Below, piece after piece: positions 1 to 64,000 of a DNA stretch of 64,000 bases. The notes under the pieces are model-generated. The model was not told the DNA's origin and ran no database searches. It saw only the letters and a list, made by a program, of their open reading frames with translations. The DNA is from Fidelibacterota bacterium (lineage in GTDB: Bacteria; Fidelibacterota; SORT01): NCBI GenBank assembly GCA_022571215.1, contig JACZYG010000011.1:28473-92472 (forward strand). Direction: 5' to 3'. A program made the translations under genes and the position numbers. How positions within the stretch are numbered: the stretch's first letter is position 1; the number at the start of each line of letters is the position of its first letter.

Positions 1-564
1 TACAAGACCAAAAATGATTGGGACGATTCGCTTGGTAGCCAGCATTATATCTTTTGCGTTCAAGATAAGTTTTCTAATAAGTGAAAAGGCGATAAACGCA
101 ACAATTCCGCTTAATAAAGGTGAAATGACCCAGGAGGACGCTATACTTGCTACCTTCACCCAATCTATTGAATCTACACCTCCGGCAACTACCCCAAACC
201 CGACGACAGCCCCTATTATTGAATGCGTGGTACTCACAGGCCAGCCAAACGACGTAGCGATTTGAAGCCAAAATCCCGCGGCTAACAGCGCGGCGAGCAT
301 TCCGTAAAGGAGAGTCTCCGGATTATCAACGTAGATCATGGGATCGGTAATACCTTTTCTTACCGTATCGGTAACTTTACCTCCCACCAATACAGCGCCC
401 GCAAAGTTTGCTATTGCAGCTAAAACAACTGCTTGTCTTAGAGTAAGAGCTCGCGAACCGACTGAAGTGCCCATGGAATTACCGACATCGTTAGCGCCGA
501 TATTCCATGCCATATAAAATCCGAAAACTAAGGCAACATATAATAAAATTGTGTCAGGATCCAT
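1..564 (-). CDS. pit: Inorganic phosphate transporter, PiT family (3' part missing)
   Basis: The reading frame is open from an ATG at 562-564 to the left edge, 188 codons, so the C-terminal half lies outside the window. The translation starts MDPDTILLYVALVFG and carries the PiT signature GANDVGNSMGTSVG at about residues 23-36, with several hydrophobic membrane segments after it. PiT permeases import phosphate, or metal-phosphate, using a proton or sodium gradient. The gene lies 25 bp or so downstream of a DUF47 gene on the same strand, the usual arrangement for Pit and its accessory protein. The family is clear; the driving ion cannot be told. Confidence 0.9.
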   Translation of the reverse strand, partial: MDPDTILLYVALVFGFYMAWNIGANDVGNSMGTSVGSRALTLRQAVVLAAIANFAGAVLVGGKVTDTVRKGITDPMIYVDNPETLLYGMLAALLAAGFWLQIATSFGWPVSTTHSIIGAVVGFGVVAGGVDSIDWVKVASIASSWVISPLLSGIVAFIAFSLIRKLILNAKDIMLATKRIVPIIFGLV

Positions 565-589
565 AGCCGTGACTATTTTCCGCTAACCA

Positions 590-1261
590 TTAAGTGAAAA
601 GCAATCGTATATGATTACCGATATTTTCCGCATGATTTGCCACGTCTCCCACTCGGGTGAGTACCCTTGACCACATTATTACGCTGACCGGATCAAGTTT
701 TTCCTCGAGTTCAAAGACTTTTTTAGCGACCCTCTTCCCTGCTTCATCGCTCTCATGTTCTAATTCGCCTAATTCGGCAATCATGGCGAGGACGCGCTCA
801 GCTTCCCGGCCGCCAAAAGAAGATTCAAGGATTTCGTCAAGACGGTTGATTATTTCTGATGATTTGTCACATGTATCCAATACCCTGTCGACAAACTCAA
901 ATAGACCTTCTTTCATCTCCTTATGGATCTTTAATTCACGGAACCCCAAGAGGACTGCAACATCCTGCACCTTATCCGCTACAGAATCTTGAGTTGAAAG
1001 GAGCTCTAAAAGGTCTCTTCTATTTACCGGCAGAAAGAGCCACTTAGGAGTTTCGCTCCTAAATCTGTTTTTAACGATGTCCGCTTCATGCTCCGCCTGA
1101 TTTATATTTATACAAAGCTCTTTAAATTTTTCTTCATCCCCTTCATCTATTGATTCAAATAACGGACGGAGATATTGCACAGTGTCCTTTACCCTTTCGC
1201 CATGCTCTTGCAACGGCTCGAATGGAGACCTTCCGAACAATTCTGATAAACTTCTTCTCAT
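590..1261 (-). CDS. DUF47 / PhoU-like Pit accessory protein
   Basis: A protein of about 223 residues, all helical in appearance, beginning MRRSLSELFGRSPFEPLQEH. It matches the DUF47 (TIGR00153) family, which shares the PhoU fold and typically accompanies PiT permeases, probably controlling transport activity; repeated acidic helices are the PhoU-type metal-binding feature. An in-frame GTG nine bases upstream (1270) could also start it, but the ATG at 1261 gives the family's usual N-terminus. Pit follows directly downstream on the same strand, so the two are very likely co-transcribed. The regulatory role is inferred from family and context. Confidence 0.88.
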   Translation of the reverse strand: MRRSLSELFGRSPFEPLQEHGERVKDTVQYLRPLFESIDEGDEEKFKELCININQAEHEADIVKNRFRSETPKWLFLPVNRRDLLELLSTQDSVADKVQDVAVLLGFRELKIHKEMKEGLFEFVDRVLDTCDKSSEIINRLDEILESSFGGREAERVLAMIAELGELEHESDEAGKRVAKKVFELEEKLDPVSVIMWSRVLTRVGDVANHAENIGNHIRLLFT

Positions 1262-1342
1262 ATCATACACTCAATCTGTTAAAAAAATAGGTTAAAATCT
1301 AAAAATAAAATACTGTTATTGTAAATGAATTTCTGCCGGTCG

Positions 1343-1693
1343 CTAAGTTACGTTTCTTCTCATCGGTTTATCTTTGTATACGATTGCTGTCCCGCTCGCG
1401 CAAACCATAAGCATGTTTGTTCCACCGGAACCAATTGTTTCATAATCCAAATCGACGGCGATTACCGCATTCCCTCCAAGATCCTTAGCTTGCTGTTTCA
1501 TTTCAGCAATGGCTATCTCCTTTGCTTCCCTTAATTCTCCTTCGTATGCGGCGGAGCGTCCACCGACAATATCACGTATACCCGCAAAAATATCTTTGAA
1601 TATGTTCGCTCCCATTATTGCCTCTCCGCTCACCAGCCCGATATACTTAACAATTTTTTTTCCTTCTATTGTAGGCGTAGTTAATACTATCAT
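1343..1693 (-). CDS. YbjQ/UPF0145 family protein
   Basis: 116 residues with the UPF0145 (DUF74) pattern: an N-terminal [10 protein letters not shown] strand, the middle [23 protein letters not shown], then an [20 protein letters not shown] segment. The family forms a small oligomeric beta fold of unknown biochemical role, sometimes linked to heavy-metal binding. An AAGGAG ribosome site lies a good distance before the ATG. The gene shares its upstream region (1694-1846) with the divergent DMT transporter. Family assignment is firm; function is unknown. Confidence 0.85.
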
Positions 1694-1846
1694 TAAGTTG
1701 CTCCTTTGAATAATTGAACCTTTTTGAAATATATAAGCTGAAAATTTAAATAATTAAGAGTTTTTATCCTGTTATTGTCAATTCGGTCAGTGTAAACAGC
1801 TTGCATTGAAGTAGATGCCTCTATACTTTCCATTAAATTTTTTATC

Positions 1847-2734
1847 ATGAAAATATCGCAAACCGGCAAAACATATCTGATAATCTCCATTGGTTTAATT
1901 TCCATATCTACAGCTTCTCTCTTGATTCGATGGGCTGAAGAGGTGCCAACCTTAATCATAGCAACATACAGGCTTTCGATCGCCGCGCTGATATTATCGG
2001 GGATATCCCTAAAACAAAAATCAAAACTTTATGATTTGAACAAAAAAAAAGAACTCTTGCTCACTCTTGTTGCAGGGATCGCGCTGGCTTTGCATTTTGT
2101 TTTCTGGATCGAATCGCTCCGGTTGACGAGTGTCGCCAGTTCGGTAGTGCTTGTGCTCACATCACCGATCTGGACAGCTGTTATTTCTCATTTTTTCCTG
2201 AAAGAAGAGCTCGGACCGAACCTGTTATTTGGCATTCTTATCTCAATCGCCGGCGTATCTCTGATAGCTTACAGCGGAGCCGATGTCGGTATCTCGGCAT
2301 CAAAAGGAAATCTTTTGGCTCTTTTGGGTGGAGTAATGGCGGGTATATATTTGTCTTTAGGGAGAGTTCTGAGAAGGAACAAAAGCACTATCGCTTACTC
2401 CGGGAGTGTTTATCTCACCGCATCTGTAGTATTATTTACGATGGCTATTATTTCCGGAAGAGCATTGACCGGATATTCGTTCGATATGTATATTCTGCTC
2501 TTGATGATAGGAATTATTCCTCAACTTATAGGGCATACATCATTTAATTGGGCTTTAAAACGCAGCTCCGCCGTGAACGTATCGGTACTGATGTTGGGTG
2601 AACCTATCGGAGCAACCTTGCTCGCGGTGATATTTCTTCGGGAAATTCCATCAGGCGGCGAATTGTTCGGAGGAGTAATATTAATGACAGGAATTTATTT
2701 GAGTTCAAAACATATTAGAGGTGCAAATGTTTAA
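1847..2734 (+). CDS. EamA/DMT-family transporter
   Basis: 295 residues with about ten hydrophobic segments in two EamA repeats (roughly residues 10-145 and 155-290). Features typical of the drug/metabolite transporter superfamily are LRLTSVASSVVLVLTSPIWTA in repeat one and LMLGEPIGATLLAVIFL in repeat two. It would act in the inner membrane, exporting amino acids or other small metabolites; the substrate cannot be told. Its end overlaps the start of the following amidohydrolase gene, so the two are probably translationally coupled. Confidence 0.9.
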   Translation: MKISQTGKTYLIISIGLISISTASLLIRWAEEVPTLIIATYRLSIAALILSGISLKQKSKLYDLNKKKELLLTLVAGIALALHFVFWIESLRLTSVASSVVLVLTSPIWTAVISHFFLKEELGPNLLFGILISIAGVSLIAYSGADVGISASKGNLLALLGGVMAGIYLSLGRVLRRNKSTIAYSGSVYLTASVVLFTMAIISGRALTGYSFDMYILLLMIGIIPQLIGHTSFNWALKRSSAVNVSVLMLGEPIGATLLAVIFLREIPSGGELFGGVILMTGIYLSSKHIRGANV

Positions 2735-4421
2735 AATGATTAGTTTACTGATATTCGGCGTCGCAGCATCCGGCTGCGCTAAAGAGAATGCCGACCGAAT
2801 TTTCATCAACACTTCAATTTACACACTGAACTCCGCCAATGAAACGGCAACCTCGGTAGCCGTTAAAAATGGCAGAATATTGTTTATTGGAGATGAGGAA
2901 AAATCTTACGAATATTTAAACGAGAATACGGAGATACTTGATCTGAAGGGGAATACTCTTATTCCCGGCTTAACGGATGCTCACGCTCATATAGGCGGAA
3001 CAGGCAAATTTCTTCAGACACTGAATTTTCATGGAACCGCGAGCAGTTCTGAAATCACCTCTATGGTACGGACGGCAGCGAATAGAACTCCTCCCGGAGA
3101 ATGGATAGAAGGTCGAGGTTGGGATCAAAATGATTGGCAGGTGAAAAAATTTCCGACTTCCGGTCTATTAGACAAGGTCGCTCCCAAAAATCCGGTAGCC
3201 TTCAGCCGTGTTGACGGACACGCATATTGGGTAAATCAGGTGGCTCTTGATTTAGCCGGAATAACTTCAGAGACTCCTGATCCTGACGGCGGTCGTATCG
3301 TCCGTCTTCCCGGATCGAATAAGCCGTCAGGCATTCTTATTGATAATGCAATGCTCCTTATAGATGATATAAAACCTGAACCTTCATACGAGTTAAAAAA
3401 ACGGCGCATATCGCAAGCGCTATCGTATTCGCTAAAACTCGGTCTAACGACCATACATGATGCCGGTTCGGATTCGGATGAAGTTGAGATTTACAAAGAG
3501 TTGGCTTCAGAAGGGAAATTGAACCCGAGAGTATATGTTATGCTTGATGATGATGAGAAATTGAAAGAAAAATATTTCAAGGCAGGCCCTCAAATAGGAT
3601 TATTTGATAACCATCTTACCATTCGAACTATAAAGCTATATGCCGATGGAGCTCTCGGCTCGAGAGGCGCGCTGCTCTTAAAACCGTATTCAGATGACCC
3701 TGAAAATTCGGGTTTATCGGTCACCCCTGTTTCCGAGCTGCGTAAAAGTTTTATCGAGGGAATTAAGCGCGGTTTTCAAGTAGCCACTCATGCCATAGGA
3801 GATTCGGGGAATCGGATGATCCTTGACATCGTTGAAGAGGTCGTAGGGAGTGATCCACAAAATGATCATCGCTCGAGAATAGAACACGCTCAAATTCTTT
3901 CATTATCTGATATTCAACGGTTCAATCGGCTCGGCGTCATCCCTTCGATGCAGCCGACCCATTGCACGTCTGACATGTACTGGGCAGAGGATCGGATCGG
4001 CTCTGAACGGATAAAGGGAGCCTACGCATGGAGAAAACTTTTGGATACAGGAGTCGTGATTCCGGGCGGTTCGGATTCTCCCGTGGAGTCAATAAACCCA
4101 TTATGGGGAATTTATGCCGCCGTCACGCGGCAGGATCATCAGAGATACCCCGAAGGCGGTTGGCAGCCCGGAGAGCGAATGACAATGGAAGAGGCGGTGA
4201 AAATGTTCAGCGCCTGGCCGGCTTACGCTTCCTTTGATGAAAATATAAAAGGTACTATTGAAGTCGGCAAGCTCGCTGATTTTACGATTTTATCTAATGA
4301 TATTTTTAAGGAAGATCCCTCCGTTTTGCTTGAAACAAAAGTGCTTATGACCGTCGTGGGTGGAGAAATCTTGTATGATATTCTTCTAAAACCTGACGAT
4401 TTATATTTGGCTGCCGAGTGA
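2727..4421 (+). CDS. Lipoprotein amidohydrolase, YtcJ-like
   Basis: About 564 residues. The N-terminus MFKMISLLIFGVAASGCAKE is a lipoprotein signal with a lipobox ending at Cys. The body is the metal-dependent amidohydrolase family 3 (YtcJ-like) fold: the HxH metal motif in GLTDAHAHI, later RIEHAQIL and GGSDSPVE, and the C-terminal GKLADFTIL strand. These enzymes hydrolyse amides or related bonds; the substrate is unknown. I chose the ATG at 2727 because AGAGGTG stands just ahead of it; a GTG at 2721 and an ATG at 2736 are alternatives. The start overlaps the transporter gene by 8 bp, suggesting a transport-plus-hydrolysis pair. Confidence 0.9.
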   Translation: MFKMISLLIFGVAASGCAKENADRIFINTSIYTLNSANETATSVAVKNGRILFIGDEEKSYEYLNENTEILDLKGNTLIPGLTDAHAHIGGTGKFLQTLNFHGTASSSEITSMVRTAANRTPPGEWIEGRGWDQNDWQVKKFPTSGLLDKVAPKNPVAFSRVDGHAYWVNQVALDLAGITSETPDPDGGRIVRLPGSNKPSGILIDNAMLLIDDIKPEPSYELKKRRISQALSYSLKLGLTTIHDAGSDSDEVEIYKELASEGKLNPRVYVMLDDDEKLKEKYFKAGPQIGLFDNHLTIRTIKLYADGALGSRGALLLKPYSDDPENSGLSVTPVSELRKSFIEGIKRGFQVATHAIGDSGNRMILDIVEEVVGSDPQNDHRSRIEHAQILSLSDIQRFNRLGVIPSMQPTHCTSDMYWAEDRIGSERIKGAYAWRKLLDTGVVIPGGSDSPVESINPLWGIYAAVTRQDHQRYPEGGWQPGERMTMEEAVKMFSAWPAYASFDENIKGTIEVGKLADFTILSNDIFKEDPSVLLETKVLMTVVGGEILYDILLKPDDLYLAAE

Positions 4422-4474
4422 CATTATAATCCTAACAGACATTTTAATTTCATCCGCTTCAGATAACACATTAC

Positions 4475-4502
4475 TTGACAGATGAAAAATTATTGTTATA
4501 TT
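4475..4502 (+). promoter_or_regulatory. Sigma-70-like promoter of topA
   Basis: A perfect TTGACA (4475-4480), a 16-base spacer and TATATT (4497-4502) stand about 37 bases before the topA ATG. An AAGGAG ribosome site at 4520-4525 lies between. Called from sequence match only. Confidence 0.7.
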
Positions 4503-4538
4503 TCTCCCTTCATAAGCTGAAGGAGAAATAATATATCA

Positions 4539-6776
4539 ATGTCAAAAAAGTTACTTATAGTAGAGTCACCTTCAAAAGCCAAAACACTTGGAAAATATCT
4601 TGGAAAGGATTTCACTGTCCAGGCAACGGTTGGTCATATCCGTGATCTTCCTAAAAATAAATTGGGCGTTGATTTAGAAAACAACTTTGAACCGATATAC
4701 ATCACAATTCGAGGTAAAGCGGAGGTTATAAAAAAACTAAAATCCGCCGCCAATAAAGTGGATGAGATACTCATCGCCACCGATCCTGATAGGGAGGGTG
4801 AAGCCATTGCATTCCATATCAGAGAAATTCTCGGCGATAAAAAAGTTGTGAAACGGGTACTTTTCAACGAGATAACCAAAACGGGTATTCAAGCCGGCCT
4901 TGAATCTCCCTTAGAATTAGATATGAACAAAGTGTATTCCCAGCAGGCAAGAAGGATTATGGACAGGCTTGTAGGATATAAAGTAAGTCCTTTTCTTTGG
5001 AAATCTCTTACTTACGGGCTTTCTGCGGGCAGAGTTCAATCGGTAGCGCTCAGGATAATTTGCGAAAGGGAAGCCGAGATCAAAAAATTCGTTCCGGAAG
5101 AATACTGGACAATAACCTCTTCTCTCAAAGACAAAGCGGGTGAAACTTTCGAATCTAACCTTTTCAAAATTGATGGCGATACTCCTGTTATATCCAGCGA
5201 ACAAGAATCTTCCGATTTGGTGAGCAGGCTGACTGCTGCGGATTTTCGCGTAAAAGAGATAAAACAGAAAGACGCTAAGAGAAATCCTGCCCCGCCATTC
5301 ACTACAAGCACTCTTCAACAAGCCGGGGCAAGAAGGAAAGGACTTTCTCCCCGCAATACGATGAGAATAGCTCAGCAGTTGTATGAAGGAATTCAAATTC
5401 ATGGCGGCGAATTAGTCGGGCTTATAACTTACATGAGAACCGATTCCACACGAATTGCCGACGAAGCTCTAACGGCAGTGCGTGGACTTATCCAATCTAC
5501 ATTAGGCGGTGATTATCTTCCTGAACAGCCGAGATACTTTAAAAAGAAAAAAGGTTCGCAGGATGCCCATGAAGCCGTTAGACCGACCGACGTCACAATT
5601 ACTCCTGATTCTATAAAAAACGATCTATCCGCTGAACAGTTCAAATTATATGATCTCATCTGGCGTCGTTTTGTCGCTTCTCAGATGTCTGTTGCGCATT
5701 TCAAGCAAACGTCAATAGATATAATTGCAGGTGATGATATCTTGTTCAGGACTTCCGGAAGCATAAGAATTTTTGACGGTTATTTGAACATTTATCCGGA
5801 TGCAAAGAGTGAGGGAGATACATTCGTTCCTTCAAAGATAGAAATTGACGAAATTCTTGAACTGATTAAAATAACTCCGGAACAACATTTCACAAAGCCA
5901 TCCGGTCGATTTTCCGAAAGCGGTCTGATCCGCGAACTCGACAATAAGGGGATCGGAAGACCGAGTACTTACTCGCAGATTATAACAACTCTTTATAATC
6001 GAGATTATGTTAGGAAGGATGAGGGCAGAATGATCCCAACCGATTTGGGGGAAACTGTCAGCAGCGTCCTTATAAAGAGCTTCCCGAACATCTTCAATAT
6101 TGAGTTCACCGCTCGAATGGAAGAAGAGCTCGATCAAATCGAATCCGGCGATCAAGAGTGGCATGCCGTCTTAAATGATTTTTATACTCCGTTTGAAAAA
6201 ACTTTGGCGGAAGTTTCAAAATTGTCCGCTTCCATTAAGGAATCGTTACAGGAAGAATCCGATGAAAAATGTGAGGTATGCGGTAAGCCGATGATAGTCA
6301 AATGGGGTAGATTCGGGAAATTCCTCTCCTGCACCGGATATCCCGAATGTAAATTTTCTAAACCGCTTGAAAGTGCTGAAGAAACGCACAATCACGTAAC
6401 AGACGAGAAATGCGATAAATGCGGCGGAGATATGGTGGTAAAGAGAGGTCGAAATGGAGAATTCCTTGCATGCTCGAATTATCCTACCTGTAAAAATACC
6501 AAATCGATTCCTTTGGGCATTCAGTGCCCCAAAGACGGCGGGGATATTGTTGCGCGTAGAACAAAAAAGGGAAGGGCGTTTTTCGGCTGTTCGAACTATC
6601 CGGATTGCGATTTTGCGATGTGGCAGAAGCCGATTGCCGTTACCTGCCCCTCATGTGAACACCCGTTTTTGGTAATGAAAGGTGGAAACAGTGACGATCC
6701 CGTATATTTATGCACTAACTGTAAGAGCGAATATGACAAATCCGATCTAAATATGGATGAAAAAGAAAATGCCTAA
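4539..6776 (+). CDS. topA: DNA topoisomerase I
   Basis: 745 residues, type IA topoisomerase that relaxes negative supercoils. The TOPRIM domain opens with KLLIVESPSKAKTLGKYLG and carries the acidic DPDREGEAIAFHI motif. The catalytic tyrosine is Tyr298 in GLITYMRTDSTR. The C-terminal part has zinc-ribbon repeats: the first (CEVCGKP) and second (CDKCGGD) have four cysteines, the third is degenerate (CPKDGGD, one Cys replaced), and a fourth (CPSCEHP ... CTNC) closes the protein. It has its own promoter at 4475 and overlaps the start of glyS. Length and domain order are normal. Confidence 0.97.
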   Translation: MSKKLLIVESPSKAKTLGKYLGKDFTVQATVGHIRDLPKNKLGVDLENNFEPIYITIRGKAEVIKKLKSAANKVDEILIATDPDREGEAIAFHIREILGDKKVVKRVLFNEITKTGIQAGLESPLELDMNKVYSQQARRIMDRLVGYKVSPFLWKSLTYGLSAGRVQSVALRIICEREAEIKKFVPEEYWTITSSLKDKAGETFESNLFKIDGDTPVISSEQESSDLVSRLTAADFRVKEIKQKDAKRNPAPPFTTSTLQQAGARRKGLSPRNTMRIAQQLYEGIQIHGGELVGLITYMRTDSTRIADEALTAVRGLIQSTLGGDYLPEQPRYFKKKKGSQDAHEAVRPTDVTITPDSIKNDLSAEQFKLYDLIWRRFVASQMSVAHFKQTSIDIIAGDDILFRTSGSIRIFDGYLNIYPDAKSEGDTFVPSKIEIDEILELIKITPEQHFTKPSGRFSESGLIRELDNKGIGRPSTYSQIITTLYNRDYVRKDEGRMIPTDLGETVSSVLIKSFPNIFNIEFTARMEEELDQIESGDQEWHAVLNDFYTPFEKTLAEVSKLSASIKESLQEESDEKCEVCGKPMIVKWGRFGKFLSCTGYPECKFSKPLESAEETHNHVTDEKCDKCGGDMVVKRGRNGEFLACSNYPTCKNTKSIPLGIQCPKDGGDIVARRTKKGRAFFGCSNYPDCDFAMWQKPIAVTCPSCEHPFLVMKGGNSDDPVYLCTNCKSEYDKSDLNMDEKENA

Positions 6777-8094
6777 AGAGTCCTCTCTTATGGACAAAAT
6801 AGTTTCTCTCTGCAAGAGACGTGGCTTCATATTCCAGGGTTCCGAGATTTACGGCGGGGTCGGTTCGACTTACGATTACGGTCCTCTTGGTGTGGAACTC
6901 AAGATGAATATAAAGAACGCCTGGTGGACATCAATGACTCACAGGAGTGACATTGTCGGACTCGACGCTGCGATTTTAATGCACCCGAAAGTCTGGGAGG
7001 CTTCCGGGCATGTGGATGGTTTCACCGATCCGATGATAGATTGCAAACAGTGTAAATCAAGGTTTCGGGAAGATGATCTGTCACAAAAAAATATAGAATC
7101 AGGTCAGTGTCCGAAGTGCGGCACAAAAGATTCGCTTACCGAGGCGAGACAGTTCAATCTAATGTTTAAAACTCATATCGGTCCTGTCGAGGATAGTTCA
7201 TCTATAGCTTACCTTCGGCCTGAAACTGCTCAGGGTATTTACGTGAACTTCAAAAACGTTCTTGATACAAGCCGGCAGAAAGTTCCTTTCGGTATCGCTC
7301 AAATCGGGAAAGCGTTCAGAAACGAGATCACTCCGGGGAATTTCATTTTTCGCACACGTGAATTCGAACAGATGGAGATGCAGTATTTCGTTCATCCCGA
7401 AGATGACGAAAAGTATTTTGAAATCTGGAAAGAGGAACGGCTTAAATGGTATGACGAATTAGGCATCAACAAAGCAAAGCTCCGGCTGCATGAGCATTCG
7501 GAAGATGAACTTGCCCATTATGCCAAAAAAGCGTTCGATATAGAGTATGAATTTCCTTTCGGCTGGAAGGAGTTGGAAGGCATACACAACAGAACCGATT
7601 TTGATCTAAAACGCCATATAAAATTCTCGGGGAAAAAACTCGATTATTTTGATGAGAAAAACAACGAGCGTTTTGTGCCCTACATTATTGAGACATCAGC
7701 GGGCGTGGATAGAACCACCCTGACCTGTTTGGTGGACGCTTATGAGGAAGAGGAAGTCAAGGGTGAGAAAAGAGTTGTGCTAAAATTCAATTCCAAAATT
7801 GCGCCAATCAAAGTCGGAATCTTCCCCTTGGTAAATAAAGACGGTTTACCTGAGATTGCCGAAAAAATATCTAAAGATATAAGCAAAAATTTTGCGATTT
7901 TCTATGACAGCAAAGGGGCAATTGGAAGACGTTATAGACGTATGGACGAAGCCGGAACCCCATTTGGAATAACCGTGGACTATCAGACTCTTGAAGATGG
8001 CACAGTTACGCTCCGTGATAGAGACACGATGGCTCAGGATCGTATTCCCGCAGAACGACTGTCCGGCGAATTGACAAAAAAATTCAGCTCATAG
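6757..8094 (+). CDS. glyQS: Glycine-tRNA ligase, alpha2 (eukaryote/archaeal-like) type
   Basis: 445 residues, class II aminoacyl-tRNA synthetase that charges tRNA-Gly. Visible marks are GFIFQGSEIYGGVGSTYDYGPLG near the N-terminus, the CKQCKSRFRED...CPKCG zinc-binding insert, motif 2 (FRNEITPGNFIFRTREFEQMEM) and the ETSAGVDRT motif 3 region, followed by the anticodon-binding domain. It is the single-chain dimeric form, not the alpha/beta form of E. coli. The first ATG (6757) overlaps topA by 20 bp; ATGs at 6769 and 6790 are possible starts, and no ribosome site decides between them. Confidence 0.95.
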   Translation: MKKKMPKESSLMDKIVSLCKRRGFIFQGSEIYGGVGSTYDYGPLGVELKMNIKNAWWTSMTHRSDIVGLDAAILMHPKVWEASGHVDGFTDPMIDCKQCKSRFREDDLSQKNIESGQCPKCGTKDSLTEARQFNLMFKTHIGPVEDSSSIAYLRPETAQGIYVNFKNVLDTSRQKVPFGIAQIGKAFRNEITPGNFIFRTREFEQMEMQYFVHPEDDEKYFEIWKEERLKWYDELGINKAKLRLHEHSEDELAHYAKKAFDIEYEFPFGWKELEGIHNRTDFDLKRHIKFSGKKLDYFDEKNNERFVPYIIETSAGVDRTTLTCLVDAYEEEEVKGEKRVVLKFNSKIAPIKVGIFPLVNKDGLPEIAEKISKDISKNFAIFYDSKGAIGRRYRRMDEAGTPFGITVDYQTLEDGTVTLRDRDTMAQDRIPAERLSGELTKKFSS

Positions 8095-8270
8095 CTTTTT
8101 TATTTGCTTTATGAATAGAATAAATATATTATGTATGGCTACTTGAATTGTAATATTATTGATTTACAATTTTTATGACAAAAATATAAAACAGTATTTC
8201 TGTTAGAATGACGGATTAATTCCGTTATGATGTCATAAATTAGGCTAAGAAACTCCGAAAGGATTTAGCA

Positions 8271-8810
8271 ATGAGTACCAATGATAAGACGAGCTATCGT
8301 CTTATTGCTGCGAGCATATTACTCGGGTCAGGATTTTTTTATTTTGATTTACAAACCGCTTTGGGAATAGCGGGCGGAATTCCTTATATTGCACTGGTCG
8401 CTCTCTCTATTTGGTCACCGGAAAGAAAGTTCACCAAAATCGTCACTGTTGTCAGTACGATCCTTATCATACTTGGTTTTATTTTATCTCCGGCAGGAAA
8501 TTTCCAGGTGGCGCTTCTAAACAGATTTCTTGCAATTTCAGCGCTATGGGTAACAAGTGTTCTATTGCTGATATGGCGGAAAACAGAAGAGGACAGAGCG
8601 CAACTAAGTACCGAACTTTCTAATACCAAAGACGAAATAAATGTTTTAAGCCATTTACTTCCAATTTGCGCCAATTGCAAGAAAATCCGGGACGATGAAG
8701 GAAACTGGAATCAGGTCGACGAGTATCTACGCGATCACTCGGATTCCCTCATCAGTCATGGCTTATGTCCTGATTGTATTGACGAATTATACCCTGACCT
8801 CAATGATTAA
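8271..8810 (+). CDS. Four-TM membrane protein with cysteine-rich signalling-type tail
   Basis: 179 residues. Four hydrophobic segments fill about residues 8-100, then a short charged coil (KTEEDRAQLSTELSNTKDEINVL), then a 50-residue tail with two CxxC pairs: LPICANCKKIRDDEGNW ... HGLCPDC. From memory this tail resembles the C-terminal piece found on many environmental histidine kinases, PAS and response-regulator proteins, where a coil leads into it; here it sits directly behind a membrane sensor-like module with no kinase. It probably binds a metal or acts as a redox switch. Function unknown. It stands alone, with 176 bp of non-coding DNA before it. Confidence 0.75.
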   Translation: MSTNDKTSYRLIAASILLGSGFFYFDLQTALGIAGGIPYIALVALSIWSPERKFTKIVTVVSTILIILGFILSPAGNFQVALLNRFLAISALWVTSVLLLIWRKTEEDRAQLSTELSNTKDEINVLSHLLPICANCKKIRDDEGNWNQVDEYLRDHSDSLISHGLCPDCIDELYPDLND

Positions 8811-8994
8811 ACTATTATTTCCCCTCTCCTCATCTGGTATATATCAAGACGGGGTGTGTTGACGCAGTATTGACACGGTCAATGTTCCTAAGGAGTCACT
8901 AAAAAAAACGAAGACAGACGGCGCAAAGCCTTACAAGACTGTGGCGCCCGATCTAATCTGTTCCGTTGATATTATAAAAGCTGAATCTATATGA

Positions 8995-9252
8995 TCATGT
9001 CTGATTCTGCCGATTCATAAAAAGACCTACGACTTTATACCAGATCAGAATTGGAATAAAAAAGAGCATTATCCAGGAAAACAGTACGGTTAGCGCCGAT
9101 TGATTAACGAAAACCTGCGATTTTAACCATTTCCAAATTGAGATATCATAGCTAAAATTGAATACCCAATCTAAAATATTGTAGGAAACGACTGCTAACG
9201 CGAATGAAATTCCGAATCTAAGTTTATCAAATTTTAATTGCCTGCGGGGCAT
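8995..9252 (-). CDS. Small two-TM membrane protein, unknown
   Basis: 85 residues with two long hydrophobic stretches, FGISFALAVVSYNILDWVF and LTVLFSWIMLFFIPILIWY, separated by a polar loop. I do not recognise a family. Its ATG overlaps the stop codon of the acyl-CoA synthetase gene (TAATG), so the two are translationally coupled and the small protein is likely real. A role at the membrane is all that can be inferred. Confidence 0.6.
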   Translation of the reverse strand: MPRRQLKFDKLRFGISFALAVVSYNILDWVFNFSYDISIWKWLKSQVFVNQSALTVLFSWIMLFFIPILIWYKVVGLFMNRQNQT

Positions 9253-11369
9253 TACAGTTCCGTCAAAAGAATTCGAGCATCGAGAGCTAATGAGCTTTTG
9301 GGTTTAGGTCGCAGGAGGAACGGATTTATGTCCATTTCAGCGATCTCTTCAAAATCGCTGACAAATTTCGATAACCGCTGCAGCGAGTCAACCAAAGCAT
9401 TTTCGTCTATTGCTTTTTCACCCCTGACTCCTTTCAGCATCGGATAGCCTCTAATATATCGCACCATATCTTTAGCGGCGACGTCACTCAGAGGTGTGAT
9501 ACCGAATGAAACATCCTTAAGCACTTCAACGTGCACGCCGCCGAGACCGAACATCATCAAAGGTCCGAAGCTCGGATTTTGCTGTACGCCCAAAATTGTC
9601 TCTATCCCTTCGCTGATATACTCCTGCACTAATATCGTGCAATCAGACCATGCGATCTTGGCTTTTCGAGCTTTCAATTTGATCTTTTTGAAAGCCTCCT
9701 TCACCTCTTGGTCAGAACGCAAGTCAAGCATCACACCCCCAATATCTGATTTATGGCTTGCTTTGATGCTGTCTAATTTCAATACAACAGGATAACCGAT
9801 CTTCTTTGCATTAGACAGAGCCTCCTCTACATCAGTGGCGGAAAGCGGTTTTAGAGACTTTATACCGTAAGATTGAAGCACTTCAAAAGATTCTTGAAGG
9901 GTCAGAGCTCTTCGTTTCTCTCTCCTTGCAGCTTTGATAATCTTTTTCACTCTGTCGATATTCGGGTTGAATCGTTTTATCTTCCCTTCCGGTTTATCGA
10001 GCCATAACCGTCTTCTTACCATTGCTGAAAGAGCTTTTGCCGCTGATTCTGGAAATAGATAGACCGGTACGTTGTTGTTTTTTAAAATTTGTATCCCCTC
10101 TTCGGCTTCATCTTTAGCCATAAATACCGACAGTATGGTTTTCTTTGTTCTTTTATTAGCCTTCGCTATCACTCTGGCAACGGCAGGCGCATCTATTGTA
10201 AGGGGTGGTATGAAAACGGTAATTATTGAGCCTAACTCTTTATCTTTAATAAGTACGTTCAGCGCCGCTTCATATCGTTCGGGACCTCCTGTAGCAATTA
10301 TATCTACCGGATTTGCAACAGCGGCTTCTATCGGTAATACTTTTTTAAGCTTGGCCTGGGTTTCCTTTGAAAGTTCCGGGACTTCCAATCCGAGCCGCAC
10401 GCAAGCATCCGTCGCCATTATTGCCGGACCTCCGGCGTTACTCAGTATCGCCACTTTGCCGTTCTTCGGAACAGGTTGATTCAGAAAAGCCTTCGAAACG
10501 TCAAACATCTCCTCGATGGATGTCACCCTTATTACTCCGCATTGAGCGAAGAGCGCTCCGGTTGCAACATCAACTCCCGCCAACGCTCCGGTATGGGATA
10601 TCGTTGCCCTTGCGCCTGCTACTGTTCTCCCAGCCTTAACGGCGATGATAGGTTTATACCTGCTTACTTGTTTCGCTATTTTTGTAAACCGTTTCGGATT
10701 TCCGAAACTTTCTAAATACATCAATATCACTTTCACATTTTCGTCGTGTTCCCACTCTTCAAGGAGATCATTCCCCGATATATCAGGCTTATTTCCCATG
10801 CTGACGAATTTTGAGATACCGATACCGAGATTTTTCGCATGGTTCAATATTGACTCGCCTAATGCGCCTGACTGCGACAGAAAACCTATTTTGCCCGGTT
10901 CCGGTCTGACTCCCGCAAAACTGGCATTGAGTTTTACATTCTCATCCGTATTTATGACTCCCATGCAATTGGGACCGACCATCCGCATATTGTACTTTCG
11001 GACAAGTTTCATCAGTTTCTCTTCAAGCAGGATTCCTGCACCGCCCATCTCTCTGAACCCCGCCGTAATGATTACTAATCCTTTCACTCCCTTCTTGCCG
11101 CAATCGTTCACTACCTTCAGGACACCATTCGCAGGGATAGCTATGACAGCGAGGTCTACCTTATCCTTCACGTCCAATATTGAGCTATAGGCTTTGATGC
11201 TGTGAATATGATCCGCTTTGGGATTTACCGGAAACAGTTTTCCATTAAATCCGGATAAAATGAGGTTGTTCAGTATTTCCCAACCGAGCGATTTTTTCCT
11301 GCTTGAAGCGCCGATAACGGCTACAGATTTGGGTCGAAATATCCCATCAAGTTTCCCCTTTTTACTCAA
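9252..11369 (-). CDS. ADP-forming acyl-CoA (acetyl-CoA) synthetase, fused alpha-beta
   Basis: 705 residues. The enzyme interconverts acetyl-CoA (or another acyl-CoA), ADP and phosphate with the free acid, CoA and ATP, making ATP by substrate-level phosphorylation or scavenging acids. Domain order: CoA-binding domain (RPKSVAVIGASSRKKSLGWEI, residues about 10-135), the succinyl-CoA-ligase-like domains including the phospho-histidine loop ISHTGALAG, then an ATP-grasp domain from about residue 480 (YPVVLKLDSIKASHKSDIGGV; ending EIAEMDINPFLLRP). No GNAT domain is fused. The start is a TTG preceded by GGAG. A small membrane protein follows with overlapping start and stop codons. Confidence 0.93.
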   Translation of the reverse strand: MSKKGKLDGIFRPKSVAVIGASSRKKSLGWEILNNLILSGFNGKLFPVNPKADHIHSIKAYSSILDVKDKVDLAVIAIPANGVLKVVNDCGKKGVKGLVIITAGFREMGGAGILLEEKLMKLVRKYNMRMVGPNCMGVINTDENVKLNASFAGVRPEPGKIGFLSQSGALGESILNHAKNLGIGISKFVSMGNKPDISGNDLLEEWEHDENVKVILMYLESFGNPKRFTKIAKQVSRYKPIIAVKAGRTVAGARATISHTGALAGVDVATGALFAQCGVIRVTSIEEMFDVSKAFLNQPVPKNGKVAILSNAGGPAIMATDACVRLGLEVPELSKETQAKLKKVLPIEAAVANPVDIIATGGPERYEAALNVLIKDKELGSIITVFIPPLTIDAPAVARVIAKANKRTKKTILSVFMAKDEAEEGIQILKNNNVPVYLFPESAAKALSAMVRRRLWLDKPEGKIKRFNPNIDRVKKIIKAARREKRRALTLQESFEVLQSYGIKSLKPLSATDVEEALSNAKKIGYPVVLKLDSIKASHKSDIGGVMLDLRSDQEVKEAFKKIKLKARKAKIAWSDCTILVQEYISEGIETILGVQQNPSFGPLMMFGLGGVHVEVLKDVSFGITPLSDVAAKDMVRYIRGYPMLKGVRGEKAIDENALVDSLQRLSKFVSDFEEIAEMDINPFLLRPKPKSSLALDARILLTEL

Positions 11370-11467
11370 ATCTCCATTCCCCTGGTATTAGTTTATCCGA
11401 ATTTATCCTTACGACGCTATAACTGCAAGATATTCGCATTAAATTAAGCTGACAACCCCCTTTAGAC

Positions 11468-11483
11468 TTGATAAGATTATCAA
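11468..11483. promoter_or_regulatory. Perfect 16-bp palindrome in a divergent intergenic region
   Basis: TTGATAA-GA-TTATCAA is a perfect inverted repeat between the divergent acyl-CoA synthetase and DUF3467 genes. It resembles a dimeric repressor or activator site. It is like, but two bases longer than, an FNR box. No regulator can be named. Confidence 0.45.
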
Positions 11484-11544
11484 TGTTTCATAAGTTACGT
11501 TGCTCTTAACAAAGCAATTGAAATACAAACACTTTGAGGTTTAA

Positions 11545-11871
11545 ATGAATAAGGATAATAAAGGACGGATCTCGATCGAACTGCCGCAGGAAATCGCTGA
11601 TGGCGAGTACGCAAATTTAGCATTGATAACACATTCACCGGCTGAATTTATCTTTGATTTCTGCAGGGTGGTACCGGGAGCTCCAAAAGCCAAAATCAAG
11701 ACGAGAGTAATCATAGCTCCGATGCATGCAAAAGCTTTTCTTGCGGCGCTTCAGGAGAACATCAGACGTTATGAAAAACAATTCGGTGAGATAGTTATGC
11801 ACAAACCAACAGGCGACGGAGGACCTGAATTTCCCCCACCCTCAAGTTCAGAACCTCTCGCTCAGGCTTAA
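11545..11871 (+). CDS. DUF3467 family protein
   Basis: 108 residues. The pattern GEYANLALITHSPAEFIFDFCRVVPG followed by AKIKTRVIIAPMHAKAFLAALQENIRRYEKQFG is that of the DUF3467 family, small cytoplasmic proteins of unknown role found widely in bacteria. The last 20 residues are Pro- and Gly-rich. The gene lies 41 bp upstream of the GAPDH-like gene on the same strand and may be co-transcribed with it. Family is confident; function is not known. Confidence 0.85.
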   Translation: MNKDNKGRISIELPQEIADGEYANLALITHSPAEFIFDFCRVVPGAPKAKIKTRVIIAPMHAKAFLAALQENIRRYEKQFGEIVMHKPTGDGGPEFPPPSSSEPLAQA

Positions 11872-11912
11872 ATCATTTATCATAAAACAATTAACATTTA
11901 AAGGAGAAAGGA

Positions 11913-12917
11913 TTGGCAATAAGAGTAGCAATAAACGGATTTGGAAGGATTGGAAGGACTTTTTTTCGGGCAGCGAAGCTTAGAAAATCTGATATTGAAT
12001 TTGTAGCAATAAACGATCGCGCCGATGCATTCAGCCTTTCGACCGTTCTCAAATATGATTCCATACATGGCATCTATGACGGTGAAATATCCTATGATGA
12101 GGAAAACATCATTGTGGATGGAACAAAAATTCCTGTTTACTCTCTCAAGGAAGAAGATGGGCACCTTCCTTGGGGCGAACTCGGAGTAGACGTAGTTATA
12201 GAATCAACAGGCATAACTCGAAGTAGAGATTTTTTGAATATTCATATTGATTCGGGCGCAAACAAAGTTTTATTGACCACCCCATGCGCAGATCCTGTAG
12301 ATGCCACGGTAGTATATGGCGTTAACCATGATATACTCACCGGTGAAGAGAAAATTATTCTTAATGCCTCGGGAACAACAAATTCTGCGGCAGTCCTTCT
12401 AAAGGTGATGGAAGACAGTTTTGTTATCAAGGAAGGATTTATAACTACAGTTCATGCTTACACGCTTGATCAGAGCCTTCTCGACTATCCCCACGAGGAT
12501 ATGAGGAGAGCCAGGTCAGCGGCGCTGTCAATAATTCCGACTACAACGTGGGCTGTTCAGACAGTAGAACAGATAATCCCCAGACTTCGCGGGAAACTCG
12601 ATGGGATCGCATACAGGGTTCCCGTACCCGCAGGCTCCATAGTGGATCTTTCGCTTGATCTGGCTACTGACGTGACTGTTGACGATATACACGATGTTAT
12701 GAAGAGCGCGGCTACAGGTTACTTGAAGGACGTATTGAAATACGAAGAATCACCTTTAGTCTCCGCTGATATTGTGGGTGATATATCTTCGGCAATATAC
12801 GATGCTCCTCTTACGAAAGTCTTAAAACCGGATTTTGTTAAGATCATCGGCTGGTTCGATAATGAAGCCGGTTATTGCAACCGGGTGGTGGACCTTATAA
12901 ACTTGCTCTCTTCTTAA
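11913..12917 (+). CDS. GAPDH homologue lacking the catalytic cysteine
   Basis: 334 residues, full length for glyceraldehyde-3-phosphate dehydrogenase, starting at TTG with AGGAGAAAGG ahead. The NAD-binding start (RVAINGFGRIGRTFFRAA), the HAYT motif with His181, RRARSAALSIIPTTT, and the C-terminal WFDNEAGYCNRV are all present. The active-site segment, normally SCTTN, reads NASGTTNS: Gly154 (GGA, 12372-12374) replaces the catalytic cysteine, and Ser158 the second cysteine. Without that thiol the normal phosphorylating reaction should not run. It may be a pseudoenzyme, a regulatory or moonlighting protein, or use other chemistry. The rest of the fold is well conserved, so it is not a decaying gene. 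A hairpin terminator follows. Confidence 0.88.
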   Translation: MAIRVAINGFGRIGRTFFRAAKLRKSDIEFVAINDRADAFSLSTVLKYDSIHGIYDGEISYDEENIIVDGTKIPVYSLKEEDGHLPWGELGVDVVIESTGITRSRDFLNIHIDSGANKVLLTTPCADPVDATVVYGVNHDILTGEEKIILNASGTTNSAAVLLKVMEDSFVIKEGFITTVHAYTLDQSLLDYPHEDMRRARSAALSIIPTTTWAVQTVEQIIPRLRGKLDGIAYRVPVPAGSIVDLSLDLATDVTVDDIHDVMKSAATGYLKDVLKYEESPLVSADIVGDISSAIYDAPLTKVLKPDFVKIIGWFDNEAGYCNRVVDLINLLSS

Positions 12918-12932
12918 TATGATAAACAAAAT

Positions 12933-12960
12933 AAACCGCAGCTGCCTTCATCTGCGGTTT
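12933..12960 (+). terminator. Hairpin terminator after the GAPDH-like gene
   Basis: AAACCGCAG and CTGCGGTTT form a perfect 9-bp stem around a 10-base loop, 16 bp past the stop codon. The T-run is short and lies within the stem end. Confidence 0.65.
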
Positions 12961-13008
12961 AATATGTTTCAGTATTCTGAATCTTAAAAATTATAAAGAA
13001 TTATTGGA

Positions 13009-13179
13009 TTAATCTTTCTTGATTGCTATTAGATTCCATAATCCGACTCCCAACGCAAAAAGACCGATTACAGTCCCGAATATTCCAAATCCGGTTTTGT
13101 CTCCCCACCAGGTATAAAGAACAAACAAACCGCCTAATCCCAATATTATTCCAAAAGCCATGGGGTTTTTTTGAATCAT
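13009..13179 (-). CDS. Small two-TM membrane protein (56 residues), unknown
   Basis: An ATG at 13177-13179 with a strong AGGAAGAGG ribosome site directly before it opens a 56-codon frame: MIQKNPMAFGIILGLGGLFV, then a polar WWGDKTGF loop, a second hydrophobic stretch (FGTVIGLFALGVGLWNLIAI) and a basic KKD end. The two clean membrane segments and the ribosome site make it more believable than the 82-codon frame that overlaps it. No family recognised. It lies between the GAPDH-like gene terminator and the PAP2 gene. Confidence 0.6.
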   Translation of the reverse strand: MIQKNPMAFGIILGLGGLFVLYTWWGDKTGFGIFGTVIGLFALGVGLWNLIAIKKD

Positions 13180-13289
13180 TTCCTCTTCCTCGTTTTATAG
13201 AATTAATCGATATATAACGTTTTTCCGTGACGAATATAATATCAATCAAACCGATTCACAAGTAAAATATGGTGGTGTTTATAAAGGAA

Positions 13290-13877
13290 TTAACTTACTT
13301 TATTCTCATATTTATAGCTGCCTGACGGGATTGAGTCCAATCTTGGAGTAATATAACTATCCCAGAGAGAGATAAAACTTTTTGCGATAAAAAGCCCGAG
13401 TAGCATCCCACCTAACACATCAGAAGTCCAATGTACGCCCACATATACTCTTGAAAATGAGATTATCAGCGCAAATGTCAGAAAATACGGTAACCATTTT
13501 TTATAATGATACCCGAACCACACAGCCATTATCATTGTTCCTGTCGCATGTCCGGAGGGAAATGCGAGTTTTCCGCCACAATTTATCCGCAACACAAGGT
13601 CGCTTAGTTCCACGCAGGGCCTGTATTGCCCGAAAAAAGGTTTCATCAGTCCGCTTGAGATGTAATCGCCTAAGCCGACGGCAAGTATACCACCAAGCAT
13701 TATAAATTTGGTTTTCTTATCTCCAAAGATTATCCCTGCCAAAGCTGCCAGAGCAATAGGTATCCCCCACACATTTTGTTCCGTAATAAACGGCATAAAA
13801 ACATCAAACACCGGATTGGAGAGAGAATAGTTTATAAATCTGAATAGAGTCTGGTCTATTGATTCTATGAAGTACAT
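13290..13877 (-). CDS. PAP2-family membrane phosphatase
   Basis: 195 residues with several membrane segments and the three PAP2 signature motifs: KPFFGQYRP (motif 1), PSGHATG (motif 2, catalytic His) and SRVYVGVHWTSDV (motif 3, nucleophilic His). Members dephosphorylate lipid phosphates such as undecaprenyl pyrophosphate, phosphatidic acid or lipid A at the outer face of the inner membrane. Undecaprenyl-PP recycling is a reasonable guess in a genome region full of envelope genes, but the sequence does not fix the substrate. Confidence 0.9.
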   Translation of the reverse strand: MYFIESIDQTLFRFINYSLSNPVFDVFMPFITEQNVWGIPIALAALAGIIFGDKKTKFIMLGGILAVGLGDYISSGLMKPFFGQYRPCVELSDLVLRINCGGKLAFPSGHATGTMIMAVWFGYHYKKWLPYFLTFALIISFSRVYVGVHWTSDVLGGMLLGLFIAKSFISLWDSYITPRLDSIPSGSYKYENKVS

Positions 13878-13994
13878 TTATTGAGAATGTCTAATTTATT
13901 GCGGATAAGAAGTCTCCGATTGTTGATTTTTTTATAAAATGTGAGAGTAACCTTTGTTCCCTGAATATATCACGTAGAACAGTTGCTTTTAAGA

Positions 13995-14468
13995 CTATTT
14001 ATCTGAAACAAAATTCTCCGGATTGATAAGCCAGTGCAAGTTCCAGCCGAACGGGTTCGTATACTCTAAACAGGCTACCGAAGCCGTGCTGAATGCGATC
14101 ATCGAATCGCTCTCTGTATCTGCCAACAGGCATGAGGTCAATTTAGCCATGAACGGCAAGTGTCCTACTATCAAGCTGTTTTCATTATTATCCTTCAATT
14201 TACCTGCAAAAATTGAGACCGGATCGTTCGGCTTCAAACCCTCTTTCCCGCTTATCGGAATACCGACTCCTAATTTGCTTCCGACCATCTCCGCCGTTTG
14301 TCGGGCTCTTAGTTTTCCGCTATGATAAATATGGTCAAGTCGGATTTCCATTGAAGATAATGCGTTTACAATTCGATTAACCTCAGCTTCCCCTCTCGCA
14401 TTGAGACGCGGTTCTTCGCCATCATATATTCCTTCCGCTTCTCCATGTCTCATCAGATATAGTTTCAT
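13995..14468 (-). CDS. sixA: SixA-type phosphohistidine phosphatase
   Basis: 157 residues of the histidine phosphatase (phosphoglycerate mutase-like) superfamily. It begins MKLYLMRHGEAEG, with the catalytic RHG at residues 7-9, has the conserved Arg in HSGKLRARQTAEMV and a second catalytic histidine in LIVGHLPFMAKL. This short form without insertions is SixA, which removes phosphate from histidine phosphotransfer proteins. It lies 11 bp downstream of yjbQ on the same strand. A general small-molecule phosphatase cannot be excluded. Confidence 0.88.
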   Translation of the reverse strand: MKLYLMRHGEAEGIYDGEEPRLNARGEAEVNRIVNALSSMEIRLDHIYHSGKLRARQTAEMVGSKLGVGIPISGKEGLKPNDPVSIFAGKLKDNNENSLIVGHLPFMAKLTSCLLADTESDSMIAFSTASVACLEYTNPFGWNLHWLINPENFVSDK

Positions 14469-14479
14469 GAACTAATGTC

Positions 14480-14899
14480 TTACTCCCCGATGACTTTGAT
14501 CAATACTCTCTTCTGCCGCCTTCCATCGAATTCAGCGTAAAACACCTGTTCCCATGGACCTAAATCCAGCTTGCCGTTTGTTACCGCCACAGTTACCTCT
14601 CTTCCCATCAGCTGTCGTTTCAGATGAGCATCCGCGTTGTCTTCGCCGGTCCTGTTGTGCCTGTACTTACTTACAGGTTCATGAGGCGCGAGCTCCTCAA
14701 GCCAGTCGTCGTAATCGTCAAGCAGTCCTGGCTCATCATCATTTATATATACCGATGCTGTTATATGCATTGCGTTACACAAAACAAGACCTTCCCTGAC
14801 ACCGGATTTGCTCACTATCTCTTCAACCTGCGGCGTGATATTGATGTATCCTCTTCTTGAGGGGATATTGAAAAGCAGTTTTTCGGTAAGTGATTTCAA
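14480..14899 (-). CDS. YjbQ/UPF0047 family protein
   Basis: 139 residues with the UPF0047 signature: [32 protein letters not shown], then [23 protein letters not shown] ([12 protein letters not shown]) and GTWEQ-type [16 protein letters not shown]. Homologues are annotated as secondary thiamine-phosphate synthase, from a weak activity shown for E. coli YjbQ; the true role is uncertain. It is the first gene of a two-gene unit with sixA. Its start shares an intergenic region with the divergent MarR gene. Confidence 0.88.
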
Positions 14900-14971
14900 A
14901 ATCTATCCTTATTAATGAGATATATAGGATTAATCTAACATTCCATCCCCTAACTCGCAACAGCGTTGAAA

Positions 14972-15012
14972 ATTCTCATTAAGCTTGACTTAATACGAGA
15001 ATAGTTTATACT
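14972..15012 (+). promoter_or_regulatory. marR promoter with overlapping dyad
   Basis: TTGACT (14985-14990), a 16-base spacer and TATACT (15007-15012) make a promoter for the MarR gene. An imperfect dyad spans it: ATTCTCATTAAG at 14972-14983 and CTTAAT plus GAGAAT at 14989-15002, with two extra bases in the second arm. MarR proteins usually bind such dyads to repress themselves, so autoregulation is likely. Confidence 0.55.
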
Positions 15013-15024
15013 TAAACCACTATT

Positions 15025-15480
15025 ATGAGATTTTCCAGAGATCAGGTAAACAGAAGCAAAAGTGATTCTTTTCTTGCCTGGACCAATATTTCCCGTATTA
15101 ACGCTGCAATTCAGATAAAGCTCGCTAAATCATATAATAAATTTAATCTTACACAACCTCAATTTGAGGTCATCGCCCTGCTATGGGTAAATCCTGAAGG
15201 GCTTTCCCAAAAAGAAATAACCGAACGGCTTCAATGGACAAAGGGTAACACATCCGGGGTTCTCGTCCGATTGTTGGACAAAGAATTTGTTTCCAGAGAG
15301 ATCCTGCCGGAGGATAAACGGATCCACCGGGTCATTCTAACGCATAAAGGCAGAAATCTCGCGGATAAGATTGTTCCCATTATAGAGAAAGAAATTACAT
15401 ACAAGTTCGATTCGATGCTAACAGTGAGAGAACGCAGAATGCTTAAAGAGATTCTCATTACAACGTTCGAGAATATTTAG
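15025..15480 (+). CDS. MarR-family transcriptional regulator
   Basis: 151 residues with a MarR winged helix-turn-helix: LTQPQFEVIALLWVNPEGLSQKEITERLQWTKGNTSGVLVRLLDKEFVSRE, then the wing residues LPEDKRIHRVILTHKGR. Helical ends make the dimer interface. It is divergent from yjbQ and carries its own dyad-containing promoter. The ligand and target genes cannot be read from the sequence. Confidence 0.92.
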   Translation: MRFSRDQVNRSKSDSFLAWTNISRINAAIQIKLAKSYNKFNLTQPQFEVIALLWVNPEGLSQKEITERLQWTKGNTSGVLVRLLDKEFVSREILPEDKRIHRVILTHKGRNLADKIVPIIEKEITYKFDSMLTVRERRMLKEILITTFENI

Positions 15481-15494
15481 CGGCGTAATATGAG

Positions 15495-15522
15495 AAAGGG
15501 ACTACGCGGTGATAGTCCCTTT
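15495..15522. terminator. Hairpin between convergent marR and rseP
   Basis: AAAGGGACTA and TAGTCCCTTT form a perfect 10-bp stem with an 8-base loop, between two convergent genes. It lacks a long T-run on either strand but ends in three Ts, so it may act in both directions. Confidence 0.6.
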
Positions 15523-15543
15523 AAAAAATCGTTCGATTATATT

Positions 15544-16602
15544 TTATCTTGACAGATCGTTGAATATCACGAGCGCTGCTATCACAAGAAAAATAGCAAA
15601 TCCCACCTGCTGAATCATCATTTTTGTCTTGACCGCTAATGGACCCTTTTTTATCCACTCTATTATAATAACTATCAAATGACCGCCGTCAAACGCCGGT
15701 ATCGGCAGTATATTCAGTATTGCAAGATTTATGCTCAGAATCGCTATTAGATTGAAAAGACTGTCCATTCCCGATCTCGCGGAATCGCCGGCTAATTGCG
15801 CGATAAAGATAGGTCCTCCGACAGATTTGAACGACTCTTCTCCGGTCACCAACATCTTGAGTGAAGTAAGTGTTAGCCTTATCCAGAAGTAAGTTCTTCC
15901 TATCCCGGCTTGGATCGACTCGAAAAATCCGGCATCTCTCATGGTGACCTCAGGTCTGATACCTATCATTCCGAGTTCTTCTATCCTGCCGTCTACCGGG
16001 ACTTTTTCAGCGCGTGTCAGTATCTTTTCAGAGAAAAATTCACCATCTCTCTCCCAGCTGACCACAAGCTCGGTATTAGGGCGGGAATGAATATATTCGG
16101 TCATCTCATTCCAGGTGTTGATCGGATTTCCGTCTATGGAAACCACCTTATCACCGGCAACCACGCCTGCCTCGGAGGCAGGGAAGTCGGCTACTACTTC
16201 ATCAACCACCGTAGATTGGCTGACCTCGCCGATTCCCATACTGAAAGTCAATACCGAAAAGATCAGCGCCGCCAAAATAATATTCATAATTACTCCCGCA
16301 GTAATTATAAATATCTTCTGCATGGGAGTTTTTGACATGAATTCCCATGGTTCTCCCTTTATGGTATCGCCATCCAGGGATTCGTCAATCATGCCCGCTA
16401 ATTTCACATAACCCCCGAGCGGTATCCATGAGATACGGTAGTCCGTATCGCCTATCTTCTTCCCGGCCATTCTTGGCCAAAAACCGAGTGAAAATACCTC
16501 CACCCTTACTTTTGAAATTTTTGCGGCAAAAAAATGTCCTAATTCATGTACTATAATCAGAATTCCTAAAACAGCAGCCGTCGCTAAAATCGTTATCAGC
16601 AA
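15544..16602 (-). CDS. rseP: RIP metalloprotease RseP (site-2 protease)
   Basis: 352 residues. Zinc-dependent intramembrane protease that cleaves anti-sigma factors and leftover signal peptides. The HExxH motif is His19-Glu20...His23 (VHELGHFFAAKIS) in the first membrane segment; a PDZ domain covers about residues 115-190 (AGVVAGDKVVSIDGNPINTW); the second metal site lies in NILPIPAFDGGHL. Single PDZ, four membrane segments. The start is a TTG with GGAAGGA upstream. It is the last gene of the long envelope operon, 19 bp after dxr. Confidence 0.95.
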   Translation of the reverse strand: MLITILATAAVLGILIIVHELGHFFAAKISKVRVEVFSLGFWPRMAGKKIGDTDYRISWIPLGGYVKLAGMIDESLDGDTIKGEPWEFMSKTPMQKIFIITAGVIMNIILAALIFSVLTFSMGIGEVSQSTVVDEVVADFPASEAGVVAGDKVVSIDGNPINTWNEMTEYIHSRPNTELVVSWERDGEFFSEKILTRAEKVPVDGRIEELGMIGIRPEVTMRDAGFFESIQAGIGRTYFWIRLTLTSLKMLVTGEESFKSVGGPIFIAQLAGDSARSGMDSLFNLIAILSINLAILNILPIPAFDGGHLIVIIIEWIKKGPLAVKTKMMIQQVGFAIFLVIAALVIFNDLSR

Positions 16603-16621
16603 AATATTCCTTCCATATTAT

Positions 16622-17770
16622 TTATGTCCATTCATCCCGAACCAGTTCGGTTATGTTCGTTTCAATTTCGAGCAGTTCTTCAAACGACGGTTCGTTTATA
16701 ATCTCAACCGATTGAAGCACTTTATCAATCGCAATCGCGATGTCGGTGAACTTTATCTTCTCTTCAAGAAAGAGGTTCACCGCCGATTCGTTGGCAACAT
16801 TTAGCACCGCCGGAGCCGACCCTCCCATCTCCAATGCCTTAAACGCTAAAGCGGGGCAGGGGAACCTCTTAAAATCAGGCTCTTCAAATGTCAACGTTTT
16901 TACTTCTCTCATGTCCGTTTGTTCCCAGGCTACATCCTCGCGTTCAGGATAAGTCAACGCATATTGTATCGGAAGTTTCATATCCGGCAATCCAAGCTGC
17001 GCTTTTATTGAACCATCCTTAAATTCAACCATAGAATGTATTATTGACTGAGGATGAATTACAATATCAATCCGCTCATGTGGAATGTTAAAAAGCCAAT
17101 ACGCCTCGATCACTTCAAGACCTTTATTCATAAGTGTCGCTGAATCAATTGTAACTTTTTTGCCCATTTTCCAATTAGGATGCGCCAATGCTTCCTTGAC
17201 GGATATATTCTCAAATTCATTGATCGGCTTTGTTCTGAACGGACCGCCCGAAGCGGTCAAAATAAGCTTTTTCACGCTCTCCATCTTCTCACCGGTGAGA
17301 CACTGCCATATCGCTGAATGCTCGCTATCTACGGGATATAGCTGAGCTCCTGTCCGCTCCATGATCCGGTTTATCAGCAAGCCGCCCATTACCAGACTCT
17401 CTTTATTGGATAATGCGATAATTCTTCCCGCTTCCGCCGCTCTTACCGTTGGTTCAAGACCTGCGCTCCCTACTATTCCGTTTAACAGAATATCCGCGTC
17501 ATCTCTTCCGGCCAATTCCGCGACACCCTCGCGTCCTGTCAAGACCTCTATTTCCTTCCCCACTGCGTTTTTAAGCTCTTCTTTCAGATTTTCGTCTACG
17601 ATAGCGACAGCCTTTACTCTGAATTCCAATGCTTGCTGGGCTAACTTTTCCCATTGAGTACCCGCCGCTAAGTATCTCACCTGAAACTTGCTCTCCAACG
17701 ACCTTACGACGTTCAGGGCATTAACGCCGATTGAGCCTGTGGAACCGAGTATGGTAAGAATCTTTTTCAT
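16622..17770 (-). CDS. dxr: 1-deoxy-D-xylulose 5-phosphate reductoisomerase
   Basis: 382 residues. Converts DXP to methylerythritol 4-phosphate with NADPH, the committed step of the MEP isoprenoid route. Marks: the nucleotide-binding start ILGSTGSIGVNALNVV, NKESLVMGG, the substrate loop VDSEHSAIWQCL, LTASGGPFR, and HPNWKMGKKVTIDSATLMNKGLEVIEA. All are intact. It sits two bases after the outer-membrane protein gene and before rseP. Having dxr with uppS in one operon links isoprenoid supply with undecaprenyl carrier synthesis. Confidence 0.97.
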   Translation of the reverse strand: MKKILTILGSTGSIGVNALNVVRSLESKFQVRYLAAGTQWEKLAQQALEFRVKAVAIVDENLKEELKNAVGKEIEVLTGREGVAELAGRDDADILLNGIVGSAGLEPTVRAAEAGRIIALSNKESLVMGGLLINRIMERTGAQLYPVDSEHSAIWQCLTGEKMESVKKLILTASGGPFRTKPINEFENISVKEALAHPNWKMGKKVTIDSATLMNKGLEVIEAYWLFNIPHERIDIVIHPQSIIHSMVEFKDGSIKAQLGLPDMKLPIQYALTYPEREDVAWEQTDMREVKTLTFEEPDFKRFPCPALAFKALEMGGSAPAVLNVANESAVNLFLEEKIKFTDIAIAIDKVLQSVEIINEPSFEELLEIETNITELVRDEWT

Positions 17771-17772
17771 TC

Positions 17773-18513
17773 TTAAAGCCTGACTCCTAATCCAATATTC
17801 AATCGCCTGCTCTGTCCCTGTTGAAATTGCAGAAATGAAAAGAAAACCTTACCAAGATTTTGAGATATTCCCACTGCCACCCAGCTTTGAGTTCGTTCGA
17901 TATTTTCGTTTTTTTCATTTAGCAGGTTGCCTTCATCTTTCACCGCTATTCTCATCTCGGAAAAATCAGCCCCTATAGATGCTTTGAAAGATGTTGATTC
18001 CCTTATCTTCAGTAAATCCAAATGGAGTGTCATATCCCATATTCTGAAATCTTCGGGTCCCCTAAGCGCGTTTACCATCACACCAAAAGAAATTCCCTTA
18101 TCCCCCTTTTCATTTGAATACGTTCTGTACCTTAATCCGAATCCGGTTATTACCACTGCCCTGTTTCCGATATTAATGGAACTGAATTTTCCTGAAAGTT
18201 CCACTCTCGGGTCTACACTAAGCGCTATATTGAACATAGGAAGTGAAAACCGATCAACGTCGTTCATCGGTCCTACCGATAATTCGCTCGACACAAAATT
18301 CGTCCCTTCGTTCACGCTAATCCTGATCTCACCCGGCTGAAGAAATCCAACATCACCGGTAAAAGATCCACCTATTGCAAATGGAAGCAGTGTCGCCAAA
18401 GGATTGACCTTTTCCCTGAAATAAGCATCTGTAAGCATATTCAGATCCAGATCTTGTCCATATAGCTGCGGAACGATAACTACAATAATAAGAATACAGA
18501 CTGTTGATTTCAT
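17773..18513 (-). CDS. Predicted outer-membrane beta-barrel protein
   Basis: 246 residues with an N-terminal signal peptide (MKSTVCILIIVVIVPQLYG, cut before QDLD). The rest is rich in alternating polar and hydrophobic strands, with many aromatic ends, and closes with a strand ending in LGVRL, as outer-membrane barrels do. No named family recognised. Its ATG overlaps the stop codon of the lipoyl transferase gene and it ends two bases before dxr, so it is firmly inside the operon. A membrane location is inferred from the strand pattern. Confidence 0.7.
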   Translation of the reverse strand: MKSTVCILIIVVIVPQLYGQDLDLNMLTDAYFREKVNPLATLLPFAIGGSFTGDVGFLQPGEIRISVNEGTNFVSSELSVGPMNDVDRFSLPMFNIALSVDPRVELSGKFSSINIGNRAVVITGFGLRYRTYSNEKGDKGISFGVMVNALRGPEDFRIWDMTLHLDLLKIRESTSFKASIGADFSEMRIAVKDEGNLLNEKNENIERTQSWVAVGISQNLGKVFFSFLQFQQGQSRRLNIGLGVRL

Positions 18514-19331
18514 TAAGCTAATTCTGTTTCTACAAGCTGCGAAAACTCAAATTTTCGCTCTTGCTCTTTAACCGTTCTTAACATCCGTTCCGATATTTCC
18601 TTTTCATCTATAGTTATTTGAAACTCACGGGAAAATGAATCACGAAGGGGAATAATCAATTCCATCGGATCGACTGTCCTTCCAAGGATATCAGAGAGAT
18701 TGTTTGTCTTCAAATCCAATTCATGCTTCATAGATCGCTTCCGGTCATCACTGATATTTAGATAATCTACTATCTCTTTATGCTTATCCCCGAGTAATAT
18801 TGATCCATGGATAAGGAGCGAATTTGGATATTTTTTACCCGCGCTCCCGACTATTTTTCTTCCATCAGATTCGAGTTCCGTTCGAGCCGAAGCCGTAAAG
18901 CATGAAGTTTTATCTGATTTAGGGCTTAACTCACTTCGGTTGGGAACCGTGTCCACTAAATCGCTTTGAACGCCTACTGTTGCTAATCCCTCCGCTATTG
19001 CGGAGTGCACCTTCATGTATGCCTCTTTCAATGTTATTTGTTCTTGTCTTAGCACTAAAGAATAGGTGAGCTCTTCGGAATGGAATATTGCCCTTCCACC
19101 CGTCGGTCTCCGAACTATATCCACTCCGTTTTCGAAACAGTAGTCTCTATTTATGATGGTCAGAGATTGGTGATATCCGATTGAAACTGCGTATGGATTC
19201 CAGCTGTAGAATCTTAGAAAAGAAGGCGTATTTTTCTGACGGGCAATCTGATCATCCAATGCCATGTTGAATACCCCTGATGAAGACGCAGTCGTTGAGA
19301 ATCCCCAATTATTCAGAACCAATGACACCAC
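18513..19331 (-). CDS. Octanoyl/lipoyl protein transferase, LipM-LplA family
   Basis: 272 residues of the biotin/lipoate ligase fold. RRPTGGRAIFHSEELTYSLV is the conserved RRxxGGGA-like motif; GRKIVGSAGKKYPNSLLIHGSILLG holds the conserved lysine. A cysteine in KTSCFTASARTEL sits where LipM octanoyltransferases have their catalytic Cys, which favours LipM (octanoyl-ACP to GcvH/E2) over the ATP-using LplA. The start is GTG, overlapping lpxA by 23 bp, and the gene is placed among lipid A genes, both using acyl-ACP. Exact activity is inferred. Confidence 0.82.
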   Translation of the reverse strand: MVSLVLNNWGFSTTASSSGVFNMALDDQIARQKNTPSFLRFYSWNPYAVSIGYHQSLTIINRDYCFENGVDIVRRPTGGRAIFHSEELTYSLVLRQEQITLKEAYMKVHSAIAEGLATVGVQSDLVDTVPNRSELSPKSDKTSCFTASARTELESDGRKIVGSAGKKYPNSLLIHGSILLGDKHKEIVDYLNISDDRKRSMKHELDLKTNNLSDILGRTVDPMELIIPLRDSFSREFQITIDEKEISERMLRTVKEQERKFEFSQLVETELA

Positions 19332-20091
19332 GAGTTGAAGCCTCGAAAAATTCTATGATATTTTTTACTTCAGGTATCAAATTATCATTGGATTTAAGAG
19401 CAGCCAATCCTTCTTGAAGTTTACTGTTTTTCCCGTATATCTGTTTGTAGGCGACCGACAGCGCTTTTATGGTCTCCCGTGAAAATCCATTTCGCTTTAA
19501 GCCTATCAAATTCAGGGTTCGATATACCATAGGTTCACCTGTTGCTATAACATAAGGCGGAATGCTCTTGAGCGCCCTGTAGCCTCCTCCTATGAACGAA
19601 TATCTCCCGATTCGCACGAATTGATGTATCGGGGTCATCCCGCCGACCGTTACATGATCTTCTATGATCACATGCCCGCCCATATTAATCCCATTTGCAA
19701 GGATAACTTTATTTCCGATGACACAATCATGCGCAACATGAACATAAGCCATAATCAAAGAGTCATTGCCTATCAGAGTAACGCCTGAAGCCTCCGTGCC
19801 CCTATTGAGAGTGGCAAATTCCCTTATAATAGTGTCATTGCCTATTTCGAGTGTAGTTTTCTCTCCATGAAATTTTAAGTCCTGGGGAATCAGACCGAGT
19901 GCGGCTCCTTTAAATATTTGACATTTCCCGCCTATGCGGGTTCCTTCCGCTATCAAAACATGGGAACCAATATTCGTATTTTCTCCGATCAGGGTATCCG
20001 ACTCAATAACAGTGTAAGGACCGACCTTGACACCGTCATTTAAGACGGCATTCTTATCTACAATTGCGGTTGGATGAACATCAATTGACAT
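19309..20091 (-). CDS. lpxA: UDP-N-acetylglucosamine acyltransferase LpxA
   Basis: 260 residues. First step of lipid A synthesis: transfers a 3-hydroxyacyl chain from ACP to UDP-GlcNAc. The left-handed beta helix of hexapeptide repeats runs from about residue 5 to 180 (HPTAIVDKNAVLNDGVKVGPYTVI and so on); AYVHVAHDCVIGN carries the catalytic His of the family; HQFVRIGRYSFIGGGYRA and the helical C-terminal third are typical. It starts two bases after lpxC-fabZ and overlaps the next gene. Confidence 0.96.
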   Translation of the reverse strand: MSIDVHPTAIVDKNAVLNDGVKVGPYTVIESDTLIGENTNIGSHVLIAEGTRIGGKCQIFKGAALGLIPQDLKFHGEKTTLEIGNDTIIREFATLNRGTEASGVTLIGNDSLIMAYVHVAHDCVIGNKVILANGINMGGHVIIEDHVTVGGMTPIHQFVRIGRYSFIGGGYRALKSIPPYVIATGEPMVYRTLNLIGLKRNGFSRETIKALSVAYKQIYGKNSKLQEGLAALKSNDNLIPEVKNIIEFFEASTRGVIGSE

Positions 20092-20093
20092 AA

Positions 20094-21494
20094 TTAAGCA
20101 TTTGAGTCCATGATGACCGCGGTCATTTCCGCGGAGGCTACGACCTTATCATCAACATACGCTTTCCCCTTCATCTTACAGGTAGTTTTAAAAACCTTCG
20201 TAAGTTCAATCTCCATTCTGATTTGGTCGCCGGGCGTAACGACTTTACGGAATTTTACTTTATCTATTCCGGTAAAATAGATCAGCTTGTCAGAAGGATT
20301 TTCCATCCCGTGCAACATCAATATTCCGCCTGCCTGAGCCATTGCTTCAACTATCAATACTCCGGGCATGACCGGCTGGTCCGGGAAATGCCCGTTGAAG
20401 AACGGTTCATTCCTGGTAACGTTTTTAATCGCTACAATATTTTTACCGGGCGTAATATCTAAGACCCTATCCACGAGAAGTAATGGATATCTGTGAGGTA
20501 AGATTTTTTCAATCGCTCGAATATCGAAGATCTCGCCGGATTTCTTTTTAGATTGGAATTTCTTTGTTATTTCCTTTTTTTCAAGGATCTTTGATAGCCT
20601 TTTAACAAGCATCACGTTTGTCAAGTGACCGCTGCGAGCAGCGAGAATATGAGCTTTTATTGGCATTCCTAAAAGCGCCAAATCTCCTATCAGATCAAGA
20701 GTCTTGTGTCTTACCGGTTCGTTCTCAAACCGCAATTTTTTTCCATTCAGGATTCCTGATTCGGGAACCGTAACTTTTCCCTTAATATCTAATAGTTTCT
20801 TGAGTTGTTTCATATCTTTGCTTCCGAGTTTCCTGTCAACCACTACGATAGCGTTATTCAGATTTCCACCCCTGATGAGACCTGCTTTGTGAAGTTCTTC
20901 AACCTCGTGCAGAAAGCAAAACGTCCTCGCGGGAGCGAATTCCTTAACAAACTCTTTTTCTAACGAATACATCGATGTATATTTTTTACCGATGGCGGGA
21001 TTTTCGTAATCAACAAGGAATGTTATCCGAAATTCCTCTGAAGGCAAGACCACTATTTCCGCATTCCGATTAGGTTGTGAAACAGTGATCGGTTCGTCAA
21101 CGCGAAAGTATTTTCTTATCTCCGATTGTTCTACAAATCCGGCTTTTAGCAAAACATCAACAAACGGTTTTGCGCTTCCATCACCTACCGGTGGTTCCTT
21201 ATTCGTAAGTTCCACATAGACATTATCTATTTGTAAGCCGGAAATGGCGCTCAATACATGCTCAACAGTATGAATCCGGACTCCATTCTGTTCTATGCTT
21301 GTCCCCCTGTTTAGATCCACCACATTACTGATATGCGGAATAATTTCAGGGCTGTTTTCGAGGTCGGTGCGGACAAATCGAATACCATGGTTAACGGGCG
21401 CAGGTCTAAACGTCACTCTGCTTTTCAAACCTGTGTGAAGTCCCACCCCTGAAAAATGCACGGGGTTGGCTATCGTTCTTTGATATTCATTCAT
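20094..21494 (-). CDS. lpxC/fabZ: Bifunctional LpxC deacetylase - FabZ dehydratase fusion
   Basis: 466 residues. Residues 1 to about 300 are LpxC, the zinc-dependent UDP-3-O-acyl-GlcNAc deacetylase ([17 protein letters not shown]; zinc His in [26 protein letters not shown]). From about 320 follows FabZ, the 3-hydroxyacyl-ACP dehydratase ([16 protein letters not shown] with catalytic His; [23 protein letters not shown]). The fusion is a known trait of Bacteroidetes and relatives, and it joins enzymes that compete for the same hydroxyacyl pool. I chose the ATG at 21494, which overlaps the lpxD stop; an in-frame TTG lies at 21503. Confidence 0.96.
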
Positions 21495-22524
21495 CCTTAG
21501 CAAACCTCTCTTTGATTTTTAATACTTCATTTTCCAATTCTTTTATCCTCTTAACTAATTTGGGGAGCCTGCTTAAATTTGCGTCATTTGCCAATGCTTT
21601 AGAATGAATTCGAGCCGGATACCCGGATATTGTAACACCGTCAGGAAAGGATTTTGTCACTCCGGCTCGAGCGCCTATTTTTACGCCATCGCCTATTTTT
21701 ATATGTCCGACTAAACCTGCTTGTCCACCGATCTGGACTCCGCTACCGATCTTTGTGCTGCCGGATATTCCAACCTGACTGATGATTATAGTATATTCGC
21801 CAATCTCAACATTATGTGCCACTTGAATCTGGTTATCGAGCTTAGCGCCTCTTCTTATCAGTGTGGCTCCCATAGTTCCCCTATCCACACAACAGTTAGC
21901 GCCTATGGACACATCGCTTTCGATGATTACAGTTCCTACCTGGGGTACTTTAAATATTTTACCGTTTTCCGGCAGATAGCCAAATCCTTCTGACCCTATT
22001 ACGGTACAGGAACCAATTACTACCCGATCACCGATAGTGGTGCCGGATACGATCACAGCTCCGGGATTGACTGTGCACTCTTCGCCGATGCTAACGTCAC
22101 TGTCTATGAAAACGTTTTCCATAATGCAACAATTTTTACCCAGTCGCGCGCCGTTTTTTATTACGCTTCCCGCGCCCACAAAACTACCCTCACCTACTTC
22201 CGCGTTCTCCCCGATGATAGCAGTTGATTCAATATTTTTCGGATACTCTTTTGGCGGATGAAAATATGCTAATATCTTAGCTTTTGCAATCTGCACATCT
22301 GTTACCCTAATTGCGGGGATTGCCGGGGCTTTCATATCTTCAGAAATTATTACCGCCGTCGCTTCAGAGGATTTCAGGATTTCAGCGTATTTGTTATTTG
22401 CCAAGAAAGTTATCTGTCCGGGATAGGAAGACTCTATCTCGGATATTCCGTCAATTTCAACAGTTCCTTCTCCCACGAGTTCACCGCCGAGAAGCTCACA
22501 CAGCTCCGATAGGTGAACCGGCAC
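21487..22524 (-). CDS. lpxD: UDP-3-O-acyl-glucosamine N-acyltransferase LpxD
   Basis: 345 residues. Third step of lipid A synthesis, adding the second hydroxyacyl chain. An N-terminal uridine-binding domain (residues 1-100, ending ILAYFHPP) is followed by many hexapeptide repeats ([19 protein letters not shown] and on). [23 protein letters not shown] holds the catalytic His. A C-terminal charged helix ([18 protein letters not shown]) probably contacts ACP. Starts at GTG, two bases after the ompH stop. Confidence 0.96.
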
Positions 22525-22526
22525 TG

Positions 22527-23072
22527 TTACTTTTTCCTGGAAGACTTACCAATACCCGTTCTTAGTCTTTCAAGAACTTTATCAGTTAAGTCGTTCTCTA
22601 TTTTCTTAAATGGAATTGTTCCACGGGCGGCATCAAATACCATTTCATATCCTTCTTCATCTGCTATCTCGCTTAGAGCGATTATTATATCGTCCATGGA
22701 TTTTTGAGTGAGCTGCTTTTGAGTCTGATATATCGTGCCTCCCGGACCAAATGTCTGTTCCGTGGATTTACGGATTTTTTCCTGCTTCCCGGCTATCTCC
22801 TTGTCCTTCTGCGCAAGCCTGGAGCTGCTCCAGGTAAAACGACCTTTATCTCTTTCGTTTTGAAGGCTATCGAGCTGCGCCCATAGATATTGCAGATCTT
22901 TTTCGGCCTTTGCTGCTTCCTTCTCAAACTTCTGCTTTGCAAATTTAAACTCTTCAAACTTTTCGAAGATCTGTTCACTATCAATATAACCTATCTTCGT
23001 TTGAGCGGTTGCCGCCGCTGAAAATATCAAAAAAACCGACAGTGTTATGAGGCATAATTTAACTATATTCAT
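22527..23072 (-). CDS. OmpH/Skp family periplasmic chaperone (second copy)
   Basis: 181 residues with a signal peptide (MNIVKLCLITLSVFLIFSAAATAQ) and then KIGYIDSEQIFEKFEEFKFAKQKFEKEAAKAEKDLQ, the OmpH start, leading into long charged coiled-coil helices. Skp/OmpH trimers carry unfolded outer-membrane proteins across the periplasm to BamA. The basic tail (TGIGKSSRKK) is unusual. It follows the other ompH copy by 7 bp. Confidence 0.9.
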   Translation of the reverse strand: MNIVKLCLITLSVFLIFSAAATAQTKIGYIDSEQIFEKFEEFKFAKQKFEKEAAKAEKDLQYLWAQLDSLQNERDKGRFTWSSSRLAQKDKEIAGKQEKIRKSTEQTFGPGGTIYQTQKQLTQKSMDDIIIALSEIADEEGYEMVFDAARGTIPFKKIENDLTDKVLERLRTGIGKSSRKK

Positions 23073-23079
23073 AAATTTT

Positions 23080-23592
23080 TTACTCGAATTTTTTTCTCAT
23101 TTCGAACAATATCTGTTCAGTAAGATCTCTTCCGCCGGAAGCAAAGAGAATACTATTTACTGTGTTGTCATATATTAGCATAAAATTTTCATCGATACCC
23201 AACTTCCTTATTGTTTCGTTAAATCCAAGAAGGATTGGCGCCTTCAGATCATTTTCTTTTTGGAGTATCTCTTGTTGACGCGTGATACCGGTTCTTTGAT
23301 AGTCACGGGATATCTGTTCGATCTTCTCTTGTAATTGGGTCCTCATTGTTTCCGTCAGCATCATTTGATTCTGTAATACTCCACTCAAACTATCCGCCTC
23401 AGTCAACATACGTTGGAGTTCAAATTCCGCGTTTTCCTTCATCTGAAGTAGACTCTTATCGGCGTTCTGCCAACTTTTAAGGTCCGTCAACACCTTTACT
23501 TTGTCTACATAGCCTATCTTCACTGACTGACCGAAGACCGCCGATTGCAAAATAATTAATAAAAGCATCGATAACAAAATTATTTTTTTCAA
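23080..23592 (-). CDS. OmpH/Skp family periplasmic chaperone (first copy)
   Basis: 170 residues, signal peptide (MKKIILLSMLLLIILQSAVFGQ), then VKIGYVDKVKVLTDLKSWQNADKSLL and a long coiled-coil arm (EFELQRMLTEADSLSGVLQNQ ...), with a short C-terminal beta part. Same family as its neighbour, but the two are only loosely alike, so they may form different or mixed trimers. Lies 27 bp downstream of bamA. Two adjacent ompH genes after bamA is common in Bacteroidetes-type genomes. Confidence 0.9.
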   Translation of the reverse strand: MKKIILLSMLLLIILQSAVFGQSVKIGYVDKVKVLTDLKSWQNADKSLLQMKENAEFELQRMLTEADSLSGVLQNQMMLTETMRTQLQEKIEQISRDYQRTGITRQQEILQKENDLKAPILLGFNETIRKLGIDENFMLIYDNTVNSILFASGGRDLTEQILFEMRKKFE

Positions 23593-23619
23593 TATTTACT
23601 CCCTCGGATTATATAATTG

Positions 23620-25986
23620 TTAGAATTGTTTGCCAAATTGGAAATGAACCTTCCAACCCCCTCTTTTGCTGGAATCGGTAAGATCATCAAATCCATATCC
23701 CATATCGAAACCTATAAGGCCTACCAACGGCATGAACATCCGTAACCCAAAACCTGCCGATTTATGCAGATCAAATATATCAGTTGAATTAAAATCAAGC
23801 CAGGTGTTACCACCTTCGTAAAAGAACAGCCCGAAGATTGTCGGGTTTGGAGCAATCGGGAACCTTAATTCCATGGAAAACTTCGTCATTACTCTGCCGC
23901 CTATTGCGAAATTGCTTGATGTTGGACTCGGCGGACCTACCGTCCTGTCATCATATCCCCTTAACGGTTCACCAATGGTCAATCCGCTGCCGCCCATAAA
24001 GAAGTTTTCGTCCCAGGGAATAAACGCGTTTTTAGAAAATGTGCCGATAGACCCGAACTTATATTTATTCAACAATACAAAATTCCAGAACAACGGTGTA
24101 TACCAATCTACGGAGATTACGCTTTTATAAAAATCTTCATCGCCGCCGAGAAGACCACCCGAAAGTTGAGAAAGCAGAGAAAAGACCGAGCCTTGAGTCG
24201 GAAATTCCGGACGGTCACGGCTGTCTCTCGTCAGAACTATTGTTAGAGTTCTTTGGTTCGTTTTTATTACTTCTTTATCTATGTCACCTTCGGAGATTTC
24301 CGCAAAACGTTCCGGTGAAACCAATCTCTGAAGGATGCTGGGGTCTTTTATGTTGGAAAATTCCCTGCGCGCTATACGCAACGATGAATTTCCACGAAAG
24401 TAATCATCAGGCCAACGGAACCGTCTGCCCAATGTAACAGTCCCCCCGTATTCCTTCTGATCAAGAGGAATTGTAATTCCCCTTCTTTTAGTGTTAAAGA
24501 CCCGGAATCCTGCCAATGTAGGCGTACCAAATAACCATGGTTCCGTAAACCCTATGGAGAATGCCCTGAAAATTCGACCAAATTGCCAGTTGAATGAGAG
24601 TATCTGTCCATTACCAATGAAGTTGTTGAAGTCAACACCGATTGAACCTATAGCGCCGTCCCTTTGCGAAAAACCCGCCGATGCGTTAGCCCTGTCAGTT
24701 TGTTTCTCCTCAACCACGATTTCCACATCCACTTCATCATCGTCTACCGGACTGATGTTGGGAATTACATTCGCGAAATAATTCAGTATAAATATTTCTC
24801 GTTGACTTCGGATAAGTTTAGTCCGATTGAAAACCTCTCCGGGATATAATTTTAGTTCACGGCGAATTACTTTTTCTTTTGTTTTTGTATTTCCATAAAT
24901 ATTAACATTTCTGACAAATACCTTTTGATTTTCCGATATATCGTACTTGATATTCACTACGTCTTCAGAAAATGGCGTTTGCAAGGGTTGAATATTTACA
25001 TATATATAACCCTTATCCATGTATAAACCGGTTAATCGGTCAAAGACCGCGGCTTCGAGGACTTCTTCATTGTAATCATCACCCTCTTTAATTCCCAAGA
25101 CAAACATAAGTTCTTCTTCGCTGAAGAGCTCATTTCCTTCAAACGTTATCTCTCCAATTTTGTATCGGTTTCCCTCTCTGATGGTCAAGTTCAGATAAAG
25201 CTTCTCCTTTTTATCATCATAAATAAGCGAATCGGAGAGAATCTCGGCATCCCTGTAGCCGTTATTCTTATAAAACTGAACGATATTTTCTTTATCTTCT
25301 TCAAACTCTTCCGCATCAAAACCACCCTTACGCCAGAAACGCCATTTCCCCTTTGTCTTATTATTTTTCATCTGTTTAATGATCTTACCTTCCGAAAAAT
25401 TTTCGACGCCCTTTATTACAATTCCTCTGATACTAACCTTAGATCCTTCATTAATATTGAACCGCAGAATTATGTAATCCTCTTTTTCAGTCGGAATACG
25501 TTCGGTGCTGACTTCAACCAACAGATACCCTTTATCCTTATAAATCTCTTTTATGGCAATAATGGTTCGCATTTCCATATGAGGAGTAATCCGCTGACCG
25601 CGGAAAAAAGTGACTACATCCTTTAACTTGTCATCCTTTAGGTGTTTATTGCCCTTTAACTCATAACTGTCCATTTTGGGATATTCTTTAACCGTTATCA
25701 GGAGATAAAGTCCTTCCTCGACCTGCTTTTCAGCCGTTATTTGCACATCAGAAAAAACTTTCATAGCCCATAAACGGTTTATCGCATCTTTGATATCATC
25801 ACCTGATATTACTTTTCCGGCAACTAATCCGGAATTTCTTAGGATGACACCCGCGGCTGCAGCCTTGTTCCCGACCACATCCACGCTGAATATTTTCACT
25901 TTTTCCTGAGCCTGAAGCGCTGAAGCGAAAGACATAATCGCTACACTGAATACCATTGCGACTGTTCTGTTAATGTTCATACCCAT
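23620..25986 (-). CDS. bamA: Outer membrane protein assembly factor BamA
   Basis: 788 residues. Signal peptide ends at ...ASALQAQ; five POTRA repeats follow (about residues 30-430; e.g. VKIFSVDVVGNKAAAAGVILRNSG, FVRNVNIYGNTKTKEKVIRRELKLYPGEVFN), then the 16-strand surface-antigen barrel (FGLRMFMPLVGLIGFDMGYGFDD) ending FQFGKQF with an aromatic last residue. It is the centre of outer-membrane protein insertion. Second gene of the envelope operon, 27 bp after uppS. Length is normal. Confidence 0.96.
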   Translation of the reverse strand: MGMNINRTVAMVFSVAIMSFASALQAQEKVKIFSVDVVGNKAAAAGVILRNSGLVAGKVISGDDIKDAINRLWAMKVFSDVQITAEKQVEEGLYLLITVKEYPKMDSYELKGNKHLKDDKLKDVVTFFRGQRITPHMEMRTIIAIKEIYKDKGYLLVEVSTERIPTEKEDYIILRFNINEGSKVSIRGIVIKGVENFSEGKIIKQMKNNKTKGKWRFWRKGGFDAEEFEEDKENIVQFYKNNGYRDAEILSDSLIYDDKKEKLYLNLTIREGNRYKIGEITFEGNELFSEEELMFVLGIKEGDDYNEEVLEAAVFDRLTGLYMDKGYIYVNIQPLQTPFSEDVVNIKYDISENQKVFVRNVNIYGNTKTKEKVIRRELKLYPGEVFNRTKLIRSQREIFILNYFANVIPNISPVDDDEVDVEIVVEEKQTDRANASAGFSQRDGAIGSIGVDFNNFIGNGQILSFNWQFGRIFRAFSIGFTEPWLFGTPTLAGFRVFNTKRRGITIPLDQKEYGGTVTLGRRFRWPDDYFRGNSSLRIARREFSNIKDPSILQRLVSPERFAEISEGDIDKEVIKTNQRTLTIVLTRDSRDRPEFPTQGSVFSLLSQLSGGLLGGDEDFYKSVISVDWYTPLFWNFVLLNKYKFGSIGTFSKNAFIPWDENFFMGGSGLTIGEPLRGYDDRTVGPPSPTSSNFAIGGRVMTKFSMELRFPIAPNPTIFGLFFYEGGNTWLDFNSTDIFDLHKSAGFGLRMFMPLVGLIGFDMGYGFDDLTDSSKRGGWKVHFQFGKQF

Positions 25987-26013
25987 CTTTAAAAAGAAAT
26001 TTGCCCTATCGAT

Positions 26014-26781
26014 TCAATTAATCTGCTCACTGACCTTTCCATATCTTCTTTCCCTTCTTTGATAATCGCTTAATGCCTCATACAATTGCGCTCTCCGGAA
26101 TTCAGGCCATAGAGTGTCTGTTATATATAACTCCGTATAAGCCAACTGCCATAAAAGGAAATTACTAATTCTTGCCTCCCCGCTCGTTCGAATCAGCAGA
26201 TCCGGATCCGGCGTGTCATTTGTCAGCAGAAAATCGGAAAATTTCTTTTCATCTAAATCGGAAATATCCAGTTCATCCGATTCGACCGCTTCAACTATTT
26301 TCTTGACCGCGCCTATTATCTCCCTCCTCGAACCATACGAAAGAGCAAGGTGTAACTTTAAACCCTTGTTAGCGGAAGTATCCTCTATCGCTATCCTCAT
26401 CTCGTTTGCTGCCGCTGACGGCAGATCGTCAAGATTTCCAAGTGTCGATATCCTAACTTCGTTATCCATAAGATCTTTAAGTTCACGACGTATTGTTCGG
26501 AAGAGAAGTTTCATTAAAGCAGACACTTCTCTTTTCGGACGTTGCCAATTTTCAAGCGAAAATGTATAAAGAGTTAAATGCCCAATACCTAATTGACCGC
26601 ACGCCTCTACAATATCCTTAACAGAGTTTATACCCTCGCTATGACCCGCCACTCTCGGCAACCCGCGACTTTTTGCCCATCTTCCGTTGCCGTCCATAAT
26701 GACAGCTATGTGTTCGGGCAACGTTCCCGAAGATTTCAATTCATTTTGAAGTAGTTTGTCGTGCGGTTCCGGTTCTTTCAT
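26014..26781 (-). CDS. uppS: Isoprenyl transferase (undecaprenyl diphosphate synthase)
   Basis: 255 residues. Builds the long cis-polyprenyl diphosphate carrier for peptidoglycan and LPS. HIAVIMDGNGRWAKSRGLPRVAGHSEG contains the catalytic Asp30; LTLYTFSLENWQRPKREV and the late DPDLLIRTSGEARISNFLLWQLAYTELY are signature motifs. It opens the envelope operon (uppS-bamA-ompH-ompH-lpxD-lpxC/fabZ-lpxA-...-dxr-rseP). The 128 bp upstream should hold its promoter. Confidence 0.96.
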   Translation of the reverse strand: MKEPEPHDKLLQNELKSSGTLPEHIAVIMDGNGRWAKSRGLPRVAGHSEGINSVKDIVEACGQLGIGHLTLYTFSLENWQRPKREVSALMKLLFRTIRRELKDLMDNEVRISTLGNLDDLPSAAANEMRIAIEDTSANKGLKLHLALSYGSRREIIGAVKKIVEAVESDELDISDLDEKKFSDFLLTNDTPDPDLLIRTSGEARISNFLLWQLAYTELYITDTLWPEFRRAQLYEALSDYQRRERRYGKVSEQIN

Positions 26782-26909
26782 TAAATATCAATTATCCAAT
26801 TTTTATTTAGCCTATAATAGTACTTAGAATGATGCCTAATGTCAACATCTGCCTGTGAATTTCCATGCCTGTACATTTCCGGCAATTCTTTATTTCGTGA
26901 ATTGCCCGG

Positions 26910-27161
26910 CTAATTTTTTCGGTTCCCTTTTCTCACGTAAACAATATAACCTTTGGTTTCGATAAGCTTCTCCTCTCCAAGATATTCATGACCGTTACTG
27001 TGGCACCAAGCCGGCATATCCAAGATGATGGCAAGATCATCGGCTTTGATGGCTATAATCTCCCCTACTTCAATATTCTTAATCATTTTTGAAGTTTCAA
27101 TAATTGGATATGGGCATATAAACCCGAGAGCGTTCAACTCTTTATCTGGCGAATATTTCAT
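26910..27161 (-). CDS. TusA/SirA/YedF-family sulfur carrier protein
   Basis: 83 residues. KELNALGFICPYPIIETSKMIKNIEVGEIIAIKADDLAIILDMPAWCHSNGHEYLG fits the TusA family: the CPxP motif (CPYP) and a second Cys followed by a His-rich turn (AWCHSNGHE). These proteins carry persulfide sulfur in tRNA thiolation, molybdopterin or sulfur oxidation. It sits just past the terminator of the Rrf2-mrp-sufT operon, on the same strand. The sulfur role matches the Fe-S neighbours, but the exact partner is unknown. Confidence 0.85.
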   Translation of the reverse strand: MKYSPDKELNALGFICPYPIIETSKMIKNIEVGEIIAIKADDLAIILDMPAWCHSNGHEYLGEEKLIETKGYIVYVRKGNRKN

Positions 27162-27214
27162 TTTTCACAATTTAACGACCGGGATAGAAAACTTCAAAGA
27201 TTATTAAATTAAAA

Positions 27215-27236
27215 AACCCCGAGATGAATCGGGGTT
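27215..27236 (-). terminator. Rho-independent terminator of the Rrf2-mrp-sufT operon
   Basis: AACCCCGA / TCGGGGTT, an 8-bp stem with a GATGAA loop; on the minus strand it runs into six Ts (27211-27216). It stands about 30 bp after the sufT stop. Confidence 0.85.
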
Positions 27237-27265
27237 AATTAATCCGTATACTCTATTTTTCTGAT

Positions 27266-27562
27266 CTAAAAGCCTAATTTTTCCTTTGCTGCTGCGCTCA
27301 TCATTGTAGCATTCCATTCAGGCTCCCAGACTATATCCACATCCGCCTGAGTGATTCCTTCCATCGCTCTCAATCTTCCGGTGACGTCAGAGGAAATTTG
27401 AGCGCTCATCGGGCAACCTTTTCCCGTTAATGTCATAGTTATCTTCACCGCATCATCGATTATGTTTACGTCATATACCAGCCCGAGATCAACAATATTA
27501 ACAGGGATCTCAGGATCAAAACAATCTTTTAGCGCTTCAAGTACTTCTTCTTCTTTTACCAT
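27266..27562 (-). CDS. SufT/DUF59 (MIP18-like) Fe-S assembly factor
   Basis: 98 residues: VKEEEVLEALKDCFDPEIPVNIVDLGLVYDVNI, then MTLTGKGCPMSAQISSDVTGRL with the conserved Cys, and VDIVWEPEWNATMMSAAAKEKLGF, all typical of the PaaD/SufT (DUF59) family, which helps mature iron-sulfur proteins. I placed the start at the ATG at 27562, which has a GGAG site; a TTG 36 bases upstream overlaps mrp. Its neighbour mrp also begins with a DUF59-like domain, so both fit the same pathway. Confidence 0.9.
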   Translation of the reverse strand: MVKEEEVLEALKDCFDPEIPVNIVDLGLVYDVNIIDDAVKITMTLTGKGCPMSAQISSDVTGRLRAMEGITQADVDIVWEPEWNATMMSAAAKEKLGF

Positions 27563-27584
27563 TTTATATCTCCGATTCTCAATA

Positions 27585-28664
27585 TTATGCTGTTTCAAGT
27601 ACAGGCGTTTCTACTTGAACGCCTATGGAGGCAATAACTCTCTCCGTTATTTCCTTAAACGCTTTTGCCGAAGCAGATTCCGGAGCGTTGATAACAACCG
27701 GAATACCGTCATCTCCGCTTTTACGTACCACCGCTTCGATAGGCACCTTGCCGAGGAATGGCACTTTAAGCTTGAGCGCTTCCCTTTCTCCGCCCCCGCT
27801 GCCGAAAATATCTGTTTCTTCATTGCAGTGCGGACAGTGGAACATACTCATATTCTCCACGATACCAAGAACGGGAGCATTTACCTGTCTGAACATTGCG
27901 GCTCCCTTATCGGCATCGAGAAGAGCAAGGTCCTGCGGAGTCGTTACGATAACAGCCCCGGTAAGCTTGACCTTCTGAGCCAAGGTGAGCTGCACATCTC
28001 CGGTGCCGGGAGGCAGGTCCATCACCAAATAATCTATATTACCCCATGTAATATCATCAATGAATTGAGTGATAAGCTTTGCAACTATCGGACCGCGCCA
28101 TATCACAGGAGCTTCATCATCCAACAGTAATCCGAGCGACATCAACTTGATCCCGTGCTTTTCAAGAGGTATGATCTTTCTTCCTTCACCGATTCCAGGC
28201 TTTTCATTCGTACCCATTATTGTAGGAACGCTTGGTCCATATATATCGCAATCAAGCAAGCCCACGCTGTGACCGAGAAGCGATAAGGAGATGGCGAGAT
28301 TTGACGCAACAGTTGACTTGCCGACCCCCCCTTTACCGCTTGCTACGGCAATAGTTTGTTTGACCCCCTTTATAAGAGACTGTCCAGCCCATTGATTTTG
28401 CGGTTGTGGCGTTGTTTGACGCTTTAACTGTTCCGCCTCTTTGATCTCCACCTCATCTACTTCGCCACTCTCTTTCAGTACGGATATTATCGCGTCAACG
28501 ATCTCTTTCTTCTTCTTTTCATCATTCGACGTAATGTTCAGGAAGACTACCGCATTTTTATTATCAATTTCAAAATCCTTTATAATCCCGAATGATACTA
28601 TATCTCTGCTAAATCCCGGATACTTGATAGTCCGGAAGAGTTCTAACGCTTTTTCTTTATTCAT
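27585..28664 (-). CDS. mrp: Mrp/ApbC/NBP35-family P-loop ATPase, Fe-S carrier
   Basis: 359 residues. The N-terminal 90 residues form a DUF59-like domain (KALELFRTIKYPGFSRDIVSFGII). The ATPase part has the deviant Walker A VASGKGGVGKSTVASNLA, LDCDIYGPSVPTIMG, and VMDLPPGTGDVQLTLAQ. The CxxC in FHCPHCNEETDIFG binds a bridging [4Fe-4S] cluster between two subunits. Such proteins load clusters onto target enzymes. Middle gene of the Rrf2-mrp-sufT unit, 6 bp after the regulator. Confidence 0.95.
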   Translation of the reverse strand: MNKEKALELFRTIKYPGFSRDIVSFGIIKDFEIDNKNAVVFLNITSNDEKKKKEIVDAIISVLKESGEVDEVEIKEAEQLKRQTTPQPQNQWAGQSLIKGVKQTIAVASGKGGVGKSTVASNLAISLSLLGHSVGLLDCDIYGPSVPTIMGTNEKPGIGEGRKIIPLEKHGIKLMSLGLLLDDEAPVIWRGPIVAKLITQFIDDITWGNIDYLVMDLPPGTGDVQLTLAQKVKLTGAVIVTTPQDLALLDADKGAAMFRQVNAPVLGIVENMSMFHCPHCNEETDIFGSGGGEREALKLKVPFLGKVPIEAVVRKSGDDGIPVVINAPESASAKAFKEITERVIASIGVQVETPVLETA

Positions 28665-28670
28665 ACGTTC

Positions 28671-29129
28671 CTAATCTGCTTCTACTTTAATATTATTTTC
28701 ATTGTCAATAACGATGGCTTGACCATTCAGCTGTTCGGATATACCCTTCATTGTAACATTTTCCAGAACCTCAAACATTTTATTTTCGGCTTCGTGAAAT
28801 GTATCTTGAATCACGCAATGTATATTTACCGAACAGTTGGATCTAACTCCACTGCAATTGAAAATCGGATTCAATCCCTCCGCCGCTTCGATTATATGTT
28901 TTAAATTAATATCTTCCGGTATTCTTGAAAGTGTATAACCGCCCTTCGAACCGCGATATGAACTAACAATCCCAGCCTTCGCCAAAGATTGGAATATCTT
29001 GGCGAGATAACTCTCCGAAACGTTTTGTTCCCTCGCTATTTCACTGACATAGGTGACACTGTTTTCCGGTTTATTGGAAAGGTAGTATATTCCGTGTATC
29101 GCATGCTCACTTTTTGAAGTAAATTCCAT
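28671..29129 (-). CDS. Rrf2-family Fe-S regulator (IscR/NsrR-like)
   Basis: 152 residues. Winged helix (EFTSKSEHAIHGIYYLSN; ESYLAKIFQSLAKAGIVSSYRGSKGGYTL) followed by three cysteines, Cys92, Cys99 and Cys105, spaced as in the cluster-binding Rrf2 proteins IscR, NsrR and RsrR. It likely senses Fe-S state, nitric oxide or redox change and controls the mrp-sufT genes downstream. A perfect palindrome and a good promoter lie just ahead of it, so autoregulation is likely. Which signal it senses cannot be read. Confidence 0.9.
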   Translation of the reverse strand: MEFTSKSEHAIHGIYYLSNKPENSVTYVSEIAREQNVSESYLAKIFQSLAKAGIVSSYRGSKGGYTLSRIPEDINLKHIIEAAEGLNPIFNCSGVRSNCSVNIHCVIQDTFHEAENKMFEVLENVTMKGISEQLNGQAIVIDNENNIKVEAD

Positions 29130-29153
29130 CTTATTCTTCTGCTCTTTTTAATT

Positions 29154-29205
29154 CGGACAAAATTTGTCCGGTTCTCAATATAATTCTGATACTCCGTTAT
29201 TGCAA
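29154..29205 (-). promoter_or_regulatory. Promoter and palindromic operator of the Rrf2 operon
   Basis: On the minus strand, TTGCAA (29200-29205), a 17-base spacer and TATATT (29177-29182) form the promoter. The 17-base perfect palindrome CGGACAAAATTTGTCCG (29154-29170) starts six bases beyond the -10, over the expected transcription start. That position fits a repressor site, most simply for the Rrf2 protein itself. Confidence 0.7.
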
Positions 29206-29228
29206 GAAATTATTACTAAGATTTACTC

Positions 29229-29257
29229 TTGACTTATAACCTTACTTCAGATATTTT
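29229..29257 (+). promoter_or_regulatory. Promoter of the candidate selenoprotein gene
   Basis: TTGACT (29229-29234), 17 bases, TATTTT (29252-29257), 46 bases ahead of the GTG start at 29304. Confidence 0.5.
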
Positions 29258-29303
29258 TATTGGACGTTACTGATAATTTATCTCTAAATAAAAGGATACA
29301 ACT

Positions 29304-29903
29304 GTGAAACGGATAGTCAAAAATAGATTCTGCAAATTTCTTATTCCTCTTTTATTACTGTTTACGACGGAATCAATTGCGTCCCTGCCTGAAGCAATTC
29401 AGTATCGAAACGCCCGATTCAAAGATCTCCAAAGCATAGATGTTCTTAAAAAACTTTTCAATGAGGACGAAGGAAAAGTACGACTTTTTTTATTGATGTC
29501 CCCTACTTGAAGCGTTTGTATTCGAGGTGCCCGGTGGGTACAAAATAATATTCTTGCAAAATATCCTAAAGCTGATTTCAAGATCTACGCCGTTTGGATG
29601 CCCGTTATTCGCGGAGATTCAAAACTCGCCGTTCCGGATGCGGTGGCGCTTCTACCGGACTCAAGGGTAATTCACTATTGGGACCAAACTCGCATTAGCG
29701 GTAGTTTCTTTAAAAAGAATATCGCTCCCGATGTGAGCAGTAGCGTAGCGTGGGATATGTTCTTTCTTTATGGACCGGAAGCTGTTTGGGAAGAAATTCC
29801 TGAATCGCTCGTAGACAAGGGAAGAACTATTATCGGCTCCTCAGGAGCTCTCGGTTATGAATTCGGCGAACTCATGAAGAGCATGAATAATAAAACAAAA
29901 TAG
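29304..29903 (+). CDS. Candidate selenoprotein: exported thioredoxin-like protein with in-frame TGA (Sec69)
   Basis: Read through one TGA (29508-29510) the frame gives 199 residues. It starts at GTG with AAGG upstream and has a signal peptide (FCKFLIPLLLLFTTESIAS). Just after a hydrophobic strand comes RLFLLMSPT-U-SVCIRGARW, a UxxC motif where thioredoxin-like relatives have CxxC. The same frame continues well conserved-looking to 29903 (KADFKIYAVWMPVIRGDS, IHYWDQTRISGSFF, AWDMFFLYGPEAVWE), as in a family of extracytoplasmic thioredoxin-fold proteins I recall. A hairpin with SECIS features follows the TGA. A single nonsense mutation is the alternative. It would be a periplasmic redox protein. 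Confidence 0.75.
29511..29544 (+). promoter_or_regulatory. Bacterial SECIS-like hairpin behind the in-frame TGA
   Basis: Four bases after the TGA, TTTGTA (29515-29520) pairs with TACAAA (29539-29544). Four more pairs (TTCG with TGGG, including G-U) extend the stem to ten, capped by a ten-base loop AGGTGCCCGG. A G lies at loop position 2, 16 bases from the TGA, within the 16-37 base range known for bacterial SECIS elements. Base pairing was worked out by eye. Confidence 0.65.
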
Positions 29904-29970
29904 AGGACTTCTGCTTTCTGTGAATTAAAACTTTGAATATTTTAGATTCAGATTAGAATATTTTTATCTG

Positions 29971-30003
29971 AAAAAAGACCGGTCAGATGCCGGTCTTTTT
30001 TTT
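29971..30003. terminator. Bidirectional terminator
   Basis: AAAAAGACCGG pairs with CCGGTCTTTTT around a seven-base loop, with T-runs on both strands. It lies between the convergent candidate selenoprotein and 3D-domain genes. Confidence 0.85.
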
Positions 30004-30018
30004 AGAACCCTGGTTCTC

Positions 30019-30567
30019 TTAGTTATTCATCTCTGTAGAAACGATGTATACATCCCTCACTCCCCATGCTTTGGCGTCGTTTACCGAATCCATCCAAATA
30101 TCCGCTCTGTTGGTATATAGTTTATTCATCGTGTCGTGAACGACCATCCTTTTCACATAGATAAGATCGACAGTATCGCCGTATGCAATTGTCACGGTAG
30201 GATTGTATCCCATCCTCCGCATCATTTCGTTCTCTGCCCGAATCATATCTCGGCTCAATGCTAACGTGCCGTCTTGTACACGTTCACCACTTGCGTTGAT
30301 AAAAGGAGTAGAGTCCGTTTGATTTTCCTTAGAATTATATGCTGTTGATAATATGCGCGAGAGACCCTTATAGGGATTTTTCCGATATTCCTCCTGCAAC
30401 CATATCAGAGAATTCTCTATATTGCCTAACTCTTTAAGCAAAGATATGTTTTCCTTTTCGAGTATTTCTATCCCATCGGCGACATTGTAATCAATCCCGT
30501 ACATTATCCCCGAGCCTGTTAAAATGAAAGTCCACAATACCCCGAATAGCAGTGTACTGTTTTTCAT
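30019..30567 (-). CDS. 3D-domain (MltA-like barrel) exported protein
   Basis: 182 residues from the ATG at 30567, which has GGGAGAGAGAG ahead; longer upstream frames lack a ribosome site. The N-terminus (MKNSTLLFGVLWTFILTGSGIMYG) is a signal or anchor. The C-terminal part has the three aspartates that name the 3D domain: VVHDTMNK, NRADIWMDS, then AKAWGVRDVYIVS. This double-psi barrel is shared with lytic transglycosylase MltA and with Gram-positive cell-wall proteins such as YabE. A peptidoglycan role in the periplasm is likely. The middle is helical. Activity is not proven by the sequence. Confidence 0.8.
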   Translation of the reverse strand: MKNSTLLFGVLWTFILTGSGIMYGIDYNVADGIEILEKENISLLKELGNIENSLIWLQEEYRKNPYKGLSRILSTAYNSKENQTDSTPFINASGERVQDGTLALSRDMIRAENEMMRRMGYNPTVTIAYGDTVDLIYVKRMVVHDTMNKLYTNRADIWMDSVNDAKAWGVRDVYIVSTEMNN

Positions 30568-30829
30568 TATCTCTCTCTCCCTATTAATTTCAATAGTTAT
30601 TTCCGGGCAAACGTAGCTTCTAAGTATACTCGCACCAGGTCGTAGATTATTCATAATGTAGTATACTCTCAATTAAAATAACTACATATGGTAGAATATT
30701 AGCGATTTTTCTTCAATATCCAACTATTTTTTTATCCTCACGCTATATGCGGTATTTCCTCTCTGTTTCTTTTATAGTATTTCTTCATCCAACTTGACAA
30801 TTACAACCATCATCGGTTACCTTTGTTTG

Positions 30830-31639
30830 ATGAAAAAACCGATACTAATATTATTGTTAAGCTTTCTTTTCACTCTGACCGCAATCACAATTAACGGATG
30901 TTCAGTTTCTACTGTTCCTTCTCCCTATATGGATGAAAACAGCTATCTGCCGTCTGTTCTTAAAATTGTGGATGAACAGAGTAATCTTCAATTCAAAGCG
31001 GCGAATAATGATAATTACGTTTATCTATCGATTATTATAAAAACTGACTCTTTAGAACGAATATATTCAAATTCCATCATAAATTTATGGTTAAACTCCG
31101 AAGGGTTACACAGTAAAAATTCCGGATTCCAATTTCCGCTCAAAAAACAAGCGCATCCTTTCTTGAAAAATCAATTTTCTACTCTAACAAATTGGGGAGG
31201 ATTTAAAAGTGTCTTAACAACTGCACAGGAAGTAAGGTTAAAAGAACGAATCAGTGATGCAGAAGGTAAGATACTATATTTTAACAAGAAAAACGCCAGA
31301 ATTGAGTCGGTCGAAGCGGATGGGAGTAGAGGATTTCGTTTAGATAAAATTATCTCTAAAGACAATATACAATTGAATTTTGTCATTCCTCTAAATGCAG
31401 ACTTCGGAGACAGACTTGGTTTCGTCGGCTCAGTGAAGAGTAATCTTTCGATTGGATTTGAGATTCTGCCGGGGTATAATATATTTCGTTCTAATGTACG
31501 CTCGTTGCAACCATTGAACTCTCCCGGTTTAGGAAGACCCTTGCAGCAGACAAGAAGATCGCCGGGCTTACAACCAAGAACCGGACAGAATTCAGAAATA
31601 TATTGGCTTGACCTCACGCTTTCGCACGGAGAGAGTTGA
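30830..31639 (+). CDS. Lipoprotein of unknown function
   Basis: 269 residues from the ATG at 30830 (MKKPILILLLSFLFTLTAI), with a lipobox at TINGC. The mature part begins SVSTVPSPYMDENSYLPSVLKI and is mostly beta strands (NYVYLSIIIKTDSLERIYSNSII). It ends with a Pro/Gln/Arg-rich stretch (GLGRPLQQTRRSPGLQPRTG) and EIYWLDLTLSH. I do not recognise a family. A second lipoprotein gene starts within 10 bp of its end, so the two form a unit. Confidence 0.7.
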   Translation: MKKPILILLLSFLFTLTAITINGCSVSTVPSPYMDENSYLPSVLKIVDEQSNLQFKAANNDNYVYLSIIIKTDSLERIYSNSIINLWLNSEGLHSKNSGFQFPLKKQAHPFLKNQFSTLTNWGGFKSVLTTAQEVRLKERISDAEGKILYFNKKNARIESVEADGSRGFRLDKIISKDNIQLNFVIPLNADFGDRLGFVGSVKSNLSIGFEILPGYNIFRSNVRSLQPLNSPGLGRPLQQTRRSPGLQPRTGQNSEIYWLDLTLSHGES

Positions 31640-31644
31640 TATTT

Positions 31645-32373
31645 ATGAAACTTTTTCCTCGATATATGTTAATTCCCGTGTTACTGATAAATTTGTTCTT
31701 CGTTGGATGCTACACTACTCCTAAGTCATCAATACCGGGTAAATTTGCTTTTAATTCTGATGCATCCGATTTTATTGAATCAATATCGAAAAATACCATT
31801 GTATTTGGAACAGGTGTTACGGTGACTGGGGGTGGAGACAGTTTCTTCACCGGCATCGGCAAATCGGGAATGTCCACCTCCTTATATCCCGGATTTCCCT
31901 TAAAGATCAGCGCTACCATAATCACAGAGGAAATAATCAGAAATGCGGGAGAATACTACACCTTACTTTTGGATATGAGCGATGCAGAAACTGATTCTTT
32001 TATGAATGTATACAGAGAGTTATACGATTTTGAGAACAATAATCTCATCTGGATCTACATGAAGACGAATTTAGCGGAAAGCTACCTTAATTCGGACCGA
32101 TGGGTCATTTTCGTGGAAGATGAGGACCAGAACCAATTTGAACCGCTCAAACTTTCGCAACTTCAACCACTTATACCCGACTTTAATAGTGGGCGAAGAG
32201 ATAACTGGCGAAGAACACGCGCTAAAGAAACTCAATTCGCTTTGAAATTTCCAAAGAAAAAATTTGATGACCGTCTTTGGATTCCCGATAAGGGAAAGCT
32301 TAAACTCGTCTTTATGAATCCTGACAAGAACATAGAAAGAGCTGACGGCACCTGGATTTTCGAGAAAGATTAA
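31645..32373 (+). CDS. Lipoprotein of unknown function (paired)
   Basis: 242 residues from the ATG at 31645 (MKLFPRYMLIPVLLINLFFV), with lipobox FVGCYTTP. A TTG nine bases upstream overlaps the previous gene. The body has a Gly-rich stretch (GTGVTVTGGGDSFFTGIGKS), then YYTLLLDMSDAETDSF and, near the end, KKFDDRLWIPDKGKLKLVFMNPDKNIERADGTWIF, where strand pattern suggests a beta sandwich. Not recognised. Both lipoproteins may act together in the envelope. Confidence 0.7.
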   Translation: MKLFPRYMLIPVLLINLFFVGCYTTPKSSIPGKFAFNSDASDFIESISKNTIVFGTGVTVTGGGDSFFTGIGKSGMSTSLYPGFPLKISATIITEEIIRNAGEYYTLLLDMSDAETDSFMNVYRELYDFENNNLIWIYMKTNLAESYLNSDRWVIFVEDEDQNQFEPLKLSQLQPLIPDFNSGRRDNWRRTRAKETQFALKFPKKKFDDRLWIPDKGKLKLVFMNPDKNIERADGTWIFEKD

Positions 32374-32520
32374 CTGGAAATTTAATGATTAAACTCAAAT
32401 CTATTTTTCGCTAAACATTTAGTCCTTCATACATTTATTAATTCCAATGCAAATAACAGGAACAAGAATTGGATTGCATGACTCGCAATTCAGAATTAAC
32501 TTATCCGAGTTAATGGAGAA

Positions 32521-34146
32521 TTGAGCCACATTATGACCGTTATTCAAAATAAGAACACTATACCTAACAAAAACAAGCGATATTCGAGATCTCGAAAACC
32601 CCGAAAACCCGTAAAAAAAGAAATCTTCATCAATGAATCGCGGAACGAAACGCGGATCGCAATCACGGAAAATGACCAGCTCGCCGAAATTCTTCTCGAA
32701 AGGCCGGAAAATACCCGAATGGTAGGGGATATTTATAAAGGTACGGTCGCCCGGGTAAATCCCGGAATGCGAGCCGCATTCATAGATATAGGTCTTGATC
32801 ATGACGGCTTCTTACACTTTTCGGATATAAATGAATCTGTTCACGACTTTATGGACCTATTCGAATCCGAATACGACGAAGAAAGTTCTCCCAAAAGTCG
32901 TGGTACGACAATTCGCGGTGAATGGATGCCGAAACCGGGTCAGGAGATAATTGTTCAGATCACTAAAGAGCCGATACACGATAAGGGACCTCGAGTCACT
33001 ACTCATATTTCTCTCCCGGGAAGATTTATAGTATTGGTTCCTAACGATAAGCAAATTGGTATTTCACGTAAGATTAATAGCTTTAAAGAAAAAAGAAGAT
33101 TGCAGAAAATCGCAAGGAACTTAAAACCGGACGATTTCGGTCTTATCTTGCGCACAGTGGCGCAAGGAAAGTCGGCTGAATTGATTGAGAATGATTTTAA
33201 TCTTCTAATGTCAGATTGGAAAATTATCGAGAAGGAGATAAAAAAGGGCTCCCCCCCGACTCTTGTCTATAAAGATATGGAAATGGCTTTTAGCGTGATA
33301 AGGGATTTGCTGACGGAAGATGTAGGAAAAATTGTAATTGATTCGAAAAAACTTTACCGAAAGTTGGGTTCGTATCTGAAAAATCTCTCTCCGCACTTGC
33401 TCGAAAAATTGGAATTTTATAACGAACAAATTCCCATATTCGATGCGTACAACATTGAGCCTGAAATTGAAAAAACACAACATCGAAAAGTCTGGCTCAA
33501 AAGCGGAGGCTATCTCATAATAGATCACACTGAAGCGCTTGTAACAGTGGATATCAACTCCGGAAGATTTCAGGGAAAGAAAGAGCATGAGCTGAATTCT
33601 TTAAAAATCAATCTTGAAGCGGTACCTGAAGTTGCCAGACAACTGCGTCTTCGTGATATCGGTGGTATCATTGTTGTTGATTTTATCGATATGGATAACG
33701 AAAAGAATCGTAAATCCGTATATCTTGCCATGCGTAAGGAGATGGCTGGGGACAGAGCGAGAAGTAAGGTCTTTGAGTTGTCCGAGCTAGGTCTGCTGGA
33801 AATGACGAGACAGAGAATCGGTCCGGGACTTCTATATAGGGTAAGTGATGTTTGTCCCATTTGCGACGGTCTTGGCAGAGTAATCTCCAAAGACACTCTC
33901 ATGAACAAGATAGAACGCTGGATAAAGAGAATGAAAGTCGAAAATACCGAGCGCAGGCTTATTCTCAATTTGCATCCCGATGTAGCTTACCATTTTTTGG
34001 AGAACAGCAAAGAGTCTATTCGACGGCTAATGTGGAAATACTGGGTTAAAATCGATATCAAAAAGGATTCAGAACTCAGTATGAATGATTTCAAAATTAT
34101 CTCAAAAAAAACCGGCGAAGACATTACTGACCAATTTATGTCTTGA
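32521..34146 (+). CDS. rng: Ribonuclease G (RNase E/G family)
   Basis: 541 residues. Endonuclease of mRNA decay and 16S rRNA 5' end processing. The S1 domain is near the start (GDIYKGTVARVNPGMRAAFIDIGLDHDGFLHFSDI), followed by the 5' sensor and the DNase I-like catalytic part with VTVDINSGRFQGKKE and RDIGGIIVVDFIDMDNEKNR, whose aspartates hold magnesium. The zinc link CPICDGLGRV is present, and the protein ends with a short RNase H-like part, so it is G, not the long E form. Start is TTG 32521 or ATG 32533. It precedes rplU-rpmA, as in many bacteria. Confidence 0.94.
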   Translation: MSHIMTVIQNKNTIPNKNKRYSRSRKPRKPVKKEIFINESRNETRIAITENDQLAEILLERPENTRMVGDIYKGTVARVNPGMRAAFIDIGLDHDGFLHFSDINESVHDFMDLFESEYDEESSPKSRGTTIRGEWMPKPGQEIIVQITKEPIHDKGPRVTTHISLPGRFIVLVPNDKQIGISRKINSFKEKRRLQKIARNLKPDDFGLILRTVAQGKSAELIENDFNLLMSDWKIIEKEIKKGSPPTLVYKDMEMAFSVIRDLLTEDVGKIVIDSKKLYRKLGSYLKNLSPHLLEKLEFYNEQIPIFDAYNIEPEIEKTQHRKVWLKSGGYLIIDHTEALVTVDINSGRFQGKKEHELNSLKINLEAVPEVARQLRLRDIGGIIVVDFIDMDNEKNRKSVYLAMRKEMAGDRARSKVFELSELGLLEMTRQRIGPGLLYRVSDVCPICDGLGRVISKDTLMNKIERWIKRMKVENTERRLILNLHPDVAYHFLENSKESIRRLMWKYWVKIDIKKDSELSMNDFKIISKKTGEDITDQFMS

Positions 34147-34219
34147 CAGTGAATTTGCCTTTAATTAATATATTAAGCTGTTTGAGAACAACGAATAAAA
34201 GAAGAGGTTTTTGATAATT

Positions 34220-34591
34220 ATGTATGCAGTAGTTGTTATTAAAGGTTTTCAACATAAAGTCTCCGTTGGGGACGAGTTGACCGTACAAAAGTTTGAGGGG
34301 AATGTAGGTGATAAAGCCTCTTTTGAAGAAGTTTTGATGCTCGGTGACGGAAAAAAATCTGTCATCGGAACACCCTTCGTGCCGAAGGCTAAAGTTGATG
34401 TTACAATTCTGAAGCAGGGTAAGGGAGATAAAATCAGAATGCTGAAGAAAAAACGTAGAAAAGGCTACAAGGTGAAAAGAGGACACAGACAGGAACTGAC
34501 CTGGATTCGAGTGGACGGAATCTCCGGCGACTCAACTTCTAAACCCAAGCCTAAAAAGGCTGCTGCTGAAGCAACAGCGGAATCGGAGTAG
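34220..34591 (+). CDS. rplU: 50S ribosomal protein L21
   Basis: 123 residues from the ATG at 34220: MYAVVVIKGFQHKVSVGDELTVQKFEG, then KGDKIRMLKKKRRKGYKVKRGHRQELTWIRV, all standard for L21 and its 23S rRNA contacts. The tail adds about 20 residues rich in Lys, Ala and Glu (SKPKPKKAAAEATAESE). Placed directly before rpmA, three bases apart. Confidence 0.97.
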   Translation: MYAVVVIKGFQHKVSVGDELTVQKFEGNVGDKASFEEVLMLGDGKKSVIGTPFVPKAKVDVTILKQGKGDKIRMLKKKRRKGYKVKRGHRQELTWIRVDGISGDSTSKPKPKKAAAEATAESE

Positions 34592-34594
34592 ATC

Positions 34595-34849
34595 ATGGCG
34601 CATAAAAAAGGTGTAGGCAGTTCCAAAAACGGTCGGGACAGCAATCCGAAGATGTTAGGAATTAAGGCTTTCGGGGGACAAAAAGTCTCTGCCGGAAGCA
34701 TTATTGTAAAGCAACGCGGCACTAAATTCCATCCGGGCGTAAACGTAAAGAGAGCAAGTGATGACTCTTTATTCGCCCTGAAAGATGGATATGTAAAGTT
34801 TGAAACAAAAAAGAATAAACGCAAATTCGTAAACGTTTACGAATCTTAG
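34595..34849 (+). CDS. rpmA: 50S ribosomal protein L27
   Basis: 84 residues: [48 protein letters not shown], the typical L27. The N-terminal AHKKG reaches the peptidyl transferase centre. There is no N-terminal extension needing cleavage, unlike in Firmicutes. Follows rplU in the same transcript. Confidence 0.98.
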
Positions 34850-34897
34850 TTGGGGAATTTCTGACAGGCTCAGGAATAACTATGAACAAGAATAATT

Positions 34898-34925
34898 TAT
34901 ACCCCGTCAATATTGGCGGGGATAT
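34898..34925 (+). terminator. Hairpin after rpmA
   Basis: CCCCG and CGGGG flank a ten-base AT-rich loop, followed by the T-rich ATATTTATTTG. It lies between rpmA and mdh; the stem is short, so read-through into mdh is possible. Confidence 0.5.
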
Positions 34926-34935
34926 TTATTTGTAG

Positions 34936-35871
<936 letters not shown>

Positions 35872-35972
35872 TTTCTTCCGCAACGTAAACTTTAGATCCC
35901 GGCAGTATAGACTTTATCACTCCTGAGAGATAAGTTGGTCTTAGATAAACTTTTTATTGGGAATAAAAATAG

Positions 35973-37349
35973 ATGAAATATCCTTCTGAACCTTTCAGGA
36001 TAAAAGTAGTAGAGCCTATCAAAAGAACTACTATCGAAGCTCGAAGAAAGATTATTGATGAAGCGGGGTATAATGTATTTGGTCTCCCGTCTGAAAGTAT
36101 TTACATAGACCTTTTGACCGACAGCGGGACGAGCGCGATGTCCGATAAGCAATGGGCGGCAATGATGATAGGCGATGAATCTTATGCCGGAAGCAGGAAC
36201 TATTACCATTTCGAAGAGGTGATCCGTGATCTGACAGGGCTGTCTCATATCATTCCGACTCACCAGGGACGAGTTGCTGAGAATCTACTTTTTTCTTCAG
36301 TTCTCAAGAAAGGTAATGTAGTGCCTAACAACAGTCATTTCGATACTACACGCGCAAATGTGGAACACAATGAAGGTATAGCGGTTGACCTTGTCATTGA
36401 CGAAGCGAAAGACCCCACCAACCTGCACCCGTTCAAAGGGAATATCGACATCCTCAAATTGGAAGCTCTTATAAAAGAAACAGGTAAAGATAATATTCCT
36501 TTGGGCATGTTGACGGTAACTAACAACTCAGGCGGCGGACAACCTGTCAGCATGCAAAATATAAAAGAGACAAGCGAGCTGCTGCATAAAAACGATATTC
36601 CGTTTTTTCTTGATGCGTGCAGATTTGCTGAAAACGCTTTCTTTATTAAAGAGCGTGAAGAAGGTTTTTCCAATATGTCCGTACGGGATATTGCAAAAAA
36701 GATGTTCTCATACGCTGACGGATGTACCATGAGCGCCAAGAAAGACGGCTTGGTAAATATGGGAGGATTCATCGCTCTTAACGATAAAAAAATTGCCGAA
36801 AATATAATCAACTTGCTCATACTCGTGGAAGGCTTCCCGACCTATGGCGGACTTGCAGGCAGAGACCTTGAGGCGATAGCAGTCGGTTTAAAAGAAGTTA
36901 CGGATGAAGACTATCTTTCATTTCGGATCAACCAGGTTAGGATGCTTGGCGATTCTCTTACCGAAAACGGTATTCCTATAATCCAACCTCCCGGAGGACA
37001 CGCTATCTATATAGACGCGTTAGGGTTTCTACCGAATCTACCTCGCGAGCAATTTCCGGCGCAAGCTCTTACCGTAGCTCTTTATACGCATGCAGGTGTC
37101 AGAGCCGTTGAAATCGGCACTCTTATGTTTGCGAAAAAGGACGAGGAAACGGGGGAAGTCAAATATCCCGACCTTGAGCTCGTCAGGCTTGCAATTCCGC
37201 GCAGAGTTTACACGAACATGCAAATGAACTACGTTGCCGAATCTCTTATTGACCTGCACAAAAACAGAGAGAAGATAAAAGGATTGAAAATAACCTACGA
37301 AGCTCCCGTATTAAGGCATTTCACTGCTCGATTCGAAATAATAGAATAA
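35973..37349 (+). CDS. tnaA: Tryptophanase / tyrosine phenol-lyase family, probably tryptophanase
   Basis: 458 residues of the PLP beta-eliminating lyase family. The PLP lysine is Lys256 in GCTMSAKKDGLVNMGGF. YPSEPFRIKVVEPIKRTT, IYIDLLTDSGTSAMSDKQWAAMMIGDESYAG and IPTHQGRVAEN are shared by both enzymes. Two positions separate them as I recall: an Asp in SHFDTTRAN and an Ile in VRAVEIGTLM, both as in tryptophanase, where tyrosine phenol-lyase has Thr and Arg. So it should split tryptophan into indole, pyruvate and ammonia. Overall closeness to the phenol-lyase N-terminus leaves some doubt. Stands alone, with no tnaC-like leader seen. Confidence 0.85.
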   Translation: MKYPSEPFRIKVVEPIKRTTIEARRKIIDEAGYNVFGLPSESIYIDLLTDSGTSAMSDKQWAAMMIGDESYAGSRNYYHFEEVIRDLTGLSHIIPTHQGRVAENLLFSSVLKKGNVVPNNSHFDTTRANVEHNEGIAVDLVIDEAKDPTNLHPFKGNIDILKLEALIKETGKDNIPLGMLTVTNNSGGGQPVSMQNIKETSELLHKNDIPFFLDACRFAENAFFIKEREEGFSNMSVRDIAKKMFSYADGCTMSAKKDGLVNMGGFIALNDKKIAENIINLLILVEGFPTYGGLAGRDLEAIAVGLKEVTDEDYLSFRINQVRMLGDSLTENGIPIIQPPGGHAIYIDALGFLPNLPREQFPAQALTVALYTHAGVRAVEIGTLMFAKKDEETGEVKYPDLELVRLAIPRRVYTNMQMNYVAESLIDLHKNREKIKGLKITYEAPVLRHFTARFEIIE

Positions 37350-37354
37350 CTGAG

Positions 37355-39181
37355 TTGTTAAAATTCACAAGGTTTTCTTTCCTGCTCTCACTGATGCTCA
37401 TGTCTTCCAGCGCCGCGTTAGGCGGTGACAAAACCAATTTCAATTATATACAGACTAACATTTTTCGCGAGGACTCTTTTATCCGTTCCCACGGAAACTT
37501 CAATAAGATTCCAGCCAAAGGTGATAATGTCCTGACGCTCTGGATTTTCCTGACAGATAAAGGTTTCTCGAGCAAGACCGAACTGACCGTAGAGATTGAA
37601 AAACAGAGACAAGATCGAACTTTACGAAGCCTCAAGAATCGTCATAAAGTAAACAGCCCTATCGATTTCAGTGACCTTCCTGTTTACGAGCCATACGTTG
37701 AGCAGATTTCAAAATATGCATTAAAAATTCGGCATAAAAGTCGCTGGTTCAACGCGGTTTCCATTGAGATAACAACCGATAATCTTTCGTTTATTTCAGC
37801 ATTACCGTTCGTAGCCCGAATCGAACGGGTGAAACATCATGATTTATATCTATCGCCCTCTCCCTCTGAATCCCGTTCCATCTTGAGCAAAGGCGTTTCA
37901 ACCGAAGGGATAGACTATGGCAACTCTTTTGGACAATTGGATCAGATTAACGTTGTTGCGGCGCATAATTCAGGCTATTCCGGAGACGGCGTACTCATCG
38001 CGATGTTCGATACGGGATTCAGGGTATCGCATGGCTCCTTCAGCCATATAGTCAACTCGGGTAGATTGATTGCCCAGAGGGATTTTGTAAATAACGATAA
38101 TATCGTTTCCGATGAAAACGGTGAATTTGCTCAGGGGCACGGAACGAGTACCTGGTCGGCTGTAGGCGGATTTCGTGATGGTGTTCATATTGGGTCGGCA
38201 TTCGGCTCGAGTTTTATTCTCGCAAAAACAGAGGATATCCGTTCGGAGACAAAAGCCGAGGAAGATAATTGGATAGCCGCTGCCGAGTGGGTCGAAACAC
38301 TTGGAGCCGATATTATCAGTTCTTCTCTTGTATATCTCGATTTTGACGGAACTGAAGATGATTATTCTGTCGAAGACCTCGATGGAAACACCATCCTTAT
38401 CACCCTGGCAGCAGACTTTGCGGTTTCTAAAGGAATCAATGTAATAACAGCCATAGGGAATGATGGTCCGAAACCGACCTCACTTTGGGCGCCCGCAGAC
38501 GGTCATGACCTGATATCGGTAGGGGCGGTAAATCCTTCAGGCGCGCTAGCTTCCTTCAGTTCCCGCGGACCGACTGTTGACGGACGGTTCAAACCTGATG
38601 TGGTTGCTCAGGGAGTTACGGTCGCAGTTGCTACCTCCGGAAATGACTCGAGTTATACATTTTCTAACGGAACGTCTTTTTCGACCCCGCTTGTCGCAGG
38701 AGCCGTTGCACTGCTCCTTGAGGCTCGCCCGGAATTAACGCCTGAAGGGGTGAAAGTTGTTTTGACAGGAGCTGCCGATAATTCATGTTCTCCCGATAAC
38801 GATATTGGATGGGGAGTGATAGACATAATGGCATCGATAAATTTCACCGGCATAATTGAGTGTGATTCAACAATTCTATTAAATCCCCAATTTATTTTTA
38901 TATTCCCTAATCCTTCTACCGCAGGATACTCCAAGCTACGTTTCAAGATCAAAGAAAAAACCGAATACGCCGACGGAGTTAATTACAAAGTTATTATCTA
39001 TGACCTATTGGGCAGAAAAATTTCTTTCCTTGACGAGGGATTTACCTTCCCCGGTGTTCAGCCGTTGCTCAACTGGGATCATAAAGATGAATTCGGTAAG
39101 CGAGTATCGTCGGGGATTTATCTTGCCGTATTATCAGTCAACGGTGACCGGTTCACCCAAAAATTCGTAGTTCTTCACTGA
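37355..39181 (+). CDS. Subtilisin-like serine protease (S8) with T9SS-type C-terminus
   Basis: 608 residues from a TTG. Signal peptide FTRFSFLLSLMLMSSSAALG. The catalytic triad is Asp219 (AMFDTGF), His262 (GHGTST) and Ser441 (NGTSFSTPLVAGAVALLLEA); the oxyanion Asn lies in TAIGNDGPKP. The C-terminal 90 residues (IFIFPNPSTAGYS..., VIIYDLLGRKISF, SGIYLAVLSVNGDRFTQKFVVL) are the Por/T9SS-like sorting domain, so it is probably secreted to the cell surface. It begins right after tnaA and could read through from it. Confidence 0.92.
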   Translation: MLKFTRFSFLLSLMLMSSSAALGGDKTNFNYIQTNIFREDSFIRSHGNFNKIPAKGDNVLTLWIFLTDKGFSSKTELTVEIEKQRQDRTLRSLKNRHKVNSPIDFSDLPVYEPYVEQISKYALKIRHKSRWFNAVSIEITTDNLSFISALPFVARIERVKHHDLYLSPSPSESRSILSKGVSTEGIDYGNSFGQLDQINVVAAHNSGYSGDGVLIAMFDTGFRVSHGSFSHIVNSGRLIAQRDFVNNDNIVSDENGEFAQGHGTSTWSAVGGFRDGVHIGSAFGSSFILAKTEDIRSETKAEEDNWIAAAEWVETLGADIISSSLVYLDFDGTEDDYSVEDLDGNTILITLAADFAVSKGINVITAIGNDGPKPTSLWAPADGHDLISVGAVNPSGALASFSSRGPTVDGRFKPDVVAQGVTVAVATSGNDSSYTFSNGTSFSTPLVAGAVALLLEARPELTPEGVKVVLTGAADNSCSPDNDIGWGVIDIMASINFTGIIECDSTILLNPQFIFIFPNPSTAGYSKLRFKIKEKTEYADGVNYKVIIYDLLGRKISFLDEGFTFPGVQPLLNWDHKDEFGKRVSSGIYLAVLSVNGDRFTQKFVVLH

Positions 39182-39184
39182 AAA

Positions 39185-39574
39185 TCAGACTTTCGACAGA
39201 ACCTCGCTCAATAATTCTTTTGCCTTTTCTGAGACTTCCTTGAGCGCCTCAGAATCCTTTGCGATATCTGCCATCAAATCCGGGTTCAAAATTGAAAGAA
39301 CGGTCTTATTCTCCGACTCCTCATAAACGATCACGTTACACGGCAAAAGAAGTCCCAACTCTATCTCGGCAGTCAATGCGCTATAAGCGAGATTAGGGTT
39401 ACATGCTCCTAATATCATATATTTTTTGAACTCTTTATCAAGTTTCTTTTTGAAGGTTTCCTTTACGTCTATGGTTGTCAATATCCCGAAGCCGACGTTT
39501 TTTAATTCTTCGGTCACTTTTTCTATCGTCTCTTCATAGTTCATATCAACCGTTTTCGTCATATCGTAGTTCAT
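39185..39574 (-). CDS. DUF302 family protein
   Basis: 129 residues: EETIEKVTEELKNVGFGILTTIDVKETFKKKL, then YMILGACNPNLAYSALTAEIELGLLLPCNVIVYEE, both hallmarks of the DUF302 domain. Function unknown; members often appear near metal or sulfur genes. The conserved GACNP and LLPCNV cysteines are present. Convergent with the subtilase, 4 bp apart, and downstream of the NUDIX gene on the same strand. Confidence 0.88.
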   Translation of the reverse strand: MNYDMTKTVDMNYEETIEKVTEELKNVGFGILTTIDVKETFKKKLDKEFKKYMILGACNPNLAYSALTAEIELGLLLPCNVIVYEESENKTVLSILNPDLMADIAKDSEALKEVSEKAKELLSEVLSKV

Positions 39575-39589
39575 TTTATCTCCCCTTTT

Positions 39590-40126
39590 CTATTTATTTT
39601 TTGCATTCGATTTTTCGAAGGCTCTGTCAACTATCAGTCTGTGGCTGTGGAATGTAAGTCGAGGCAGGTTGTCATAGAGAAAATATTGAACATCGAGAGC
39701 ATCATCTCCCGGTATAAAATTCTTACTCTCTAATTCTATTCCGTAGGCAATCACCACCACATCACCGTAAAAACCGCCAATCGTTGTATCAATCGTGATT
39801 ATCTCGACAGGCTTAACTTTCACGCCCGTTTCCTCAAACAATTCCCGCTTTACCGCTTCTTCCGTAGTCTCTCCCAATTCCATGAAGCCACCGGGCAGAC
39901 ACCACGAACCGATGTCGGGCTCCACTCCTCTTTTAACGAGTAGAATTTTATCATTGATTATCGAAATGCCGACTACGGATGGAATCGGATTCCTGTAAAA
40001 TACTCTGCCACAGCTGAGGCAAACCGCTCTTTGTCTTCCGTCAACCTCTTTTCTTTCTATTTTATCGCTTCCGCACTGAGCGCAGTAATTCAGATCATAA
40101 CTGCCTGATTTATTCAGCACGGTCAA
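39590..40126 (-). CDS. NUDIX hydrolase with N-terminal zinc ribbon
   Basis: 178 residues. A zinc ribbon opens the protein (YCAQCGSDKIERK ... RAVCLSCGRVFYRNP), as in NudC-type NADH pyrophosphatases. The Nudix box is GGFMELGETTEEAVKRELFEETGVKV, complete with the REx2EExG glutamates. It likely hydrolyses a nucleoside diphosphate derivative such as NAD(H) or ADP-ribose; the substrate is not fixed. Starts at TTG or, two codons on, GTG. Confidence 0.88.
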   Translation of the reverse strand: MTVLNKSGSYDLNYCAQCGSDKIERKEVDGRQRAVCLSCGRVFYRNPIPSVVGISIINDKILLVKRGVEPDIGSWCLPGGFMELGETTEEAVKRELFEETGVKVKPVEIITIDTTIGGFYGDVVVIAYGIELESKNFIPGDDALDVQYFLYDNLPRLTFHSHRLIVDRAFEKSNAKNK

Positions 40127-40181
40127 TTATTTCTTTTCCTTTTCATGTGTGTAGCTTATGAATCAGAAAAAGCAATGTCAA

Positions 40182-40348
40182 AGAGAAAGAGCGTCAATCT
40201 GAAAACATTGTGGCAGTCAGGGCTTGCCCTGACGCCTCCAATAACATACGGTCGGGGCTCCCAAAGGAGTTTAGGCAACAAGCCCCGCAACTCGCATCTT
40301 TAGACAGGATACAACATTAAGATAGAGAAAGAGTTTCTATCTGAAAAC
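40182..40348. repeat. Palindromic insert bounded by 25-bp direct repeats (MITE-like)
   Basis: Two 25-base sequences, 40182-40206 and 40324-40348, match at 22 positions (AGAGAAAGAG...ATCTGAAAAC). Between them lie a perfect palindrome GTCAGGGC-TT-GCCCTGAC (40216-40233) and a longer stem CGGGGCT / AGCCCCG (40253-40287) with an inner CTCC/GGAG pair. The right copy covers the last codons of spmB. The layout suggests a small mobile palindromic element with a duplicated target. Confidence 0.45.
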
Positions 40349-40873
40349 TAAGTTACTTATAAGCACAGCGCCGAGTATGCCCGCGACGTTTCCTGCAAGC
40401 GCCGCCGGAAGCGTATGTCTTCCGTTTTTTATCCCGACCGAACCGAAGTAGAGCGCGAGAATATAGAAAGTTGTTTCCGTAGACCCCATCATGCTTGAAG
40501 TCACTAACCCGATAAAAGAATCAGGTCCGTATGTGGTTAGCAGGTCTGTCATCACTCCTATGGCGCCGCTGCCGGAGAGAGGCATCATGAAAGCCATAGG
40601 AATCGTCTCAGGCGGCATTCCTATGAATCTTGTTATCGGAGCAAGCATGGTCGTAATATAATTAAGAGCTCCCGATGCCCGAAATATTCCAACTGACACA
40701 AGTATAGCGACGAGAAAGGGCATAATTTTAACAGCAACGTTGAATCCTTCTTTCGCTCCCTCAACAAATACCTCATAAACTTTTATCTTTTTATAATATG
40801 CGTATAGAGGAATAAAAAGGAGGACAAGGGGTATCGCAAATGCTGAAATTCCTTCGATGATATTGAGAAACAT
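40337..40873 (-). CDS. spmB: SpmB-like nucleoside-recognition (Gate) domain membrane protein
   Basis: 178 residues, polytopic, with the Gate/nucleoside recognition pattern: EGAKEGFNVAVKIMPFLVAILVSVGIFRASGAL, then PMAFMMPLSGSGAIGVMTDLLTTYGPDSFIGLVTSSMMGSTETTFYILALYFGSVGIK. Named for Bacillus spore maturation, but the pair SpmA-SpmB is widespread in non-sporulating bacteria. Transport substrate unknown. Its last codons lie in the right copy of a 25-bp repeat. Follows spmA by 11 bp. Confidence 0.88.
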   Translation of the reverse strand: MFLNIIEGISAFAIPLVLLFIPLYAYYKKIKVYEVFVEGAKEGFNVAVKIMPFLVAILVSVGIFRASGALNYITTMLAPITRFIGMPPETIPMAFMMPLSGSGAIGVMTDLLTTYGPDSFIGLVTSSMMGSTETTFYILALYFGSVGIKNGRHTLPAALAGNVAGILGAVLISNLVFR

Positions 40874-40884
40874 TTTATTCCCTC

Positions 40885-41529
40885 CTATCTGTTTTGCTGT
40901 TCAGTTTGTGGACTGGAATCAACTTTGTATCTTTTCATCCTGCCTAATAGTTTGGCTAATGTTATCGCTACGATTGTCGAGCAAGTTGTCGCGAAAAGGA
41001 TCGTCCCTATCACACGGGCGGGATCAGCCGAGCCTGTCGCCACGCGGATCCCTATCACTGTCGAAGGGATAATCGTCACGCTTGATGCGTTCAACGCTAA
41101 AAAGGTAGCCATTGCGTTGGTGGCCGATTCTTGGTTTTTGTTCAGCTTTTGAAGCTCCATCATTGCTTTCAGTCCAAGAGGAGTCGCAGCATTGCCTAAT
41201 CCGAGCATGTTAGCGGCGATGTTCATTATCATCGCTCCCATGGCAGGATGATCCGCGGGAACGTCAGGGAACAGCCTCGTCATAATAGGCTTTAGCATCT
41301 TTGCTAATATGCTTATCAATCCCGATTCTTCTGCGAGTTTCATCAATCCAAGCCATAGCATCATAAGCCCAATCAACCCTATGGCGATCTCAATTGAAGT
41401 TTTGCTCATATTGAATGCGCTGGCGGTTATTTCCTTGAGCGGCTCGAGATCTCCACTGATAATCGAATTAATCATCGCTACTCCGACTCCTACTACTATC
41501 AGAAAAAGCCATACGACATTTATCATCAT
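40885..41529 (-). CDS. spmA: SpmA-like nucleoside-recognition (Gate) domain membrane protein
   Basis: 214 residues with several membrane segments: NMSKTSIEIAIGLIGLMMLWLGLMKLAEESGLI, then MNIAANMLGLGNAATPLGLKAMMELQKLN and ASSVTIIPSTVIGIRVATGSADP, standard for SpmA. Partner of SpmB directly downstream. In this non-sporulating setting the pair more probably moves a small solute or wall precursor; nothing here tells which. Confidence 0.88.
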   Translation of the reverse strand: MMINVVWLFLIVVGVGVAMINSIISGDLEPLKEITASAFNMSKTSIEIAIGLIGLMMLWLGLMKLAEESGLISILAKMLKPIMTRLFPDVPADHPAMGAMIMNIAANMLGLGNAATPLGLKAMMELQKLNKNQESATNAMATFLALNASSVTIIPSTVIGIRVATGSADPARVIGTILFATTCSTIVAITLAKLLGRMKRYKVDSSPQTEQQNR

Positions 41530-41675
41530 TCCTCCGTTTTAATAATAATATAGATCGAAAATATGATTTAATGTAAATCCACTGCCGGCAAACGTGCAAG
41601 CCGATTTAACTTGAGGTTTGACACAGAGCTCAGTAATTTCACTGCCTGATATCCAGAAAAAACCGGTGGTAAACA

Positions 41676-42587
41676 GTGAAATATAAGATGCCTCCTCCAT
41701 TACAAGCTGGAGATACAATAGCGGTAATTGCCCCTTGTTCCGCGGCAGCTGAAGATAAAGTCAAGGATGGAATCGAGTATCTAAAGGAGAAGGGATTCAT
41801 CGTTAAGACCGCCGATAACCTTAGCGGGCAATCGGGATTCTTAGCCGGGAGTGACGATTATCGTATCAGTTCTTTTAATAAATTTTGGGCGGATAAAGAA
41901 GTAAAGGCTTTATTCTGCGTCCGCGGCGGTTACGGAGTTCAAAGAATATTAACAGAAATTGACTACAACCTCATCACTGATATTCCTAAAATTCTTGTGG
42001 GTTATAGTGATATTTCCGCGCTTTCTTCCGCGATACTGGCTAAATCCGGTGTGATTACATTTTCAGGACCGATGGTCGCAAGCGATATGGGCGAGAATTT
42101 TGACGTTTATTCCGAGGAGATGCTTTGGAGAATGCTCATGGGACAACCTATCATTGATAATCCCGCAGGACAACCCTTAGTGGTATATAAAAAGGGGTAC
42201 GCGGAAGGTTACATATTTGGAGGTACGCTTACAGTTTTACTCCCCTATTTTGGCACATCTTATGTTCCTGATTTAGATGGAGCTATATTACTGTTGGAAG
42301 ACATAGGAGAAAATATCGGAAAACTCGACAGACATTTTCATCAACTTCGATATCAAGGCGTATTCGATCAGATATCGGGATTGGTTCTCGGAGAATTCAA
42401 GGACTGTTTCGAGGACAATGTGGACCCAATTGAAGCATTACAGTCAATTCTCGACTCCGCGCTTAAAGGATATGACATTCCCGTAGTTATGAATTTCGCT
42501 TATGGTCATATTAAGAAAAGAGTGACTTTGCCTATCGGTGCGCGGGCAATATTGGACACCGACCCGCTGAATTTCAGGTTGGTTTAA
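41676..42587 (+). CDS. ldcA: LD-carboxypeptidase, S66 family
   Basis: 303 residues. Cleaves the terminal D-Ala from murein tetrapeptides for cell wall recycling. Start MPPPLQAGDTIAVIAPCSAAAED; the nucleophilic Ser lies in ILVGYSDISALSSAI; later LLLEDIGENIGKLDRHFHQL supplies the Glu and the end NFAYGHIKKRVTLPIGARA the His of the family's Ser-Glu-His triad. Starts at GTG. Microcin-resistance MccF-like function is the main alternative in this family. Confidence 0.92.
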   Translation: MKYKMPPPLQAGDTIAVIAPCSAAAEDKVKDGIEYLKEKGFIVKTADNLSGQSGFLAGSDDYRISSFNKFWADKEVKALFCVRGGYGVQRILTEIDYNLITDIPKILVGYSDISALSSAILAKSGVITFSGPMVASDMGENFDVYSEEMLWRMLMGQPIIDNPAGQPLVVYKKGYAEGYIFGGTLTVLLPYFGTSYVPDLDGAILLLEDIGENIGKLDRHFHQLRYQGVFDQISGLVLGEFKDCFEDNVDPIEALQSILDSALKGYDIPVVMNFAYGHIKKRVTLPIGARAILDTDPLNFRLV

Positions 42588-42620
42588 TCCGTTGAAATCT
42601 CAAATTATGGTAAACAGATT

Positions 42621-42965
42621 ATGATTTGGAGTCTCTTCGCTTCCGTAGCGGCAATCGGCACCGGATTCATGTCAACCCTCTGTTGTGTCGGACCGGCAAC
42701 TCTCAATTTATTGGGATTAGGAGGGTATAATATCGGTCCCTGGTTCGCCGAGCACAGGCTTTATAACGTCAGCGCCACCATTTTACTGCTCGGAATCTCC
42801 TATTACCTCGAATACGGCGGGAAGGATAACAAAGAATCGATAACCGTGAACAATGACCTCATAGAAAAAAAGAATTGGGGGAAAATTGTTCTCTGGCTCT
42901 CCTATGGGTTGATATTATTTTTCAAGCTCACGCCGGAAGTCATCACTTTCGTTTATAATCACTGA
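42621..42965 (+). CDS. Small MerT-like membrane protein
   Basis: 114 residues with three or so hydrophobic segments. The first has paired cysteines before a Pro: GFMSTLCCVGPATLNLLGLGGYNIG, similar to the CC of the mercuric transporter MerT. After it come a long helix (VSATILLLGISYYLEYGG) and a last one (IVLWLSYGLILFFKLTPEVI). A role in metal import or export is plausible but not shown. It lies between ldcA and the TPP riboswitch and is probably co-transcribed with ldcA. Confidence 0.65.
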   Translation: MIWSLFASVAAIGTGFMSTLCCVGPATLNLLGLGGYNIGPWFAEHRLYNVSATILLLGISYYLEYGGKDNKESITVNNDLIEKKNWGKIVLWLSYGLILFFKLTPEVITFVYNH

Positions 42966-43027
42966 TCAAATTCCTCAAATATAAATTCCCCTTGCCTTAA
43001 GCCTTTAATTAGTATAGATTCAAGAGA

Positions 43028-43109
43028 CAAACAGGGGTGGCGGTTCCATTCAAACTGCCTGAGAGTATACCCTTAAAACCTGATCCGGATAATACCGGCG
43101 GAGGGAGGT
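43028..43109 (+). ncRNA. TPP (THI-box) riboswitch
   Basis: The conserved TPP aptamer cores are present in order: ACAGGGGTG at 43030, CTGAGAG and ACCCTT in the middle, then ACCTGATC and GGATAATACCGG at the 3' side. It stops just before the TonB receptor's ribosome site (GGAGGGAGG), so it probably blocks translation when thiamine pyrophosphate is bound. It controls the three-gene thiamine uptake unit downstream. Confidence 0.92.
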
Positions 43110-43112
43110 AAT

Positions 43113-45536
43113 ATGAATCTCAATACACTCTTAATTGCAGCTACACTGATCATATCCCCATTGCACTCTTATGGACAATCTTTTATCGATGTCATGGGAA
43201 AGGTGATAAATTTTGAAACCGGCGAGCCTTTGCAGGGGGCAAATATTTTGATAGAACAGACTCCTTTTGGTGGAGCGACAGATGGAAACGGTATATTTTC
43301 TATTCGGAATCTACCCGTAGGAAATTACACTATCAGCGCCAGTGTCATCGGCTACGAAATACAAAAACAGCTAATTCATGCCGAATCGAAAAATATAACT
43401 ATAACGTTTTCCCTGACATCGAGGACTCTTGAAGGAGAAAATGTGGTGATAAGCGGCAGTCGCGCCGTTACGGGAAAAACTCCTATAGCATTCAGCAACA
43501 TTGACTCAAGGACTTTGTCGGAAAAATATTCTTTTCAGGAAGTCCCGCTACTCTTGGATGAAGTCCCGAGCCTCTATTCTTATTCCCTTACAGGGAACGG
43601 TATGGGTTATTCCGAGATAAAAATAAGGGGGTTCGATGCCACACGAGTCGCCGTCACGGTAAATAATGTGCCTCTCAACGACCCCGAGGATCATGTCACT
43701 TATTTTTATGATATTGCCGATTTTTCAGCCAATATCCATGATATACAAGTACAAAGAGGAGTAGGCAATTCACTTTATGGAACTGCCGCTATAGGAGGTT
43801 CGGTTAATATTCTAACGAAAGGCGCAGGCACGGAACCGGGTATCACTCTATCCGGAACATCGGGCAGTTACAATACGAAAAGATTAAATTTTTCTTTTGG
43901 AACAGGTTATATTGAAAACAAATATTCCGCATACGGTAGATTTTCCAAAATACAAACAAACGGATACCGGAATGATTCCGGAGTTGATGCATCGTCATAT
44001 TTCTTATCCGCCAGCCGTTATGACCGTGACATGACCACCACTTTCAATGTTTTCGGAGGACCTTTAAAAGCCAAATTCGCCTGGGTTGGAATTACCGAAG
44101 AGCAATTAGAGGATGAGGACGAACGTCGAACAAATTTTTATTCTCCAAGCGAGTTCAACGGCTTTTTCGACGAACAGGTTGATGATTTTCTGCAAAGTCA
44201 TTATCAGCTTCTTAACGACTGGAAAGTGTCCAAGAACGTTAGACTTGAAAATACTTTCTTCCACATCAAGGGGGACGGTTTCTTTCAGGATTACAAGTTC
44301 GGCAGAAACCCTGATGAATATAACCTATCCGACAGCGGTAGAACCGATTTAGTAAGGAAAAATGTAGTAGATAAATCGCAATGGGGTTGGCTTCCGAGAT
44401 TGACCTATGTTAAAGATTCATGGTCTCTCACCGTAGGAGGAGAATTAAGTCTGTTCGCTTCAGACCATTGGGGCGAAGTGGTATGGACAAAAAACAATAG
44501 CGCGACCCCTCCAAACAACAGGTATTACGGATATAAGTCTAATAAACTGTCAGCGACGGGGTATGTGCATAGTGTTGTTGACATTGACGATTTGACAAGC
44601 CTGATGCTCGACATTCAGTATCAACACATCGGCTCATCGTTTGTTCAGGAAACAATCGGCGCATACGCTAACGGGTATGAATATGAATTAAATTATAATT
44701 TCATTAACCCTCGATTGGGTATCAATAGGAAACTCAACGACAAATTATCAGCATTCGTAAATTTCTCAATCGCAAAACGTGAACCCAGAGACGCTGATAT
44801 ATACGATGCAAATGATCCGTTTGTGAAACCTCATTTTGATTTGAACCCGGACGGCACTTTAAATTTTCTTGAACCTCTGATCGGTGAGGAAACCCTTTAC
44901 GATTATGAATTGGGAAGCTCATGGCGTAATTCAGCTTCCTCAATAAAGCTCAATCTATACTGGATGGACTTCAGGAACGAGATAGTCCCGACGGGGCAGC
45001 TGGACGATATCGGACAACGGATCTATTTTAATGCTGAACAATCAATTCATAGAGGAATAGAAGTTGACGGCTCATTTTCTTTTTACGGCAATTTATATTT
45101 ATCAGGCAATTTTAGTCTTAACGATAATTATTTTGTCACCTACAACGAGGTCGGACATGATAGTATTGAAAATAAGATACCGTTGGATCGCTCAGGAAAT
45201 ACAATCTCAGGATTTCCCAATTATCTCGCCGGACTCAAATTCGGTTACAGAGATGAACATACAGGACTATTCATACATACCCGATTTGTCGGTAAACAGT
45301 ATCTGGACAACTCCCAAACAGAATCACTCTCAATAAAAAGTTACAATGTTGTAAATCTTTCATTGAGCCGTGATATGTCCGGCAACGATTTCCCATTGCC
45401 GCTTAGCGTCCAAATTAACGTAAATAACCTGTTTAACAGGAAGTACGAAACTCATGGGTCGGTATTTTCCGGGACCGCTTTTTTTATTCCCGCGGCGCTC
45501 AGAAACGCGTCTTTAACAGTGACAGTTAATTTTTGA
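43113..45536 (+). CDS. TonB-dependent outer-membrane receptor, probable thiamine uptake
   Basis: 807 residues. After the signal peptide comes a carboxypeptidase-regulatory-like domain (GKVINFETGEPLQGANILIEQTPFGG), then the plug (YSEIKIRGFDATRVAVTVNNVPLNDPEDH, QRGVGNSLYGTAAIGGSVNI) and a 22-strand barrel ending in aromatic NF. Import through it uses TonB energy. The TPP riboswitch directly upstream and thiamine pyrophosphokinase directly downstream make thiamine, or a precursor, the probable cargo. The receptor alone would not show this. Confidence 0.92.
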   Translation: MNLNTLLIAATLIISPLHSYGQSFIDVMGKVINFETGEPLQGANILIEQTPFGGATDGNGIFSIRNLPVGNYTISASVIGYEIQKQLIHAESKNITITFSLTSRTLEGENVVISGSRAVTGKTPIAFSNIDSRTLSEKYSFQEVPLLLDEVPSLYSYSLTGNGMGYSEIKIRGFDATRVAVTVNNVPLNDPEDHVTYFYDIADFSANIHDIQVQRGVGNSLYGTAAIGGSVNILTKGAGTEPGITLSGTSGSYNTKRLNFSFGTGYIENKYSAYGRFSKIQTNGYRNDSGVDASSYFLSASRYDRDMTTTFNVFGGPLKAKFAWVGITEEQLEDEDERRTNFYSPSEFNGFFDEQVDDFLQSHYQLLNDWKVSKNVRLENTFFHIKGDGFFQDYKFGRNPDEYNLSDSGRTDLVRKNVVDKSQWGWLPRLTYVKDSWSLTVGGELSLFASDHWGEVVWTKNNSATPPNNRYYGYKSNKLSATGYVHSVVDIDDLTSLMLDIQYQHIGSSFVQETIGAYANGYEYELNYNFINPRLGINRKLNDKLSAFVNFSIAKREPRDADIYDANDPFVKPHFDLNPDGTLNFLEPLIGEETLYDYELGSSWRNSASSIKLNLYWMDFRNEIVPTGQLDDIGQRIYFNAEQSIHRGIEVDGSFSFYGNLYLSGNFSLNDNYFVTYNEVGHDSIENKIPLDRSGNTISGFPNYLAGLKFGYRDEHTGLFIHTRFVGKQYLDNSQTESLSIKSYNVVNLSLSRDMSGNDFPLPLSVQINVNNLFNRKYETHGSVFSGTAFFIPAALRNASLTVTVNF

Positions 45537-46189
45537 GCAACGCCCGGAAATCGGTCGTCGTAGCGAACGGAAATTTCGTTTATACCGATAGGATAAGAAA
45601 ACAGATCGAGTCTGCCGATCGGATTGTATGCGCGGATGGCGGCGCAAATCATCTGGCAGCCGTTGACGTTACTCCCGATTTGATTCTGGGAGATTTGGAC
45701 TCCGTGCATCCTGATACTCTCCAGCGCTTCAAGGATGTGGAAACTATCAAAGACACCGACCAATTCAGCACCGACACGATGAAGATAATCAATCACGAAC
45801 TTTCTTTAGGGATGGAAGAACTCTTGCTGCTCGGCGCTACGGGGGGAAGAATAGACCATGCTCTTTCAAACCTTAGCCTACTGACTCGTTATGCCGATCT
45901 CATTAAAATTTCTATAATGGACGAGCGGACAGAGACGCTGTTCATAAAAAAATCAATTACCTTTAATTCTACTGTCCGTAGAAAAATATCTTTGATGGTT
46001 CTCGGAGGGGAATCTTCCGTGACTTCAAAAGGATTGAGATGGGAGCTCGATGGTGAATCTCAACGGTTCAGCCCTTTCGGAATCAGCAACGAGGTGGCGG
46101 ATTCACCCGTTACGATAGAGGTTGAAGGTAGCGGCATCTTTCTTTTCAAGATTTTCGAAATGAGTGACGGCACTCCTATAAATGAATAA
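45533..46189 (+). CDS. thiN: Thiamine pyrophosphokinase
   Basis: 218 residues. Converts imported thiamine straight to TPP with ATP. Marks: ADRIVCADGGANHLAAVDVTPDLILGDLDSV, KDTDQFSTDTMKIINHEL, LLLGATGGRIDHALSNL, all of the TPK/ThiN catalytic domain; the C-terminal part holds the thiamine-binding strands (SSVTSKGLRWELDGES). It starts at a TTG that overlaps the receptor's stop (TTGA). It supports thiamine salvage, as the pathway end needs only a kinase. Confidence 0.93.
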   Translation: MSNARKSVVVANGNFVYTDRIRKQIESADRIVCADGGANHLAAVDVTPDLILGDLDSVHPDTLQRFKDVETIKDTDQFSTDTMKIINHELSLGMEELLLLGATGGRIDHALSNLSLLTRYADLIKISIMDERTETLFIKKSITFNSTVRRKISLMVLGGESSVTSKGLRWELDGESQRFSPFGISNEVADSPVTIEVEGSGIFLFKIFEMSDGTPINE

Positions 46190-47597
46190 TATCAACTTCT
46201 CTAATATAGACTTAATTCTGATATTCGGATATTTGTCAGCGGTTCTCCTATTAGGATTCTTAGCAGGCAGGAAAAAACCTGAAGATGACGAAGCATTTCT
46301 TTTAGCCGGCAGAAAATTGACCTTGTCCGGTTTCGTAGCCACTCTTGTCGTTACCTGGTATGGAGGCATACTCGGCATTGGAGAGTACAGCTATCAATAT
46401 GGAATTTCCACTGTGGTTGTTTTTGGCATACCTTTCTACATTTTTTCCATGATATTCGGAACCTTTCTCGCCGGAAAAATAAGAGAAGCGGGATCTATTA
46501 CGATTCCTGACCGGCTCTATGAGAATTTCGGAAGAAATACTGGGATATTCGGGAGCGTCTTAATCTTCATAATTTCCTCACCGGCTCCATACGTGCTAAT
46601 GGTGGCAATTATTCTTCAATTGATATTCGGCTGGAGCTTTATTTTCGCAATTATAGTCGGAGCGCTGCTTTCCGCATTATATGTATATTTAGGCGGATTC
46701 AACGCTGTTGTCATTACGGACAAATTGCAATTTCTGCTTATGTTCGGAGGATTCGTGCTGCTTTTGTTTTTTGCGGTGAGCGAACACGGTGGATTGGGAC
46801 TTTTGTTTTCATCGTTGCCTGAAGATTATCTGACCTGGCACGGGGGAAATAGTTTCGGTTACGTTTTCGTTTGGTTCTTCATCGCGCTCTGGACGATGAT
46901 TGACCCGGCATTTCACCAACGATGCGCGGCGGCGAAAAATCCCGCAACAGCTAAGAAAGGAATTTTCATATCAATCGGATTTTGGTTCCTATTTGACATA
47001 ATGACAATAACTTCCGGGTTATACGCCCGAATGCTGCTTCCCGGTATCGATCCGGTACAGGCATACCCCTTGTTAGCGGAGATGATCCTTCCGCCGATTG
47101 CAAAAGGTCTCTTTTTCATCGGTATTCTTTCTGTCATCATGTCCACCGTAGATAGTCTTACTTTGATATCAGGCGCTACAATAGGGAGAGACCTGATCTG
47201 GAGACTTAAAAATAACCTTACCGAAAGCAGCACTTATTACAGCAAAGTCGGAATTTTCATAACTCTTTTATCAGCTATATTTATCGCCTACCTGATACCT
47301 TCCGTGATAGGAATTTGGTATACATTTGGAAGCGTTCTGATTCCGGCGCTCCTGCTGCCGGTGATGTCAACATATTTCCCACGTTACCGGCTCAACGGAG
47401 AACACACTTTCATCATTATGGTAACGGGATTTGTTTTATCCCTTCTTCAATTGACAGCAGGATATATGCTTGGTTCGCTCACAGAACCCATGTATCCATT
47501 TTCTATTGAGCCCATTTTCCCCGGACTTCTTGCCACGTTTTTACTTTTTTTCTTATTCAATCTGAAAAATAACGGGGAACCTTCACGTTCCTCATAA
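46182..47597 (+). CDS. Sodium/solute symporter (SSS family), candidate thiamine transporter
   Basis: 471 residues, about 13 membrane segments, sodium:solute symporter family (DDEAFLLAGRKLTLSGFVATLVVTWYGG; sodium-site region STVDSLTLISGATIGRDLIW). It overlaps thiN by 8 bp and is under the same TPP riboswitch. Inner-membrane thiamine carriers of the TonB systems are usually PnuT or ABC types; an SSS member in this place is less common, comparable to the predicted carrier called ThiV. Substrate assignment is inferred from context. Confidence 0.88.
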   Translation: MNNINFSNIDLILIFGYLSAVLLLGFLAGRKKPEDDEAFLLAGRKLTLSGFVATLVVTWYGGILGIGEYSYQYGISTVVVFGIPFYIFSMIFGTFLAGKIREAGSITIPDRLYENFGRNTGIFGSVLIFIISSPAPYVLMVAIILQLIFGWSFIFAIIVGALLSALYVYLGGFNAVVITDKLQFLLMFGGFVLLLFFAVSEHGGLGLLFSSLPEDYLTWHGGNSFGYVFVWFFIALWTMIDPAFHQRCAAAKNPATAKKGIFISIGFWFLFDIMTITSGLYARMLLPGIDPVQAYPLLAEMILPPIAKGLFFIGILSVIMSTVDSLTLISGATIGRDLIWRLKNNLTESSTYYSKVGIFITLLSAIFIAYLIPSVIGIWYTFGSVLIPALLLPVMSTYFPRYRLNGEHTFIIMVTGFVLSLLQLTAGYMLGSLTEPMYPFSIEPIFPGLLATFLLFFLFNLKNNGEPSRSS

Positions 47598-47660
47598 AGT
47601 ATAATTTATGTGTCAAATCCTATAATATAATTATGTTGTAATAACGATGGAGGGAGTATT

Positions 47661-48599
47661 ATGCAGATCCGATTTTTATTTGCGAGCATTATCCTGATTG
47701 GTACATCACAATCAAATGCGGCTGCCGGTGATCTAAAAATTGAAAAACTTCAACAACTATTCGTTTCGCCTACTGCCCCGATGATAGAATCAGCGTCAAT
47801 CAATCTGAGCGGGGGTGGCGTTTTTGGGTTGGACAGTCAGGGAAGCTGGCGAAATCATTTTCGGTTTGGAATTGGCGGAGTAGGTGAGCTCGCCTTTTCT
47901 CAACAGGAAATATTCACAAATATCTTTCCTAATGGAGCGCGCCTCCAGACAAAATCCTTAAAAATTATGGTTGTCCCTACGATGAAATTCGGCAAGTCGG
48001 CGGCTGTTTCATTTTCCGGAATGGTTCGCAGCGCGGACTGGACAGGACAGCAAAGCAATTACGCTTATTTAGAAACTGGGAGTCTTCTTGCGGATGCGAG
48101 CTTGACCAGCGCTAAATTTGAAACCCGCTTTGCTTCACTTTATCTGATAGGTTCGTTCAAATTTAAGAATACGGCTATTCACTTCGGTCCTATTCTCACC
48201 GATTTCAGATATAAAAATCTTGCTTTAGAATTTATTCGCTATGATTCATTCGTGGATAACGAGGAACGCTCTAAAAAAGGCAAGGGCGTATTTTTCGGAT
48301 TTACCAATATGGTGAATCCGTCAACTATGCTCCTGATTGACTTCTCCACGGTCCCTCGATTGAATTTAAACTTGGATGTGGAACAGCAGGAATATTCTGT
48401 AAGCTTCACTCATGACTACCTGATACTGTGGGGTTTACGGTATTTCATACATGATTATATTTCTTTTGACAGCGCCGTACGGTTTTATAATTCGAAATCA
48501 GAGCTCTCGGATATTCAAGTCAAGTTGGGCGTTAACGTCAACTTGCCGATAAAAAGAATCGTTAATGACGTAGGAGACTTAGTTTCAGGCAGAGGATAA
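47661..48599 (+). CDS. Predicted outer-membrane beta-barrel protein
   Basis: 312 residues. Signal peptide IRFLFASIILIGTSQSNAAAG. The rest alternates in short amphipathic strands with Gly and aromatic ends (SINLSGGGVFGLDSQGSWRNHFRFGIGGVGELAFSQQ), typical of a barrel. No recognised family. Separated by 60 bp from the symporter gene, with a GGAGGG ribosome site, and may be its own unit. Location is inferred from the pattern only. Confidence 0.7.
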   Translation: MQIRFLFASIILIGTSQSNAAAGDLKIEKLQQLFVSPTAPMIESASINLSGGGVFGLDSQGSWRNHFRFGIGGVGELAFSQQEIFTNIFPNGARLQTKSLKIMVVPTMKFGKSAAVSFSGMVRSADWTGQQSNYAYLETGSLLADASLTSAKFETRFASLYLIGSFKFKNTAIHFGPILTDFRYKNLALEFIRYDSFVDNEERSKKGKGVFFGFTNMVNPSTMLLIDFSTVPRLNLNLDVEQQEYSVSFTHDYLILWGLRYFIHDYISFDSAVRFYNSKSELSDIQVKLGVNVNLPIKRIVNDVGDLVSGRG

Positions 48600-48632
48600 A
48601 ATAGATAAAAAGAAGTTTGTAGATGACCAATT

Positions 48633-48666
48633 CAGGCGGCGCTATTCATAAAATTAGTGCCGCCTG
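48633..48666. terminator. Long hairpin after the barrel gene
   Basis: CAGGCGGCGCTA pairs with TAGTGCCGCCTG over 12 bp (one G-U), loop ten bases. No T-run follows, so it may be a structural repeat rather than a true terminator. Confidence 0.5.
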
Positions 48667-48774
48667 CTTCAAATCACTTCCATTTTCGAATCTCGTAATA
48701 TATTTTCCCGCAATTTCCATCCCCGCATCTTTCCCTGCTTTTTCAATGAGGTAGCATTTAGCTTTTACATTCAC
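48646..48774 (-). CDS. Possible 42-residue peptide, unknown
   Basis: In the 239 bp between the barrel gene and ppdK, a GTG at 48774 opens a 42-codon frame: VNVKAKCYLIEKAGKDAGME, then IAGKYITRFENGSDLKQAAL. Its composition looks protein-like, but the ribosome site (GGAAG) is weak and the 3' end lies in the hairpin at 48633-48666. It could be a real small gene or a remnant of a longer one. Confidence 0.22.
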   Translation of the reverse strand: MNVKAKCYLIEKAGKDAGMEIAGKYITRFENGSDLKQAALIL

Positions 48775-48838
48775 TAACTTCCGCTTCCCCAAACGAAGGG
48801 GAATGAAATTTGACAACTATTAATACAGGATATTAAGA

Positions 48839-51562
48839 ATGAAATACGTTTACTCTTTTGGCGGCAGCAAGGCGGAAGGCTCTTCCGATATGAAGAATCT
48901 TCTCGGGGGAAAAGGAGCCAATTTGGCGGAAATGACCAACATAGGCATTCCGGTTCCTCCCGGATTTACCATCTCAACCGAAGCTTGCGTCTACTTCCTC
49001 GAACATGACTATACCTTGCCGGATGGTCTTAAGGAAGAAGTTGAAGAACACATTAAAACAGTTGAAGAGATTCTTGGCGTAAAATACGACGATGCTGAAA
49101 ATCCGCTTCTGTTTTCAGTCCGCTCCGGCGCGCGAACTTCGATGCCTGGAATGATGGACACCGTTTTGAATTTAGGTATGAATAAGGATTCTCTGCGGGG
49201 CTTTGCGAAGAAAACCGGAAATGAACGGGCAGCATGGGATTCCTATCGTAGATTTATGTATATGTATGGAAACGTGGTACTCGGAGTGAATTCTTCGAAA
49301 TTTGAACATCTTATCCAAGAAATGAAAAACGCTCGAGGATTTAAATTGGATACCGATTTGACCATAGATGACCTAAAAGAACTCTCAGAAAAATACAGCA
49401 AATTGGTCGAATCAGACACCGGCAGTCCCTTTCCTGAAGATCCGAAGGTTCAACTGTGGGGTGGTATCCTCGCAGTCTTTAAATCATGGAACATCCCCCG
49501 CGCAATTGAATACAGAAGGATTAATCACATTCCCGGACATTGGGGAACAGCGGTAAACGTTCAGGCTATGGTATTCGGAAATATGGGAGAAAATTCCGCA
49601 ACAGGCGTTGCCTTCACGCGTGATCCCGCAACCGGAAATAAGATATTCTACGGCGAATATCTTGTGAACGCTCAGGGCGAAGACGTAGTCGCCGGAATTC
49701 GTACCCCGCAACCTTTAAACGAAGATATAAAATCGGACGATTCTCAGGTCACTCTTGAAGAAATAATGCCGGAAATTTACAACGAGCTTAATGATATCAG
49801 AATCAAACTTGAAAACCATTATCGGGACACTCAGGACATAGAATTTACGATCCAGGATGGAAAGCTCTGGATGCTCCAAACACGAGATGGAAAACGCACA
49901 GCTCTTTCAGCGCTTAACATTGCGGTCGATATGGTCGGAGAGGGTCTGATAACCAAAGAAGAAGCCTTGCTTAGGGTAGACGCTGAACAACTCAATCAAC
50001 TGCTATTTCCAATCTTCGACATTAAAGACCTTGAAAGCGCCAAGAAAGACGGTAGAGTCATCGCTAACGGCTTGAACGCCGGACCCGGCGCTGCATCGGG
50101 CAAGGTTGTATTCAACGCGGAAGATGCGGTGAAGGCTAAAGAACGCGGCGAAAAGGTAATACTCACACGTCTCGAAACATCACCTGAGGATATTGCCGGT
50201 ATGTATGCCGCTGAAGGTATTCTTACCGCCCGGGGAGGAATGACCTCCCACGCCGCAATAGTCGCCCGCGGAATGGGTAAATGCTGCGTAGCAGGCTGCG
50301 GTGAGCTGGAGATTGACTATGCTGCTGAGCAGTTCACGGCAGGCGGTAAAGTTGTTAAGGCAGGCGATGAAATTTCTATTGACGGAAATACGGGCGACGT
50401 TATGTTGGGAGTTATCAAAACCAGCCCGTCGGAAATAGTTCAGGTTCTTGCGACAAAGAGTATGCAAGCGGAAGATTCCGCTCTCTATCGAAACTTCCAA
50501 AAACTGATGGGTTGGGCTGATGAAATTAGAAAAATGAAGGTACGAACAAATGCTGATACTCCTGATGACGCCGCAGTTGCCATCGCTTTCGGGGCTGAAG
50601 GCATCGGATTGTGCCGTACCGAGCATATGTTCTTCGAAGGCGATCGTATTGACGCGGTAAGAGAGATGATACTTGCCGATGATTTGGAAGGCAGGGAAAA
50701 AGCGCTTGAAAAACTCCTTCCGATGCAGCGGGGAGATTTCATAGGCATATATAAGGCTATGGACGGAAAACCCGTTACCATCAGGACTTTAGACCCTCCG
50801 CTTCATGAATTTCTACCGCATGAAGAGAAAGATATCCGCGACCTTGCCGAAAAGATGGGCACTACTTACGAAAAACTACAGGCGAAAGTGAATTCGCTCC
50901 ATGAATTCAATCCAATGCTTGGACACAGAGGTTGCAGGCTCGGATTAACATATCCGGAGATAACGGCGATGCAGGCGCGCGCAATAATTGAGGCAGCCGT
51001 TGAAGTTAAAAAGTCTGGAATAGACGTGAGACCGGAAATTATGATACCGCTTGTCGGTCATTGGAAAGAGTTGCAGGACCAGAAAGCCATCGTGCAAACA
51101 GTCATAGATGAAGTACTTTCCGATGCGGGTGTCGAGATAGATTATCTTATCGGTACGATGATAGAACTGCCGCGCGCTTGCCTTACGGCGGATCAGATTG
51201 CCAAGGAAGCAGATTTCTTTTCATTCGGAACAAACGATCTTACTCAGACGGCATTCGGATTCAGCCGTGATGACGCAGGTTCGTTCCTCGGCGAATACGA
51301 AAAAAAGAAGATATACGAACGCGATGTATTCCAGACGATAGACTTTGACGGCGTCGGCGAACTTATCAGAATCGGGGTGGAAAAAGGACGTTCAACAAAG
51401 CCTGACCTCAAGATCGGTATCTGTGGAGAGCATGGCGGCGATCCGTTATCTGTCGAATTTTGTCACAACCTCGGACTAAATTACGTTTCTTGCTCGCCTT
51501 ATAGAGTACCGATAGCGAGACTCGCTGCTGCGCAAGCCGTTCTAAAAGAAAAAGACGTTTGA
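48839..51562 (+). CDS. ppdK: Pyruvate, phosphate dikinase
   Basis: 907 residues. Interconverts pyruvate, ATP and phosphate with phosphoenolpyruvate, AMP and pyrophosphate. The ATP-grasp part opens with VYSFGGSKAEGSSDMKNLLGGKGANLAEM; the swivelling phospho-histidine is His471 in GGMTSHAAIVARGMGK; the PEP-binding barrel ends with FSFGTNDLTQTAFGFSRDD and the catalytic Cys in GICGEHGGDP. Full length. It serves gluconeogenesis or PPi-linked glycolysis. The ribosome site is a modest AGGA. Confidence 0.97.
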   Translation: MKYVYSFGGSKAEGSSDMKNLLGGKGANLAEMTNIGIPVPPGFTISTEACVYFLEHDYTLPDGLKEEVEEHIKTVEEILGVKYDDAENPLLFSVRSGARTSMPGMMDTVLNLGMNKDSLRGFAKKTGNERAAWDSYRRFMYMYGNVVLGVNSSKFEHLIQEMKNARGFKLDTDLTIDDLKELSEKYSKLVESDTGSPFPEDPKVQLWGGILAVFKSWNIPRAIEYRRINHIPGHWGTAVNVQAMVFGNMGENSATGVAFTRDPATGNKIFYGEYLVNAQGEDVVAGIRTPQPLNEDIKSDDSQVTLEEIMPEIYNELNDIRIKLENHYRDTQDIEFTIQDGKLWMLQTRDGKRTALSALNIAVDMVGEGLITKEEALLRVDAEQLNQLLFPIFDIKDLESAKKDGRVIANGLNAGPGAASGKVVFNAEDAVKAKERGEKVILTRLETSPEDIAGMYAAEGILTARGGMTSHAAIVARGMGKCCVAGCGELEIDYAAEQFTAGGKVVKAGDEISIDGNTGDVMLGVIKTSPSEIVQVLATKSMQAEDSALYRNFQKLMGWADEIRKMKVRTNADTPDDAAVAIAFGAEGIGLCRTEHMFFEGDRIDAVREMILADDLEGREKALEKLLPMQRGDFIGIYKAMDGKPVTIRTLDPPLHEFLPHEEKDIRDLAEKMGTTYEKLQAKVNSLHEFNPMLGHRGCRLGLTYPEITAMQARAIIEAAVEVKKSGIDVRPEIMIPLVGHWKELQDQKAIVQTVIDEVLSDAGVEIDYLIGTMIELPRACLTADQIAKEADFFSFGTNDLTQTAFGFSRDDAGSFLGEYEKKKIYERDVFQTIDFDGVGELIRIGVEKGRSTKPDLKIGICGEHGGDPLSVEFCHNLGLNYVSCSPYRVPIARLAAAQAVLKEKDV

Positions 51563-51576
51563 GAAATAAGTAGATA

Positions 51577-51597
51577 AGAGCGGGGAGCTAATCCTCT
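51577..51597 (+). repeat. Hairpin repeat, copy 1 (left of the nuclease gene)
   Basis: AGAGCGGGGAGCTAATCCTCT folds into four pairs (AGAG/CTCT), a bulged C, two pairs and a loop with AGCTAA. It lies 15 bp past ppdK. Copy 2 is at 54133-54153 in the same orientation. The third stem pair differs between the copies, A-T here and T-A there, a compensatory change. Confidence 0.45.
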
Positions 51598-51735
51598 ACA
51601 TAAATTCTGTAACTCTTTACTATCAATGGTTACAAGGGACATACTTTCATTCCATTACTGCGACCTTATATACTACAACCACTATTCATCATCAAGCAAT
51701 TCAGAAATTACCTTTTCAAATTTCTAATTACTCAA

Positions 51736-53946
51736 TTAGACAAATTCCCTTTTAGTCCTATAATCATTCGGGGTAAATAAATGCTCAATATTTGTTGTTG
51801 GCGTTATTGAATTCATACTATTGTCCAAGCCGATTAACTCGCTTCTATCAAGTATTTTCAGTGGCGGCATTCCACCATTTTTAAATATCCAATTCATTAA
51901 TCTTTTCCCATTTTTACGAATAGGATGGGCAAGAGTTGATAAGATCACGGAGTCTATGTTTATGCTGGCCCCCCATTTTCTTAGAGATAAAATCTGTTCT
52001 TTAATATCTTTCAGATCTTTATTGCCAATACCATCTTCTAAATCTTTACATTCAACGATAATTAATCGCCCATCACATACACAGACTAAATCTATGTCAC
52101 TGAAGCGCTGATTTGTACCCCTTCTAATTATATCCAATCCGGCAGAGAATTCGAAACTCTTCTTAGTTAATTTATTTAAAAAATATATTGTTAAAAGTAT
52201 TGGTATTGAACCCCTATTTTTAAAACTTTCCCTTACTAAGTTGTTTAGGCGATAATAATTATTTAATTTATTTGGAGCGTTTATTGTGTTTCCACATCCC
52301 CTGCAAATTACTGATTCGTCTATTTCTCTAAGTGTGTAATAATTAGCGAAAGTACATTTCTTGCAACTAATCTTAACCTCGCGAATAAAAATGTTTCGGG
52401 TGGTTAAGAACTCCAGCATATTATTGGCTTCCTTTGAGTTGCCAATTATAGTGAAAATGCTATTGGCTTTTAAATTTTTCGTCTTTCCGGCTTCCTCAAC
52501 TGCCAAACGAAATACTTCTCTCCATTTATTATTTCTGAAAATATAACCGATATTTTCAATCCCCCCAAAAAGTTGGTAAATTTGATTGATTTCAGCGGTT
52601 AGTTTGGTCTCCCTCACAATGTATGGTTTATTACCTAATAATCTATTAAGCATCATGACTATGGATGGCTTAGATAAATTAATAAGATTATCTTCACTGG
52701 GGGCGATGACAGTAAATTTTCCATTCGAAGATACTCGCATATTTTTATCTAACAATGAGTCTATTTCATAGCGTTTAGGTAATATATATCCGTTATCCCC
52801 TTTTCTATATCCGGCAACCTCTATATCAACTGACCACTTATTATTTTTAGAGAGAATTACATTCTTAATTCCTGGTATCACTAAATTCAGAGTATCATTC
52901 CCACCTGCTTGTAACATTGAATTTATTTCGCCTTGTCGCAAATGTATACCTTGCGGCATCCAATCTCCGTTAAGTTGCGGATATACATCAACACTCTTTA
53001 TAGATTTCAATTTAAGTGCTGCTTTTTTTAGAGATAACGCCTTTTTTTTAGAAAAACCAGGAGCAATTATATCTAAGGAGTCAATACCACGATAATGATT
53101 AAATAGATTTTCTTCAATGATTGAACGCTTTGATTTTGATGAAAAAGACTCCCGTGAAAGAAAAATAATTGGTTTAATTAATCCCTCAATCCTTCTAAGG
53201 TTCCATGTTAGGCAAAATCCTTCATAAAATTCTTGTGGACTTGATATCACAAGAGTTAGCGAATTTGTAAATACACTTGAGAAGAGTGGGTTATCAATAG
53301 AATGCGAAGGAATTATTCGCTTTAAACCTACACTTGTAAGCCATAATGGAGATAATGTATATTTTTCATGCGATAGGCATTCCATATAATCGTATAACCC
53401 ATCTCCCGACACGCTTAAAGACTCGCACGTGAAAGACATATCAAGAAATTCTCTCAGATAATTTGTAAGTAACCCCGTTCTGCTAATAGCCATATTGTAA
53501 TACACACCTTGAGCATTCAAGAAATCGTAGTCAGTTAATGTATTTTGTTTTTTGTTCACCCCCTCATATCTACTTGATAAGTGTGAAACCAAATGGATAA
53601 AGCCCCATGGAGTATCCCGATTTTCTAAAAATAAATTTACGTACATGTCATCCCACTTGTAGCAGGAAATGCCCCCAATCTTATTATAAACCTGGCTTTT
53701 AAAATCACCTATATTCTCTTTTGAGTTTATCAGACACAAATCGGGATCTAAATTTGATGCAAATTTCAACCATTCCGGGGCAATACTGCTCTTCTTTGAT
53801 GGTATTAGGATATGATCTATTCCGCCCCAGCAACTACAGCAAAATTCTATGACATCTTCAAGATTAACAACTGGATTGATTTCATCCATAATTATTAAAG
53901 CTCTCATGGGGCGCTTGATAGACCTTATTATATATTCGCTTTCCAA
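51736..53946 (-). CDS. Unrecognised large protein with zinc ribbon and PD-(D/E)XK nuclease motif
   Basis: 736 residues from a TTG (an ATG at 53907 is an alternative; neither has a strong ribosome site). Residues 1 to about 520 show mixed alpha/beta content I cannot place, with no P-loop. A zinc ribbon uses Cys528, Cys531, Cys548 and Cys551. A helix follows (LVRESFKNRGSIPILLTIYFLN), then a nuclease core: IDLVCVCDGRLIIVECKD, with Asp619, Glu632 and Lys634 in PD-(D/E)XK spacing. Base use is clearly more AT-rich than the neighbours. It looks like an acquired single gene for nucleic-acid cutting, perhaps phage defence. No methylase, helicase or partner gene is next to it. Confidence 0.8.
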   Translation of the reverse strand: MESEYIIRSIKRPMRALIIMDEINPVVNLEDVIEFCCSCWGGIDHILIPSKKSSIAPEWLKFASNLDPDLCLINSKENIGDFKSQVYNKIGGISCYKWDDMYVNLFLENRDTPWGFIHLVSHLSSRYEGVNKKQNTLTDYDFLNAQGVYYNMAISRTGLLTNYLREFLDMSFTCESLSVSGDGLYDYMECLSHEKYTLSPLWLTSVGLKRIIPSHSIDNPLFSSVFTNSLTLVISSPQEFYEGFCLTWNLRRIEGLIKPIIFLSRESFSSKSKRSIIEENLFNHYRGIDSLDIIAPGFSKKKALSLKKAALKLKSIKSVDVYPQLNGDWMPQGIHLRQGEINSMLQAGGNDTLNLVIPGIKNVILSKNNKWSVDIEVAGYRKGDNGYILPKRYEIDSLLDKNMRVSSNGKFTVIAPSEDNLINLSKPSIVMMLNRLLGNKPYIVRETKLTAEINQIYQLFGGIENIGYIFRNNKWREVFRLAVEEAGKTKNLKANSIFTIIGNSKEANNMLEFLTTRNIFIREVKISCKKCTFANYYTLREIDESVICRGCGNTINAPNKLNNYYRLNNLVRESFKNRGSIPILLTIYFLNKLTKKSFEFSAGLDIIRRGTNQRFSDIDLVCVCDGRLIIVECKDLEDGIGNKDLKDIKEQILSLRKWGASINIDSVILSTLAHPIRKNGKRLMNWIFKNGGMPPLKILDRSELIGLDNSMNSITPTTNIEHLFTPNDYRTKREFV

Positions 53947-54132
53947 ATCGAATCTCTACTTCTTTAGAATTTAGAGCATTATTAAACTAAAATTATTTTC
54001 CTAATTATTTAAACTCAAATACTTTGCATAATTAATTCTATAATTTACACGATAGAGTTGAAAGGTAAAAATGAACGAATTGCAAGGTCAAGTTAATAAT
54101 AATTCTATTGGAAGAATTTAGATGATATTATA

Positions 54133-54153
54133 AGTGCGGGTAGCTAACCCACT
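54133..54153 (+). repeat. Hairpin repeat, copy 2 (right of the nuclease gene)
   Basis: AGTGCGGGTAGCTAACCCACT is the partner of 51577-51597, in the same orientation: AGTG/CACT, bulged C, GG/CC, loop with AGCTAA. It lies 12 bp beyond the 3' end of the M6 protease gene, so it could also serve as that gene's terminator. Confidence 0.45.
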
Positions 54154-54164
54154 TTTATCGGATT

Positions 54165-56831
54165 TTACTTGAGCAATATCATCTTCCGGGTTGTAGTGTT
54201 CTCACCTCTGCTCAGCTTATAAAAATACACGCCTGACGCAAACTCGGAAGCGTCCCATTGGACACTAAATCGGCCCGGAAGTTTAAACCGATCCACCAGC
54301 GTTGCAACCTTCTGACCGAGCAGGTTATAAACATCCAACTTTGTCTGCCCTGCCCTGTCTATGGCATAATTTATTTCCGTTAGTGGATTAAAGGGATTTG
54401 GATAATTTTGCTCTATTCCGAATGCTAAAGGTCTGACGATCCCTTCATCCTCATCAACCGACACTGCGGTTCTGAACCAATCCATTATAGCGCTCATAAG
54501 TGTCTCGCGGGATGTCACACTACCTGACGGAGAGGTTACAGCCTCGAATCCGAATCCTAAATATACTACGTTGTAATCAGTATTTGTAGCGATTGCAACT
54601 GCGCCATCGGTACTTTCAAAAATAGCGTGGCTCGCAAGATTAGAATCCGGAGCCAGCAAATCTACTTCATCTCCCTGATTATCCGCGCCATCCCCGCTTA
54701 TAACCGCTAAGAACATACCCTCTGTGAAACTTCCAGCTGAGCCGTCAAAGAGAGAAAGCGAAGTCTCTCCAATCCATCTTGAGTGAAGATAGTTTTGGAA
54801 GAAATCAGTCTCTCCGATATCGTTTCCGATATTCTTCCCAGTGATAAGAAGATTACCTCCATTATCGAGAAATGCGCTCAGGCTGTCCTGATGTTCTGCT
54901 GATACGGTTTGCGAATCCGCATCACCCGAAAACCATATTATTGTGTTTCTGTTACTGAACAAGTTCGGCATTCCAAGCGATAGATCCCAGAATTCATAGT
55001 TTCTTCCCGCAGAGTCTAATGCGGAAGTATAAAAGTCTTCATAACTGTTGTTATTGAAGGGAGACTTTACGATAAGCGTATCAGGGAATCCGATAGGAAT
55101 ACTCAACCCTGTGGATTGATATAGGTATGAATCCGCGAACAATTTTACATTAAAATCCACCATCCTTGGCGGAGAAAAATTCACGTCTACCGAAAATGGT
55201 ATCGAGATTTCAAGTGTTTTGGTAGTATCTCCCGCTATGGAAAAATCGAATGAAGTATCCAGTATACTAATTCCAGCCTCGTCTGTCCATACAAATATAG
55301 ATGCTGTATCAGCCGCTCCGCTAAAAATATTCGACACGTTGATAAAGAGCTTCCCGGATTCTCCGGCTTCCGTTCGGTTCACTAAGTCATTTTCGCCATC
55401 ATCTTCAGCCCATATATAGTTGGTTACGAGATTCGGTCCGGGGGTAACGTTTAGATTGGCGGTCATTGTCGTATCGGGAAGAGAAATATCGAAAACTTCA
55501 ATGAATGAGATCTCTCCATCATTGCTTATTGAGCTTGATGGGGATGAAAGACCAAAACTGAATACGCTATTATTTCCGGGGTATACATCGCCCGCATCTC
55601 CCCTTCCAGACATGATGCCGTCCGCTTCCTCAACATCAACAAGTCTTTTGCTGTCATTTCTATTATTACTTTGTCTGTTATCAATATGCCAGATGAGAAG
55701 CCCGCTATTATGAATATACTTATCAAACTTCTTCTGTTTTCTGTACTCTACAAGAAAGTATTCTGTTCCTACGTCTAAACCGTTTCCAAATACTGAAACT
55801 CGCGATGTGATGTTACCGCCCGTCCAAAGCTTATATACAACCGATGTATCCTCAACAGGATAAAACGAAGCGTTGAATTCATTCATAGTCAGAACTTTTG
55901 GTTGAATCCATCCCATTACTTCCTTTGACCAGGGTGACATATGCGTCGGTGTATCCGGATGAATACCATCCCCTCCCCAGTTACCACTGCCCATAAGTCC
56001 CCATTCACCAATACCTGGTGAAGAATCATCGGTGTCGTAGAGATCGGGAAGTCCAAGAACATGACCAAACTCATGACAGAAAATGCCTATTTCTATCATC
56101 TTATTACCGGAGCTACCGCTCAACGCGGGTTGTATAATGTAATCATCTACTTTTACCTGGATACCTAATGCGTTAGTATCATTTGTCGTATAAAAACCTA
56201 ATCCACTTCCGTTCAAACTCCACCGATGTGACCAAATACCATCGCCCCCCGTCTCCCCACCGTAACCTGCGTGGACGATTATCACAGCTTCCACCCATCC
56301 GTCATTATCGTTATCATACAGACCGTAATCAACGGAATCATCTGAGATGGCTACCAGTTCTTTTACGAAATTTGCTGCTCTTCCATCAGCTCCTAAACCG
56401 TTTGACCCATTGGTGTACCACGCTTCCGTCTGATTCAGATCAAACCATCCGTGTACCGTGCCGTCCGCTAAAAATTGACCGTAGGACTGTTCGAGATACA
56501 TCTCTTTCATAGTTCCTGTAGGCCAGGGACCGTCGAAGAGTTCCTTTTGAAGATTTTCTACGGGATACCTATCAGATGGAGTATCGGAAAAATTTCCCGT
56601 GATTACCGGAAATTTGAATTCCTGTGGAATTGAGAATTCAACGCTTGATTTCAGTAATCCTGCTCTCTTTCGTAAAAGTTGGGGAAGATTTCCCTTTCCG
56701 TACTGTTTAGCCATTTCTTGTATGGCTTCACGGACTTCCGCGCTCATCTTAACGCCTTTTTTGGGCGCGGATGCCGCGACTGAGAGCGAATAATTCAGCA
56801 AAACAGCGAAAATAAGTAACAATAATTTCAT
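54165..56831 (-). CDS. M6-family metalloprotease with T9SS sorting domain
   Basis: 888 residues, secreted (signal MKLLLLIFAVLLNYSLSVAAS). The M6 (immune-inhibitor-A-like) zinc motif is HEFGH at residues 253-257, in CHEFGHVLGLPDLYD. After the catalytic part come a CARDB-like beta domain (NLVTNYIWAEDDGENDLVNRTEAGESG) and a domain like a type 1 glutamine amidotransferase fold (LLITGKNIGNDIGETDFFQNYL). The end (FGIEQNYPNPFNPLTEINYAI ... SGVYFYKLSRGENTTTRKMILLK) is a type A T9SS sorting domain. It likely digests extracellular protein. Confidence 0.93.
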   Translation of the reverse strand: MKLLLLIFAVLLNYSLSVAASAPKKGVKMSAEVREAIQEMAKQYGKGNLPQLLRKRAGLLKSSVEFSIPQEFKFPVITGNFSDTPSDRYPVENLQKELFDGPWPTGTMKEMYLEQSYGQFLADGTVHGWFDLNQTEAWYTNGSNGLGADGRAANFVKELVAISDDSVDYGLYDNDNDGWVEAVIIVHAGYGGETGGDGIWSHRWSLNGSGLGFYTTNDTNALGIQVKVDDYIIQPALSGSSGNKMIEIGIFCHEFGHVLGLPDLYDTDDSSPGIGEWGLMGSGNWGGDGIHPDTPTHMSPWSKEVMGWIQPKVLTMNEFNASFYPVEDTSVVYKLWTGGNITSRVSVFGNGLDVGTEYFLVEYRKQKKFDKYIHNSGLLIWHIDNRQSNNRNDSKRLVDVEEADGIMSGRGDAGDVYPGNNSVFSFGLSSPSSSISNDGEISFIEVFDISLPDTTMTANLNVTPGPNLVTNYIWAEDDGENDLVNRTEAGESGKLFINVSNIFSGAADTASIFVWTDEAGISILDTSFDFSIAGDTTKTLEISIPFSVDVNFSPPRMVDFNVKLFADSYLYQSTGLSIPIGFPDTLIVKSPFNNNSYEDFYTSALDSAGRNYEFWDLSLGMPNLFSNRNTIIWFSGDADSQTVSAEHQDSLSAFLDNGGNLLITGKNIGNDIGETDFFQNYLHSRWIGETSLSLFDGSAGSFTEGMFLAVISGDGADNQGDEVDLLAPDSNLASHAIFESTDGAVAIATNTDYNVVYLGFGFEAVTSPSGSVTSRETLMSAIMDWFRTAVSVDEDEGIVRPLAFGIEQNYPNPFNPLTEINYAIDRAGQTKLDVYNLLGQKVATLVDRFKLPGRFSVQWDASEFASGVYFYKLSRGENTTTRKMILLK

Positions 56832-57214
56832 TTACATTTCCTTTGTTTTCCCCCACCCGCTCATACACGGACTAAAAATATCCAGAGAATATAATTTAAA
56901 TTTAAGAGTCTGTCAATGATATAGAGATTTTACACGCTGAATGACAGGTAAGTTCCAATAATAGATTTTAATTGCGAAAAAGAGAGGGGCAGGAGTTAAA
57001 TCTTACCGTCATTTCCCGCCTGACAACAGTCGGGTAAAGAAACAGTTTACTTTTGTATGCGCCGATTCAGGATTTTCACAATCCCGCCTTAGGAGGCGGC
57101 ATCCTGACCGCAGGGTTATTTCTGTAATAGCGTCTGGGCTCCGAAGGAGATCAAAACAGACCCTGACTACTACAGAAATTTGAGATTACTTCGGGACTTA
57201 AGTCCGATTTACGC
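56832..57214. repeat. Intergenic region with three palindromes, no gene
   Basis: 383 bp. Three inverted repeats are visible: CCCGCCTGAC-GTCGGG (57015-57034), which recurs at 61650; CCGCCT-TAGG-AGGCGG (57084-57099); and a long structure from 57118 to 57179, where ATTTCTGTAATAG pairs with CTACTACAGAAAT and an inner GTCTG/CAGAC and CTCC/GGAG stem is nested. The string GGGCTCCxAAGGAG is shared with 40255. They look like REP-type elements. Confidence 0.5.
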
Positions 57215-57556
57215 CTATTCGGACTTGACCCTTGTTTCATCCTTAACTACTTCGCTTTCAAAATAGGTCTTTTTTGTAACATTCTGCGCTATTTTTTCGG
57301 GAGTAGTTTTTTCTTTGTCATATGTGACCGTTGCCAAACCGGTAGCGAGGTCTAATTCAACAGACGAAACACCTGCTTCCTTGTTGAGCGTTGTTTCTAC
57401 GGTCTTGGCGCAATAAGAACAGGTCATTCCTTCAACTTTAATGACGCATGTTTCTTTATCGTTATCTCCCGGTAAATTTGCAGGCGCCGCCGCAAATAAT
57501 AGTCCGGTGGCAGCTGCTACAATCAAAAATGTCAACGCTATTCTATTGTTTTTCAT
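57215..57556 (-). CDS. Heavy-metal-associated (HMA) exported protein, MerP-like
   Basis: 113 residues from the ATG at 57556 (TAGGAG ahead); a TTG stands one codon upstream. Signal or anchor (IALTFLIVAAATGLLFAAAP), then an HMA domain: CVIKVEGMTCSYCAKTVETTLNKEAGVSSVELDLATGLATVTYD, with the metal-binding CSYC pair. The protein would bind Cu, Hg or a similar metal in the periplasm. A perfect inverted repeat lies 48-86 bp before the gene. Its neighbours upstream are a polytopic membrane protein and TerC. Confidence 0.88.
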   Translation of the reverse strand: MKNNRIALTFLIVAAATGLLFAAAPANLPGDNDKETCVIKVEGMTCSYCAKTVETTLNKEAGVSSVELDLATGLATVTYDKEKTTPEKIAQNVTKKTYFESEVVKDETRVKSE

Positions 57557-57603
57557 CAATTACTCCTAACAATCAGTTTACTTTTATCATTTCGCTGTAT
57601 AGT

Positions 57604-57642
57604 GTATTGTATAATGACAAATAAGAATGTATTATACAATAC
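57604..57642 (-). promoter_or_regulatory. 12-bp perfect inverted repeat upstream of the HMA gene
   Basis: GTATTGTATAAT (57604-57615) and ATTATACAATAC (57631-57642), 15 bases apart. Both arms contain promoter-like AT elements for the minus strand. It may be the operator of a metal-responsive regulator. On the plus strand a T-run follows, so a terminator is an alternative. Confidence 0.45.
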
Positions 57643-57686
57643 CTTTTTTGTTTTTTATCTTTCTGATATTACCGTCTGAGAAATTA

Positions 57687-58301
57687 TTAATAAACGAAAA
57701 ACGCCAGGAATCCAATTGATATAAGCACAATTCCGGTAACTCGTTTTTCATTATGTTCCAAAAAATGCCAATTCAATTTATTAATTCCTTTGAGACCAAG
57801 ATCCACTAAAATCAGCATGCCGATTACCGTAACTATAAGATATACAACAGAAACTATCAGTATTCCGTTCCAGCCTATCAATCCGGCAGAAAAGTAATAA
57901 GCCTCTATTTCGATGCAGGGTGAAAAGAACATTCCAAAACTCAGGGAGGCAATAATCGCTATTTTTGAACTTTTATTGGTTATTCTTTCTGAATCATGAA
58001 AATGGGAATGTTTTATGCCCACAAGAATGTATATGCTTCCCAATGCTATTAGCACAACCGGCGCAATAATTCTTATTACCGGCTCATAATTTTCAGATAA
58101 CTTGAATCCCAATAATCCGACTAAAATACCGATCATTATCGTACTTGCCGTGTGTGAAAATCCTGCTATGGCAGTAGCCGTCATTGTTTCTCTTCTACTC
58201 CAATTCTCCGATTTACTTATCGCAATCAAGGGCAACCAGTGATTTGGAATAGAAGCATGAATGATGCTTAACAGCAGGCTTCCTAAAAATATTTGTAACA
58301 T
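57687..58301 (-). CDS. Polytopic membrane protein, probable metal transport
   Basis: 204 residues, about six membrane segments. HASIPNHWLPLIAISKSENWSRRETM and TAIAGFSHTAST place His residues early in the membrane part; VGIKHSHFHDSE is a His-rich loop; FFSPCIEIEAYYFSAGLIG adds Cys and Glu. The pattern is like NicO/UreH-type metal carriers, but I cannot match it surely. Lying between TerC and an HMA protein on one strand supports metal traffic. Confidence 0.65.
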   Translation of the reverse strand: MLQIFLGSLLLSIIHASIPNHWLPLIAISKSENWSRRETMTATAIAGFSHTASTIMIGILVGLLGFKLSENYEPVIRIIAPVVLIALGSIYILVGIKHSHFHDSERITNKSSKIAIIASLSFGMFFSPCIEIEAYYFSAGLIGWNGILIVSVVYLIVTVIGMLILVDLGLKGINKLNWHFLEHNEKRVTGIVLISIGFLAFFVY

Positions 58302-58341
58302 GAAATTACTTATCTTATGAAAAAATTAACTCTGCCTAACC

Positions 58342-59271
58342 TTACCCTTCGCTGGTAACAGATTTAGCTGGAATCATAATCGATGCTATTACCGACAGTA
58401 TAAGAATCGCTGCAACGGTTCCTAAAGCAACCGGGATAGATATAATATAAAATTCCGAAATTAGCATTTTTGTTCCGACAAACGATAGAACCAAACCCAG
58501 GCCGTATTTAAGATAATGAAACATCTCCAATACTCCCGAAAGTGCGAAATAGAGCGCGCGCAATCCGAGTATGGCAAAAACATTTGATGTATATACAATG
58601 AAAGAATCGGTTGTAATAGCAAATATTGCGGGAATTGAATCTAACGCAAACATTAGATCCGTGACTTCTACAACAATCAGTACTACTATAAGCGGAGTAA
58701 AAATTCTTTTCCCGTCTATCACGGTCACAAATTTATCGCCATCGTAATCTTTCGACATAGGAATGAATCTCTTGGCTAAATTAACCACAGGATTTCTTTC
58801 AGGATGAACAGAAATCTCCTTCTGGAATGCCATCTTGATTCCCGTATAAACCAGGAAGGCGCCGAGGATAAATATAACCCAATGAAAATTACTGATAAGC
58901 GCCGTCCCCACCGCTATCAATGCTCCCCGCATAATCAATGCGCCGATGATACCCCACATTAGCACCTTATGCTGGTATTCTGGCTTGACCTTGAAGTATG
59001 AAAAAAGAATAGCGAATACAAATATGTTATCTACGCTTAAAGATTTTTCGATTAAGTATCCTGTGAGAAATTGTAATGCGGATTCATACCCGAACCAAAA
59101 ATAAATTCCAACGTTAAACGTAAGAGAAATAAAGATCCATCCCGCACTCCATATAAGAGCTTCCTTTACGGATATGACATGGGATTTTTTGTGCAATACT
59201 CCAAGGTCAATTGCTATGAGTATGAGAATCAGGAAGTTGAATCCCACCCATAATGATAAACTATGCGTCAT
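58342..59271 (-). CDS. TerC/Alx-family membrane protein
   Basis: 309 residues, about nine membrane segments. The TerC pattern is clear: KEALIWSAGWIFISLTFNVGIYFWFGYESALQFLTGYLIEKSLSVDNIFVFAILFSYFKV, and later LIVVLIVVEVTDLMFALDSIPAIFAITTDSFIVYTSNVFAILGLRALYFAL with the buried acidic residues. E. coli Alx and relatives export manganese. No yybP-ykoY manganese riboswitch was found upstream. First gene of the metal cluster. Confidence 0.93.
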   Translation of the reverse strand: MTHSLSLWVGFNFLILILIAIDLGVLHKKSHVISVKEALIWSAGWIFISLTFNVGIYFWFGYESALQFLTGYLIEKSLSVDNIFVFAILFSYFKVKPEYQHKVLMWGIIGALIMRGALIAVGTALISNFHWVIFILGAFLVYTGIKMAFQKEISVHPERNPVVNLAKRFIPMSKDYDGDKFVTVIDGKRIFTPLIVVLIVVEVTDLMFALDSIPAIFAITTDSFIVYTSNVFAILGLRALYFALSGVLEMFHYLKYGLGLVLSFVGTKMLISEFYIISIPVALGTVAAILILSVIASIMIPAKSVTSEG

Positions 59272-59570
59272 ACTGCGCCCTTATTTTATTTCTGGTTGTT
59301 CTGTTACAGCTGAAATTTACGTCCAAACAGTTACAGCGTCCTAATTAATAACATAGAGAGTTAATTTGCACTAAGTAATTTTCTGTAATAAAATTTCATC
59401 GAAATGAATCTACTCAATTGTCAAATGAATAATCAATGCTGATAGAAATCAGAACCGTTATTATCGTATTTTCTATACCTATTATTTATATTGGATTTGA
59501 GTATCTGTTGACTCCATACTAAAATCTATATTATATTTCAATCGTCAAATAATTTACTTTAAAATTACTT

Positions 59571-59840
59571 ATGAGTAATTCTGATAAATCGAAAAGGGAA
59601 TCAATATCGTTGGATAAATATCTCTCTTTTGTGAAGCTGGCGGAGAAAGTATCGCACGACCTGAATAATACCCTGTTTCCTATATTAACAGGCTCTGAGC
59701 TAATACTGGAAAATCAATCGGATAAAGAGTTAATTAGAGAATCAGCTTCCGATATTAACGAATCTGTGGAAAAATCTATCCAAATTCTTAATGATTTTGT
59801 TTCACAAATCCAATCAATCGCCGCAGATGCGGAAACTTGA
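59571..59840 (+). CDS. Stand-alone histidine kinase H-box (dimerisation) protein
   Basis: 89 residues. KYLSFVKLAEKVSHDLNNTLFPILTGSELIL matches the HisKA H-box, in which HD(L/F)NN is phosphorylated, and the rest is the second helix of a two-helix hairpin (RESASDINESVEKSIQILNDFV). No ATP-binding domain follows; the next gene is on the other strand. It might be a phosphotransfer or kinase-inhibiting protein, or the remainder of a larger kinase. Confidence 0.6.
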   Translation: MSNSDKSKRESISLDKYLSFVKLAEKVSHDLNNTLFPILTGSELILENQSDKELIRESASDINESVEKSIQILNDFVSQIQSIAADAET

Positions 59841-59855
59841 TTTATCTAATATTGC

Positions 59856-60533
59856 TCAGGCTGTAGCCATTTCCCTCTGAACACCGTCAAGAATCAAGTT
59901 ATACGCCTTCATTGATCTCCCGACCGTATCAACCAACTTTTCAGCCGCTTCGGGTGTTATATCTCCCGCTGAAATAATCTGCCGCCAGATCTCCGCATGA
60001 AGCACGTCTACATCACGATGCAAGGTGAAATACTCCAAACCTCTCTTATCACTGATGCCATAATATTTTTTAAGTCCATCAATTTTTGCCTTGGCAATGT
60101 CCGGCACACGCGACTCATAAGCATAAAGAGCGACTGAACCCTCTAAATATGACCCATTCCTACTTATGTCCATGAGTATCTCAAGAGCTTCGTCTGTTTC
60201 GCTGTTCGGCTCACTCTCGGTTAATTCCTCTCTTGACAACGAGAGAGCTTTACCGAAATTAATCCAAAGTTCAGGATGCGGTTTTTCACGATTTTCTTCT
60301 TCAGCGAGATTTTCTAAAATGAATTGACGGATCGTTAAATCATCACAATTAGAATGAACAGCGCTTAGATACCGTGGAAAAGAGTTCACAAATTTATAAT
60401 ATTGAACAGCATATCTTCGCAGGGATTCAATAGAGAGCGCTCCTTCAGACCATGCCTGATAAAACGGATGCTTCAACAGATCCATCTCCAATACCCTGGA
60501 GTCAATTGCTTCTAATACTTTAGCATATTTCAT
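59856..60533 (-). CDS. CADD-like diiron protein, probable self-sacrificing p-aminobenzoate synthase
   Basis: 225 residues of the TenA/PqqC/heme-oxygenase-like diiron fold. Against Chlamydia CADD, recalled from memory, the metal ligands all fit with an offset of two: Glu79, His86, Glu140, His172, Asp176, His179. Tyr25 and Lys150, which match the tyrosine and lysine that CADD uses up to make p-aminobenzoate, are both present, as are Tyr139 and Tyr168. HPFYQAWSEGALS and SFPRYLSAVHSNCDD are also alike. It would supply pABA for folate without pabABC. Stands alone. Confidence 0.82.
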   Translation of the reverse strand: MKYAKVLEAIDSRVLEMDLLKHPFYQAWSEGALSIESLRRYAVQYYKFVNSFPRYLSAVHSNCDDLTIRQFILENLAEEENREKPHPELWINFGKALSLSREELTESEPNSETDEALEILMDISRNGSYLEGSVALYAYESRVPDIAKAKIDGLKKYYGISDKRGLEYFTLHRDVDVLHAEIWRQIISAGDITPEAAEKLVDTVGRSMKAYNLILDGVQREMATA

Positions 60534-60745
60534 AACGGTACTGCTCCTTTTTATTAGGTGATTCTCGTAGCCAATAACGCATAACCTAACTTAGTTCGTT
60601 TTATTTATCAAGAAATATTCTGTGTATAAAATCCGTTTTTATAATAATATATTACATTTTATATTATTTTTTAATCAGTTAAAACTCTTGTATCAAATTG
60701 TACTGAATCTTAACTTTGTTGCAGATTCATGGCTAATGAAATCTT

Positions 60746-61570
60746 ATGCTGAACAAATCAAAATTTCAATCTGACTCATATTCTATAGATGAGATAAAAC
60801 TTGGTGATCTTCGTAAGCAATTGGAAGCCGGTTTTCTTATATCAAGTTATTTTCAGGAAATAAAAGACGATATCAATTACATAACCTTTTCACTCCATTC
60901 AAATGAAAGTATAGAATCTCTAATTTCAATACCTGACAGCGATATGGTACAAGAATTTCTTCAATCTAAAGAATTTGATCGCCATAAAAGAATACTAAAG
61001 GAAAAAGCGGCATTTATAATAGATCTTGTTGAATTTTCTCATCTTTCAGCTGATGACCAGTTGAATTTACTTGTACGTTATCAAACAGAACTTAACTACG
61101 CTCTCGAAAATTTCGATATCGAACATAAGATCTCCATAGGCGATGGAACTATAATTGTTCTTGAAGCTGCCTCAATTCCTCAACTTATTCAATGTATTTA
61201 TGCCGTACAGCAACAATTCGAGGGCTACAATCGCGATTTTGGTCATACCGCCAACAATATAAAGTGCAGATATGGCGTGAATATAGGCACCTGTTTTGAT
61301 TTTCGGGATATAAACAGTCATTGGAATGTTCTGGGACCGGGAATAAACGATACTCAACGCCTGATGTCTTTTGCCCGCGGGTATCAGACAATCGTTTCTT
61401 CTACTGTAAAACAAGGCTTTGAGGAAAAAGAAATTCTTTCTCCCGAGGGCGTTAAGGTAACTTTCGGACCGGAAAAAAAGGGTCTTGATAAACATAAACG
61501 AGAACATACATTCCATGAATTGAAATTTTCAATAATTGAAAAACCGTTTAGCGTCAGGTGGCAATTCTAA
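60746..61570 (+). CDS. Class III nucleotide cyclase-like protein
   Basis: 274 residues. The N-terminal 90 are helical. From about residue 90 a cyclase homology fold is seen: AAFIIDLVEFSHLS (first metal Asp), HKISIGDGTIIVLEAAS (second metal Asp in the GDG turn), CRYGVNIGTCFDF, then WNVLGPGINDTQRLMSFARGYQTIVSS with the Asn and Arg of the family. So the main catalytic positions seem kept, though it diverges elsewhere. It may make cAMP or cGMP, or be a sensing relative. No partner gene is near. Confidence 0.65.
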   Translation: MLNKSKFQSDSYSIDEIKLGDLRKQLEAGFLISSYFQEIKDDINYITFSLHSNESIESLISIPDSDMVQEFLQSKEFDRHKRILKEKAAFIIDLVEFSHLSADDQLNLLVRYQTELNYALENFDIEHKISIGDGTIIVLEAASIPQLIQCIYAVQQQFEGYNRDFGHTANNIKCRYGVNIGTCFDFRDINSHWNVLGPGINDTQRLMSFARGYQTIVSSTVKQGFEEKEILSPEGVKVTFGPEKKGLDKHKREHTFHELKFSIIEKPFSVRWQF

Positions 61571-61649
61571 CATAGATACTTAGTCCAATCTTATGTAATT
61601 CCTGAATTAACAATGTTTTACGTATTTTTTGAATCCTTGAACGAGATTG

Positions 61650-61674
61650 CCCGCCTGACATTAGTCGGCAGGTA
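61650..61674. repeat. REP-like palindrome, second copy
   Basis: CCCGCCTGAC then ATTAGTCGGCAGGTA, related to 57015-57034 and able to fold on CCGCCTGAC / GTCGGCAGG. Intergenic. Confidence 0.45.
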
Positions 61675-61804
61675 GACCCTGAATATGAATTGTTAGTATT
61701 GTATATATTCATTTTGATATTTCCCTAAACTCCGTATTTCCAATATATTAACTTTTTCTGATGTGATTTAAATCACATTTTACAAATTATTTATATAAAA
61801 AACC

Positions 61805-61833
61805 TTGACAAGGCATATACGATTTACTATATT
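61805..61833 (+). promoter_or_regulatory. Strong sigma-70-like promoter of the lipoprotein gene
   Basis: TTGACA (61805-61810), exactly 17 bases, TATATT (61828-61833). With GGAGG (61987-61991) before the ATG, high expression is expected. Confidence 0.7.
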
Positions 61834-61999
61834 AACCGTGCGAATCGAGCATACTATGCAAAATGACTTAAACAACACAGCAAAAACAAACAAAACTATA
61901 GAGGCTATAAGTGAATCAACTTACAGTCTCTATAACAGTTTAGGCTTACGCTATGCTTATAATTATAAACAAACACAAAAGGACGCGGAGGTACGAACA

Positions 62000-62593
62000 A
62001 TGAATACAAGCAGAAAGCATTTCAGAAACCTGCTTTTACCGTTAACAGTAGTAGCGATGTTGCTGAGCGTTGCTTGCGATTACGCAGCGACGACGGCGCC
62101 GGAATCGGCTAAGACATCTGCTTCGGTAGCAGGAGCGGCTACATCATTAGAAGGTGTGAACTTTCTAAAGTGGAGCCCGAAATCAATGGCGAAGTTGACT
62201 GCGCTCAACAAATCAAATGTGGCGGAGAAGACGATCACGGTTAGCGCCGGTGGTTCGGTCGGCGGTCAGAAGACATTTGGCAACACGGTAGAGATACCTG
62301 CCGGAGCGGTTGACGACAACACAACGATATCGGTACAGGTTACCTGTATGGATGGACAGAATCCCTGTTCAGCCGAGGTAGAGTTTTTACCGAGCATGAC
62401 ATTCAACACCGATGTAAAGATCACGTTGGATTATGACGCGCTCGGTTTTGACGGTGACCCTTACCTTATAGAGATCTACTTTATATTGGAAGACGGTGAC
62501 GGTGGCGAGGTAGTGGAGTACACTGTAAATGAAGAGGAAAAGACACTCGTATTCTACATCAATCATTTCACACGTTACGGATGGGCATACTAG
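62000..62593 (+). CDS. Lipoprotein with ZU5-like domain
   Basis: 197 residues from the ATG at 62000 with an ideal GGAGG. Lipoprotein signal (NLLLPLTVVAMLLSVACDYA). The mature part has a low-complexity Ala/Ser/Thr linker, then TITVSAGGSVGGQKTFGNTVEIPAGAVDDNTTISVQVTCMDG, which resembles ZU5-type beta domains in surface proteins; it ends with EKTLVFYINHFTRYGWAY. Strong promoter, strong ribosome site and codon use with many GC-ending codons suggest an abundant protein. Its role is unknown. Confidence 0.75.
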   Translation: MNTSRKHFRNLLLPLTVVAMLLSVACDYAATTAPESAKTSASVAGAATSLEGVNFLKWSPKSMAKLTALNKSNVAEKTITVSAGGSVGGQKTFGNTVEIPAGAVDDNTTISVQVTCMDGQNPCSAEVEFLPSMTFNTDVKITLDYDALGFDGDPYLIEIYFILEDGDGGEVVEYTVNEEEKTLVFYINHFTRYGWAY

Positions 62594-62825
62594 ATGATCG
62601 CATTCTTGATTTAGTTTAGATTTGCAATACTTCCACTCGATTAAAATTTAAATCGTATTTTCACGCAGAGCAAATATTTTGACATTGCTCTCTATATCAA
62701 TTGTTTCGTATAGCCTACTTATAACAAAACTATTCGGCAGTCCAAAACTTGTTAAACCTATATGTTTTATTTGATCCAGTTATAGGACTTGACCGAAAAC
62801 TCCTGTAACTCCTTGAATTCAATAG

Positions 62826-62854
62826 TTGACAATTGTATATAGTTGTCATATACT
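62826..62854 (+). promoter_or_regulatory. brnTA promoter with internal dyad
   Basis: TTGACA (62826-62831), 17 bases, TATACT (62849-62854), 10 bases before the BrnT ATG. TGACAA (62827-62832) and TTGTCA (62843-62848) form an inverted repeat within it, where the antitoxin could bind to repress the pair. Confidence 0.65.
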
Positions 62855-62863
62855 TATAAATAG

Positions 62864-63193
62864 ATGGATATTATTAACATCTTGCTGAAATGCACCGGGT
62901 TTGAGTGGGATAAGTACAACACAAAAAAAAACTGGCAGAAGCATCAAGTTAAGCCGTCGGAGTGCGAGGAGATATTTTTTAATCGACCTCTAGTAGTTGC
63001 AGACGACGTCAAGCATTCGAAGAAAGAAAACCGGTTTTATGCTTTTGGCCACACCGATATCGGAAGGCTTCTTTTTATGGTCTTTACAGTCCGAAGGAGT
63101 GATATTCGTGTAATTTCAGCAAGGGATATGAACAGAAAGGAAAGAAAGGAGTATAAGTCTCATGAAGAAGAGGGTTCCCAAGTTCAACAGTGA
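62864..63193 (+). CDS. brnT: BrnT-family toxin (RNase)
   Basis: 109 residues. FEWDKYNTKKNWQKHQVKPSECEEIFFNRPLVV, ENRFYAFGHTDIGRLLFMVFTVR and DIRVISARDMNRKERKEY are the BrnT marks, with the RelE-like fold and the basic and His residues of its RNase site. Free BrnT cuts mRNA and stops growth; BrnA neutralises it. The transcript leader is very short. Overlaps brnA by 32 bp. Confidence 0.93.
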   Translation: MDIINILLKCTGFEWDKYNTKKNWQKHQVKPSECEEIFFNRPLVVADDVKHSKKENRFYAFGHTDIGRLLFMVFTVRRSDIRVISARDMNRKERKEYKSHEEEGSQVQQ

Positions 63194-63431
63194 AGAGGAG
63201 GAGAGACAGTTTTGGGTTACTCACGACGCGACCGAGTATTTTGACTGGAAGAAAGCCAAGAGGCTAATGTTGCCAAAACTTAAGCCTTCGGTGAAAACTA
63301 TTTCCCTTAGGCTGCCGGAGTCGATGCTTGAGGAATTGAAGTTCCTTGCTCATAAAAAGGATGTCCCCTATCAGTCGCTCCTGAAGATGCTTTTGTCGGA
63401 GAGAATCCAGCAGGAACTCAAAACCAACTGA
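63162..63431 (+). CDS. brnA: BrnA-family antitoxin
   Basis: 89 residues. VPKFNSEEEERQFWVTHDATEYFDWKKAKRLMLPKLKPS binds the toxin; the C-terminal KTISLRLPESMLEELKFLAHKKDVPYQSLLKMLLSERI is a ribbon-helix-helix DNA-binding domain. It should bind the dyad at 62827-62848. As usual for this type, toxin precedes antitoxin. Confidence 0.93.
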   Translation: MKKRVPKFNSEEEERQFWVTHDATEYFDWKKAKRLMLPKLKPSVKTISLRLPESMLEELKFLAHKKDVPYQSLLKMLLSERIQQELKTN

Positions 63432-63776
63432 TTTAAAAAGCACAAGACTTTTCAAATAGAAGGGGGTGAGGCACCAAAAAAGTGTAGTCCTAAAAACGTT
63501 CCTTTTCGGGACATAAGAACGAGTATCATAAACCTCTCCCAAAACCCATATTTTAAGTCCTGAAATCCCGTCCCGATTCAATTTTCCTGAAACTAGCGAA
63601 TATTGTCACCCTATCGGGACACTTCATAATATGATATAGCCTTTATTGTGTGGCATCTACAAGAGAAAATTCCACAGAATTTCTCGTATATGTATAATAG
63701 AGAAAGAAGATTTCTTAGTCTTCATCTCTTTTTCCCATTCATTATTTCAATATCTCACAAGAAGGAGGACAATTTT
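63432..63776. other. Intergenic region before the recombinase
   Basis: 345 bp with no supported gene. A near-palindrome at 63663-63685 (GAGAAAATTC-CACA-GAATTTCTC, with one extra A in the left arm) and a GAAGGAGG ribosome site are visible. The palindrome could be a recombinase or regulator site. Confidence 0.4.
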
Positions 63777-64000
63777 ATGAAAGTCGGTTATGCCCGTGTG
63801 TCGACTGTGGATCAGAATCTAGACATGCAGATGGATGCTTTGAAGAAAGAAAACTGCAAAAAGATATTCCAAGATCATGCCAGTGGAGTTAAATCTAATC
63901 GAGATGGACTGGAAAGAGCATTAGAATTCATGAGAGGAGGCGATACTCTAGTAGTTTGGAAGTTAGATAGGTTAGGCAGATCCCTGAAGCACCTAATAGA
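63777..64000 (+). CDS. Serine recombinase/resolvase (3' part missing)
   Basis: The first 74 codons of a resolvase/invertase-type recombinase: MKVGYARVSTVDQNLDMQMD with the catalytic Ser in YARVST, then QDHASGVKSNRDGLERALEF and the Arg pair in VWKLDRLGRSLKHLI. It runs off the window. These proteins cut and rejoin DNA at paired sites, in transposons, phages and invertible switches. Next to the BrnTA pair it marks a mobile or accessory segment. Confidence 0.93.
   Translation, partial: MKVGYARVSTVDQNLDMQMDALKKENCKKIFQDHASGVKSNRDGLERALEFMRGGDTLVVWKLDRLGRSLKHLI

Follow-up and report, generated by a model that had tools for sequence, protein, structure and literature searches.

The gene at positions 29304–29906 (plus strand) of the analysed stretch of DNA (64,000 nucleotides at its full length, hereafter the window) very probably encodes a selenoprotein of a new family, an exported UxxC selenol/thiol-disulfide oxidoreductase for which insertion of selenocysteine (Sec), export, and activity are all predictions. 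The preliminary description had read this gene as coding for a periplasmic selenoprotein, and that reading is supported by the sel genes of the genome, by the conservation of TGA or Cys at the site, and by a hairpin with covariation; we infer Sec insertion, and export is predicted.

The reading frame opens with a GTG at 29304 and closes with a TAG at 29904–29906. As described earlier, and as seen in the sequence and its translation, a single in-frame TGA at 29508–29510 (plus strand) interrupts the frame 29304–29903, and the joined product has 199 residues with the TGA as Sec (U69), an assignment that draws on the codons of the homologues at this site and on full-length homology to the loci of relatives. 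The TGA lies in a CxxC-type site, as had been proposed, within the motif MSPT-U-SVC (LLMSPT-U-SVCIRGARWVQ with its flanks), where the homologues mostly have TGA or Cys; the alignment assigns to a TGT at 29517–29519 (plus strand) the Cys72 that is predicted to act as the resolving residue of UxxC. The translation begins with a hydrophobic N-terminus (29304–29381, plus strand; Kyte-Doolittle) that fits the signal peptide claimed before, with cleavage placed by eye near ...SIA, ahead of an S, and a Kyte-Doolittle scan finds a comparable N-terminal segment in 39 of 48 family members. Judged from sequence, the product is likely exported, and it is likely lipid-anchored in some relatives.

The gene stands alone and is divergent from an Rrf2-type regulator gene. 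Downstream, a repeat search reveals a perfect inverted repeat of 12 bp that runs out in T's (29971–30001), is terminator-like, and was missed by a separate pattern scan. On the minus strand, TusA-like, FeS-assembly, Mrp-type, and Rrf2 genes lie in a row at 26910–29129 and constitute an iron-sulfur cluster group. The source genome assembly comprises 2.56 Mb in 71 contigs and is 96.7% complete.

Homologues of the protein were found in several phyla. A profile of the first matches recovered relatives in 6 of the 245 genomes of the source phylum, each with exactly one TGA, and the TGA occupies the identical codon in all six. A single-sequence scan of the named genome contigs returned no relative, and a search of plasmids no match; scanning the same contigs with the alignment yielded eight loci, all eight with TGA at the site, from Neomarinimicrobiota (2), Acidobacteria (3), Chloroflexota (2), and Actinobacteria (1), the two from Neomarinimicrobiota duplicating L024 and L025 of the source-phylum set. 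The actinobacterial locus is the one locus read for its phylum and comes from a 1.7-Mb assembly with no selA match. In the phylum to which the Acidobacteria locus L029 belongs, 47 of 396 genomes yield 52 matches (39 with one TGA, 2 with two, and 11 with none), and in that of the Chloroflexota locus L032, 9 of 400 genomes yield matches, in 11 rows, two of which are halves of one gene. The family thus defined appears widespread: Neomarinimicrobiota, Acidobacteria, and Chloroflexota contain members, as does one Actinobacteria assembly.

The homologue alignment that the preliminary description had proposed reveals a consistent pattern at the site. Among 69 distinct genes, the codon is TGA in 57 and Cys in 12, with no TAA or TAG; this sample consists of 49 genes of a first set (44 TGA, 5 Cys, with four repeated loci dropped) and 20 of a second set (13 TGA, 7 Cys), and it leaves out the rows of genomes G582 and G404, which have one TGA each. 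The sole other TGA inside the matches is at the second UxxC position, in L054 and L081; these two genes read SPT-U-PK-U, each has a hairpin at a spacing of 24, and each would encode a predicted UxxU double-Sec protein. Two further loci, L069 and L072, contain an additional in-frame TAG and are possibly damaged genes or assembly errors. One genome of the phylum of the Acidobacteria loci (G408) carries three paralogues on one contig, L065, L082, and L093, of which two have TGA and the third has Cys. Both halves of the protein are conserved, and P67, U/C69, C72, W150, and D151 are present in all 47 members of the alignment.

The database homologues number 215. Most of them (195, with lengths of 101–168 residues) do not extend as far as the site. 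Wherever a database gives a name among the matches listed, that name is hypothetical protein, never selenoprotein. The 20 that reach the site have Cys in 14 cases, Trp in 3, and Gly, Leu, and Ser in 1 each, and full-length Cys forms are among them (P0001, P0012, and P0037). Those with Gly, Leu, and Ser (P0120, P0038, and P0122, respectively) are unexplained exceptions and could be alignment slips, losses, or other readings. A quick tree built from 74 rows, 55 of them Sec and 19 Cys and without the partial L072 and L073, requires 13 changes of the Sec/Cys label by parsimony, at least 7 of which are forced by well-supported branches.

In terms of fold, the AlphaFold model of the window protein (pLDDT 90.7, pTM 0.81) has a thioredoxin fold, and its best solved structural matches by Foldseek and VIA-align are PDI-like, TlpA/ResA/CcmG/DsbE-type, and related thioredoxin-fold proteins, with Foldseek TM-scores by query length below 0.5. 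An hhalign comparison with Escherichia coli CcmG (95.4%, E 1.8e-8) superimposes U69 and C72 on the two active-site cysteines of CcmG; the alignment with E. coli TrxA is weak (18.5%). The TlpA/ResA/CcmG (DsbE) oxidoreductases, whose members ResA, CcmG, DsbE, and DipZ are among the Foldseek and VIA-align rows for the window protein, share with it a predicted thioredoxin fold, predicted export, and a redox pair spaced by two residues where helix 1 begins, whereas the new family has Sec for the first Cys, S-P-T ahead of the Sec, and, in 47 of 47 members, a Trp-Asp pair at what appears to be the cis-proline position. This pair, Trp150-Asp151 (29751–29756, plus strand), has equivalents in most database homologues (Trp150 in 210 and Asp151 in 214 of 215, query row left out). 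In the model it sits just ahead of the strand 152–156, and a forced alignment with CcmG puts it on Pro144-Glu145, in a stretch of low confidence. Together with the family alignment, these models suggest that the family appears to lack the thioredoxin cis-proline and to carry the conserved Trp-Asp in its place.

The window protein belongs to no Pfam or NCBIfam family, the one match being a chance one under the cut-off (SSAP_Sak, E 0.21), and a PDB sequence search with the family profile likewise gave no family for it. For the 47 members, the best family matches are weak and of thioredoxin type, namely PF00085 (E 8e-4) and TIGR01126 (E 0.0045), with 3 members each. Compared with the selenoprotein NCBIfam models at E ≤ 0.1, the 47 members match none, except for one member that touches TIGR02187 (E 0.082). 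The UxxC thioredoxin-like selenoproteins of a table of 119 prokaryotic selenoprotein families published in 2026 (for example, GOS_C, SaoT, HUIPC, and DsbG-like) share the UxxC motif and a predicted bacterial SECIS with the new family (PMC13188914), and the models of these four, NF045500, NF040730, NF047660, and NF041057, respectively, match none of the 47 members at E ≤ 0.1. The table holds no recognizable row for the family and does not name an SPTUxxC motif with a WD pair (PMC13188914); its rows that are defined solely by Pfam, CDD, or PANTHER identifiers were compared by Pfam at most. Among the titles listed, the open-licence PMC literature on the motif, the fold, and these phyla yielded no description of the family, an absence that is not proof.

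It is rather unlikely that the gene belongs to a selenoprotein family already named in the early marine surveys, such as the GOS "Trx-like 3". That family is described as a UxxC family of 212 sequences with weak similarity to cd02950 and greater abundance in marine samples (PMC2398784); its motif type is that of the window protein. The result for GOS_C argues against that early marine family, though not directly against Trx-like 3: NF045500, the model listed for GOS_C in PMC13188914, matches 0 of the 47 members at E ≤ 0.1. UxxC thioredoxin-like selenoproteins are known as a kind, and the present proteins, unless they belong to GOS Trx-like 3, would form a new family within it, one in which the cis-proline site is apparently altered.

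The genome itself holds the machinery for Sec insertion. A search of the rest of the genome for selA, selB, selC, and selD, as proposed in the preliminary description, finds all four: selC scores 66.3 bits against an Rfam cut-off of 47 and is called by ARAGORN as a tRNA-SeC with anticodon tca, and the matches for selA, selB, and selD score 483 bits, 338 bits (cut-off 242), and 353 bits (cut-off 125), respectively. The selA and selB genes adjoin each other on one contig (C33), and selD is on another (C12). The selD gene (L018) has one TGA of its own, in SGG-U-ACK near the N-terminus, and counts as the genome's second predicted selenoprotein. Across the source phylum, selA is found in 193 of 245 genomes at E ≤ 0.001, 184 of them above the cut-off. 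In a separate count, 42 of 45 genomes with the TGA form and 10 of 11 with Cys forms only have it. The co-occurrence of selA is what a selenoprotein calls for, but it is a weak discriminator because selA is common in these phyla, and we rejected it as a discriminating test, selA also being present in 18 of 24 genomes that lack the gene. Conversely, the TGA form occurs in four genomes that have no selA match (G252, G356, G392, and G518), possibly because their assemblies are incomplete.

The SECIS-like hairpin of the preliminary description was a ten-pair stem (29515–29524 with 29535–29544). A hairpin does follow the TGA, and the ten-pair stem can be drawn, with an exact core of six bases, but it is not the conserved hairpin: in the six phylum homologues, an 11-pair version of it is paired in 81.8% of cells, and 335 of 500 shuffles reach its covariation score. 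The conserved one, found by hairpin scan and covariation, is the inner short hairpin at 29527–29541 (plus strand), a predicted bacterial SECIS apical hairpin, GUGCCC-GGU-GGGUAC, that starts 16 nt past the TGA and has a stem of 6 (29527–29532 with 29536–29541), a GGU loop, and a spacing of 22 nt from TGA to loop. The constraints printed for bacterial SECIS elements in PMC13188914 are a loop of 3–9 nt, a stem of 4–16 bp, G in the first two loop positions, a distance of 16–37 nt from the UGA, and MFE ≤ −7.5; the window hairpin, with a 50-nt MFE of −12.8, falls within all of them. All 44 TGA genes reach an MFE ≤ −7.5, yet so do 86% of control positions, so the discrimination rests on the hairpin terms. 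By folding energy alone, the region behind the TGA of the window gene is unremarkable (z −1.45, with 14 of 200 shuffles as good), and the support for the hairpin comes from the comparison of the family. An Rfam search of the gene gave sub-threshold matches only.

With a threshold of energy ≤ −5 for a SECIS-like hairpin, one follows the TGA in 56 of 57 TGA genes, as compared with 2 of 12 Cys genes. In the first set, 43 of 44 TGA genes have it (the sole miss, L070, is at −4.7), as opposed to 19.3% of the 13,502 remaining in-frame positions in these genes, and so do 2 of the 5 Cys genes (L059 and L074); in the second set, collected afterwards, all 13 TGA genes have it and none of the 7 Cys genes does. 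Shuffles among synonymous codons have a mean energy of −2.4 versus −7.8 observed, and 16.8% of them pass on average; gene by gene, 25 of 44 TGA genes rank at ≤ 0.05.

The hairpins fall into two geometries, class I with the loop about 22 nt and class II with the loop about 17 nt past the UGA. The classes were sorted by hand, such that L029, L030, and L034 (best hairpin at a spacing of 16–17) were assigned to class I by sequence, L047 and L051 (35–36) to class II, and L054 to neither. Class I, 25 ungapped sequences that include the window gene, has the pattern G-N-G-C-C ... G-G-U-N-C, and its second pair, 21–33, is CG in 17, GC in 4, and UA in 4, unbroken in 25 of 25; in the window gene these are the third bases of a Gly and a Val codon. 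This is the one covarying pair of class I, the others hardly varying, and with the 3′ side slid by −2 the count of double-change cells is similar (8, in 3 pairs), at a score of 0.143 versus 0.182 and with 60.0% of cells paired versus 90.7%. Class II (18 sequences) has a stem of eight pairs, six of which are changed on both sides and the outermost of which is broken in 11 of the 18 sequences. Double changes in class II occupy 15 cells versus 2.7 in shuffles, a value reached by 0 of 500 shuffles; slid controls score ≤ 0.180 versus 0.450. Kinship among sequences can by itself, in the absence of any structure, give values above those of such shuffles.

These data also bear on the possibility that suppression or local reassignment inserts a different amino acid, Trp or Cys, at the TGA with no selenium involved, which we regard as very improbable. 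Trp does stand at the site in three of the 20 database proteins that reach it (P0002, P0035, and P0119). P0002, however, is nearly the same protein as L021, whose DNA has TGA at the site, and its Trp is likely a TGA taken as Trp by the gene caller, as judged from this near relative. TGA is moreover the stop codon of 7 of the 22 window genes listed, and therefore is not globally reassigned. The alternative codon is Cys in all 12 genes read, the tRNA-Sec and selA, selB, and selD are present, and the hairpin goes with the TGA genes and seldom with the Cys genes. That the gene is instead a pseudogene or the product of a sequencing error, the TGA being a true stop or an artefact and the downstream part being expressed as the databases list it, is hardly credible: the short database homologues, the first-found of which start behind the TGA, would suit such a reading, but the same codon is TGA or Cys and never TAA or TAG, both halves of the protein are conserved, the hairpin has compensatory changes, full-length Cys forms exist, and a base-call error would not recur at one codon in independent genomes of several phyla.

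For the predicted exported selenoprotein, the proposed mechanism begins with the in-frame TGA, which would be read as Sec by the genome's own machinery under the direction of the likely SECIS hairpin. Sec69, at the start of helix 1, would attack a disulfide or another oxidized substrate, Cys72 would then resolve the mixed selenenylsulfide, and a periplasmic reductant would recycle the Se–S bond. The neighboring genes scanned at four related loci and in the window (peptidases, an esterase, phospholipase B, ring hydroxylases, and a Na/H exchanger) include no shared partner gene; they differ between loci and therefore give no clue to the substrate. One Cys-form homologue, P0009 (337 aa), is fused behind a heavy-metal-associated domain, and this domain also resembles, at a score below the cut-off, NF041115, a model of UxxU metal-binding (seleno)proteins; the fusion is no more than a hint of metal chemistry.

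Glutathione peroxidases have the motif U/C-G-x-T (UGxT), whereas the window protein has U-x-x-C. A link to these enzymes through the Trp ahead of the strand was considered, but profile alignment lends it no support: hhalign to E. coli BtuE finds nothing (0.3%), and the two Trp residues are not aligned. Tentatively, we can also envisage a bolder reading, possible though less than probable, in which the family is an unrecognized, mostly-Sec branch of the thioredoxin superfamily in at least four phyla, with Trp-Asp for the cis-proline and a U-x-x-C motif (U-x-x-U in two genes). Its members might then be exported hybrids of a thioredoxin (the resolving Cys) and a glutathione peroxidase (the Trp beside the selenol), and possibly act as a periplasmic peroxidase or a metal/metalloid reductase rather than a disulfide exchanger.

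If the assignment as a new selenoprotein family is true, the prokaryotic selenoproteome gains a family with Sec in most of the genes read (57 of 69), one that looks to have been overlooked by annotation, given that most of its database entries (195 of 215) are fragments behind the TGA and that no selenoprotein name is found among the matches listed. With its repeated Sec/Cys changes and its two geometries (about 17 and about 22 nt), the family is a test set for the evolution of SECIS elements inside coding sequence. It also offers a thioredoxin-fold active site apparently without the cis-proline, and a conserved Trp-Asp at that position would reshape the substrate site.
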